Below the pieces are notes generated by a model. The model made no database searches, was not told the origin of the DNA, and was given only the letters and a program-made list of their open reading frames with translations. The position numbers and the translations under genes were made by a program. From Paralichthys olivaceus (lineage: Eukaryota; Chordata; Actinopteri; Pleuronectiformes; Paralichthyidae), in contig NC_091111.1 in assembly GCF_024713975.1 (NCBI RefSeq), forward strand, positions 20,170,001 to 20,234,000: a stretch of 64,000 nucleotides of DNA, given 5' to 3'. Positions within the stretch are counted from its first letter, which is position 1. Every line of letters begins with the position of its first letter. This document shows positions 1 through 64,000 of this stretch, one piece after another.

Positions 1-292
1 AGTTTGATGGTTAAGATTGAATGTGGTTTTATTTGTTACCTGTTGAAACATTGAAAAACTTGGAAACTTGGTTGAAGGCTGAGATCTGAGCCAAAGATCA
101 GCTCATTAACTCGTCGAGTAGATTCCATTAGGGGTCGGATCCAGGATTTGTTTTTTACCATTGTGATATTGGAAAGTTTTCATATTTTGTGAATTTGTCG
201 ATTAGAGGACATATGTCCATGAGTGATTGAATGTGAATGACTGAGGAATGAGTTGTGCTGAGTAATGTTCTCGTGGTTTGATTTTATTTCAG

Positions 293-2925
<2,633 letters not shown>

Positions 2926-3084
2926 ACAAACTCACCAGGAGCGTGATGGATGATTCCTCTGATTTCAAACTGCAGCTGATTTGAAATCAGCTCAAATGGA
3001 AACGTTAGAATCATCAAAAGTTTTATATCAACTCAGCTCTTTTGTTTTATATGAACATGAAACATCTCAGATATAATATTACTA

Positions 3085-3235
3085 CAAATCATACTAATAC
3101 TGCATCATACTACATCATACTGTATCATACTAATACTACATCATACTGTATCATACTAATACTACATCATACTGTATCATACTAATACTACATCATACTG
3201 TATCATACTAATACTACATCATACTGTATCATAGT
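3085..3235 (+). repeat. 26-bp tandem repeat
   Basis: AT-rich units containing CATCATACTGTATCATACTA, about five copies, downstream of the E2F6-like gene. A shorter array of four 11-bp units (ATTACCACAGT) follows at about 3488-3528. Confidence 0.85.
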
Positions 3236-3599
3236 TTATTACTGTATCATATTGTACAGAATGTTTTATTTGGTACTTTTCTGTTTTTCTTTCCTTGAGT
3301 GAAGATTTTTTCTTCTGGGTTTGAAACCAAACCTCAGAGATGCTGTTTGTAATAAAACCTGTTTGAGACTGTGAAGTCATTAGTTTGATGGTTTGAATCC
3401 CGGTGGCAGCAGCAGTGAGTCTGAAGTGCCGTTGAGCAAGACGCAGAGAGCCTGACAGGTGATGAGCCGTCACAGAGATAAATACTATTACCACAGTATT
3501 ACCACAGTATTACCACAGTATTACCACAGTTTGTCCTCGTATATCTTGTATATCTGAAGAGCACCTCTGTGAAACCACAGGAAGCAGATTTAACTTTCT

Positions 3600-5260
3600 G
3601 ATCAAACTATTCAGTTAAATATTTGAATATAACAAATAAAAATAAAATGCTGGTTCAGTTGATCAGCTGACGAACAAGAGGTTGTTTAGATCTTTTTTGA
3701 GGTAACGACCCAGAGACAACAATTGTGTAACAGCACAACGCTGATGTAACGATGGCGTGAAGAAGATCCGGAGTCGACGGACAAACTCTTTCAGGTCAGT
3801 TGCTCTGATTGTCACCAACGTGAACGTAACCAACGACGATGCATCGATTCCCTGAGGACGGGGGATCAGTGCAGAGACCGGTGTGACCTGCAGGTCAGAG
3901 GTCAGCTCTTTGTTCAGACGGGTCAACAATAGAATTGTTGCGCTCCGTCAGTCGAGTGTTTGGCGCTGGCTCTCCATCTGTCAGTGAACACATCGGTGGA
4001 CTGAGAGTCGTGTGGCGCTCCATCAGCTGTGACCGGAGCGACCATCTCACGTGTTGAGGAGACACATTCTGTTCATATCCAGGTGAATGATTTTAATGAG
4101 TGTAAAATGTTTTTCAGAAAGCGTCTCTGTCCTCAGACTGTCCATCGTTTCAGCCTCTGTCGCAAACACTGGGTTTTAGCTCCTGTCTCTTTAAGACCCC
4201 CCTCCTGTGACAGCCCAGCTGATTGGTCACTGTTACTATGGTTACGTCTGGCGTCCACACTCTTCCAGAGTCGTCAGTGACAGTTCCTCCTCGCTGTTGC
4301 TCCAGGAAAATAAATCCCTGTCCACACTTTTCAACATGGCTGTTCCTCTGTATTATTTTCTGTAACTAAGCAACCACCTGCAGGGGGAGCAATCTACTTC
4401 CTGTTTACATCACATGACCAGTGCAGGTGATGGGTCATGTGACGTGTGTGCTCAGCTTGTTGACCTGTGAGATGAACTGAGTGAGACGCTGTCAAACTCC
4501 ATCATGAGACAATGTGTGATTTTAGAGACGGGTGAAAAGTGACGAACTGAATCTTTGGCTTCTGTTGAAGTTGAAGTTCCTGGAACAATTATTGGTGAAA
4601 CCCACAAGTGAATGTGCAGTCGCTTGTTTCGAACTGAGCTGCTGTGTAAACATTCTGAACGAACGATCCTCAGCGTCCACACAGGAAGTGGTCGGAGCTG
4701 TCGAGCGGCGTCCTCTCACCTGAATTGAACAAGGCCGACACTGTTCTTGGCAAAAGCTGTTTCTGCCTTTTTCCACTTTGTGGTTTGGACGAGTTGTTGT
4801 GGACGCAGCTGAGCGAGAGGCTGAATTTAAAGACACCAGATTTCTTCATGAATCACGTTTGTCCGAGACGTTTTGTGGACACGCTCGCTCAGAGGAAACA
4901 GGAAACAGTAGAAGAGCTGATGACAATGAGGTTGCTCTGCTGCTGCAGCTGGGATTTCAGGAGTTAGCTGGGGGGGGGCAGGACCATGAAATGAAGAGAA
5001 CCCACAGAGGATCTGAATGTTTATTCTGTCTGCTCTGGGAGTCCTCCAGAGTCTGCTCTGATTGGTCGGCCTCCGCTCTCACATTACCAGACTTTGTTAG
5101 GGGGCGTGTCAGGCGAGCCGCCCACCAGAGGGTGGCGCTGTTTGCCCTGATTGACAGATAAACTGGACTCCTCAGTTCTCTGGAGACAATTCTGTGGACT
5201 TCACCTGAAGCTCATGTGAAACACTTGATCCTGGCTTCTCTCCTCCTTTACAAAGATCAA
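3600..5260. other. Intergenic stretch without a recognisable gene
   Basis: No frame gives a recognisable protein. The part around 4240-4445 belongs to a dispersed repeat: about 30 bases at 4391-4424 reappear inverted at 54712-54745 inside zdhhc14. Confidence 0.6.
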
Positions 5261-5266
5261 AGTCAT

Positions 5267-5284
5267 GGGGGGGGGGGGGGGGGG
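5267..5284 (+). repeat. Poly-G run of 18
   Basis: Uninterrupted G homopolymer. Its length is prone to assembly error. Confidence 0.9.
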
Positions 5285-5404
5285 CTTTGAAAACCTCTGG
5301 TTTAAACCAACACTGTGACATCACCCAGATGTTTTCAGATCAGCTTCCAACAACTGACGACCAATGTTTCCTTCAACAGCTGCTACCACTTACTGACATT
5401 ATTA

Positions 5405-6060
5405 TACTGTCTGTCTCTGTGTGTGTCTCTGTCTGTCTGTCTCTGTCTCTATGTGTGTCTCTCTCTCTGTCTCTCTCTCTCTCTGTCTCTCTCTCTCTCT
5501 CTGTCTGTCCATCTGTCTCAGTCTGTCTCTGTCTCTCTCTCTCTCTGTCTGTCTGTCTGTCTCTGTCTCTCTCTCTCTCTGTGTCTCTCTCTCTCTCTGA
5601 GTGTCTCTCTCCCTCTCTCCGTCTGTCTCTCTCTCTCTCTGAGTGTCTCTCTCTCCCTCTCTGTCTGTCTGTCTGTCTCAGTCTGTCTCTGTCTCTCTCT
5701 CTCTCTCTCTCTGTGTCTCTCTCTCTCTCTGAGTGTCTCTCTCCCTCTCTCCGTCTGTCTCTCTCTCTCTCTGAGTGTCTCTCTCTCCCTCTCTCCGTCT
5801 GTCTCTCTCTCTCTCTGAGTGTCTCTCTCTCCCTCTCTCCGTCTGTCTGTCTCTCTCTCTCTGTGGAAGTCGTGTGATTTCAGGGACATTTGTTGTCTGC
5901 TCTAGTTGTTGATATAATTTGGATTTTTTACGATTAGAAAACTTAGATTCTGTCTTTCTGAGTCTTTCTGTCTCTTTCTGTGTCTTTCTGAGTCTTTCTG
6001 TCTCTCTCTGAGTCTTTCTGTCTCTTTCTGAGTCTCTCTGTGTCTTTCTGAGTCTTTCCA
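5405..6060 (+). repeat. CT-rich compound microsatellite
   Basis: 5405-5866 mixes (CT)n with TCTG, GAGTGTCTCT and CCCTCTC interruptions. 5948-6058 is a related array of 10-bp units of the type TCTTTCTGAG. All open frames across it are Ser/Leu or Arg/Glu low-complexity artefacts. Confidence 0.95.
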
Positions 6061-6327
6061 TCCTCTCGCTGTAGCTCGTCCATCGCTGCAGCTTCGACTC
6101 CTCAGGGAAACTCTCTCCTGATGTTTCAGTCGTTTTTTTCTTCCATTACATTATTGCAGCGTGTCGTCGCTGTGCTGGCTCAGAGTTTTTCCGTGGCTGC
6201 TCGCTGGTTTTGGTTTGGTGACGCTTCGCTGCCTGCTGAAGTTCCTGAGTGGAAAAACTGAACGAGGCCGAGCTGCAGTTTCACAGGAAACATCGGGAGA
6301 GCAGAACTTTTGAAACTGTTGCTCCTC

Positions 6328-7065
6328 ATCCATCTATCATCTTTCATCCATCCATCATCCATCTATCATCCATCTATCATCTATCATCCATCTTTCATCC
6401 ATCTATCATCCATCTATCATCCATCCATCTATCATCTATCATCCATCATCCATCATCCATCATCCATCTATCATCCATCTATCATCTATCATCCATCTAT
6501 CATCTATCATCCATCCATCATCCATCTATCATCTATCATCCATCTATCATCTATCATCCATCCATCATCCATCTATCATCTATCATCCATCTATCATCTA
6601 TCATCCATCTATCATCTATCATCCATCTATCATCCATCTATCATCCATCCATCCATCCATCTATCATCTTTCATCCATCTTTCATCCATCTATCATCCAT
6701 CTATCATCTTTCATCCATCTTTCATCCATCTATCATCCATCTATCATCTTTCATCCATCTATCATCTATCATCCATCTATCATCTATCATCCATCCATCA
6801 TCCATCTATCATCTATCATCCATCTATCATCTATCATCCATCTATCATCTATCATCCATCTATCATCCATCTATCATCCATCCATCCATCCATCTATCAT
6901 CTTTCATCCATCTTTCATCCATCTATCATCCATCTATCATCTTTCATCCATCTTTCATCCATCTATCATCCATCTATCATCTTTCATCCATCTATCATCT
7001 ATCATCCATCTTTCATCCATCTTTCATCCATCTATCATCCATCTATCATCCATCCATCATCCATC
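6328..7065 (+). repeat. ATCC/ATCT/ATC satellite, about 740 bp
   Basis: Built from CATCCATCTATC, CATCTATC and CATCTTTC blocks. Higher-order structure is visible: a block of about 240 bp around 6525-6700 is repeated almost exactly around 6780-6940. The two long plus-strand open frames (Ile/His/Ser/Pro only) result from the repeat, not a gene. Confidence 0.95.
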
Positions 7066-7796
7066 CTGCTCGTGCGGGGCTTAGACTGTTTCATCTGAAG
7101 TCCAACTGAAAGAGTTGCTCGATGACAAAGAGAGAAATCAAAGCCTGTTTGTTTCCAGTGGACCGATCGTCTCAGATCTCAGAGGACGATCAGGTTTAAT
7201 GAGACGTCTGCAGCTTCATCACTGTTTCATCAAACCAGTGAAACCACATCTGGAGTCTTTGCTCGTGTTTCCCTCGTTGTTCCCTCGCCCTTTCTTCACG
7301 TGGTCTCTCGCCTCCTGTCTGACTCCAGTTGTTTTCCACTCGACTGTTGTGTAATGAGCAGAGAGAGTTTGTGCTCTTACATAAGACGACAGGATTCCAG
7401 ACGTTTGCTATGTGACACTGTAGAAATGTTCCGAGTTGGTATTTTTACTTCCTGTGATGTCATTTCCTGGAGAATCTTCAAACGCTTCATGTCTCTAAAA
7501 TCTGTACAACCTCAGCTCAAGGTTCTGTAAATCCAAAAAACATTGATAATAAATGATAAAAGTACTGAAATAATCATAAATTCAACAAATACAAAAACAG
7601 TCAGGGGCCGCCTGTGGGACGTCGTCTGTCTCTGAGGACATCGAAACGTGCTTTAGCTTTTCTACAGAATCAGAGGAGCTGCTCCGACGGATGATGATGA
7701 AGTGAAACATGCGACGATGTGTTCGTCACATTCAGGAACTTTTTTAGGACGTTGTGTTTCCTGTTGAGGAAGTGTGTGACGGGATGTTTGACCCCT

Positions 7797-7842
<46 letters not shown>

Positions 7843-8134
7843 ACAACCAAAGTAAATTCCAGATGTTGAAGCAGTTTTACTGGAATTCGTTGGTCGACTG
7901 ATTTAAATGTAAAATATGAATTTTAATAAATATCGTCTCCTCTGTTGAAAGTACTTTTCTCTGAAGGTCGTCGTCATGACTTTAGTGATGTCACAGTTCA
8001 TAACCTCCTGTTCTGTGTTAGCGTGCTGGAAGCATGTAGCTCAGTCTGTGGAAGCAGCAGCTGGTGTTTAACATGTATTTCATTCGCTGTGGGTTAAAGA
8101 TACTTTTATTAAAGTGAGGTGATCGGCACCTGTC

Positions 8135-8190
<56 letters not shown>

Positions 8191-9544
8191 GTGACAGAGA
8201 TAAGCTCTCGTCTCGTCTTTTTATTCAAACACCTTCAGTCTCTGGACAAACAGATCAGCTGAGTTCTTCATCCCTACCAGAGGTGTTTGCTCAGCGTCTG
8301 TCCGCCTGCTCTGTCCCATCAGGATCATTTCCCGACTCGGGCAGCTGCACACTTTGTGTTTGAAAAGCTCTGTTCACCTCAGACTTCGCTGTAACAGCTT
8401 CCACATTCCTCCGGGGCTCAGAGCTGCAGACGTTACCTGCCCGAAAACAAACGCTCCTTTCTCAGAGTGAAGCTGTTTACAGCTGATCTGAGCGTCTGTG
8501 ATCCGTCTTCAGGTCTACAAATGAACGTTGTCCTCGTCCAACAGCTAAATGATGATGTAAAGACACGTGTCCACAGGGAGTTGTGTTAACGCAGAGGTTC
8601 AGTCGGCTGCGTTCAGCTCAGACTAAACATAGAATAACCTTTATTTAAACATTAACGTTGATGCGTTGAGAACTCTGTTGTGTTAGCGTCGTAACTACGG
8701 CAGCTGAGGAGATCATTCCTGTCGCTCTCATGGAGGAAAACTTTGGAGGTAGATGAATTTAATGTTTGATCAAATACGCTGGATGCTCTGTCGTTAGGGT
8801 TTATATACTCGTCACTGCTGATTGGTCAAGAGCCTGTGTGGGAGTGACCTCGATACCACAGCTCCATGATCGCACCTGCACAGACTCTGACTGCAAACTA
8901 CGTCATCACCACAAGATGGCGGCCTTCGCATCCGAGATAATTTGGCTGCTTTTGTGGATCGTGAACATTTTCAGTATTTTCTCATGAAGTGCAGAAGAAG
9001 AACGTTTCCTGAAGTCGTATGAATGTGTGAGATTCAGGTGCAGATTTAAAACGTGTGATAAACGAGTTTTCAGTTTGAGGCTTTAGGCTGTTTACTCGTG
9101 CACGTGTGTTTGTATGTGTGTGTGTGTGTGTGTGTGTTTGTGTGTTTGTATGTATGTGTGTGTGGGTGGGTGTGTGTGTGTGTGCACTGCTGCTCCTTTT
9201 ACCCTCCGAGGTTGTTGTTGTGTTTGTCGCTCGTCTCCTCAGATCGATGGAACCATCTTTAGTTCCTGATGCACAAACTCTCTTGGATTTAACAGATTAT
9301 TTCTCCGATTATTTCGTCCAGATTCAAACCAGACGTCTCATTTTGCTGTAACCTGGTTGCTCCATGTGTGTTAGCGTGTATGTAGCGTGTTGTTCTGCAC
9401 ACGGAGCTGCTGACAGCGGATCTTGTGTTTTGATGGATATTCTCGGGGCCACAGGGGCCCCACAGCAGCATCTGGAGACTGAATGAAGGGACCAACACCG
9501 AGCACTCGTCTCTGCTTTGTGCTGGGACAAAGGACAAGTGTGTG

Positions 9545-9582
<38 letters not shown>

Positions 9583-11740
9583 CAGATATCAATGACACTT
9601 AATGCAATGGCAGCAGTGTTGTCATGGTTCCAGTCATGAAGTGGTTTCCCCAAACTGAGGCCTCCAGGGGTCCCTGAGGGGCCGAGCTCGTCACCATAGT
9701 TTGGTCTGAAAGTTGATTTCATGACAAACACACAACAACAAACACAATCATCTTCATGGTTTCTCCCAGCAGGCCGTGCGGCTGAGCGTCGTCTCCTCCC
9801 TAATTGGGGGGAAATGAAATGAAGTGTTTGCTGGTGTCGGGGGGGCTGAGCAGACTCTGAGCTAAACGGAGACTAATCGGATTTGATGTAGCTTCAGGAG
9901 GTTATCTGCAGGTCCGTCAGTCCATCAGAGTCCGGCCTGTCTCCGCCCAGTCAGCGTGTCCAAGTTACATGTTCTACAACATGTGAGGGGACGTGTTCAC
10001 ACCACAGACGATTTGTCTCCTCTTCATTCAGAAACAACACAATCAGTGAGACAACAACTACCTGAAAACCATCTCTGACAAACATTTATTTAACATCTAC
10101 TTTGACTTTCTAGTTTGGTCCATGTCCCATCTGCTAATGTGGAGGAGGCTATACTGCAGCCAGACACCAGGGGGCGATGGAGATGATTTGGGGTCACTTT
10201 AGATGCCGTCATGTGGTCCATCTTTATTTACAGTCTGTGGTTGGAGATCTCTGAGCCTCATGTGGACTCGTCTCTTAAATTCACTGAGGAACACGCCACC
10301 TGGTGGTGGCTCTGTGTTCGTCCCGCTGCGTCGGACCCTAAGACCAGAACCACAGCTCCTCCCACCAGAGGAGGAAGCAGCTGCAGCGGCCCCACCTGAG
10401 TCCAGGGGCCCCGCCCGTCTGCCCACAGTGCCAGGACAAGGACCCCAGTCAGTGGGGACAGGAAACAGACCCCCCCCCCCCCCCACACACACACACACCT
10501 CCTGCTTTGTGAGTTCCCATGAGGAGGTGGAGCACCCCCCCCCCCGTCCTCAGTTTGTTCCATTTTCTTTATAAACTCACGGATCAAGTTTTCTGTGAAT
10601 ATTCAAAGTGGAAGAATCGTCAGTTTCATGTTTCTACACAAACACTGTGGAACCTGTTTGTGTGTCTGTTGCTGCAGGAGGTGTCGCAGTTTCCTGCTAT
10701 TTATGGACGATCTGCACTTCCTGTTTCCTGTGTCGGCTCAGCCTCTGAAAAAAGGGGAAGGGGGGGGGGTGTTCAAACTTTTGAATCTAAAAGTTTTAAT
10801 GTAGAAAATCTGCTTCAGTGTCATTTCATACGTCGAGATCTTTTATGAGCTGTGATGATCTGAAGTGCTCGGATGTTACAGTCTTATTTTTAATCATTAG
10901 ATTGTTGTAAAGACGTTCGATCAATCATGTGGAGGTTTCATCTGTGGCCATCTTGGTTTCCTCATCGTGCTCTCTCCATCCACCCAGTTAGCTGTTAGCT
11001 GAGCTGTTAGCCATTAGCCAAGCCGTTAGCCGAGCCACTAGTCGTTTGTTGCTTCTCTTTAGATTCAGATTGACGATGGATTTTGTCGTGTTCCTTTAAT
11101 TATTATTCAGATCCAGTTCAGTGATGTGATGAAATATTAAACATCCAAGAGGTTTTCTTTATTTTGTGTGTCATCACAGAATCGTATTCATATTTTACCA
11201 GTGTAGCGCCCCCATCAGGCTCAGTGTTGACTGTGAGAGGCGGAGGAATGTTTCTCCAAAGTTTCACTGAAATCGACGCGGCCGTGGACCTTTAGGTTTG
11301 AACCAGGTTAAGAAGTTTGTGGTTTAAACGACGCCTCGTCTCGTTGACTTAAAGAGCAGGTGGAGTTCCTCCCAACTTTAATCAAATTCTTTTCAATTCC
11401 TCTCCGTTAAATTCCTTCATTATGTCGGTCTCATGCTTGGGGGAGGGGTCAAGGGGCTTTGTTTGTGAAGAATAGGAGGGGTCGCCCGCGGTGGGGGGGG
11501 TCCTTCGAGCCGGCAGATGTCCAGTGACGAAGACGAGACAAAGGTGGGTGACAGAGTTTTGAAGGCGGGGGGGGGGTCTCAAATCTTCTTATTGAGACAA
11601 AATGTACGATAATAAACAATCAGTGACTTTAAACATGATCACATGATCACTTCCTGTCTGTCTGCTCCACCTCTCACCTGAAGAACGAGGAGGATCTGAT
11701 GCTGAACGAGTCTGAGCAGAAAACCTGCTGCTGAGTTGTT
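7066..11740. other. Gene-poor interval between the E2F6-like gene and tiam2
   Basis: No coding exon could be supported on either strand. Microsatellites: (GT)n 7800-7839, (CT)n 8139-8188, GT-rich 9114-9184, (CA)n 9550-9578, poly-C 10471-10484. About 10211-10240 carries a common teleost dispersed motif (ATGTGGTCCATCTTTATTTA), the reverse of the motif seeding the 32.65 kb array. 8912-8922 (AAGATGGCGGC) looks like a YY1-type site but has no gene attached. 10988-11045 has GTTAGC-type repeats. Confidence 0.6.
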
Positions 11741-11744
11741 CATG

Positions 11745-12430
11745 TGAAACATGAACTCTGGAGACGAGACTCTGGAGACGAGTCTCTGTCTCTGGAGTCG
11801 AGACTCTGGAGACGAGTCTCTGGAGTCGAGTCTCTGGGGACGAGACTCTGTCTCTGGAGTCGAGACTCTGGAGACGAGACTCTGTCTCTGGAGTTGAGTC
11901 TCTGGAGTCGAGACTCTGGAGACGAGACTCTGTCTCTGGAGTCGAGTCTCTGTCTCTGGAGTCGAGACTCTGGAGACGAGTCTCTGTCTCTGGAGTCGAG
12001 TCTCTGTCTCTGGAGTCGAGACTCTGGAGACGAGACTCTGTCTCTGGAGACGAGTCTCTGGAGTCGAGTCTCTGTCTCTGGAGTCGAGTCTCTGTCTCTG
12101 GAGACGAGTCTCTGTCTCTGGAGTCGAGACTCTGGAGACGAGACTCTGTCTCTGGAGTCGAGTCTCTGGAGACGAGTCTCTGTCTCTGGAGACGGGTCTC
12201 TGTCTCTGGAGTCGAGTCTCTGGAGTCGAGTCTCTGGAGACGAGTCGAGTCTCTGGAGTCGAGACTCTGGAGACGAGTCTCTGTCTCTGGAGACGAGTCT
12301 CTGTCTCTGGAGTCGAGTCTCTGGAGACGAGTCTCTGGAGACGAGTCTCTGGAGTCGAGTCTCTGTCTCTGGAGTCGAGACTCTGTCTCTGGAGTCGAGT
12401 CTCTGTCTCTGGAGACGAGTCTCTGGATTC
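11745..12430 (+). repeat. GAGTC-rich minisatellite, about 690 bp
   Basis: Short units such as CTCTGGAGTCGAGT, CTCTGGAGACGAGT and CTCTGTCTCTGGAGTC alternate irregularly. Periods are mostly multiples of three or six and the unit is nearly self-complementary, which leaves long open frames on both strands. I do not read these as genes. Confidence 0.93.
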
Positions 12431-13139
12431 CACCTGGAGCTCGTGTCTGAAATCGTTTTAAAGGTAAACAGGTCAAAGGTCAGTGATGTGTTTAGGGTTC
12501 AGTGGTACATTGTGTTACTCCTCCATCCCCTCCCCCTCCTCGTCCTCAGCTCCGACCTGTGGGACAGGATGGGCGTCGCCGTGCTCTCTGTTAAAAACCT
12601 CGAGTCTCTGAGTGAACTTTGACCTCTCAGGAAATGAACTCCTCGCGGTTCTGGAGACGACGTCTGGCTTCTTAATTATTTGTGATCATGTTCAACGTAT
12701 TGTAGTTTTTCAGTGAACCAGGCCGGAGGACAGACGTGAGGTCGTGATCACAGGTTCTGGAGTCGCTGAATGTTCCTGAACAAACAGCTGGACTTTTTCT
12801 TTTCACTTTTCTCGTGGGACTTTTGACTCGTCTCGTCAGGTCTTAACATTATCATGATATCAAGCTTCTGGAGCAGTGAAGACGCCCTGCTGTCCCCTTG
12901 TCAAAGCCTGCGATTGGACATTTTCTTAAAATAGCTCCAGTCCGATGATGAAGAAAAGAAAAGAGAGAAAACAAAGAGAAAATCGTTCAGAATCCACGAA
13001 AACCAAAATAAACAGAAACCAGAGTGAAGTTTGGTTTAAGAAAAAAAACTTCAGCAGAGACGTCATGGAAGAGGCTTGAGGGGAAGTGTGTGTGTGTGTG
13101 TGTGGGGGGGGGGGGGGTTACAAAGGGAGGGTCTGTGTG

Positions 13140-13261
13140 CTGAAGCCCCTCCCTCCCTCTGTTCTCCCAGATGAGCTGGTGTGAAGAGAGGGGGGCGAGC
13201 GACATAGACCAACACTGGAGGAGAGAGAGAGGGAGCAGCTGGAGGCACAGAGAGGATCAGT

Positions 13262-13292
<31 letters not shown>

Positions 13293-13320
13293 CAGGACGG
13301 ACGGAAGACAAAAACAAGAA
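13140..13320 (+). promoter_or_regulatory. Candidate noncoding first exon and promoter of tiam2
   Basis: A purine-rich transcribed-looking segment with a (GA)n run at 13264-13292 ends in AAGAAG followed by GTAAAA at 13321, a plausible donor that could splice to the acceptor at 14151-14152 just upstream of the tiam2 start codon. This is inference only; no ATG-containing open frame is involved. Confidence 0.3.
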
Positions 13321-14158
13321 GGTAAAACTTTTATTTAAACTCATATTTTAATTTTTCTGACTGAATTAGAATAATGTTGATGTTGAATAAAATCTGCTTC
13401 ATGTCACGTGTGATGATTTGCTGACGCTGCTCAGTCCACACGGGACCTGTTCTGTGTTCATGTATGTGTACTGCAGTAGTAGTAGTTGTAGTATTAGGAA
13501 TGATACGAACAATAGTTAGTACTTTTTAAACTCTGACCTCTGAAGCGTAAAGACGTACATTACAGACAGAAATAAATTAAACTGCTAGACGGACGGGTAC
13601 GTTGTTGTTTTTATTTTATCATTAAAGATTAAAAAACAAAGTGGGGCCCCCGTCTCTCAGGGGCCCCTCAGGCCCCAGGTTTCCCATCTGATTTGAATCA
13701 TTTTGGTTTCGTGAAGTCATTTTATTTTATTTTACTTTTTAAATAACATCAAACTGTTAAAAATTCGACCCTCTGAGCAACAAGCTCTGTTTGGAAACGT
13801 CGTCCAACTGGTTGCCATGGAAATAGATCTGCAGACAGGTGAGCTCAGTAGCAGCTACGTCAGCTGCAGTTTCAAACTTTAACATGTCGTCCAGAAAAAC
13901 TCGCGATTCATTCGTTCATTGTAAATCGCTTCGGATAAAAGCGTCAGATTAATGATGTGTAATGTAAAGCAACAGGATTCATACACAGAGAGGGGACGAA
14001 CAGGGGTCAGTGGGGGCTCACTGACCCTTTTTGCCCTGAGGCCTTCTGGCGGTAGAACTGATCGTGACCACCGAGGTCGTTATCGTAACATTCTTGTGCG
14101 GTAAAGTTGAGTGAGTTTATTTTATGTCTTTTTTCTCTGTCTCTGGCTCCAGGTAGTG

Positions 14159-17100
14159 ATGGGAAACACAGACAGTCACAGCAGCTTCGTCTCTGCCGCC
14201 AAACCCTCCTGCTCGCTCAGGTCCTCGTCCAGGAGGGAGGAGGTGCCGTCAGCTCGCAGCTGGAGGAGCAGCCAGGGCGGCTGCAAGAGCCGTGGGAGGA
14301 GCTGTCAGAACCAGAACTCCTCTTGGCGTTATGAACACGGACCCAGAGGAGGCTCCAGACTGAGAGCTGCATCTCTGGAAAGTGGCGGCAGCCCCAAAGT
14401 GCTGCTCAGCAAAGATGGCAGCATGAGGGTGGAGTTCACCAACAGCAAGGTCGTCCCCATGGAGCCGCAGGGGTTAACCGGCCTCCCCACGATCGCCACC
14501 ACAGCTGCCTCCTCAGTTGCTGAATCCCCCCTACGCACCAGTAAGGGCAGCTCGCTCAGCTCTGATGGCTCCTGGTACGACTCGCCGTGGGGGGGCAGTG
14601 CTGAACTGGCAGACAATGTGTTTGTTTGTGGGCAGATGGTGGATAACTCCACCTACTCCTCTACCCGCACAGAAGTGTCCTCCACCGGTGTCTTCAACAC
14701 CTTCTTCTCAGCTCAGGTAGAGGACATCTCACCTGGATTTAACTCCACCCTCCTCTTCCCCGTCGCAGTTACCGATGGGTTCAGCTCCTCCACAGGTTAC
14801 AACACGTGCTCCTCTGGCCGAACGGAGGACAGCGGCATCGGGGACTCGGTGATCCTGCAGCCTGACCTGACAGACTTCAGCCTGGTTTCGTCCCCGGCTG
14901 CATCACTGGACAGCATTTCCAGCAGCCACAACACACTGCCCGCCTTCCCCACGGCCCCAGACCCCCCCCGGACCGCCTCCTCCTCGACGCTGCTGGATGA
15001 CATCATTCAGGAGGAGGACGGTGCAGGTGGGGGGGTGGAGCAGCGTTTCTCCTCCCTCACGCTGCCTTGCCGCAGGGCAGAGTCCATCAGCACCGCCCCT
15101 GCCACCGGGAACAATCGCAAAGATTTCCTGAAAAGTCGAATCAGACGACTGAGCGACTGGACAGGAAGTCTGAACAGGAAGAAGAGACGGATCCAGGTAA
15201 AAACAGCACTTTAAAAACAAAGCATTTTAAAACAACTCTTGTTTTTAAAAGTTTTATAAAAGTCTGTGTTTAAATATGTTAATTAGGTATAAGCTCATAA
15301 AATGTTTTTCTCATTAACAAAAACACCAGAAAAGGAAACTGAAGTCGTTTATCTGTAGTAAAGGTCAAATAAAGTTCAATGAAGTTAATCAAATTCAAAC
15401 ACATTTAAATTGAAATAAAGAATCAAGCAGAATTACTGGTGCTTTTATTCTGAAACATCTTGCTCATCTCAGACAGGAAGTGTTGTAGCTTCCTGTCAAA
15501 GAATGGTCGCTCAACAAGCTTTTAGAAGTTAGCTGTTAGCATTTAGTTATAGAAGTAGCTGTTAATAGCTAGATGTTAGCAGTTAGCGGCTACCAGTTTG
15601 CAGTCAGCTGTTAGCTTTTGGCAGTTAGCATGTAGCCGTTGGAAGTTAGCAGTTAGCGGTTTGCAGTTAACTGACACATCAACAGAAACCAGGGTCAGAA
15701 AATATATTTATTATTAATGATATCGATGTGATTTCTCGTCAGGAGCCCAGTGATGTTTTCATCAACGGGCTGAACTGTGAGCTGGTTGGTCGCAGCGTGG
15801 CGTCGACCTCCGACCTCCTCCGCAGTCACTGTGGCTCCAGAGGCCTGAACCAGAGCAGCGACGCCCAGCGACAGAACATCTATGAGAACTTCATGCAGGA
15901 GCTGGAGACGAGCTGCAGCGATGCAGTCGACCGGGCGGAGCTGTCGGAGGAAGAAGAGGAGCAGGAGGAGGAGATGGATGGAGAGGTGGAGTTGGGAGGA
16001 ATAGAGCAGCTGGACAGCTTGTTCGAGAAGGAGCAGGGTGTGGTGCGACGGGCGGGATGGCTTTTCTTCAAAGCTCTCATCACTGTCAACAAGGACAGGA
16101 AGCTGGAGCTGGTCTCACGCCGCAGGTGGAGGCATTACTGGGTCACACTGAAAGGTACGCCCGCTACCTCCACGACCAAGAACCTGACGACCTGACGAGG
16201 AATGACCTGACGACTAAAGACCTGACGACTAAAGACCTGTCGACGTGACGACCAACGACCTGCCGACCAACGACCTGTCGACTGACGACCAACGACCTGT
16301 AGATGTGATGACTTGATGACTACTGACCTGTCGACTGATGACCTGAAGACCAATGACCCTAACCCTGACGTCTGGTGTTTGAACATGTGGTTCAACAGGA
16401 AGTGACACAGTGTACGAGTCCTGTTCTAAAGTATTTACAACTTGAAGCTGTCACCTTTAACACTTGGTAATAAACATGTCTGTGAATAGATGAAACCAAA
16501 CCCTCTCTCCGCTCAGGTTGCACTCTGCTGCTTCACGAGACGTACGGGAGGAGCGGCGGTGCCGAGCGGGACCTTTCTCCTCGTTACGCTCTGCTGGCCG
16601 ACGACAGCATCGTCCAGGCCGTCCCTGAACATCCCAAGAAGGAACACGTCTTCTGTCTGAGCAACTCGTATGGAGACGTTTACCTGTTCCAGGTGAGGGA
16701 ACCTGTTCTTTATTGATATTTGTCTTTCTTTCCACACTGTTCTGTAGAGATCAGCTCCGTGCTCAAGAATTTACTGAGATCCAAAATCTCCTGATGTAAT
16801 TCACAAGCACCGAGAACTGAACTTGAATCTTGTTTCGTTCTCTTCACCTGTCAATCCTCTGTTTTCTCTTGACTTGTGTGTCCCGGTGCAACTAAGAGGT
16901 TGTCTAGCTTTAAAAGTTGCTGCTGCAAAGAATTGTGGGACGGTCTGATGTAGTTATTCGAACTCAGTCTGAGACCTGTGTAAACGCCTTGCCCACGTTC
17001 TCTTCCTGATTGGTTCTTATCAGTCACATGACTCGACTACCAGCGGTGAAAACAAAGCGTTGCTAACACTTCCTGTCGGTAACAGCTCCACCTCGTTGTG

Positions 17101-20100
17101 GAAACAAAAAAAGATGAATAAAGATGATGTTTTTTCTCGTCCAGGCCACCAACCAGACGGAGCTGGAGAACTGGGTGACCTCCATCCACTCTGCCAGCGC
17201 CTCCCTGCTTGCGAGGCGACAGGGGAAGGAGGACACGCTGCGTCTCCTGCGCTGCCGGAGCCGCTCGCTGCTGCACAAGATCGACATGGACGGAAAGATG
17301 AAGAAGATGGCGGAGCTGCAGCTGTCTGTCATCAAGGAGCAGAAGAACAGGAAGGCCGTGGAGAGCCAGGTCAGTGCCGGCAGGAGCCCGACGTCACCAA
17401 CATCTTAAATCCACAGTCAACCAGAGCGTCTTTCCTCCTTGTGAAGTTACAGCTCAGTCACTTGGAGGTTTCAGCACTTGGAGGCGCTGTTCTGCCAGTA
17501 AATAGCCCGGTTCACCCGACAGCTTGGGGCTAAACACCTTCTGCAAATCGTAAAGAGTCGAATGATTCCAGAGCTTTTGATTTTACAAGTGTTCCTGGAA
17601 CTCAACTGAAACTTATGTCAAAAACTTTGAGTCTGATGATGGTTCAGGCATCGTCATGTAGCTCATTCATACTTCATCAGAGCATCCTGAGGTCCAGGGA
17701 ACGACTCCCGAGTCAGAGGCCTGTCCATACCTGGTTCTAGGCTTCATTCATTTTTTAATTGTCGATCTCTCTGACATAAACATTTCAAGCTACGTACACG
17801 TATCGATGCTTCGCTCCTTGTTTTAGGTTAATCGACCTGAGGCGATGTGTCAGAATCTTTCTGTCTGCAGAAGTAAGAGATAACATGTTAGTTACTGGCA
17901 GATACATGATCAATGATCATATCGGACTTTTCAGATCAAGCAGTGGGAGCAGAACCTGGAAAAACTGAACCTGGATCTGTTCAGACTCAGGTGTTACCTC
18001 TCCAGTCTGCAGGGCGACGAGCTCCCAAACCCAAAGAGCCTCCTCGCAATCGCCAGCCGGCCCTCCAAGAGCATGCTGGGACGCCTTGGAGTTTTCTCTG
18101 TGTCCTCATTCCACGCCCTGGTGAGAAATGTGATTGGTTCTGTGACTATCAGATGAATTCAGGGGAGCTTTAATACAACGTCTCATCTCTCCACCGGACG
18201 AGTAAAGACACAAGTCTGTTTGTGATGCTAGCTCCTCTTCCTCCTCAGGTGTGCAGCAGAGATGAGGTGACGTTACGACGGCGTTGTCAGTCTCTGTCGG
18301 GGGGACACAGCCGGTGGAAGGGGCTGCCGTCCTCTCTGAAGGCTCTGGATGGGCTGAACAGAAGCAGCAGTCTCTCAACGTCCCAGGTAATAGACCACAC
18401 CCCCAGCCTGTGAAGCTCACTCAGAAAATCATCCATTAAAGTACAGCTACATTATAATGACATTAAAATCATTTTAATCATCGCTACGTTAAGTTACAGG
18501 TTCAGTGTGAAGTCAGCGACGTCTTCAGGTGTCATACATGTTCACATGATATGTAGAGACATCTAGTGGATAAGTTACTCATTACAAACCACTGAACCCT
18601 GAGACACGAGGATTCTGGACATGTTGTGTAGTCCGTGTTTGTCCTGTGAGGCGGCAGCAGGAGATTGTTCGGGTCAGACTCGTTCACAACAGGAACATTT
18701 ATCAGGACGCTGCAGGAAAAGTTCCAGAGACACAGACTCAGACTTGTTCTCACATACAGAACCTGCAGAACAGGTCAAGAACATGTCAGGAACATGTGTG
18801 TGTTCAGGTCTGGTTTGATATAAGGCCCCAGGTCCCTTTCTGGAAACGCCCCTGTTGATGAAGATGATGAAGACGCTGTGTGCTCGGTGGTCCTCAGACT
18901 CCAGTCTGACTGCAGCTCCTTCACAAACCTGTAATTTCAGCTCAGTCCATCATTTCGTCTCATTTTGGTTTGGACCCGGGACAGATTTTTTTAGTTTTAA
19001 TTAAATTTAAATGTAGAGTGTGAGGACGTATTTTGAGTTTGGTCCTGAACGTCTCTGACTGTGTTTGAGGTTTCTTCTTCTTCTGCTCCGAGGTTCTTTA
19101 CGCGCTAACGTTCTCATTTCTTCTGTTCGTCTCTGTGTGGCAGAGGGGTGGAGTTCACAGGCTGTGGAAGAATTTAAAAACCCAAATAAAGAAAAACTAT
19201 AGATAATAAATACGTTTCAATATGTTGAAACACAAAACTGTCACATGAATTAAAAATATGCTCTTTATGCTTTTCATGAGAATATGTTAATCAGATCATC
19301 TGTCGCCCTTTAACCTCCGAGGACAACCGTCTGTTGGACGCACAGCTGTTCCAGAGGGGGGGGAGGAGGAGGGGGGTGTTTGAGGATTAAAAGCTTTGAG
19401 AGCCTTTTATTTTCCCAGAATTCCTTTGTCCCTGAGTGTTAATCCACAGAGGCAGAAAATGACCCCCACCTCCTACCGTCACATGACCCCTCCTGCTTTC
19501 TTCTGCTCCTCTTTTAACCTCCTCCCTTCCTTCCTTCCTTCCTTCCTCTCAACATAATTCCTCCTCGCTCCTTCTCTTGCTGCTTCATCTCATTCAACTT
19601 TCATTCATATCTTTTTCTCTCCCTCCTCTTTTCTCTTTCTTTCTTTTCGTCTGAATCTTTGATTTTCACTAATATTCTCCCCCTTTGATCTCTGTGTGTT
19701 TTAATGATCCGACGCTGACGAACGTCCTGTTGCTTAGAAACAGAACCTTTTACTTTTCAGACTCGTCTTGATAAAAAATAGTTTTGACCTGAATGAATGT
19801 GATGTAAAGAACAAAGTGTTTCCTCTGCAGAGACTGGACGGTGAGTACAAACATGTGGGGGTGGTGCCCCCTGCAGGACGTGCTGCAGCTGTACAGGTGT
19901 GTTCACTCAACTTGAACTGATCTCGATTAGTTATAATAATAATGATCATTTAGAGAAATGATTTTATTAAACATGTTGATTAACCAAAATGATCAAATGC
20001 ATTTGATTTCTTTTAAACATAAAGTTTGACTCAAATGTAAATGAATGAATCTGTGATAACGGATGAAGACGACTTGTCTCTGTCTCCAGATGTATGAGGA

Positions 20101-23100
20101 CGGTTCCGTCCTCGGCAGCTTCTCGCTGCACATCTGTCGAAGCGACGCTGGACGAGACTTTGGTGAGAGAAACATAACTTTCTTTTTTCCATGTTGAAGT
20201 TCTGACACGTTGGACTTTCATCGTTAACATCCTGTTTCCTCGTTACCTGCAGGCTTTGTGGTCACGGGACACGTGGACGGCGCCGGGAAAAGTCACGTGC
20301 ACGTCAGCGAGGTCGATCCGCTGGGACTCTCCGCCAGAGAAGGTTCGACATCTGGGTCTCATGTGTCTGATTTTCATTTGAAGGGGGTTCTGGGAAATGT
20401 ACAGATGTGAGATTTCTGATCCGCTCTGAAAACATTATGATACAATATGATGAATTAGTGTGCATTTGCTCTCCAGCAGGGGGCAGTCACAAGCCTCCAG
20501 CTGTGGTGAACAAATCAACGGTGACGTGCTCCGTCTTTAATTTAAGTAAAGAATCTCAGTGGTTTGGTCTGTGGAGGATCTGGAGCTTCGGTTTCGTCCA
20601 AGTTCTTTATGGTGACAAACACGGTAACGATCCTGATTTAAACTTTGACCTCTGCGTTTCTGCTCCTGTTTCCCATCAGGCCTCAGGGCAGGAGACGAGG
20701 TGCTGGCGGTGAACGGGGCATCCGTGTCCGGGCTGGACCTGGACCTGATGGAGAGTCTCTTCAGTCACCAGAAGCTTCAGCTGCTGCTGAGGAGAGACGA
20801 GTCACCTGAGGGGGAACCCGCCGCCCTGTGGCCTGAACCCGGTGAACCTGCAGGCCCCTGGGAGCCTGCGGCCCCTGACCTCCACACCTGGACCTCAGGT
20901 ACGACGAACACAGACGGATTTTCTGTTAATTCGGGTTTTTAAACCCGTGTTTGTGGAAATCGTTCTGACCCTCGTCTCGTTGCTTTCACAGATGTTTTGT
21001 CTCCAGGTGCCGTCCTGCCTCCCGTGTTTGACGACGCTGACCTGACAGGACAGGTGAGTCGAGTTAACCTCGATACCACGGCTTTACACACTAGAGGTGC
21101 ACTGCTGCCTCTTGTGGCGGACATGGGTGTAACAACAGTAAAATCCTGGTTGTACTTGAGAAAGATTTTGATCTTGTGATCTTTTCTCTGCGACCCTTCG
21201 TTCAGGAGTTTGTTAAGTCGTCATTTCACTCAATATAAAAACATAGAAAACAGGAGTTACTGTCTTTCCTTCATCCGTCCGCTGGTAAGATTCCACTCCC
21301 ACAATCCTCTGCTCCTCCTTCCTGATGCTCAGACACCCTCAGTGTCACATGACTTAATCCGGGCTTACACCTCCAGGAGTGTGTGGAGTGTTTGTGTGTA
21401 AAGTCGGAGCGGGATTAATGGCTGCCACTCGTACGACCACAGAAAACTCGTAGATGTTGTTCCTGACCAGCGGCTGCAGGAGGCGACCTCTGACCCCAGC
21501 CGGGGCGTCCCCGTCGTCCCACTCCCTCACCATGGGGGCTCTGTGCTGGGTGCTGCCGCAGGAGGAGGATGTGGGGGAGCAGGATGATGGAGGGGAGGGG
21601 CTCCGCAGGGTGACGGCCTGCTGCCTGAGCTGCCGGCGTCCGACCGACGGCCTCGTGCTGCTGGTAAACACAGTCAGAGCGATGCTGGAGGTCGTTGTTC
21701 ACCAGATGTCACTGCTGCTGCGATGAACACGTGTCTCCATCATGTGATGGTGGAGAAACATTTCACTTTGTTTCTTTCTGTTCATGTCGACATATTTATT
21801 GAATCTCTGGAGCTGTGAATCTGATCTGAAGCGTAGCGTCCACGCCACGATTCCTGTTTCCTGTTCGCTCAGTTTCCATCTGATCGTTGTTCAAAGTCAC
21901 CAACGATGAGCAGAGAGAGAAAATGGTTTTTGGTTTTAACTGGACTCTGAAACGATGCTTATCACAGATTTTTAATTATGTGCTCCCCCACAGAACATGG
22001 AGCGGGTCTATTCTCTGTACCAGACCTTCCCAGAAGGCCGAGCTGCAGACACCGATGTTCCCAAGAACCCCTACAGCAGAGAGGTCATTCAGCAGCCGAC
22101 AAGCCCCGCCCACCTGAGCGTGTGTCAGCATCTGCGTAAAGTCATCCAGGAGCTGGTCGACACCGAGAAGTCCTACGTCAAGGTCGGTGACATGGCGTCT
22201 AAACTCCGCTGTGTAAAGATCAGTGTTGTTGTTTACAGCTCGTCCACACGGCGTCGGCCCTCATCACCAAAACATCTGGAACCTCCTCGTCTTTCCAAGT
22301 GGACGTCTTCGTCTTCTACGTGTCCAGCTCCTCTTCTTCATCCTGAGACATTTGTGTTCTTCAGTTTCACGTCCGTCACGTGTTAGAAACCAGAAAATGT
22401 CCAGAGACATTTGTCCTCACACACAGAACCTGAAGAACACGTCAGGAATGAGAATTAACTGCTTCAGAAACGATATATTTATTTCTACTATATATTTTAA
22501 TATATAAACGTATCTGCTAATCATTTTTATGTCAAATGTGAAGTTATGAAATTAAACTTTAACAAAGTGGAAAAATGTGATGAAAGTAAAATGACATTCA
22601 GGTGGTTAACATGATTATTAACAATGAGAGATCTTCTTTAACGTGGTTACCGTGTGTCCGTCAGGATCTGGGCCGTCTGTTTGACATCTACCTGACGCCG
22701 CTGCAGATGGAGACTTTCCTCAGCAGAGCAGAGGTACGTGAAGAAACCACTGAACCTCTGTGAACACGTGTCGTTGTCTTGACGCCAGTGTCTGTGTCCG
22801 TCAGATGGAGGCGCTGTTCGGCAGTCTGCCGCAGATGTTGGACTTTCAGAGAGTTTTCCTTCAGACTCTGGAGGAGAAAATCGCCTCGTGTCCGAACCTG
22901 AGTCACCTGGAAACACCTGAACAGTTCAAGGTGACGAGTTCCTGCTTTTATTCATTTGTCCCCATGTTATTCTATTGATAATTGTTTTTGAAGCTTTAAT
23001 TTATTATTACACAACCTTCTTTTTGTTAATGTCTTTCATTATTTTAAATTTAAACCTCACTCAGGACTCTTCTCTCGTCTCTTTCAGAAACTCCTCTTCT

Positions 23101-23265
23101 CGTTGGGAGGATCTTTTCTTTATTACGCCGACCACTTCAAACTCTACAGCGGCTTCTGTGCCAATCACATCAAAGTGCAGAAGGTCCTGGAACGAGGTGA
23201 ACGACCAATCACAGAGCTTTAACCAACTTTGTTCATCAGACACCAACGTCCAAGTCACTGATGTC

Positions 23266-23316
<51 letters not shown>

Positions 23317-23535
23317 CTCCAGCAAAAACAGACAGAGCCTTCAAACACTTCTTAGACACGAGGAATCCGACCAATCAGCACTCTTCCTGTCTGGAGTCGT
23401 ACCTGATCAAACCTGTTCAAAGAGTCCTGAAGTATCCGCTGCTGCTCCGAGAGCTGGTGACCCTGACCCACCCAGAGAGCCCCGAGCACACACACCTGAC
23501 AGGTACACACACACACACACACACACACCTGACAG

Positions 23536-23585
<50 letters not shown>

Positions 23586-23615
23586 GACAGGTACACACAC
23601 ACACACACCTGACAG

Positions 23616-23649
<34 letters not shown>

Positions 23650-23681
23650 GACAGGTACACACACACACACACACCTGACAG

Positions 23682-23725
<44 letters not shown>

Positions 23726-25993
23726 GACAGGTACACACACACACACACACCTGACTGAAACACCCTGAATCGTGGCATCATAGATGTAATGAGCGCGGTG
23801 GCCTGTAGGGGGCGTGTCTGTCTCAATAACTGTAGTGTGCGGTGTCGTCCAATCAGAGGCTCTGAGGGCGATGGAGAAGGTGGCGAGTCACATTAACGAG
23901 ATGCAGAAGATCTACGAGGATTACGGCTGCGTGTTCGACCAGCTGACAGCCGAGCAGGGCGGAGCCGACACACAGGTGACGTCACATGATCAAACATCTT
24001 TGAGAGGTTTCAGTGTTTGATGGACGAGTTCAGACGAGATCAAAGTCTTCTGTGTCTCAGGTGAGCGACGTGTCGATGGGAGAGTTTCTGATCCACTCTG
24101 CTGTCGTCTGGATGAACCCTCTGCCCTGTGTGGGACGGGTGAGGACAGACCCACAACTCACACTGTTCGGTGAGCGCCACTACAGCACAACACAACACAT
24201 CTACAGCACAACACACTGAACACAACACAACACTACACCACTACAACACAACACATCTACAGCACAACACAACACAACACAACACAACACTACACCACTA
24301 CAACACAACACATCTACAGCACAACACACTGAACACAACACAACACTACACCACTACAACACAACACATCTACAGCACAACACAACACAACACAACACAA
24401 CACACTGTTCGGTGAGCGCCACTACAGCACTACATAACACAACACAACACAACTACAACACAACACAACACAACACACTGAACACAACACAACTACAGCA
24501 CAACACAACTACAACACAACACAACACAACACAACACAACACAACACTACACCACTACAGCACTACACAACACAACACAACACAACACAACACAACACAA
24601 CTACAACACAACACAGCACAACACAACTACAGCACAACACAACACAACACAACTACAACACAACACAGCACAACACAACTACAGCACAACACAACACAAC
24701 ACAATGAACAAACAACACAACACAATGAACAAACAACACAACACAATGAACACACAACACAACACAATGAACACACAACACAACACAACACACTGAACAC
24801 ACAACACAACACACTCTTCCTCTGTTGGACTAAACTTTAGCATCGACACTGAAAAGTCTGAAACAAACCAGGTGTGAAAAGTTGTGCGTCCTCAGATCGA
24901 TTGTGTGTTTTTCTTCGTCAGTGTTCAGACGAGCCGTCGTCCTGGTTTATCGAGACAACAACAAACTGAAGAAGAGGAAGGTGAGTCCGCTGTGTTGTGT
25001 TTAGTGACACCTAGTGGTCAGGTTGTTACAACACCCCTCATTCATAAAGGTCGAGTGAATGGATGAGATGACGTTTGTTTACTTTTCACAGATGAGCTCC
25101 CGCTCAGCTGATCACGACCCCTTCAGGTTCCGCTGGTTAATCCCAGTGTCGGCGGTTCAGGTCAGACCAGCCAACATCACAGGTCAGTGGAACCCTCTGT
25201 GTCCGTCCTCCAGCAGGTGGCGCTGTGCTGCAGCTGACAGACTGTGGTGTGTTCACAGGCTCAGAGAACCCGTGTGTGTGGGAGCTGGTTCACAGCCGGT
25301 CGGAGGTGGAGGGACGACCGGAGACGGTGTTTCAGCTCTGCAGCAGGTAAACACAGAAGATCACAGGCAGACTGATGATGATGATGATGATGATGAAAGT
25401 CACTTCAAAGTGTGTCAGCTGCTCTGAGATCAGATCTGACCTCGTGTTATTTCAGTGGTTTGGAGACGAAGGCGAGCGTCCTGCGAGCCCTGTCCTCCCT
25501 CCTCAGAGACCGGGCGCCGGCCGGCTCGCTGAGGAGGTCCAGGCTGTCGACGGCTGAGAGGAGCAGCTCCTGGAGGAGGAGGCAGCAGAGGAGTCGCGCT
25601 GACGCCCAGAGGACGACTCATCATCGGCAGCCGGAGGAGAGCAGGTTCATCCTGGGAGAAACCTGCTCGGAGCCGTTGCTTCCCAGCCACGCCGCGTCCG
25701 ACTCTGCGGCGAAGAGGACCAGACTGTTCTCGCTGACCAGCGAGCTGGAGGCGCAGCTGCAGAGACTGAACTTCACCGAGGAGGAGGAGGAGGGACGAGC
25801 GACGACTGCGAGCGCAGACCGGAGGCCCGCAGAGAAGAGGCGGAGCTCCAGTGTGCAGCGACGCCCCGGAGCAGACGTGTTGGACCTATTGGAGAGAGAC
25901 TTCAGTGTTCACAGCATGACGTCCATGATCAACGAAGACTGTTTCTACGACTTTCAGACGTCTGCTGCTCCCACGCTACCGGACGAAAGCTAA
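14159..25993 (+). CDS. tiam2: TIAM2 Rac guanine-nucleotide exchange factor
   Basis: Activates Rac1 by GDP release, linking membranes to actin remodelling. CDS exons: 14159-15196, 15743-16154, 16517-16692, 17145-17369, 17935-18120, 18249-18386, 19831-19896, 20090-20162, 20253-20342, 20680-20898, 20992-21053, 21994-22182, 22665-22733, 22805-22930, 23088-23196, 23323-23502, 23857-23975, 24061-24169, 24922-24980, 25092-25182, 25259-25346, 25456-25993; 1453 aa, phases closed. MGN at the start fits N-myristoylation. N-terminal PH about 445-565, coiled coil and extension to about 725, PDZ about 755-845 ([13 protein letters not shown]), DH about 940-1160 ([20 protein letters not shown]), C-terminal PH about 1165-1300, C-terminal tail with [15 protein letters not shown]. 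The Ras-binding domain expected before PDZ was not found; only exon 19831-19896 lies there, and that exon is the least certain. Human TIAM2 is about 1700 aa. Confidence 0.93.
15525..15670 (+). repeat. TTAGC-type short repeat cluster
   Basis: Repeated AGTTAGC / GTTAGC words in tiam2 intron 1, the same word class as at 10988-11045. Confidence 0.7.
16178..16350 (+). repeat. Degenerate 17-bp tandem repeat
   Basis: Units like GACCTGACGACTAAA begin about 20 bp after the donor of tiam2 exon 15743-16154 and continue to about 16350 with variants (GACCAACGACCTG). Confidence 0.8.
16960..17105 (+). repeat. Dispersed repeat copy in tiam2 intron 3
   Basis: About 110 bp (ATTGGTTCTTATCAGTCACA onward) closely match the reverse complement of about 54800-54920 in zdhhc14. 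It ends some 40 bp upstream of tiam2 exon 17145-17369. Confidence 0.75.
18629..18805 (+). repeat. Dispersed repeat family A, copy 1
   Basis: Carries the family words ACTCGTTCACAACAGGAAC and TTCTCACATACAGAACCTG, followed by a short tail of GTCAGGAACAT units. Other copies are at 22397-22447, 33205-33382, 35655-35790 (-), 37093-37170 (-) and 39541-39690. Confidence 0.8.
20473..20488 (+). promoter_or_regulatory. CTCF-like motif in a tiam2 intron
   Basis: CCAGCAGGGGGCAGTC matches the core of the vertebrate CTCF consensus. Short motif; binding is not shown by sequence alone. Confidence 0.35.
22397..22447 (+). repeat. Dispersed repeat family A, short copy
   Basis: Contains GTCCAGAGACATTTGTCCTC and ACAGAACCTGAAGAACACG in tiam2 intron 12. 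Confidence 0.7.
23269..23312 (+). repeat. (GT)22 just upstream of a tiam2 acceptor
   Basis: A perfect GT run in the 126-bp intron 23197-23322. It ends 10 bases before the AG of exon 23323-23502. It is complementary to the (CA)n tracts that follow the same exon. Confidence 0.95.
23503..23757 (+). repeat. (CA)n minisatellite carrying copies of a splice donor
   Basis: The array starts at the authentic donor of tiam2 exon 23323-23502. The border word CACCTGACAGGTACACAC recurs with exact CAG/GTAC junctions whose intronic G lies at 23536, 23591, 23616, 23655, 23682 and 23731. Pure CA runs of varying length separate them. A decayed copy (CCTGACTGAA) closes the array. Confidence 0.95.
24170..24815 (+). 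repeat. CACAA minisatellite in a tiam2 intron
   Basis: ACAAC/CACAA units with CTACAG and ACTGAACA interruptions fill most of intron 24170-24921. A segment containing the upstream exon end and donor (CTGTTCGGTGAGCGCCACTA) is copied at 24405-24424. Confidence 0.95.
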
Positions 25994-26816
25994 ACGCTGA
26001 TGTCACAACAGGAAGACGGAACTAAACTGAGAATCTTCTCCTGCTCAACCGATCGCACTGAAGGTGTCACGCAGAGCAAACGAAATCCAGATGCAGCATC
26101 TGATTGGCCGGGACAAACACCTGCCTCTGGAGAAACTCCTCCGGCTGTGACGCTTCTTTGAATTCCAACTTTGCAAAACTCAAATCTGAAGTTTCCACTT
26201 GAACAAACATCGGTGAACTGATGAACGATCTCCGTCACACATTCTCTTCACTTTAGTCTGGATCAGGTGTGAAAGGTTCCTCGGACCACGATCCAGATCC
26301 AGTCCGACCAGAAGAGGTGTTCTGGTTCTGGATCAAACTGAACCGTGGTTCTGTCTCGATGGAGCCGACACACGTGATGAAGAACCAAACATCGTCTCAG
26401 AGACAAAACATTTTCAGGAATGAACAGAATCATTGTTTCACTTTTTCAAGAAGAATGTGAGAAAGGATTTTAACGATGGAGGAAGATTTTCTTCAGGGTC
26501 AGTTTTTTAAAATCTCTCTGTAGATTTTTAAAAGTTTCCTCCGACTGATGGATCCAAAAACATTTCTGAAGGATACGTTGGACTCTCGTCTTTATTTTGC
26601 GCTTCATGTTTTTCTCTGTACAGTTTATTTTTCCCTTGAACCGCGGAGCTGCAGGATCAGATCGTAGTAAATCTGAATTGTTGTATTTATATATTATGTG
26701 TTTCAGTTTTATGGCTGCAGATCCAGAAACCACTGTCGTTTTTTAACAGTGAAAGTATTTGGTAATTTATTTTCTTAAATGTTTGTGTAAATCTTTTTGT
26801 CGACTTGATGAAGTCC

Positions 26817-26822
26817 AATAAA
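26817..26822 (+). terminator. Poly(A) signal of tiam2
   Basis: AATAAA about 820 bp after the tiam2 stop, at the end of a non-coding stretch that reads as 3' UTR. It is followed by a (GA)n run from 26858. Confidence 0.6.
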
Positions 26823-26857
26823 TGAAAACTATTTAATTTGAAAAGATGAATTGATCT

Positions 26858-26909
<52 letters not shown>

Positions 26910-27568
26910 GTGTTTGAACAGAAGGAATGTGCTGAACTAGACCTGCATTCAAATGTGTGTGTGTGTGTTTGTGTTTGTGTGTCTGTGTGTGTTTGTGTGT
27001 GTTTGTGTTTGTGTGTGTTTGTGTGTGTGTGTGTCCACTCTCACCGTAGATCACATCTCTCTCTCTCTGCCGGTGAGTTTTACATTTTCTAGTTTCTTTT
27101 TGTATATTTACATATTTAAACTTTCAGATTGTTTAACCATGTAACAAACACACGTATGTAACAAACACACGTATGTAACAAACACACGTATGTAACAAAC
27201 ACACGTATGTAACAAACACAAACGGCTGAACTCGGTTGTGACTTTGTTCTGAAGTTTTAATACAAACAGAATATTCAGATAATATAAGTAATAACTGTAA
27301 TAAACTGTAGTTTCATGTCACAGCTGAACAATGAGTGAAACAGAAATGATCCAAAATTACTTTTTTTAACAATTTGATTTATTTCTTCCTGTAAACTGTA
27401 AATCCACAGAGATCGTTACAGGATAGAGATCAGACAAAAACCTTCTGCATTTTAAATTAAATAGATTTTAATTTTTCTCCTCGTGTTAAAATCAGACCAG
27501 AAAAAATGAGTCTCAGAACAAAAGACTAAAATATGGAATCAAATACAAACCATTTCAACCATAGACCC

Positions 27569-27646
<78 letters not shown>

Positions 27647-27680
27647 TGTGTGAGTGTGTGTGAGTGTGTGTGTGTGTCCA
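26858..27680 (+). repeat. Cluster of microsatellites and a 17-bp tandem repeat
   Basis: (GA)n 26858-26908; GT-rich 26957-27033; five copies of a 17-bp unit (GTAACAAACACACGTAT) at 27139-27220; (GT)n about 27575-27678. Confidence 0.9.
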
Positions 27681-27689
27681 GCTGAGATA

Positions 27690-29220
27690 AAGCACTTCAT
27701 TTAAATCCCGTCTCTCTGTTGATTGATGCTTCACGGTCTCGGGGGATTTTTCTACCAGATGAGCTTTGATTCAGATCCATTAGAGTTGATTCTTTGAGGT
27801 CAGAGGTCAAAGTGTTTGCTTCAATGTGAAGCTAATTTCTGACTCCGTGGATTAAAGAGCTAAGAATCTATATCAAATATAAAGGTAATAGATAAAGATG
27901 AAAATGTATTTAACATTTTCACTCATTTCTCAGAAGAAAATAATCAAACATGTTTAGACGACTGAATTTATCCATTAACATAGAAAACGAACAAATTCAG
28001 TATTAAACCAACAGACGAGTTCAGCAGAGCTCACATCTAATACAAGTAGATTCATGAAGGTGAATTGAATTAGACATTTCAAATAGCTCCTCTCAGTGGA
28101 TCGGAGCCGGTGACACGTCCTGAGATAATGCGACAAAATAATATTTATCATTTACAACTTTTTCTGAAATTTTCACGTCTCCTGAGAAAGTGTTTCTTCA
28201 GCTTTCTGCCGTGTGTTTGATTCCACCGCAGTGCAGAACCTCCCTCAGAAATCTGCCCACTTTAAACGCTCCCTCCTGGTTTAGAATCCACGATGACGTC
28301 ACCGCTGCGTCTCCGGTGGGAAACGTGTCCACTGGGTTTTTATTTGTTGTTTTGACATCAACACGACAACATGAATTACGACGTCCACGGGGTTTTAAAC
28401 GTCGTATTTTCCCACAGACCAGAAAAGCTGTGTTGACTGTTTGCAGTTTGGTGGAAGCAGCTCATGTCTGTGCAGGTCTGAGGCTGATAAGACTCCGACT
28501 GGAGGATTATGGTAATAACAGGCTGCCCCTGACTGACGGCTGGGTCCCATCACCACAGAGTGGGTGGGCGGGCTGCGGACGCTTATCAGTGTGTTGCAGT
28601 GGGCGATTCTTCACAGTCACGTGACGGGCGACACCTTGATTCACACTGCAGTCGCACAAACAACAGCTCAGCGATTTTATTACAAAACGAGGACCTGATG
28701 GTCCGTTTGATTGTTTTAAAAGCACGAGTGATTCCGTCAGTCGCTGAAATGTGACCGGTTGGAAACGAAGGGTTCGGACCAGCAGATACCATCAGCACTC
28801 GTCACTAATGAGCCTCTACCTTGGTGCGAGTGCTGCATTGTTCCAACGCTCGTAAAACAAAAACGTACGTAACCAGTCGTCCAGAGAAAACAATCAGAAA
28901 CACTTTCGGGTAAACGGCTGCTTTCGTGTGGTCAAAGTCGACAAAGGAAGCATTTCTGCGGCGCCATCAACTCATCAGATAAGAACGCTGCTCTGCGGCT
29001 GCTTCGTCAGAGCCGGTGACCTTCAGGTTAAAACCTGGTCCCTGAACCGGACTCAGTTCTGCTCACATGAATGTTTCTCTCACTCACAGTCAGACTGCAG
29101 AAAATAAAACGCTTGGTGCTTCTCTTCCAGGACGCAGAATGGGATGAAACTGTATGTACGGTTGCCAAGGAGACGGCAGGCGGAGGGGTAGTTAAAGGCT
29201 GTTAACCCACACGCCCGTGT
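27690..29220. other. Intergenic stretch before cldn20
   Basis: No supportable exon on either strand. Two overlapping frames near 28190-28800 have no recognisable homology and lack splice context. Confidence 0.5.
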
Positions 29221-29229
29221 TGTCATTCA

Positions 29230-29289
29230 CACGGCTTCTCTCCATCCTCAGGATTCACTTCAGGAGACGCTGCCGGAGACACAGCACAG
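29230..29289 (+). promoter_or_regulatory. Candidate untranslated leader exon of cldn20
   Basis: The segment ends GCACAG followed by GTAAGA at 29290, a strong donor. A matching acceptor (GGTTGCAG) ends at 29615, 96 bp before the cldn20 ATG. Inferred 5' UTR splicing only. Confidence 0.35.
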
Positions 29290-29711
29290 GTAAGAGGTTC
29301 CCTTCAACTTCACCCACAATTCATTTCTTCTTCTTCAGAGTTTGAATGAATCAGAGGAAATAACTTTGCTCTGCAGTTTGTTTCATGCAGTGAAAACAGC
29401 GGAGTCGAGGGACGCTGCAGCTTTAAAAGGACATAATTGAGTGTCAATGATCACCACATCAGCTGCAGAGTAACTAATGCAGGCAATCATCCAGCGCACA
29501 CATGTTCACGCCCCCCAAAACACAAATCCAAAAACTCAGAGGGAACGGCAGCCTCAGCTGTGCGTCCGTCACGCTCCCACGCTCACTTCAATTCTCATTT
29601 CTCCTCTGGTTGCAGCTCGCTGGAGCCTGTGCTGAGGAATTATCTGCTGTCAGGACCCGTTGGGACGCTGCTGTGCCAACAGGGACTGGAGCGGGACGGT
29701 GGAGCTGAGCC

Positions 29712-30497
29712 ATGCTGTCCGCCGCCATTCAGATTCTGGCGTTTGCCCTGGCGCTCCTGGGCGTCCTTGGCGCCACCGTAGCCACTCTGCTACCCAACTG
29801 GAAGGTGAGCATCAACGCCTGGTCCAGCATCATGACCCCCATCTCGCAGATGCAGGGTCTGTGGATGGACTGCGTCTGGTACAGCTCCGGCGTCTTCAGC
29901 TGCACCATGAAGAACTCGGTGCTGTCGCTGCCGGCGTACCTGCAGACCACACGGGCTGCAATGGTTCTGTCCTGCATGGTGGCGTTGTTTGGACTCTGCC
30001 TCGCCTCCCTGGGGCTCAAATGTACCCGCTGGGGGGGCGACCACCGGGCAAAGGGGCATACAGCCATCGCTGCAGGGGGCTGCTTCATCCTGGCCAGTTT
30101 CCTCTGCCTCGTCCCTGCGTCCTGGTTCACCAACGAAGTCATCACAGTCTTCCTGACCACGGACCTGCCGGACAGCAGCAAATATCAGCCTGGAGGAGCT
30201 CTGTGTGTGACGTTCATCTCCGCTGGTTTCCTCCTCGCTGGGGGGGTCATTTTTTGTTTGTCATGTCCTGGAAAAAGAACGAGACGACCGGACTACACTT
30301 CCTCCGATGGCGGTGACAGACCTGTGCTGTACTATGACGAGCAGCGGAGGCGGGATCAACCAAAAAAAAGACATAACAAAAGTGTCCAGCTGCAGATGGA
30401 CGAGGCGAAGCAGGAGAAACCTGAGCAGGAGCAGAGGCTCCACTCGTCTCCTCCGGAGGACGTCAGGGACAGCTACAGTCTCCAAGAGTATGTTTAG
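29712..30497 (+). CDS. cldn20: Claudin-20, tight-junction protein
   Basis: Four-pass tight-junction protein, 261 aa, coded by one exon. Residues show the claudin signature: W30, G49-L50-W51, C54 and C64 in the first extracellular loop, and R81 at the start of membrane segment 2. Hydrophobic segments lie at about 7-27, 80-101, 117-137 and 158-185. The cytoplasmic tail after about 188 is unusually long and charged (Lys/Glu/Gln-rich) and ends SYSLQEYV, a usual C-terminal Tyr-Val PDZ ligand. The start is the first ATG of the frame. The claudin-20 call rests on the family signature plus position between tiam2 and arid1b, where human CLDN20 lies; another claudin is possible from sequence alone. Confidence 0.85.
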   Translation: MLSAAIQILAFALALLGVLGATVATLLPNWKVSINAWSSIMTPISQMQGLWMDCVWYSSGVFSCTMKNSVLSLPAYLQTTRAAMVLSCMVALFGLCLASLGLKCTRWGGDHRAKGHTAIAAGGCFILASFLCLVPASWFTNEVITVFLTTDLPDSSKYQPGGALCVTFISAGFLLAGGVIFCLSCPGKRTRRPDYTSSDGGDRPVLYYDEQRRRDQPKKRHNKSVQLQMDEAKQEKPEQEQRLHSSPPEDVRDSYSLQEYV

Positions 30498-30616
30498 TCC
30501 TCAACCCTCAGATTCTGTGGCTGGAGGGAAGACGCAGGGCAGCTGGGGGACAAGTGTTTGACTGATTCAGTCCAATGTCTCAAAAATGAGACGACAACAA
30601 AAGAACACGGTGGAAA

Positions 30617-30622
30617 AATAAA
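30617..30622 (+). terminator. Poly(A) signal candidate of cldn20
   Basis: AATAAA 120 bp after the cldn20 stop. It is the only such hexamer before the GA-rich repeat. Confidence 0.45.
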
Positions 30623-30679
30623 TAGACACGACACCAAACACTTTCACAAACCAAAGGTCTGAGCTGAAGCTGCAGGTCA

Positions 30680-30726
30680 GAGAGAACGAAAGAGACAAAG
30701 AGAGAGAGAAAGAGAGAAAGAAAGAG

Positions 30727-30803
<77 letters not shown>

Positions 30804-30892
30804 AAGAGAAAGAGAGAGAGACAAAGAGAGAGAGAAAGAGAGAGAGAAAGAGAGACAAAGAGAGAGAGACAGAGAAAGAGAGAGAGAGAGGC
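30680..30892 (+). repeat. (GA)n / AAAGAGAG compound microsatellite
   Basis: Purine-only array of about 210 bp downstream of cldn20. Long Ser/Leu frames on the minus strand are artefacts. Confidence 0.95.
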
Positions 30893-30999
30893 AGATGTGA
30901 GCTCTGACTGAAACTGAACTTCTTCAGTCTCCTCCTCAGTAACTGGACTGTCACAGGGCCGGACCAACGTTTTCTGCAGCCCCCCCCCCCCATGACTTT

Positions 31000-32640
31000 T
31001 CACGGAAGCCGGTTCAGGAGTTTTTACGTAATCCTGCGAACAACGATAAACAAAACAAGCCCATGGCCGAGGTAACTTTATGAAAATGTTGAATATATTT
31101 TAAACATTTCAGTAACATCAGGCTAAATGAAAAAATAGCATCGGTACATCGTGTTGTTTAGCGATGGATTAACAATCAGCTGATCCGACTAAAATCAGGC
31201 TACATCCACTAATACGTTTCATTTTAAAACAGTCTACACGAGCATTTTAGCTCCGTACCAGAAATAACCTCCGTCCACACTAACACACCTGAAAACATGG
31301 AACAGTATAAAGGGATGAATTAAATCACATCGACTCATCGTGTGCTTCGTAACAAAACAGATTTTAAAGTTGTGAATTTAACTTTCGGTCATGTGTGGCA
31401 GGCGTAACCATAGCAACAGCGATGTGTTTTGAAACCATGTAGAGTAGCCTCAGTTTTCTTTTTTCTGTTTACGACAAACCCTCAAAATGCATCTTAAATC
31501 ATGACAAACAAAACGTCCGTGTGTTGTGTCGAGTTCACTTCAGTTCATCTCACATTCAGAAAAAACTGCTGTGTAGAAACTGTGTCTGACAGAATCCTGA
31601 TCCGAGTTGTCAGAGCGGCGGCGTCCATGTCGTCTTTTCCTGGCGGTCTGTGGGGAGAGGGGCGGAGCAGCATGGAGAGAGGTAATGATGCTCTTTGCTT
31701 TTCCATTATCTTCTGGTCACGGTTGGATGCTCCCCCTTCCACCCTCCTGTTTCGGCTGTAGGGAGCCACATGGAGTCATTTTCAGGATGCGACTGAAAGC
31801 CTCAGAGACGGGACAGTCCACAGTGAGGACGACGTTTAGTTTTAACCCTTTAACCCGAGATGAGCTCTCAACGACCAAATACAAAGAAACAGCGGAGCTG
31901 AAAGCTTCTGCGCTGCCTCTCAGGAAAACCCACAAAATAAGAGTCGACTGTCAAGAATCAGGAAATGAAACATGAGCAACGTGAAAACAAAGAAATCTGG
32001 AACTGTAAACTCCTCCCTGCTGGCGTGTTCCTCCACCAATCAGAGCAGTTTCAGCCTTCAGACATTTTTCACAGTCCGAGTGACAACTGCTTAAATCGCG
32101 AGAGGTCACGTGACCTTGACCTCTGACCTTTGGCCATGAAATTCTTATCGGTTTACCTGTGAGTGAACATTTGCACCAAATTTGAAGACGTTCCCTGACG
32201 GACTTGAGAGATCGTGTTCACGAGAGACAACAGACAACCTCTGGCCACTAGGTGTCACTGGGGCAGATCCTGCAGCTCAGCGACGCTGTTTCTGCTGCTT
32301 TAAAAAAGATCCTGATGTTTTGTTTTGTAAATGAACAGAACATCTGGATGAGCTCACAACATTTTCTCAACCAAAGTCTGAACCTGAATGTTGTTAACGA
32401 TAAAATCACTCATTATTATTTGAATTGCTGCTGGTTAGAATGATCGTCTACGAACAAAATGTCTGCTTGTGTGTTACACACATTAATAAATAATGTTATA
32501 TGAGAGACTGTTTCCTTCATGTTGCATATTTTAAAATCTTCATCGTCTTTACTAAAATTCCATATGTACGACTATTGTTTGAAATACATTTTGATTTAAA
32601 CATTTATTTATTTAGCTGATTATGTTTAAGAATCGCTGTC
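31000..32640. other. Intergenic stretch between cldn20 and arid1b
   Basis: No recognisable gene on either strand. Words around 31266-31295 (CACACTAACACACCTGAAAA) recur near 56420-56445 in zdhhc14, so part of it is a dispersed repeat. Confidence 0.5.
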
Positions 32641-32649
32641 GTCATTTGG

Positions 32650-32990
32650 ACCATGGACTGTATATAAAGACACTGACTGTATATAAAGACGATCACTGAC
32701 TGTATATAAATCACTGACTGTATATAAAGATGATCACTGACTGTATATAAATCACTGACTGTATATAAATCACTGACTGTATATAAAGATGATCACTGAC
32801 TGTATATAAAGACACTGACTGTATATAAAGATGATCACTGACTGTATATAAATCACTGACTGTATATAAATCACTGACTGTATATAAATCACTGACTGTA
32901 TATAAATCACTGACTGTATATAAATCACTGACTGTATATAAAGACACTGACTGTATATAAATCACTGACTGTATATAAAGGTCCTCAGGA
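32650..32990 (+). repeat. Array of about 18 GACTGTATATAAA units
   Basis: Units of 17-25 bp sharing ACTGACTGTATATAAA with spacers TC, GAC or GATGATC. The first unit is preceded by GGACCAT, the end of a common teleost dispersed motif also seen reversed at 10211-10240. Confidence 0.95.
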
Positions 32991-33088
32991 ATGAAGCTCT
33001 TCATGCTCATCACAGGGTCACAGCGCCTCCCGCAGGGTGGAAGACGTTAGTGCATCACAAGGACAAAGGGACTGTTTAACAGAGAGCT

Positions 33089-33104
33089 CCAGCAGGGGGC
33101 GCCA
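33089..33104 (+). promoter_or_regulatory. CTCF-like motif upstream of arid1b
   Basis: CCAGCAGGGGGCGCCA is a perfect match to the remembered CTCF core. It lies about 970 bp upstream of the arid1b start codon. Confidence 0.5.
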
Positions 33105-33204
33105 TGCTGCAGTTCTGAAGGTTCAGTCAGGGACACAGAGACAGAGACACAAAATAACTCACAACAGGAAGTGAAGGACTTCTGTCTCCTCAGTGTTACC
33201 ATGG

Positions 33205-33382
33205 AAACTGACTCAGATAATTGTGTTCTCACATACAGAACCTTCAGAACATGTCTGCAACATGTCTGGAACACGTCTGGAACATGCCAGGAACACGTCA
33301 GGAACATGTCTGGAACACGTCAGGAACATGTCAGGAACACGTCTGGAACACGTCAGGAACACGTCAGGAACATGTCAGGACT
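33205..33382 (+). repeat. Dispersed repeat family A with long 11-bp tail
   Basis: Begins ACTGACTCAGATAA, contains TTCTCACATACAGAACCTTC, then about a dozen units of the GGAACACGTCA / GGAACATGTCT type. Confidence 0.85.
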
Positions 33383-33639
33383 TGATTAATTTATGATCAG
33401 ATGATTAATTGGCAGCAGCTTCATGGTTGTTTCAGTGACTGAGGAGACATTTTATTTAAAGGTGTTTTAATCTGTAGGTTGAACAGGTTGTCTCCCTCTT
33501 TCTCTCTGTCTCCCTCTGTCTCTCTCTCTCTCTCTCCCTCTCTCTCACTTCATTTGTGACTCATCATATTAGAAGTTCATCCTCTTCAGCAGAGGGGGGG
33601 GGGGTCATGTGAACATATAGTTCCATTAACTGTAGAATC

Positions 33640-34060
33640 TCCTTCAGCACTAAGTTCATGTGTCACACTGTCCTCTGGTCCCCGGTGACTGGACCCGAGG
33701 TCCCCGGTGACTGGACCGGAGGACAGGGTGTCTTTAAACTGGGGGAACCGGGACAGGACACGGTGGAGCTCCGGGGAGCAGAAGCAGCACCATGGAGTGA
33801 ATGACCTGGTCACCTGTGGAGGAGACGCTGCAGGACCTCCTCCTCCTCCTCCTCCTCCATCCTCCTCCTCCTTCATCATCACACCTTCACGGTCCACACA
33901 CTTCCTCCAGCAGCAAACCCACAACACCCAGCGGGTAGAGGGAGCGAGCAGCGGGGCTCGACATCACCATGAAGGGGCAGGAACCGTCCTCCTGGAGCCG
34001 AGCAGCCGAGCAGCGGAGCGGCTTCTCCTGCTGAGCGGGAGACAGGAGGAGGAGCAGCGG
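33640..34060 (+). promoter_or_regulatory. Promoter-proximal region and 5' leader of arid1b
   Basis: GC-rich segment preceding the first in-frame ATG. It holds a minimal upstream frame (ATGGAGTGA at 33791) and a 21-codon upstream frame starting at 33969 that ends before the main start. The extent of transcription cannot be read from sequence. Confidence 0.45.
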
Positions 34061-35966
34061 ATGGACGCCAGCCTTGGATCAGACACCAGCAACAACAACC
34101 CTCCTCCGACTGGGAGCAGCTCCGAGTTTAATCATTATTATGGAAGAGGAGGGTCTTGTTCTGATCAACATGGCGGACAACAAAGCCCAGGGACTGGGGT
34201 GACAGCGGCGCTCTCGGTACACGGCACCATGGACCAGGTTCACAACTCCCGCGAAGGCTACAACAACAGCCCGTACAACCACTACCCGAACTACCGACCC
34301 GGCAACGGGACCAGTGGATACGGAGGCTTGATGAGTCCCTCCCGCCAGGGAAACAACCTGACGGGCCCGGGCAGCGGCAGCTCAGCCGCGGCTATCCACA
34401 GCAAAGCGGCTATGGCAGCTACCAGCTCCCCGGCTGGAGGCGGCGGCAGCGGAGGATTCCAGCGGTTTCAGGGGCTGCACCCGTCCGGGGCCACGCCGAC
34501 TTTGAACCAGTTATTAACGTCTCCGAGCCCGATGATGCGGGGATACGGGGGAGGATACACCGACTACAACAGCCCGTCCGCTCCACAGCAGCCCGGCATG
34601 GGACCGGCTAAAGACCTGGGCTCCATGTTCGGCTCCGCGGCTCGCGGCTGGGGGGGACATCAGAGAAGCCACCCGGTCATGAGCCCCGGCAACAACGGGC
34701 AGGGCGGCGGCAGGTCCCCGGTGAGTAACCCCGGATCAACCCCTGGTTGTCATAACTCACCTGGATCACCAGCTAACCTGCTAGTTAGCCGCTATGCTAA
34801 CCCTAATGGCTAGCGGCGGTGAGCAGCGGAGCTCGGTGTGTTTTTATTTCCACTGCGGTTAGAAATCATTTCTAAAGTCGGACTCTTCTCTGACGGAGAT
34901 ATTAAATAAAACGTGCCTCGTTAATTAAACCATCAAACCAGTCAACACTGAGTAAAGTCAGGCTTCTGCTTCCGTGTCCAAGGTGACTCTGGAGTTAGCC
35001 TGCTATGCTAAGCTAACTATTAGCATCGTGGTCTGCTAACCCAGCCGCCCAGGCCCGCAGAGGCTGTGTGAGTGTGCTGACGCCGCAGAGGGAAGGCGCC
35101 GTGCCGGGGAACATTCCACTGTTGTACCGGGACATTATGTCCGGGGACACTGAGATGGTGACGGCTCCATTCTCCCCTGACGTCTCTCACATGTTAACCA
35201 CCCGGGTGAGGTGTCAGTCAGCGGGGTGAGCCGCTGCTCAGGCCGCCCCTCTCGGCTGCTGACCCGGCCTCAGCTCCAGCCCTGACCTTCACACATGCAG
35301 ATTAGCCACGTGCCCATCACCACCGCTCACAACACCCGCTCCTCCAGCTGCAGCCGCCGCAAATCACACAGCAGCTCCGGCCACTGCTGCTTCATGTCGG
35401 GGTCAGTTCATCCACAGCCTCTAGTTCTTCTTCTTCTTCTTAATATTATAATCTGCTAATAATCACGAGTCATTAGTTTTTTATATAACATGAGATCAAC
35501 AAATCAGAGGCTCAGATGAGACTCAACTGAAAGTTCACTGTCATTTTTACACATGATGAAATATCTGCTCTCAGAAACACTCAGTGTGATTTTATCTCAG
35601 TTATCCAGAGCTGATAAAAGCTATTATTGACATCTGAAGCTGTTTTCAGACATGAACTGAACCACAGACGTGTTCCTCACATGTTCCTCACATGTTCCTG
35701 ACGTGTTCCTCACATGTTCCTCACATGTTCTGTGTGTGAGAACAAATGTCTGAGTCAGTGTCTCTGGACATTTCTGGATCTTCTCCTGCAGCCTCTAGTA
35801 AAACATCTGTAAAATGTGGGTCCATGTCAGATCTACCGCAGTGTAAACATCTGGATTAATGATCAGGTCTTTTCCTCCTCACTACATCCAGCGGCTCCAC
35901 CTGCTCCTCATGTTTATTTACTCTCATTAGATGAGTGGTGGAGACGTGTCATCCACAGATAGATTC

Positions 35967-36001
<35 letters not shown>

Positions 36002-39000
36002 GCTTTCTATTTTTAGCTGCAGCTGTGAAACATCTGTTCTCACTGAGTCACTTGTGTCACCTACTATTGTGTCAGTGTGTCAGATACCGTGTGTGTGAGT
36101 GTGACTCCAGTTTGGATCGCGGCTCCGACTCTCAGCTGTGTTTTTCAAATAACAATAAAATTGGAACAGTAAAATCCCACAGACATAAAAACACTATGGA
36201 TTTAATCATGTTACGATGTGATATCGTACGATTTAGTTTTCAATAAAAGACGAAGAATGATTTAATGTTGGCAGATATGAGCCTGATGTCATCATAACTC
36301 CTCTAACGCCTGTTGTCGAACATCAGCGACAGAATCATCATCAACATTTCTGTTGTGCAGGTGCTGCCCATGGACCCCATGGTGATGAAGCGTTCTCAGC
36401 TCTATGGTGTGAGCAACAACCCGTACTCCCAGCAGCAACAGCAGCAGGGGGCGCCATACCCGGGTATACCCTATAGCACCCCCACCCCCCACAGATACCA
36501 GATGGGGATGCCCAGCAGGGGGCAGATGGGGAAGGGAGGGATGCAGTACCCTCAGCAACAGGTAGGAGAAGTGTTTTAGTGACGGTGTTAATCTGCATCT
36601 TCTTCATCACTTTATTCTCCATCTGACAACAAACTGCTGGCACCTCCTAACTAAACAAGGATTTCTCCTCTCACTGTGAACTCCTCTGATGGAGTTGAGG
36701 CGGCGTTGGTGGAAATAAGGCTGTTACGTCAGTTCCCTCTTCTCAACCAACGTTTCAGTTTAGTGGCTCACACACACAAATGACATGACTCGTGAGATGC
36801 AGGACACCGTGGTTAGATATCGTAATTTTTACCATTCTTACGTTTATGAAACCACGGTTATGGTAAAATCAGGTAGTCCCGACATCCCTAGTTGAGTGCG
36901 AACAGAAACCTGTTGGATCACACGGGTGCTGCAGTGTGTGAGCCACAGAAACATTAGTTGAGAAGAGGGAACTGACTTAACGAGCTTATTTTCACCAACG
37001 CTGAACAAACAACTTCATCAGAGGAGTTCACAGCGAGAGGAGAAAACTTCACACTGAACCACTTCACGTAATAATGATTTTGATGGAGACACATGTTTTG
37101 GCTCCACCCCTCACCTGGATGTTCCCCACATGTTCCTGTTGTGAACGAGTCTGAACCGGACAATCTGCTGCTGCGTTCCACTTTCTGTTTCCTCTGGTTT
37201 TTGAAGAGAGGGTGGTCTGTGTTGTCTGTCTGTCGTCGTGGTGATGCGTCTATTGTTTGTTCTCAGATGAGCTCTCAGTACGATCCGCAGCAGCAGAACG
37301 TGGGCGGTTACTGTCAGCCGGGTCAGCCTCCGTACTTCAGCCCCCCACAGCAGCAGCCCGCCGCCCCCAGCCAGCCCCCATACATGCAGCCCCGCCCACT
37401 GCCACAACAGGTACGACCCTGTCCACTAAACTGTCGGTTTGCTGCTGATTCTCTCATTCTCAACAAATCCATGAACTTCTTGCAGGTATTTCACATTAAA
37501 AGCCTTGAAGAAACAGGAAGTGATAATCTCTTTCAATCGCCTGATTCAACATCGCATCATTTAACAAAACCTGATCATAAATCTGTTAAACTTTGTTCAT
37601 CTGTCTTATCCTGATGCAGGAGGCGCCGCAGGAGGCGTTTGGGGGCCGCAGCCAGTCTGCTGCTATGACTCCTGGGAAACCAAACCTCGAGGAGATGAGT
37701 CTGAGCCAACAGGAGAGACCGTCCAGTCTCCCGGTGAGTCGGAACACGACGGCACATCTTTCGACGAGAGAGGACGCAGTCAGAGATAAAACTGTTTTTT
37801 AAAAATCAACAAAAATAGTTGTTCATCGAGATGTATTGTTGCAGTTTGCTGTTAGCAGTTAGCATAAAGTTAAACTGTCTGACATGAGGATCAGTTAACA
37901 GCGTCTCTAACTTTCTCCCTGGTTCATTTGGTGATGCTAATAGGCGAACAAGCGAGCTCCCAGTCTAACCAGTGACTGTTCAATAAGTATAAATAATTTA
38001 TTAAATATTGATTCAGAAATCAGTGAAAAAAATGTAAGTGAAAAGATTATTTTAAAATTATGATTAAAGATGTAAACCTGCAGCCTGGTCTTGAGCTGCT
38101 GATAGTATTAAGGAAAGGAAAGGCTTTTATTTTGAAGTCCCTGAAAACCTGTTTGAATTAATGCTGCTCTTTCTCTCATCCATCAGCCTGCTGCTCTTTC
38201 TCTCCCTGCTTCTCCTTTCATTTCTCCTCTTTTCCATCCCTCCACCTCCTCCTTTCTCCCTCCGTCACTCCACATTGAGCTTTACTCCTTCTCCCCTTCC
38301 TCCCTTTTCTGTCCTGTTATCATGCTGCCATGCTCTTTCTCTCTCTTTCTTTTTCTCAGCTTCCTTTTTGAAGTCAGGGTGCTGATGCAGTTTCCATGGC
38401 AATAGGCAGAGGGGAGGCGGGCTCTTGGCAGGATGGAAAATCTAAAATAAAAGTCAGCAGAAACCTGCTTTAATGACGTCACCTCAGAATCTACATCATA
38501 GTAATAGTCACAATGATAATGAAAACCAAAAGTTTTATTTCAGAACTTGAACCAGAATTAAAACAATCAAATCAGTTAGAATTTGAGTTTAAAAGTTTAA
38601 AGCAGCTGAATGGACTGTGATCAGCTGCGAACTCAGACACGGCACATCAAGATTCTACATCTGCAGCTGGAACAAGCGTCTGCGTCGTGTTGTGACCCTG
38701 AAACAGTTTGTTTTTCTCTGGAGGAAGAGGAGGAGAATAGTAGGTAGAAGAGGGAAAAGACGACAAGGGGGGGTGTAATAAGAGGAAACAGGAGGAGGTG
38801 AATGAGGGAGAGAAGAGGAGTAGAAAGGAGATGAGGACGAAGGAACGGTGGGGAGAAAGAAGAGGATGATAGAAGAAAAAGAGCGGGAGGTAGAGGGAGT
38901 GAAGGAGGAATTAAATTAGGAGAAGAAGTTTAGAGGAGGAGAAGGTCGAGCGAGGCTGCAGAGAAACTCTCTCTCTCCCTGCAGCTCAGTCTTTATAATT

Positions 39001-42000
39001 AGACTGGGGGGGCAGCGCTGCAGCTGATTGGCTGAGCTGTTGGCAAGGGGAGGAGGGAGGGAGGGCGGATGTGTTGCTGCACTCTGATTGGCTGGTACCA
39101 AGCCCAGGGGCTGATGGGAGATTTCAGTGCAGCGTTTCTCCTCTTTTTCTTTCCTCCTGTCCTCCTCCACTCATCCTCTGTTTCCTCTCCTTCCTGTTTC
39201 CTCATTCCTTTCTTCCTCGCTCCTCCTCAGTTTCCTCTGCTCACTTCTTCTTCTTGTCTCCTCTTTGTCCTTACTCCTCATCCTCATGTCGCCTCCTCTC
39301 TCTCATGTTTTCCCTTCGTTCGCCTCCATGAGTTAATTATCTCTGAATCCAGACACCAGTTTTTCTGTCTGAGTGAGACCTCGTCTTATGTGGTTCTTGA
39401 CATTGGAGAGGGAATCGAACCGTATAATGACTTTGACCACATTACAGCTGAACACCTGAGAAGAGAGGATGTGTTCAGGGACCACGTTTATCAGGTGGAA
39501 ATGTTGTCGGTCCACATTTTAATTGTTTTCACCCGAGTGTGAAAATGTCCAGAGACACTGACTCAGACATTTGTTCTCACATACAGAACCTCCAGAACAC
39601 GTCAGGAACATGTCAGGAACACATCAGGAACATGTCAGGAACATGTCAGGAACACGTCAGGAACACGTCAGGAACACGTCAGGAACACAAATCATTTAAA
39701 TAATGATTTAATTTAAAACTTGAAACATCAATAAAAACTAATATGTGGAAACTGTTCCTGAGTAAAGTCGCTGCATCAGGTGTTTAACCCGTCGTCGTCT
39801 GTGTTTCAGGATCTGTCCGGCTCCATCGACGATTTGCCGACCGGCACAGAGGCAGCGGTGAGTTCAGGGGCGTCAGGATCCGGAAACACTCAGGGTGACC
39901 AGGGGACTCCGGCCCGTTCTCCTTTCTCTCCACACGCATCGCCCCGACACCCACCGTCACTCCGCACCGGGCCCTCGCCATCCCCTTCACCATCCCCCGC
40001 TGGGTCTAGCAGCCAATCGCGCTCCGGGCCTCTGTCTCCAGCCACCAGTGGACCAGGTAGGATGGTGATGATGATTTGACTGAGAAATAAGTCGGGAAGG
40101 TTTTGTGTTATTTTGCTTTTATTCTGAAGTCTTTATTATTTATTGTTATATTTTTTAAACAATAAAGAAAAAGTTAAAAAATCTAAATTGATCAAATAGT
40201 TTTTACAGAATCAGAATCTAAAAACAAGAATTTAAACAAGTGAATGAATAAATCTTAGTACAAATATCAAACACCTCATGGTTCTGTGGAGTTTTTACTT
40301 TTTATTTAAAGATTTCCTTTATTCTAATTTAAATGATTTCATTTAGGAGTTTCAAGTGATTTCTGAAAGTATACAAACCTCAAACTGTTCAGAAGCTACA
40401 ACAGAAAACATTCAGGACATTTTTAAGAGAGTAATTCGATCCAGAAGTTACAGAAGAACCACGTCGGACCGACACAGCTCAGCTGGATGCAGTGACATTA
40501 ACACATGGTCTGTCTGTCAGGAGCTCAGCTGACCCCCCAGATCCCCGGGACTGATGTCGGTTCTCATTCCTCCCAGTCGCCCATGACGCAGGACAGAGGT
40601 AACGTGTGCGTGTGTGTGTGTCAGGGCTAGAATTAGCTTTAGGTTGGAGTTAGTCTACTAAGTGTGCTAATGAGTGTCCTCGCTAAGACAGAAGTACAAA
40701 CGTCTCTGTCTCTCCTCAGACAAACAGTCTCATTGATCTCGTTATTATTATTTCGATGCTGTTGGATCATGAACGCAGATCGTTCCGGTCACTCCTGATA
40801 TTTAGAGTCAGACTAAACTGAGAAGTCTGAAGGTCTGAAACAAACAAGGTGTGAAAGACGTCCCACCTCTCTGTGTTTTGTTCAGGTTTTTCTACGTCCC
40901 TGCAGCGGAGCACCCCGGGGCCTCAGTTTGGCCCCCAGCAGTCAGCTCCACCTATCTCCCCTCACCCAGCACTGGGGGGGCCTATGCACCACGACTCGTA
41001 CCAGCAGGGCAGCTCATACGTCCAGTATGGCCCCCCAGGTACAATCTGCTCAAACTTAGATAACAGTGAGGTAGTGAACTTCTTGTCTGATGTCTCGTGT
41101 CATGCCTCATTCCTCAGGTAACTACCCCCACCCCCCCAACTATGGCGGAGCCCCCAGCGCCAACTACAGCGGCCCGGGCTTAGCTAACAGCCTGGGGTTG
41201 AATGCCAGCAGTCCGGTGCACGGTCAGGGCCCCTCTACGCCAGCAGGTCGTGGCCCTGGACCCAGCGCTGGGGGGCGACCTTACCCTGCTGGAGGGAGCT
41301 CCATGGCCCCCACCTCACCGGGTATGCCACAGCCTGCCGGTCAGGGATTGAGGCCTCCGGTGGCCAACACCAACCGCAAAACTCCAGAAGTCGGCAGGTC
41401 CGGTGCCAACTCCTCGTCCACCACTCAGAGCAGGTGAGTCCTGACAGAGACCCCGCCCATCTCCTGAAACATGGGGAGAATCAAACAGCTGCAGGAAACT
41501 GATGTTTAAAGACACAGCGTGGAGTTTCCACAGCTGAGGTTCACAAAACATGTTGAACACTTTCCTTCCTCGTCAAACAGAGAATCAGAAAAGTGTCGTC
41601 AGTTGATGAGTGAAGTTTTCTGCAGCTGCTCAATATTAAAGTTTTTGTCGCCTCCGTCCTTCCAGGCCTCCGTTCACCCGTTCACCCGTCTGCCACAACA
41701 ACTCTTGGCCGGGGAGTCGACCCATCCCTCCTACTTCTCACCCCTCCCAGCATCCTCACCCCCACCACCACCACCACCATCCTCCTCCTCCTCCTCCTCC
41801 TCCTCACCCTTCTCACGACTCCCTGCAGGGCACCAATGCTGTGCAGACCCCCTCTGAGAATTATGGGTAGGTTTGGTACCAGAGTCTGCCAGATGCAGAA
41901 ACGCGGCTTTGTCGTAAATTGAACTTGAAACAGCTGTGGTGCGACTTCTCAAAAATGAGAAGCTACAGCTGATGTCAGATTGATTTGTGATGAAGCCGTC

Positions 42001-45000
42001 TGACGAGCATGTGTCAGGCTCTGCTGCACAATGAAGGGTCATGGTTTCATAACCAGACGTCTTCCCGTCACCTGACTGCTCCTGTGCCTTCGGAAGCTGC
42101 TGCTGATGTGGAACTAACTTCTTTGTGTGTCCTCAGCTGCTTAAACTGAATTTAAACTCATCTGTGAAACCTGCTCATTGACAAAAACAGAACGGTGTCT
42201 ATCTTCAGCATTTATTCATGAATCAATATCTCAGCTTCTATCTTCCACTGAGAGAAGATGAGACTCACATCACAGAGGTCAAACCTCCACCAAGGTCCGA
42301 GAGTAAACAGACATTGATTGTTATATTCAAGTTAATATTGGTTCCTTCAGGTCCTGAGACAGACGCTCTCCTCTTCCTCCTCAGTGTAACCTCCTGCATG
42401 TGAGCTGCAACATCGCCCACTGATTTCATCTGATAGTTATTAAACCCATTTTCTCTTCTGTGGTGCTCAGGCATGGCAGCTACCCGGGCATGGCACCGAT
42501 GAGAGGAATGGGCCCTGGAGGCCTCACAGGTTCCTACAGCCAGCAACCAGGCAGTAACTCTGAGAGGAGGACACCACAGGGGCCCCCCTACCACAGCCCA
42601 CCCTCAGGTAGGACCATCGATTCCAATGAGTTGAAGCGAGTTTTCACCGTGGTTGGATTATTCCTGATAAACTGCTTTAACTGCTTGATCTGTTATCTTT
42701 TGACCTTTCAGGCCCCGTGATGATGGAGGAGATGCTCGCTCATCCAGACGCCAAGCAGAGGCTTGAGCTCAGCAAAGAGGCCGTTTGTCCAACCTCCGAA
42801 CCTCCCAAAGCCAAGGTGTGTCCTTTGGCTTTGTTGACCAGTCACGTGAATGTTAACGGCACTGAAGCTGAAATCTGAGCAGGTTTGATTCCTGTTGTCT
42901 GAGCTCAGCTGATGTGTTGTGTCCTTGTGTTGCTGCTCATCACAGTCGACGACAGTGGTGACCACGTGGTTTTCAGTGTCTGTGACCCTCGTCTTCACTC
43001 GATAATGATAACCAGTTTTAACCAGCATGAACCAGATGATTTTTTCTTCTCCTCCTGATTGATGTGTTGCTCAGTTCTCTCTCAGCTGCAGCTCCTCCTC
43101 GTTATGAACAGTCGACCTTGATCACAGTCGCCACAGATCTGTGTGTGGCGGCCTCAGTTCGTCGATGGGTTACGACAGCGTCATGTTCGTCCTCAGCTCA
43201 GACTCTTCAGCTCATGATGATCGTTTTTAACACTTTGTTCAGTTTGCTCGACACTAGTTTTGATCTGGAATGATTTTTCTGTTTATCAGCGACTGAAGTG
43301 ATTTAAACTTCATTTAAAAAGCAACAGACACGTTCACATTAAAGAGACAGGAGTGAAGTGTCAATCTGTTTATATTAAAGAACGTATGTGTGTGTTTTAC
43401 ACGACGTGCTGCGGAGGCTAGTGTTTAATGGGCGTGGCCAGGTTAGTTAGCCATGCCCCCATTTCGTTTCCACCAGTGTGTGTCAGCTGAAGGTTGCAGG
43501 TGATGAGGTATCGCTGACCGGGCTCTCTGTGGGTTTGTCTCCAGAAGCCCAGCGTGGCGACCATGACCAATGAGAAGATCGACCGGCTGTATGAGATGGG
43601 CTCTGAGGCGGAGCGGAGGCTGTGGGTCGACCGCTACCTCTCCTTCATGGAGGACAGGGGGACGCCTGTCCCAAACCTGCCCGCCGTCGGAAAGAAGCCG
43701 CTGGACCTGTGCAAACTCTACCTGACTGTCAGAGAGATAGGAGGCCTCGCCATGGTGAGACCACGAGTCAACTTTCATTCTCCATCGTCATTTTCTCGTC
43801 CTTCACTGAAGCTCAAACATGAACTTCAGTGAAAAACTTGAATCCTGTTCTGATTCTCACAGAAAACAAAAGTATGTATGAATAAGTTTTCCTCCTGTCG
43901 GTCGAACTGCGTCTCAGCGGTTTTTGATTCTGGATAAATTTTATATGTGAATCTTTGTCGTCTCTCAGGTGAATAAGAACAAGAAGTGGAGGGAGTTATC
44001 GTCACTGTTGAACGTGGGGACGTCCAGCAGCTCGGCCAGCTCTCTGAAGAAACAGTACATCCAGTACCTGTTCACCTACGAGTGTAAGGTGGAGCGCGGA
44101 GAGGAGCCTCCACCTGAGGCCCTGGGGCCCGTCGGAGACGCCAAGAAACTTCCATCACTCCAGACCAAGATCCAGCCACCCTCCCCAGGTAAGAGGTCAC
44201 CTGTTCTCTGTTTGGAATTGACCACTACAGGAACTGAGCACCTGATTTACCTGAGAGGTTGTAGATGAACTCAACATACAAGTGTATCAAGGTGGACAAC
44301 ACATGCACCTAAAATAAGAAAAATATTACGGGGGACCGTACATGTACTAAAAACTTGAAGTGTCCCCACAAAAAACAAGTTGTTGTGCAATTTATTTTTA
44401 AATTTAAGCATCAAACACATTGAACACAATCATTTCTGATTTCCAGCCTTTGTACGTCCATAGACCTGCTGTGTCCATGTATGAACAAATGTAAACAACA
44501 GTGTCCCGCGTGTCCGTTCTGTCCATCTGTGTTCATTAACTGTTCAACATCAACAGTGAACAGAAGATTCTTCAGTCCTTCTTTATACTCAGTATTCAGT
44601 ATCATACCAAAACATGATGAAGTACTTCACAGAGTAGGAGCTTACTCAGAAGAGTGGACACGTGTCTTTATAAAAAACCCAAACACTATAAGTGAAACAA
44701 GCAGTTTTGTTTAAAAGTCATTCAGTCGTTGATTTGACGTTTGTGTCCATCGCTGCTCCTGATCCGCCTCCATGTTCTAGAGCTTTCTGATGAACTGCTG
44801 TTAAGTTACATGATGACACGGAACCCTTGTTCTCAGCAGGTTTTCTGTCTGGTCTGTATCTCTGCAGCCAACTCGGGCTCCCTGCAGGGCCCCAACACCC
44901 CTCAGTCCAGCAGCAGCTCCCTGACCGAGGCCCCCGGAGATCTGAAGCCCCCGACCCCTGCCTCTACCCCGCACAGCCAGATGGGCCCCCAGCCTGGAAG

Positions 45001-46899
45001 CAGGTAGGGAAGGGGCCAAAATCACCTGGTGAAACGAAATGATTTGACGTGATGCGACTTCACTCAGAAATCCCTATCTCTCAGGACCATGGGAGGAGTG
45101 AGCGTCCAGGACCCGTTCTCTGAAGGCAACGATCCAGCCTTCCACAATAAGCGAGGTCCTGGACCCGGCAGCGCCCCCTACCGGCAGGGAGGAGGTCCAA
45201 CAGACCCTTCTTTGAGGATGCAGTACGATGCCAACAGAGACCCGTATGGACCAAGAAAAGGTGCCTGATGATGTTTAACACAAACAGGAACCACCTAATG
45301 TCTTCATTTGAAATGGAACAAACCAAAAATGTTTCCATTTAAAATCATTTATCAGTTACTGAAGAAAAAGTCCCGTTTTCTACCTGCTCCTCTGCAGGTC
45401 CAGGGCCCGGCGAGGCCTTTGGTCCTGGTCAGATGCCCAGCAGTGCAATGAAGGACATGTACACACGCGGGCCCCCCTCCAGGCCCCTGACAGGGATGGG
45501 CCCCAGACCACAGTATCCGTACGGCCCTGGATATGAGCGGAGGTAAACAAAAAAAGACTCGTGAAGACGTCTTTTCCTTTTTGCTTTATTAATTGATGAG
45601 CCTGCAGACGACACAGTGTGAGGTCCATTGGGGGAAATGACGTTTGTAGGTACTTGTGGGTGTTTTCTTAAACATGCTACACTCTTTTGTGCGTTTGTTT
45701 CCTGCAGGCTGGACCATGTGATGGGGCCAGATGGAGGTATGGCGCCCCCCAGTGGTCAGAACAACATGGGTCCGACTGGAAATGAGGCCGGCATGTACCG
45801 GACTAACAGATACCCCCATCAGAGGTGAGAGCTCTTTGTTTTTATGTCCATGGGTTCTGATATTCTGTCTCGTGGAAATAATGTTTGACTGGATCTTTGC
45901 GGACTCTTTGTCTTCAGGCATGGACATGATGGCTACGGGCAGCAGTATCCTCACAGCGTGGCCTACAGTTCCCATCAGCCCCTGTACCCTCAGCAGCAGG
46001 TGAGTGCTCTGCTCTGCCAGTAAAGGAAACATTCAGAAACATGTGAGGTCACATCCGGATGTTAAATCTGTAATTGTTAGCGTGAGGACGAGCCGACTCT
46101 TCTCTCTTTGGCTCTGCAGGGCTACAAGCGTCCGACGGAGGGGATGTATCCTCCCTCCAAGCGTCATGAGGGGGAGGGATTTAGCGTGCAGCAATATGGC
46201 TCTCAGCAGCCCGACATGTTTGGCCCCTCCTATGGGGGAGGAGGCGGGGGTTACATAGGCCCAGAGCGGCGGCCGATCCAGGGCCAGTACCCGTATCCTT
46301 ACAGCCGGGATCGCCAGGCCCCTCCACAGCATGGCATGATGGGCTCAGGACCACCATCGCTGTCCAGGGGCCCAGGGGAGGGGCCACAGACCAGCATGTG
46401 GCACCCCGGGACAGACATGGGCTACACACACAGTCGGCAGGTCCAGGGGCCCCCCTACCCTGGCATCAGCCGAGGGGACAACCAGGACACCCAGTGGCCC
46501 CCTGGGCCCCTCGACCAGCACCAGCCACCCTACCCCCCCCACTCATCCTCCTCTTCATCCATGCCATCCAGACACCCCCCCTCCTCCTTCCAGGCAAGTG
46601 CCACTGTCCCTAACCATGTGACCTGCTCCCTAAGCCCCTCCTCCTCCTTCTCCCGGCCAATGGGAGCCTCTCTGTCTCTAAACAGCGCCCCCTACCTGCC
46701 CTCTATGAAGAAGCCAGGGCTCCCTGGTGTCCCCCCAATCCCACTCCCCACTCAGGGCCTCCCCCTCATCAACAGAGAGGTCAGCTTCCCCCCCGGCTCC
46801 ATGGAGGCCACCGCCCCCAACCTGAAGCCAAGACGCCAACTCACCGCCAAGGACACAGGTCAGAGAGACGCGCACACACACGCGCACACACGCACACGC

Positions 46900-46948
<49 letters not shown>

Positions 46949-47402
46949 GTTGTCGGTGTTGATTTTAATTCATCCTATCAGGAACCCCGGAGGCATGGCG
47001 GGTGATGATGTCACTGAAGTCTGGCCTATTAGCAGAGAGCAGCTGGGCTCTGGACACCATCAACATCTTGCTGTATGACGACAGCACCGTCGACTCCTTC
47101 AGCCTCACACAGGTCAGACAGCCAGGCCTGTGATTGGTCAGTGTGGGATGATGACGTCATGATGGCGTCATCACAACAAACTGACACGACTGAGTACAAC
47201 ACTGCCCCCCAGAGGTGGTTAGTCTCAGTACAACTAACTGAAACAAATTTCCTCCTCTCTTCCTCCTCTCTTCCTCCTCCTCCTCCTCCTCTTCCTCCTC
47301 CTCCTCCTCCTCTCTTCCTCCTCCTCTTCCTCCTCCTCCTCCTCCTCTCTTCCTCCTCTTCCTCCTCTCTTCCTCCTCCTCCTCTTCCTCCTCTCTTCCT
47401 CC

Positions 47403-47437
<35 letters not shown>

Positions 47438-49336
47438 CTCCTCCTCTTCTCTTCTTGCAGCTTCCTGGTTTCCTGGAGCTCATTGTGGAGTTTTACCGCC
47501 GCTGCCTCATCCAGATCTTTGGTATCCTGGAGAACTACGAGGTGGGAGCTGAAGGCCAGAGGACCCTGCTGGGGCCCCTGCCCAACCCACTTACAGAGGA
47601 GGAGGTGCTAAAGGAGCCTCCAGCTGCCGCATCCCAATGCAACAGCCAATCAGGAGAGGAGCAGGAGATACAGAGGAGGTCAACGGAGGAGATGTCACCA
47701 CTACTCACTACTACTCCCACCATCATCGATGAGGACACTGAACCGGCCGTCAAGCAGGTGAAGGTGAAGGAGGAGCAAGCAGAGCCCCGCCCCCAACAGG
47801 CCAGCAAGTATGACAAGCTGCCAATTAGAGTGGAGGAGAGTGGGGAGGAGTGGGAGGAGATGGAGGGGCGCTGGGCTGAGCTCAGCCGACCCGCTGGCTT
47901 CATCAGCGGCCTCCTGCACTGGAAGGCTGGGGGAGGAGACTCCACCGCTCACATCCAGACGCACTTTGAACCCTGCACATTTAACTCCACCCCCCCAAAC
48001 CCAGTTCAGAGGAGGGGAGGGGCGGACGTGAGGGAGGAGGAGGCAGATGAGGAGCTTGAGGAGGAAACATCATCTGAAACACAACAAGGTGACGTTTTTT
48101 ATCTTCTGTACATTTGCCTCGTTTATATTCGATGAAATATTCATATCATCATTTCTGCAGATGTTGATGATTCATCAATAACGAATTCATATTATTGATA
48201 GTTTGACTGAATCACTAGATCTGCAGTTCTGTTGTTTCACCACTAGCTGGTGCATCGGTTTTAATTCTCAGGTTCTAAACTTCCCTCCTTATGTTCTGCC
48301 GTCAGAGGTCATAGGTCAGAGGTCGCCAGCTCAGAGTCCCATCAGCCACCTGGAGGATGAGCCTCGTTGCTGGGACAAGGTGCCGCTGTCCACTGCTGAG
48401 TCCTGGCAGGACTCTTTGGCCAAACGCTGCATCTGCATCTCTAACATTTTGCGCGGCCTCTCCTTCGTCCCTGGCAATGACGCCGACATGTCGCAGCACC
48501 CCGGCCTGGTGCTGATCCTGGGCAGACTGGTGCTGCTGTACCACCACCACCCCCACAGGAAACCGACGCCGCCCACCTACCAGCGGGAGGACAAGCAGGG
48601 TCTGGCGTGCAGCTGTGACGAGTGGAGGTGGGACTGTCTGGCTACGCTCAGGGAGAATACGCTGGTGACGCTGGCAAACATCTCGGGCCAGCTGGACCTG
48701 TCGCTGTACCCCGAGAGCATCTGTCTGCCCATCCTGGACGGGCTGCTTCACTGGATGGTTTGTCCGTCCGCCGAAGCCCAGGACCCGTTCAGCTCAGCGG
48801 GCGGCTTCTCCTCGCTCACCCCTCAGAGACTGGTGCTGGAGTGTCTGTGCAAGCTGAGCATCCAGGACTCCAATGTGGACCTGCTGCTCGCCACGCCGCC
48901 TTTCAGCCGCCAGCAGAAGCTCTTTGCCACGCTGGTGCGCCTTGTAGGTGAGAGGAAGAGTCAGGTGTGTCGAGAGATGGCGGTGGCCGTCCTGTCTCAC
49001 CTGGTGCAGGGCGACTCGACAGCGGCGATGGCCGTCACCCGGCAGAAGGGCAGTGTGGGAACTCTCATCGGCTTCCTAGAGGACAGTTTGGCCGTGGCTC
49101 AGTACCAGCAGAGTCCACACAGCCTGCTGCACGCCGCCACGCCGCCGGAGCCGCCCAGCATCAACATGATGTGTCGCGCCGCCAAGGCGCTGCTGGCCAT
49201 GGCGAAGGTGGAGGAGAACCGGACGGAGTTTGTTCTGTACGAGAGCCGGCTGCTGGACATCTCCCTGTCAGCCGCCCTCAACTCCTCGGTGGCGGCCATC
49301 ATGTGTGAAGTAATGTTTAAAATCGGCCACTCGTGA
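34061..49336 (+). CDS. arid1b: ARID1B, SWI/SNF (BAF) chromatin-remodelling subunit
   Basis: DNA-binding scaffold subunit of nuclear BAF complexes. CDS exons: 34061-34720, 36361-36561, 37267-37410, 37620-37733, 39810-40056, 40521-40598, 40886-41038, 41118-41433, 41666-41866, 42471-42607, 42712-42815, 43545-43754, 43969-44188, 44868-45003, 45085-45260, 45398-45542, 45708-45824, 45918-45999, 46120-46858, 46982-47112, 47461-48088, 48306-49336; 1989 aa, phases closed. A Gly/Pro/Gln/Ser-rich disordered N half precedes the ARID domain (about 795-905: [40 protein letters not shown]). The conserved C-terminal BAF250 region runs from [20 protein letters not shown] to the stop and includes [20 protein letters not shown]. 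Start chosen as the first ATG in the open frame; human ARID1B has a longer poly-His/Gln N-terminus that is absent here. Exon 41666-41866 holds His6 followed by Pro8. Phrases such as FNHYYGRGG and [10 protein letters not shown] favour ARID1B over ARID1A. Confidence 0.95.
35655..35790 (-). repeat. Dispersed repeat family A, inverted copy
   Basis: Reverse strand reads GTCCAGAGACACTGACTCAG, then TTGTTCTCACACACAGAAC and a tail of GAGGAACATGT units, in arid1b intron 1. Confidence 0.8.
37093..37170 (-). repeat. Dispersed repeat family A, partial inverted copy
   Basis: Reverse strand shares GTTCAGACTCGTTCACAACA with copy 1 at 18629, then GGAACATGTGGGGAACAT. In arid1b intron 2. Confidence 0.7.
38160..39320 (+). 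other. Strand-asymmetric block in arid1b intron 4
   Basis: A pyrimidine-rich tract (about 38160-38370), a purine-rich tract (about 38700-38950) and a second pyrimidine-rich tract (about 39125-39310) surround a GC-rich island at 38990-39125. The island carries two inverted CCAAT boxes (ATTGG at 39027-39031 and 39087-39091) and G-rich stretches. Confidence 0.6.
39541..39690 (+). repeat. Dispersed repeat family A, copy with tail array
   Basis: Carries GTCCAGAGACACTGACTCAG and TTGTTCTCACATACAGAACC, then about ten units of ACGTCAGGAAC / ATGTCAGGAAC. Lies 120 bp upstream of arid1b exon 39810-40056. Confidence 0.85.
46868..46946 (+). repeat. (CA)n with CG interruptions in arid1b intron 19
   Basis: Starts about 10 bp after the donor of exon 46120-46858 and fills most of the 123-bp intron. 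Confidence 0.9.
47249..47457 (+). repeat. (TCC)n/(TTCC)n array forming a polypyrimidine tract
   Basis: About 210 bp almost purely pyrimidine, ending in TTGCAG, the acceptor of arid1b exon 47461-48088. Confidence 0.95.
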
Positions 49337-49906
49337 CACAGCACCGCCAAGGATCAAGCTCCGCCCACGTGACGAACTGGCTCCGACTATATTTTTATTT
49401 AAAGAACAGAAACATTTACGTACAAATGAATAGAATCTATAAAGTTCCTCTGCTCCATCCACAAATGTTTTTAAGTCATTTTAATACAAAAATATTTAAT
49501 ACGTGTTTTTTATTTTTTATTCTTTTGTCAGTTTGTTGTGTTTTTGGTTTTAACCAAAGTTTCACGGTGGAGAAATCTCGGGTTCCGGCTCCTGGTGAAC
49601 GGAAGTGGTTGTTTCTTTCTTTTTGTGGGCGGGGTTTGTTAGATATGGGGGCGGGTTCGGATTATTTAAGTTGTGACACGTGTTGTAGATAACACGTCTT
49701 TTCTCACGTGTGACGCAGGAAACGCTGACGTTCACTCTTGTACTTTGTTCTGCTGCAACAGGTTTGTGTTAATGTGAAAATTGGAGCGTCAGTATTTTAC
49801 AAACCACAGCAGTATGGGGGGGGGGGGGGGTTCACTTCCTGTTTTTTAAGAACTTTTTCCGTCTCCACCGTCGTCATCCTGTAAATAGAAAATGCACATC
49901 GGAGCT

Positions 49907-49922
49907 CCAGCAGGGGGCGACA
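49907..49922 (+). promoter_or_regulatory. CTCF-like motif in arid1b 3' region
   Basis: CCAGCAGGGGGCGACA, same orientation as the motif at 33089-33104. Confidence 0.4.
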
Positions 49923-50188
49923 CCTGGTGATGTCATTTCTAATCACAGCTCTGCTCACGTGAACGTTTGGTTTCTCTTCAGCTGGAGAAGATTTTCAGAA
50001 GGTTTGATGGAGTCTGGTGTGGAAGGGTGCGTTTGATTAGAGAGACTGTGTACAGGAGGTGGGGCGGGTGGGGACTCTGCTCATCATGTTGCTAACTGAC
50101 AACTTCAGAAACATTATTACAAATATAAAGAGAGAAAAAGAAAATGTCTGAATGTCTCGTTTGATTTGACTGAGATCTTTACATGTTG

Positions 50189-50194
50189 AATAAA
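50189..50194 (+). terminator. Poly(A) signal of arid1b
   Basis: AATAAA about 850 bp after the stop, the first clear hexamer in the 3' region. The intervening sequence has no exon and a poly-G run near 49816. Confidence 0.6.
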
Positions 50195-50781
50195 CGCACG
50201 TGAACGTATCGTGAGCATCTTGAACGCAGCTCTGGACTCGTTTCATCGAACATATGGAACGGTTCAAAAATATCCGATTTATTTGAACTAGTGAACTAAA
50301 CATGTTAACGTTTCATCTCATTCATCAATTTCTCGTGATTCTGAGCCATTTGGCCATTTTCAGTTGGGATACGGAAAATTAGACGCTTCACAAGGACGAT
50401 ACTATGATAAGTTCAGAGCCTGTGGTTTATTCACACCTGAGGGTAAAAAGGCAAATATGGATGAATTCATATTTTATTATGTCATAATATTAACACCATA
50501 AAATCAGTTCTGACTCACCAAAGTTTTCCATCGACTTGAATCTTGATTTTAGTAAAACTGATTTAAATAAAATAAATAAAGAGTCTGAGGAAAAACCTCT
50601 GAACCCAGAAGTGGGTGGAGCTCGAACAGCTTCAACTGGAACCAGGACAGAGACCAGGACCGGGACTGAAACCAGGACAGAGACCAGGACCGGGACTGAA
50701 CTGCTGAACTCTGATGACAAACAGCTGCTGAGTGTCGTTGATATTTTAAATCTCATTTGATTGGTCGTCAGCAGGATGACG
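50195..50781. other. Spacer between convergent arid1b and tmem242
   Basis: Probably includes the tmem242 3' UTR. Reverse poly(A) hexamers (TTTATT on this strand) occur near 50426 and 50472. 50640-50702 holds a direct repeat of about 30 bp (GACAGAGACCAGGACCGGGA). Confidence 0.45.
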
Positions 50782-53170
50782 TCACTTTGACTTGAAGACA
50801 GAGTCCCAGTCCAGAGGTTCAGATCCAGCTGTGGCCTCGGGCGACTTTGGGATGGAGGGGAAGAGGGACCGCATCTTCAGTCTGAACTCTGACAACTGAA
50901 AAACAGGAAGACGAGTGAGTCCAGAGACGAGTCAGTGTCTCGTCCAGCTTCTAACGTGTAGGTGCGAGAAGTTATTTAGCTTTGATGTTACTTTATTTTA
51001 TAATGTTATTTTCAGTGTTTTTTAAATTCACTGTTAAAGCTTTGAATTAATGAATTTAAATCTCTTTATCCCTAAAACAGTTTTACTTTTGTGATGAAGT
51101 TTTTTCCACTAGTGTCCTGAATATTTATTAGTATAAATACATACATTTTACAGCTTCTCCAGATTCTTTTTTATATTTTTATTCAGTCATTTTATTAAAA
51201 AAATAAAATGTGCCGTTTTAGTTTTTCAAAGTTTTACACATGTAGAGTTCGGATACGTACAGAGTGAACACCAAGAACTTTCCACACAGCGACACTGAGC
51301 AGACCGACTCCACACCAGGCAAACAGAGACCCCCACCCCAGAGCTCGGAGAGCCAGAGACGCTCCGCTCTCCGGCACTGCCGCCGTCGACACCGCCCCCT
51401 GAGGAGGAGGAGCCAGATGGAAACAACATGGAGTCAGAACGTTACATACAAAGTAATGTTAAAGAGAAAATAGAAATTTACAATAAAAATGTCAAATAGA
51501 AAAAAAGTTTTAATTTTAATCGAAGAAAACTTTGTCCACAAACTTCTGGCTGTTTTGTTCACAAGCCTCAGATTTTCTTTGGTTTCTTTTGCAGTGAAAC
51601 TAAATCAAACTTTGTGTCAGAGGCTCAGACGTCGACAAAGACGACAAAGACCAGTCTGAGTAAACGAACGGTGACCTCTGAGGTCACTGACAGAGCGAAG
51701 GAAACGATGACTCAGCAGCTGTGAAGTAAAATGAACGATTAAACTTCAGAACACGTGATAAAACCAACGATCCATCGATTGAATGTCTGGTGTTTGAAAC
51801 ATGAAGCTAAACAATCACCGGAGGTTTCTGTCGATCAACAGATCAATTATCGGACAAACTGTCTGCAGACGTCACTTCTCTCGATTGTTCCATCAGAGGA
51901 AACTGACGAGCAGCTCTTCTCATAATCTTTGAAACTGAATTTAAAGTCGTGTTTGTTCGGATTTGTCTGAATTAACTCATCAGCTGTTTGAGTCACAAAA
52001 GAACAAATGTCTCAGGATCAACGTGACGCTGACGTCAACGTCACACTTAACATAAACGCGTGATTCAGACGTGAATGTAAAACTGAACATGTGACCTTCA
52101 GCTCTGGGAATAAAATTATTAAATCCACATTTTTCAATCAATGAATAAATTCAGCTTCGTTGTTAATGATAATTATTGATGCATTGTTCTGATAATTAAA
52201 CAAACTGCACCTTATTAAACCAGTCGGGGCTTTTTTTCTTGGCCAGCGCCAACGTGGAGCCGAACCCTGCGATCATCCCTGCGGACGCCACCGTGGTCAG
52301 AAACGCTGCCCCTGCAGACAGGAAGTGAGGTCAGAACCCGTGAGATAATATTTGCTTCATTCAAATTCTCCCGAGACCAAAGAGACTTTGTTCTTTTTCG
52401 CTAACAGACATTTGTATTTTCTGCTTCTACACGAGTCAGTTTGTTCTGAACTCTTTCACAGAATCTCTGGTTGGAATCCATTTTGTGAATCAACAGTTGA
52501 AAGTCAAGATTTATTCCTCAAGATAGATTCATGAACCAATAAACTGTGGAAATATAAGAATAAAAGAGTCTGGTTAGAAATCACAGGATTATTCAGCGGT
52601 GGAGGAAATAAAGCATTTACTTCTGTAAAAGTACAAATAAAAGTAATGTACTCAAGTACCACATGAACTTTTCTACTCAAGTAAAAGTAGGTATATAAAT
52701 AAGTATATAAACCTGTAACATTGTGGACATGTGAAGTAAAAGTACCTGAAAATAAATATTCTCTTATCTAAAATAAAACGTGTCGCTGTGACCCTCCGGG
52801 GCTCCCGTACAAGTTCAAGATGTTGTTTGACGTCACGATTTAAAAAGACAGAGCTGAGCAATAAAACATCAATAATTAATAATCGATCAAATCAATATAT
52901 ACACAACATCTTACAAACTAATAACCACGTGACAGTCGTCGTCATAATGATCGATATCGAACTGATCATTTTCATCTGGAGTTTTAGTCGAATCTGCTGA
53001 AGAGATTTAAATTAACGTGAGTGGGACTTTGTGACGCGGTGTTACTTCCGCAGGCTGCGGGAGCTGCGGTCAGGAGCTGCGGTCAGGAGCCGCTCCTCAC
53101 CGTGAATCATCTGTTGTTTCTCCTTCTCTTCTTCTGTCATTGTCTCCGATGATGAACCATCCGCCGCCAT
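50782..53170 (-). CDS. tmem242: TMEM242 small two-pass membrane protein
   Basis: Small membrane protein, reported in mammals as a mitochondrial factor for assembly of ATP synthase and respiratory complex I. CDS exons in transcript order: 53170-53101, 52311-52211, 51398-51261, 50895-50782; 140 aa, close to the 141 aa of the human protein, phases closed. N-terminus [20 protein letters not shown]. First membrane segment [20 protein letters not shown], then the family hallmark [11 protein letters not shown]. Second hydrophobic segment [19 protein letters not shown] followed by KVLGVHS. C-terminus [18 protein letters not shown] to a final KSK. The start ATG sits within GCAGCATGGCGGCGG. Divergent from zdhhc14, with start codons 357 bp apart. 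Confidence 0.94.
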
Positions 53171-53278
53171 GCTGCAGCGGTCCGTCAGCGTCCTGTCACC
53201 GGGCGGAAACAAGCCCGCTAGGAACTAAAGAAGTGGATGTCGTTTCCGGGGAGCAGAAAACACCAACGTACAAGAACT

Positions 53279-53343
<65 letters not shown>

Positions 53344-53527
53344 GTCGGCGGAGGGGGGGGGGGCTTGTGTCGGGAAGATATTTCCAGAATAAAAGCCGTA
53401 GAGTGTTTATGAGTCACGTGCTTTTATTTTGTCTCCTGAGAGAAAAACATCTGGAGCGCGTGAACGCAGCAGCGCGCGCATACCTGTGGTTTTGTACCTG
53501 TGAGGACACACATGTCTCAGACCCGCC
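53171..53527. promoter_or_regulatory. Bidirectional promoter between tmem242 and zdhhc14
   Basis: The 357 bp between the two start codons must hold both 5' leaders and probably both promoters. It contains (GT)30 at 53281-53341, then a G run (53351-53362), and is otherwise GC-rich with no TATA box seen. An upstream ATG at 53512 overlaps the zdhhc14 start out of frame; the zdhhc14 ATG itself has a strong context (CCGCCATGG). Confidence 0.6.
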
Positions 53528-56500
53528 ATGGACCTGTGGACCAGCGGGGACACCTCACACACATCTGCACCCGTAGCAGCGGCTCGATCCCCGGACCCGC
53601 TGCAGAGGTACCGCCGGAAGTGGCAGGTGTTCCCGGGAAAGAACCGGTTCTACTGCGGCGGGAGAATCATGATGGCGGGAAACAGCTTCATGTTTACTAT
53701 GACGGTGATTTGCATCCTGGTCACAAGTGGACTGTTCTTCACCTGCGAGTGAGTACACACAGTACACACATATATAGTACACACAGTACATATACTACAC
53801 ACAGTACACACATATACTACACACAGTACATATACTACACACAGTACATATACTACACACACACACATACACACTAGTCTGGTTTAGTTTTAATGAGGAG
53901 AAGTGTCAGACTGAATGAAGGCCTGTGATTGGTCCAGACTCTGGATTTGTTTTGACGTTGTGTCTGCAGTTGTCCCTTCCTGGCGTCCAACCTGACCCCG
54001 GCCATCCCGGCGGTCGGGGTCGTCCTCTTTGTCTTCGTCATGGCGATGCTGTTCAGGGTGACCTTCAGCGACCCCGGTGTTCTGCCCCGAGCCACGCCTG
54101 ACGAGGCCGCCCACCTGGAGACGCAGATCGGTAACCATGGAAACACACAAACAAACACAAACCCATGGGACGTGAGCGTCCTGAGGTTTTTATCTTTTTA
54201 CTCTTCATCCTTTAAAAAATCCAACTTCAGCAGACGTCACCTTACGATGAAGCTGTGATGTCATCGTCGGACCCCTCTTAACCACAAAGACACAGACTGT
54301 TTGGTATAATGGCCCCTGACTGTAGAAGTAGCGCCACCTACTGCTCATCTCAATGCACCAGCTCCTTACATTCATGAAGCATTTGCAGGAAACGAGGATT
54401 CATTTGCTTTTTCTTCTGCAGATTTTCTGGAAGTGGAGTTAAAGTGTCGCTGGTTTGTTTCAGGGACTGAGAGCATCTGAAGCTGTTGTGTTTGTGTCTC
54501 AGACTCGTGGAGCTGCTCCGCACTTCCTCCTCGCACCAGAGACGTCGTCATCAACGGACAAACGGTCAAACTCAAATACTGCTTCACCTGCAGAATCTTC
54601 AGACCGCCACGAGCGTCCCACTGCAGCCTGTGTGACAACTGTGTCGGTCAGTGGGACATTTTACAGCTTACACACCAGAAAACACACATCACATGACCGT
54701 TTACATACACTGGTCATGTGATGTAAACAGGAAGTAGATCGTCTCTTCTGCAGTTGGTTGCTTAGTAACAGAACAGTGATGGTGAACAGTCAGAGCAGGG
54801 ATTTCTTTTCTCGGAGCGACGACGAGGTGGAACTGTTTCTGACAGGAAGTGTTAGCGACGCTTTGTGTTCACCGCTGCTAGTCGAGTCATGTGACTGATG
54901 AGAACCAATCAGAAGAGAACGTATAATAAAGTCTCAGTTTCTGTTCAGACTAAAACACAAAACCAGAGTTTTCAAACTAAAATGAATTCAGCAGCGTTTA
55001 GTTTCCGACTTCGAGGCTGGAAAACTCCAGCAGCTGTGACCATATCAACAGTGATGACATGTCAGTATGGGCGGAGCTGCAGTTTCTCAATTCATTTACG
55101 TCTCAATTTCATTTGACCATCAATCAAAAAAGAAAAATATTCCATTTACAATGATAGAAAATAAAAAGCAGAAATTAAAGAAACTGGAGCAAAAAATCTT
55201 TAATAAATAATTGTGGGCAGAACCTGACACACACACACACACACACACACACTGTGTGTCTCTAACGTGTCCGATGACTCATCACTTTTTAAGTGATGTA
55301 AATTTATTTTTCTTCTTTGTTCCAGAACGTTTCGACCACCACTGTCCCTGGGTCGGGAACTGCGTTGGACGGAGGAACTATCGCTTCTTCTACCTGTTCA
55401 TCGTCTCGCTGTCCTTCCTCACCATCTTCATCTTTGCCTTCGTCATCACACACGTCATCCTCAGTGAGTACCTGCCGTTGCAGCCTCCTCACGACTCTGA
55501 GTTTTCAGAGGTCAAAGGTCATCGTGACCTTATTTGATTGGGTTTTAAGTCTCACATCTCGCAGCTCGGCTGCGTCTCGTTTTGAATCAGGTTTTCTCAA
55601 TTGATTTTAAAATGGCTCGTATTTGGACCTGGACACAAACCAGTAATTATGAGACGAATAAAGATTTTTAGAGCGACGGCCGGTTTTACCGTTGGAATCA
55701 GCGTGGAGTCTGTGCAGGTCTCAGAGGAAGCAGGTGTAGGGATCATAACGTGGTCGTGAGAATGAAATAAGTGGAACATTAGGAACATGAAATCTCTCCT
55801 CTCTGCAGGATCCAGGCGGACAGGTTTCCTGAGCGCGCTCAGAGACAGTCCGGCCAGATATCCTTTCATCAGTGTCACTCAGAGGCGCCTCGTCATTTAC
55901 ACCATTACTCAGAGTTTGTCACATCAGCATTTTGTCTTTTTATCTCATCATTTTCATTTTCCCACCGTTATTATTTGTAGAACAATTAATGTCCTTGACT
56001 CAGTTCTGCACCGTCCTGGAGGTGGTGGTGTGTTTCTTCTCCGTCTGGTCGATTGTGGGTCTGTCGGGGTTCCACAGCTACCTGATCAGCTCCAACCAGA
56101 CCACCAACGAAGACGTGAGTACGAAACGCTCCCAGCTGTCCCAGGACATGGGAAGCCCTGAGAGGGCTCAATAATAAAATTGTGTCTTGGACCAACGTGC
56201 CTCTGTGTCTGTCCTGGTCCAGATTAAAAGCTCCTGGTCCACGAAGCGCAGTCAGGACAACTACAACCCCTACAGCTACGGAAACATCCTGAGCAACTGC
56301 TGCGCCGCCCTGTGTGGGCCGCTGCCTCCCAGGTCAGTTACATCCACCAATCAGCTGAGTGACGGTAAAGACAATCAATATCAGGTTCATCCACCATCTC
56401 TGTTTCAGTTTGAACCCCCGTCCACATTAACACACCTGAAAACACGTATCACATGACCACTCACAGTTTCTGTCCCTTCGTTAAAACTCGGAGTTTTCAA

Positions 56501-57616
56501 ACAGCAGCGTTTACACACTTCTCTGTTTCTAAACCTCGTGTTGTCGACTCACGTGAACAAATCTGTCGCAGCGTTGATCGGTTTCAAATGAAAACTTGTG
56601 GGTGGAGCCTCAGTTTTTCTGTAAAGTGACTCAACATGACCCCGGGCCCCAGTTTGATTGACAGGAGGGGTCTGATCCAGTGTGACACGCCTCAGACAAC
56701 GTCCCAGTCCAACGGGACGAGTGCCTGCAGCCACGCCTCCTCTCAGCTTCACAGTCACATGGTAGGTGGATGCCAGAGAGCTGGTCGATATGTCATGATA
56801 TATACATATATATGTATATATACATATATATATGTATATATATATATATATATGTATACATATATATGTATATATATGTATATATATATATGTATATACA
56901 TATATATATATATATACATATATATATGTATAAACATATATAACTGATCAGAACATGAAAGAGAAACTGCAGATCAAATCAAAAGGAATCATTTCACTTT
57001 AGCTCATTTTAAATGATTGTGTCTGTACCTGCGACACCTAGTGGCCAGAGTCATGTTCTCAGGTTGGACTCAGATGAACTGGGTGGAGGTCAGAGGTCAC
57101 AGTGACTTCAGATGAAAGCTGTAAACTGTAATCTCGTCTCTAAGTACTTGATCACTTGTAATATAATATGATGTATAACCGACAGTGATAGAAACCTGTT
57201 TTCTGTGTCAGTGTGACCAGGATCAGTGTATCCACAGCACCAAGTACGTCCTCCAAGCCGCAGCCACGCCGTTGCACCACAGGGCCCCCGTGGTTCTGGC
57301 ACCTATGCCAGGGAGGACCACCACCTTGGGGGGCCCATGTGCCTACCTGGCCCCGACCCAGCCGTCCCTGCCCTCCTGCAGGGGAGACGTCCTGACTCTG
57401 AGGGATGCCGACTCCCACTGCCGCCACCACCACCACCATCACTTCATCAGTCCGGGGGAGACGCCGTCCACCACGCCGCAGAGCCGTCCATGCCCCGCCC
57501 ACCTGCACCTCTACCCCCAACCACACCCACCTGTCCCCACCCTGTACAACCCTGCCAGCCAGGACGCTCTGCACGAGGACTCGGTCAGAGGGCTGGTGAA
57601 GCTCAGCTCTGTCTGA
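53528..57616 (+). CDS. zdhhc14: ZDHHC14 palmitoyltransferase
   Basis: Transfers palmitate from palmitoyl-CoA to protein cysteines at endomembranes. CDS exons: 53528-53748, 53970-54130, 54503-54646, 55326-55463, 55809-55857, 56012-56114, 56223-56332, 56653-56761, 57212-57616; 479 aa (human 488), phases closed. Four membrane segments are readable: [19 protein letters not shown], the [17 protein letters not shown] region, [19 protein letters not shown], and [17 protein letters not shown]. The cysteine-rich domain ([20 protein letters not shown]) leads to the catalytic DHHC at residues 179-182. SFSDPG-like motif is [18 protein letters not shown]. The C-terminus [17 protein letters not shown] is diagnostic for ZDHHC14. 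The last exon has a fish-specific His6 run. Intron 55858-56011 is an AT-AC U12-type intron. Confidence 0.94.
53753..53876 (+). repeat. ACAGTACAYATACTACAC tandem repeat
   Basis: Five or so degenerate copies directly after the donor of zdhhc14 exon 1. Confidence 0.85.
54660..55115 (-). repeat. Dispersed repeat family B copy in zdhhc14 intron 3
   Basis: Reverse complement shares about 30 bases with 4391-4424 and about 110 bases with 16960-17105, showing three fragments of one element in the window. Confidence 0.75.
56785..56945 (+). repeat. AT-rich palindromic array (ATATAC/GTATAT)
   Basis: About 160 bp of alternating TATATACATATATATGTATA blocks in zdhhc14 intron 8, starting 25 bp after the donor. 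Every block is its own reverse complement. Confidence 0.93.
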
Positions 57617-58300
57617 ACTCTTCTTCTTTCACCCATCTTCACTTTGTGCATCACAGAAGAGGACGTGGAAACATCTGGAAAAAGGTTTTGTGAAACGTGT
57701 TTCCTGTTGTCTGAAGTTGAACATGTGGTGAGAAGACAAAACTCAACCTGACGAAATGATGACGTAAACATTTCTCAACAAAAACACCTTTGTTCATTTT
57801 CTGAAAACATGGTTCAAACTTTGACCTTTGAGACTTGACGGGTTCAAACAGCTCATCTGTCCCAGATGTTGAGGAGCGTCGTTCTCTGAGGTAACGAACA
57901 AAGTGTCAGGAAGGAAAAATCAGACGACTTTTAGAACCATCAGTTAACATCAGAAAAACTTTTAAAACTGTCCGGACGTGTGGTAAATGTTTACGAAGTC
58001 CAAAGTGACACAAAACTTAAATGATGACTGAAGTGTTTCAGCTTTAAAGTTGAAAAAATGTAATTTTATGTTCATAAATACGATGAGAGAAGTTTTAGAA
58101 ACTATGAAACTATATGTATTGAATCTATCTGTTGATCTTTACAGGTGATTTTATTCCATTTGTGCCTTTTTCATTTAGAGTTGTAAAGACTCGTTGTGAC
58201 TCTTGTGTGACGTCACTTTCGGACTGTTTTGTAACTCTGACCCCCCCCCCCCCCCTCAAACTAAGACTTGGATTTGTCCGCAGCCCGCGGATGTCACGTG
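57617..58300. other. zdhhc14 3' region and rrm2 upstream sequence
   Basis: No exon seen. No canonical AATAAA is visible between the zdhhc14 stop and the rrm2 promoter, so the zdhhc14 3' end cannot be placed. A poly-C run lies at about 58242-58255. Confidence 0.45.
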
Positions 58301-58314
58301 AACGCGGCTCGCAG

Positions 58315-58400
58315 CCTGATTGGCTCCGCCGCAGCGTCACTTTAAAGAGCCGCGCTCTGATTGGTCAGCTGTGTTGAAGCGCCAAGATTCCAATAAAAGG
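58315..58400 (+). promoter_or_regulatory. rrm2 core promoter
   Basis: Two inverted CCAAT boxes (ATTGG at 58319-58323 and 58360-58364, 41 bp apart), an E2F-type GCGCCAA at 58379-58385 and a TATA-like AATAAAAGG at 58392-58400. NF-Y plus E2F control is established for S-phase genes including RRM2; use of these exact sites is inferred. Confidence 0.65.
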
Positions 58401-58404
58401 AGAA

Positions 58405-58532
58405 GCGAAGAAGAAGCAGCTCCAGAGTCAGTGAGCCGCCATCAAACAAAGAAGAAGCAGCTCCAGAAGAAGCAGCTCCAGAAGAAGCAGCAGCTCCAGA
58501 AGAAGCAGCTCCAGACTCAGTGAGCCGCCATC
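58405..58532 (+). repeat. Tandem repeat in the rrm2 5' leader
   Basis: Units of 15-18 bp (AGAAGCAGCTCCAGA) repeated about six times, and a flanking 20-bp word (CAGTGAGCCGCCATCA) present twice, at 58429-58444 and 58517-58532. Confidence 0.85.
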
Positions 58533-58568
58533 AGTCTCTTCTTCGTCACCTTCTCTCTCGGCTTCAAG

Positions 58569-61707
<3,139 letters not shown>

Positions 61708-62267
61708 GGCCGTGGCCGGACCAACCACCGCTAGGCCACACGTTCCAGCCGCCGCTCGAGGCCGTCGCTGACCTCTGCTGGAAGACGACTGACGTGTGTA
61801 CGTTGACTTTTGTATCGGACCTCATTTTAATGGTCACAGCTTATCAGCTGGCTGCTGGTTAAATTAATAATGGACTTTTCAAAGTAAGAGCACAGCAGTG
61901 CCAGGATCCACAACCTGAGTGATCATTTTAACGCTGAACATATTCTGTTAACTGATGTTTGTTTTTATGGATTCAGATTTATTGTCTTTTAACTGAACTT
62001 TTAGTTTGTGTGATTTGTACAGTCAGTAGGTTTTTATCAGAGTGATGTTAACTCTTCGGTTGTTGGTTTTAGAAAAACATGTTACTGCTTAACCATCAAT
62101 TCGAATGAAAATCTAACATTTTGACAAGATGACATCATCAGAACCAAGCTAGCTGTTTCCTAATGTTTCCAGTCTTTATGCTAAGCTACGTAGCAGCAGA
62201 CTGTAACTTCATATTGTCATTATTGTTATATTTATTCTCAGTTGCTTATTTTTTTTCTGTCAATAAA
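61708..62267 (+). terminator. rrm2 3' UTR with poly(A) signal
   Basis: Non-coding, AT-rich stretch ending with AATAAA at 62262-62267. A poly-A run of about 17 lies at 62344-62360. Confidence 0.7.
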
Positions 62268-62504
62268 ATGTCCTCTGCATTTCCCAGAATACCCTTTTTT
62301 TTCACCAGAAACACTAAAACCAGTAGAAACAAATCAAAAGTATTAAAAAAAAAAAAAAAAATACTATTTCTTTTAATCCTTTTAAAACTTGATTTAAACA
62401 CTTTAGTTTAGTCAGTGAACTGAACATTATGAGAGCTGACATGAAGCAGGAGTGTCGGAAGCTGACGACACATTTTTAGAATGTTTTGATCAGAGCTTTT
62501 CTCT

Positions 62505-63265
62505 TAATTTTTTCTTTATTGGAAAATACAAGGCAGTGCAGTTGTACGATTTCTTACAACATTCCTTATCCAGCATTTTCCATTTCTAGATAAAGCAAAA
62601 CAGAACTGGGAAGCTTGGTGTTATCTTCCCGGCGACACATACAACAGGAGTGAGAGAGAGATGTGCGAGTTAGAGACACAGATTAAACTAAAGTAAATGA
62701 AATAAATCAAATGGGTGAAATATCATTACCTAATCGTATGAAGACTGATCATACAGCTTTTACATACTCAGTCCATTTTGACCAGATTTGGTAGAACTTA
62801 TATTTTTGCAATTTGAGGGAGAAAGATAACTTAATGCAGATCTCGACTGCTACCGGTAGAATGTAGAGTAATTTTTTGTCGCTTGTGATCCAGGTGGATC
62901 GACTCCCAACCAAATGGAATAACCGGCCAAATGTATTATCTATATGTTTATGAAGCTCTCTCCAGAAAGCTTGGATGACCTGACAATTCCAGAAAACATG
63001 AAAGTGGCTTCATTACATCCAGAGTCTCCAACAGACTCTCCACCCCCCTGATGTTGTTTAGAATATGACATCAGGGGTTGGCGTGGTTGCTTAACAAAAC
63101 ATTTGTTGCCAAGTGTTGGACTCTGTGATCGGCACATTCTCTCCCAACTCCCATTAGACATAACATTTGCTTCTTTTTCCCACTTCTTCTTTATGCATTC
63201 TGTGTTCTCTTGTTTGGATCGATGGATGCCACAATAAAGTCTAGATATTATTTTGGTGCATGTTT
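62505..63265 (-). mobile_element. 5'-truncated, decayed L1-type LINE (ORF2 C-terminus)
   Basis: Reading the minus strand from about 63230, a broken frame gives KKKWEKEANVMSNGSWERMC, then after frameshifts and stops SHFHVFWNCQVIQAFWREL and further LINE-like coding (ILPVAVEICIKLSFSLK). This order (K-W-E, W..MC, CWR, H.HVFW.C) is characteristic of the C-terminal part of L1-type ORF2 proteins. The element ends in a minus-strand AATAAAG and A-rich tail near 62505-62520. It is truncated at the 5' side near a poly-C run (63268-63284). Non-functional. Confidence 0.75.
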
Positions 63266-63267
63266 TA

Positions 63268-63490
63268 CCCCCCCCCCCCCCCCCAACAATGACAGAAATA
63301 TCAGCTGAATCAATCTGTCACGAATTTAGTGACGTTAAACTGAGAAATACTGGAGATGTGGAAGAAAATTCAGAAAAGAAGATGGAGTGAAAAATAAAGA
63401 TCAAATAATAACTTGAGATATTTTAGTCAAAGGACAGAAGCTTTTTAATGGTTCACTTCTAGTGTGAACACGAGGGGGGGGGGGGGGGTT
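63268..63490. repeat. Poly-C and poly-G homopolymers
   Basis: C17 at 63268-63284 and G16 at about 63473-63488, with AT-rich non-coding sequence between them. Confidence 0.85.
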
Positions 63491-63657
63491 AACAAAGTGA
63501 TGAAGTAAAATAAAAGTTTCTTTAAATCAACATTTTTAAACAATTTAATCGTGTGGACTCGTGACTTCCGGGTGTGACGTGTCTGTCTCATGCTGATGAC
63601 GACAGATACGGAAGTAAACAGAAGAACGAAGTGTCCGCGGATCGTCGCTGCGTCAAA

Positions 63658-63696
63658 ATGTCAACATCCAACTTGAGACAAACGTTTTTAAAACCG
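63658..63696 (+). CDS. First coding exon of an unidentified gene (partial)
   Basis: ATG in a CpG-rich context, encoding MSTSNLRQTFLKP, then a consensus donor GTGAGA at 63697. Upstream 63590-63657 is GC-rich and promoter-like (ACTTCCGGGT at 63564, ACGGAAGT at 63608: ETS-type sites in opposite orientation). The rest of the gene is outside the window and 13 residues are too few to name it. Confidence 0.45.
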
Positions 63697-63914
63697 GTGA
63701 GACGTTTAACCTTCACCTCTGACGTCACTGTCTGACCGGGCCCCCCGGCCCTGACGTCACAGCTTGATGATGCTTGATCCAGGCTACTTAGCATGTTAGC
63801 ATTTTAGCTCGTGTCTTTAAATCATGACGTTTATCGTCACTTTGAATTCTCAGTGAATTCAGCTTCGTCTCTTGATTTGAATTCAATTAGCTTCTCCACA
63901 TGTTTCCGCTCAGA

Positions 63915-64000
63915 CTTTATTAATTAACTGTATATAACTTTATTAATTAACTGTATATAACTTCAGACTTTATTAATTAACTGTATATAACTTTATTAAT
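63915..64000 (+). repeat. Tandem repeat at the window edge
   Basis: Units containing TTAATTAACTGTATATAACT repeated three to four times, running out of the window. Confidence 0.85.

Follow-up and report, generated by a model that had tools for sequence, protein, structure and literature searches.

The closest described counterpart of the array considered here is the VNTR in intron 18 of human ABCA7, in which a 25-bp unit, whose copy number ranges from about 12 to about 427, starts with the donor of exon 18 itself (PMC5954066). As described in that report, the second donor provided by the array shows a cryptic use of 2 +/- 1%, which is out of frame and unchanged by the size of the VNTR, while expansion of the VNTR raises the skipping of exon 19. 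In the literature we searched, a query for tandem repeats that multiply donors turned up work on ABCA7 and on the D4Z4 repeat only, a result that is no proof of their absence elsewhere. Other described elements share single traits with the locus: in fish introns, complementary AC and GT arrays are described to replace U2AF2 (Lin et al. 2016, as reported in PMC12636285, PMC9198270 and PMC7404189); intronic CA repeats serve as splicing elements bound by hnRNP L, e.g. in eNOS (cited in PMC3940906); and intron gain is described to proceed via tandem duplication of AGGT or AGGC segments (PMC4974935, PMC3629103). A literature search on GT and AC repeats in zebrafish found nothing.

Here we describe an array in the probable tiam2 gene of Paralichthys olivaceus, within the 64,000-nucleotide window that was analysed, in which a CA tract repeats the donor of a conserved coding exon seven times (Table 1). 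The gene model, with exon boundaries set by eye, comprises 22 exons with GT-AG ends in 21 of 21 introns and 1453 open codons. In profile matches of the DH-PH part, PF00621 RhoGEF (155.3 bits) is followed by PF23014 PH_Tiam1 (147.6 bits), i.e. a RhoGEF domain and then a Tiam-type PH domain, the arrangement of a Tiam-type Rac exchange factor gene. From its sequence and from its neighbours, we take the gene to be tiam2 rather than tiam1. Downstream of it lie two frames, one claudin-like with a single exon and the other ARID1B-like, both read by eye from their translations.

The exon preceding the array has the length and the equal phase at both ends that the first-pass annotation had given it, and its loss leaves the frame intact, whereas loss of the following exon would shift the frame. 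With it removed, the RhoGEF match falls from 155.3 to 77.6 bits and ends at profile position 121 of 180. Skipping would thus keep the frame, as expected earlier, and halve the match. Across junction 23502/23857, the two exons give an ungapped alignment with the Tiam1 chain 1foe_A (E 2.2e-40), and hence 23503 is the conserved donor.

Table 1. Features of the tiam2 locus (positions counted from the first letter of the window)
Feature	Positions	Strand	Remarks
Putative branch-site-like CTGAT, nearest YTNAY upstream of the GT array	23258..23262	+	A at 23261, 61 nt from intron end
(GT)22 array, intron 23197-23322	23269..23312	+	perfect; ends 10 nt ahead of exon start 23323
tiam2 DH-domain exon	23323..23502	+	180 nt, phase 1 on both sides
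Donor copy 1	23503..23504	+	canonical by homology to Tiam1
CA array interrupted by copies 2-7 of CTGACAGGTA	23505..23750	+	CA numbers 11, 22, 7, 14, 8, 19, 8
Donor copy 2	23536..23537	+	+33 nt, in frame, 11 extra residues
Donor copy 3	23591..23592	+	+88 nt, frameshift leading to a stop in the following exon
Donor copy 4	23616..23617	+	+113 nt, stop inside extension
Donor copy 5	23655..23656	+	+152 nt, stop inside extension
Donor copy 6	23682..23683	+	+179 nt, stop inside extension
Donor copy 7	23731..23732	+	+228 nt, in frame but stop inside extension
Decayed eighth core CTGAC	23751..23755	+	without donor; also branch-site-like
Following tiam2 exon	23857..23975	+	119 nt
Original of a 30-nt duplicate: end of exon 24061-24169 and its donor (GT at 24170)	24159..24188	+	
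Exact 30-nt copy of the above	24401..24430	+	donor GT at 24412; within ACAAC array 24182-24813

The CA array is a minisatellite, and what its unit repeats is the end of the exon with the donor, CACCTGACAG/GTACACAC (the slash marking the junction), present in seven identical copies. Each unit consists of a CA run and a 10-base core, CTGACAGGTA, of which seven bases come from the end of the exon and three from the start of the intron; the seven donors are identical across 30 nt and follow one another at spacings of 33, 55, 25, 39, 27 and 49. The CA runs, rightly placed from the donor onwards by the first-pass annotation, begin at 23506, and the longest of them, put there at about 42 bases, is a (CA)22 of 44 bases (23539-23582). 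What had been missed is that the exon end and donor recur six more times within the tract and interrupt it. All seven copies share a donor score of 0.77, the second lowest among 20 tiam2 donors when scored with a vertebrate matrix (donor 19897 being left out), and the score is low because positions +4 to +6 read CAC. Seven identical weak donors thus stand in a row.

The architecture points to how the array might have arisen. As the exon end CACACACCTGACAG is itself CA-rich, CA runs lie on either side of the core, and this offers a setting for slippage or unequal exchange. The exon end and the intron start GTACACAC would jointly have seeded a CA minisatellite; its non-CA core, which includes the exon-intron junction, would then have been duplicated as the CA runs on its two sides slipped or exchanged unequally. 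The CA runs alternate between long and short, (22,7),(14,8),(19,8), and TRF reports a 66-base period with 2.5 copies at 23554-23713; together these suggest that two-unit blocks were duplicated later. The assembly of the repeat could be inexact, but a plain assembler duplication is argued against by the CA lengths, which differ between copies. Three of the six CA units have a length that is a multiple of three, too few to judge selection on the reading frame.

Read through these donors, the exon would have different fates. Donor 1 would give the normal protein, while copy 2, if chosen in a small fraction of transcripts, would place an in-frame insertion of 11 residues in the exchange domain, and copies 3-7 would give early-stop transcripts that would be degraded. 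Apart from donor 1, copy 2 alone would yield a product that is open and in frame; it is in frame when the CA number equals 2 modulo 3. The RhoGEF match loses little through the insertion (143.3 vs 155.3 bits), which appears against 1foe_A as a single 11-residue gap and presumably lies in the stretch ahead of the last DH helix. In our view, held with moderate confidence, the likeliest effect of the array is a low level of such leaky donor choice, and the seven-fold donor offers a more direct route to altered splicing than a looping-out of the exon. The exon-side context or proteins on the CA tract may silence the tandem donors fully. The copy number need not affect donor choice either, as the use of the next donor at ABCA7 is unchanged by the size of the VNTR (PMC5954066).

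A second donor of the gene, that of exon 24061-24169, is also duplicated, and use of its copy at 24412 would soon meet a stop after the exon, the translated frame ending at 24219. This second case had prompted the idea that donors are enriched in repeats, which we rejected: across the whole model, local copies (at least 22 of 24 bases matched within 600 nt) are found at 2/21 donors, about the rate of intronic positions (69/600), and at 0/21 acceptors and 1/600 exonic positions. An earlier count, which left out donor 19897 and into which 16/21 acceptors were entered, two of them one base off, had given exact 24-base copies at 2/20 donors vs 75/1500 random positions. Donors thus coincide with repeats at about the intronic rate while exons are spared, which fits drift. 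Moreover, since near-exact copies within 600 nt exist for some 5-10% of random positions in the window, a captured donor is by chance unremarkable. Tandem repeats abound in the window, for which TRF lists 91 rows, with some arrays listed more than once. A scan for donor copies on both strands of the window was little informative, as its score cut and complexity filter removed the plus-strand sites of interest.

The same observations bear on a plainer alternative, possible but less probable in our estimate, namely that the whole arrangement is neutral clutter in which donor 1 alone is always used, with nothing measurable coming from the additional donors, from the GT tract or from the pairing considered below. 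Besides the ordinary rate of overlap between donors and repeats and the general abundance of the latter in the window, the gene's being open throughout speaks for it; on the other side, the copies match the homologous donor over 30 nt, and the ABCA7 precedent leaks. Leaky donor choice and pure clutter are mutually exclusive, while each of the readings based on exon skipping, on a CFTR-like tract or on circular RNA, as discussed below, can coexist with leaky choice. Tolerated drift is the most likely account of the array, ahead of a selected switch.

The GT array ahead of the exon is perfect and placed as previously annotated. Its capacity to pair with the CA array, also claimed earlier, is borne out by folding: in the predicted structure, 44/44 nt of (GU)22 are paired, almost all with the (CA)22 at 23539-23582, and pairing is thermodynamically favoured. 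The bare (GU)22/(CA)22 duplex is computed at -88.5 kcal/mol and the gain in context at -82.4 kcal/mol; the folds covered three nested stretches of the pre-mRNA as naked RNA, with the order of transcription and bound proteins ignored. The predicted helix closes a single loop around the exon, its acceptor and donor 1. It lowers the openness near the acceptor from 0.85 to 0.47 and leaves donor 2 unpaired at 0.02, vs 0.45 with the GU array kept open, while donor 1 stays at 0.45 either way and donors 3-7, outside the loop, are hardly changed. If formed in vivo, such a helix would by these computations enclose the exon and donor 1 and hide donor 2; its first effect would therefore be on donor choice, and it may in addition affect exon skipping. 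Proteins that bind UG or CA tracts could prevent the pairing. A quadruplex of the UG tract, for which 12 G are described to be required, was set aside because CA-rich flanks are described to interfere with it (PMC12636285).

The first-pass annotation had gone further, proposing that (GU)22 pairs with the CA array and loops the exon out, that the resulting in-frame skipping abolishes exchange activity, and that the length of the arrays acts as a dial. The two complementary arrays do closely bracket an in-frame exon whose loss cuts the RhoGEF match by half, their pairing is strongly favoured in the folds, and the review PMC7404189 describes how duplexes on either side of an exon can loop it out. 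Yet pairing ranges from -16.1 kcal/mol at 6 GT repeats to -112.1 kcal/mol at 30, and is still -42.0 kcal/mol when every CA run is capped at 4 repeats; as it is thus favoured throughout 6-30 GT repeats, with a saturated helix, a length dial acting via pairing strength is unsupported. What length may do, in part, is to shift the pairing partner, as seen in the folding of 14 altered alleles, with run 2 changed in ten and run 6 lengthened in four. With run 2 at 8-19 repeats, the predicted helix is divided between runs 2 and 4, with 15 and 27 pairs, respectively, at 8 repeats and 37 and 5 at 19, and it rests mostly on run 4 at 8 run-2 repeats only. A longer run 6, of up to 25 repeats, left the helix unmoved in 4/4 alleles. 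Furthermore, a loop that holds both the acceptor and donor 1 could equally promote inclusion. We therefore regard the paired-array switch and the exon skipping expected from it as speculative and, as a whole, improbable; the earlier interpretation is partly supported, in its arrays, their pairing and the frame, with the dial surviving only as a partial shift of partner by short run 2 alleles.

The closeness of the bracketing was assessed by random placement, with runs of at least 16 nt counted as arrays. A complementary GT/CA pair no more than 250 nt apart arises anywhere in the window with P 0.14-0.20. For any tiam2 exon to have one array starting no more than 60 nt before it and the other no more than 20 nt after it, P is 0.00015-0.0003, a value that derives from 19/22 exons (two with the start one base off) and from criteria set after the case had been seen, and that is too small because placement was uniform though repeats avoid exons and introns are short.

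The position of the GT array suggests a further reading that runs opposite to the helix model, with a protein on the open UG tract: as at CFTR exon 9, a homologue of TDP-43 on single-stranded (UG)22, which would stand in for a polypyrimidine tract, would repress the exon, and CA pairing would relieve the repression. The tract lies between the CTGAT at 23258, a candidate branch site by motif match, and the AG at 23321, and is followed by ATATCTCCAG alone, with no T-run; in CFTR, many UG repeats together with few Us are described to repress exon 9 via TDP-43 (PMC12171016). Against this reading, which we consider improbable, the pyrimidine fraction of the acceptor, 0.55, is ordinary for tiam2, and the UG tract may be sequestered by the downstream array. 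Scoring of 16 acceptors gives no support to the idea that this one is unusually weak: those at 23857 and 25259 score below it (0.50), and its value recurs in five others. In the following intron (23503-23856), a search of the last 140 nt for YTNAY motifs yields the CTGAC cores at 23724 and 23751 and no others; both are candidate branch sites.

Flanking arrays of this kind might also drive back-splicing of the exon into a single-exon circular RNA of 180 nt, though that length is short for such a circle, and of the readings considered we give this one the slightest chance. In its favour, complementary intronic sequences flank the exon, and sequences of that kind favour back-splicing according to the review PMC9198270.

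A more elaborate proposal would join all these elements into one evolving switch: the helix would hide copy 2 until a UG- or CA-binding protein opened it, giving the His-Thr-rich insert of 11 residues, and mutation of the arrays would alter the paired runs, the hidden donors and the frame of copy 2, resulting in a heritable and fast-mutating set of isoforms. We consider this very unlikely. Choice among identical donors has otherwise mostly been studied via designed minigenes, and the array constitutes a natural experiment on the cell's choice among them, on a conserved coding exon. If the copies are silent, it measures the protection that the exon context gives to the right donor; if they are used, a Rac exchange factor has in it a hypermutable source of isoforms. 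It would also add another vertebrate locus for donor-bearing repeats of the ABCA7 kind, and would indicate that a CA-rich exon end can seed an array.

Among the known systems, as far as the cited reports describe them, several share partial traits with tiam2. Like the fish introns of the class of Lin et al., it has long complementary CA/UG tracts beside splice sites, with stable pairing predicted; in those introns, however, the arrays stand at both ends of one intron and bridge it, whereas in tiam2 they belong to two introns and bracket the exon, with GT at the 3' end of 23197-23322 and CA at the 5' end of 23503-23856, and among runs of at least 16 nt neither intron contains the two kinds together. 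As in the (TG)m(T)n tract of CFTR intron 8 (PMC12171016), a TG tract lies just before the acceptor of a conserved-domain exon, but in tiam2 it lacks the T-run after the TG and faces a downstream CA array that is able to sequester the UG. The tiam2 intron shares intronic CA repeats with the hnRNP L-bound elements such as that of eNOS and has them directly downstream of the donor, but its CA tract is broken by donor copies, and a site for hnRNP L is here a candidate. Every unit contains AG/GT, which could in principle act as acceptor and donor, as in intron gain by AGGT duplication; unlike in that process, the copies lengthen an existing intron, with no new intron seen.

The comparison with ABCA7 goes furthest. 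At both loci a tandem unit holds the real donor of the exon (in tiam2 seven copies, of which copy 1 is the homologous one), the next copy could serve as a cryptic donor that adds one unit (predicted at +33 nt here), and the repeat adjoins an exon whose skipping, described at ABCA7 and conceivable in tiam2, keeps the frame. The tiam2 array differs in that its unit is composed of a CA run and a 10-base core, in its seven donors with the second in frame, in its following exon of 119 nt, the loss of which shifts the frame, and in the complementary GT array upstream. Thus, by the likeness of its sequence, the tiam2 array appears to be a new donor-bearing repeat, nearest to the ABCA7 kind and probably a drifting one.

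In the structure computed for the naked pre-mRNA around the DH-domain exon of tiam2, adjacent copies of its donor junction (copy 1 being the exon's own donor, copies 2-7 lying inside the downstream CA array) are predicted to pair mutually, as 1-2, 3-4 and 5-6, because their core, CCTGACAGG, is almost self-complementary. A second tiam2 donor, that of exon 24061-24169, is likewise duplicated through a local repeat: the exon end and donor recur exactly over 30 nt within an ACAAC array of 632 bases. Donor 16155 of the same gene, about 27 nt upstream of the start of a GACCTGACGACTAAA-type minisatellite, is not copied within that adjoining array.

Elsewhere in the window, there is a further complementary pair of GT and CA arrays, separated by 412 nt, and an uninterrupted open frame of 262 codons that by eye looks claudin-like.

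Coordinates of the repeats and associated features
Feature	Position	Second position
Donor core	23495-23504	further copies
Exon end and donor, with copy	24159-24188	24401-24430
GACCTGACGACTAAA-type minisatellite	16155-16358, donor included	
GT and CA arrays	9116-9137	9549-9578
Open frame	29709-30497	
GAACACGTCAG tandem arrays	33247-33380	39595-39688
GAACACGTCAG traces	near 18770	near 22430

The 11-base unit GAACACGTCAG forms two tandem arrays, with scattered traces noted by eye; its recurrence is patterned as if it belonged to a dispersed element bearing an internal minisatellite.
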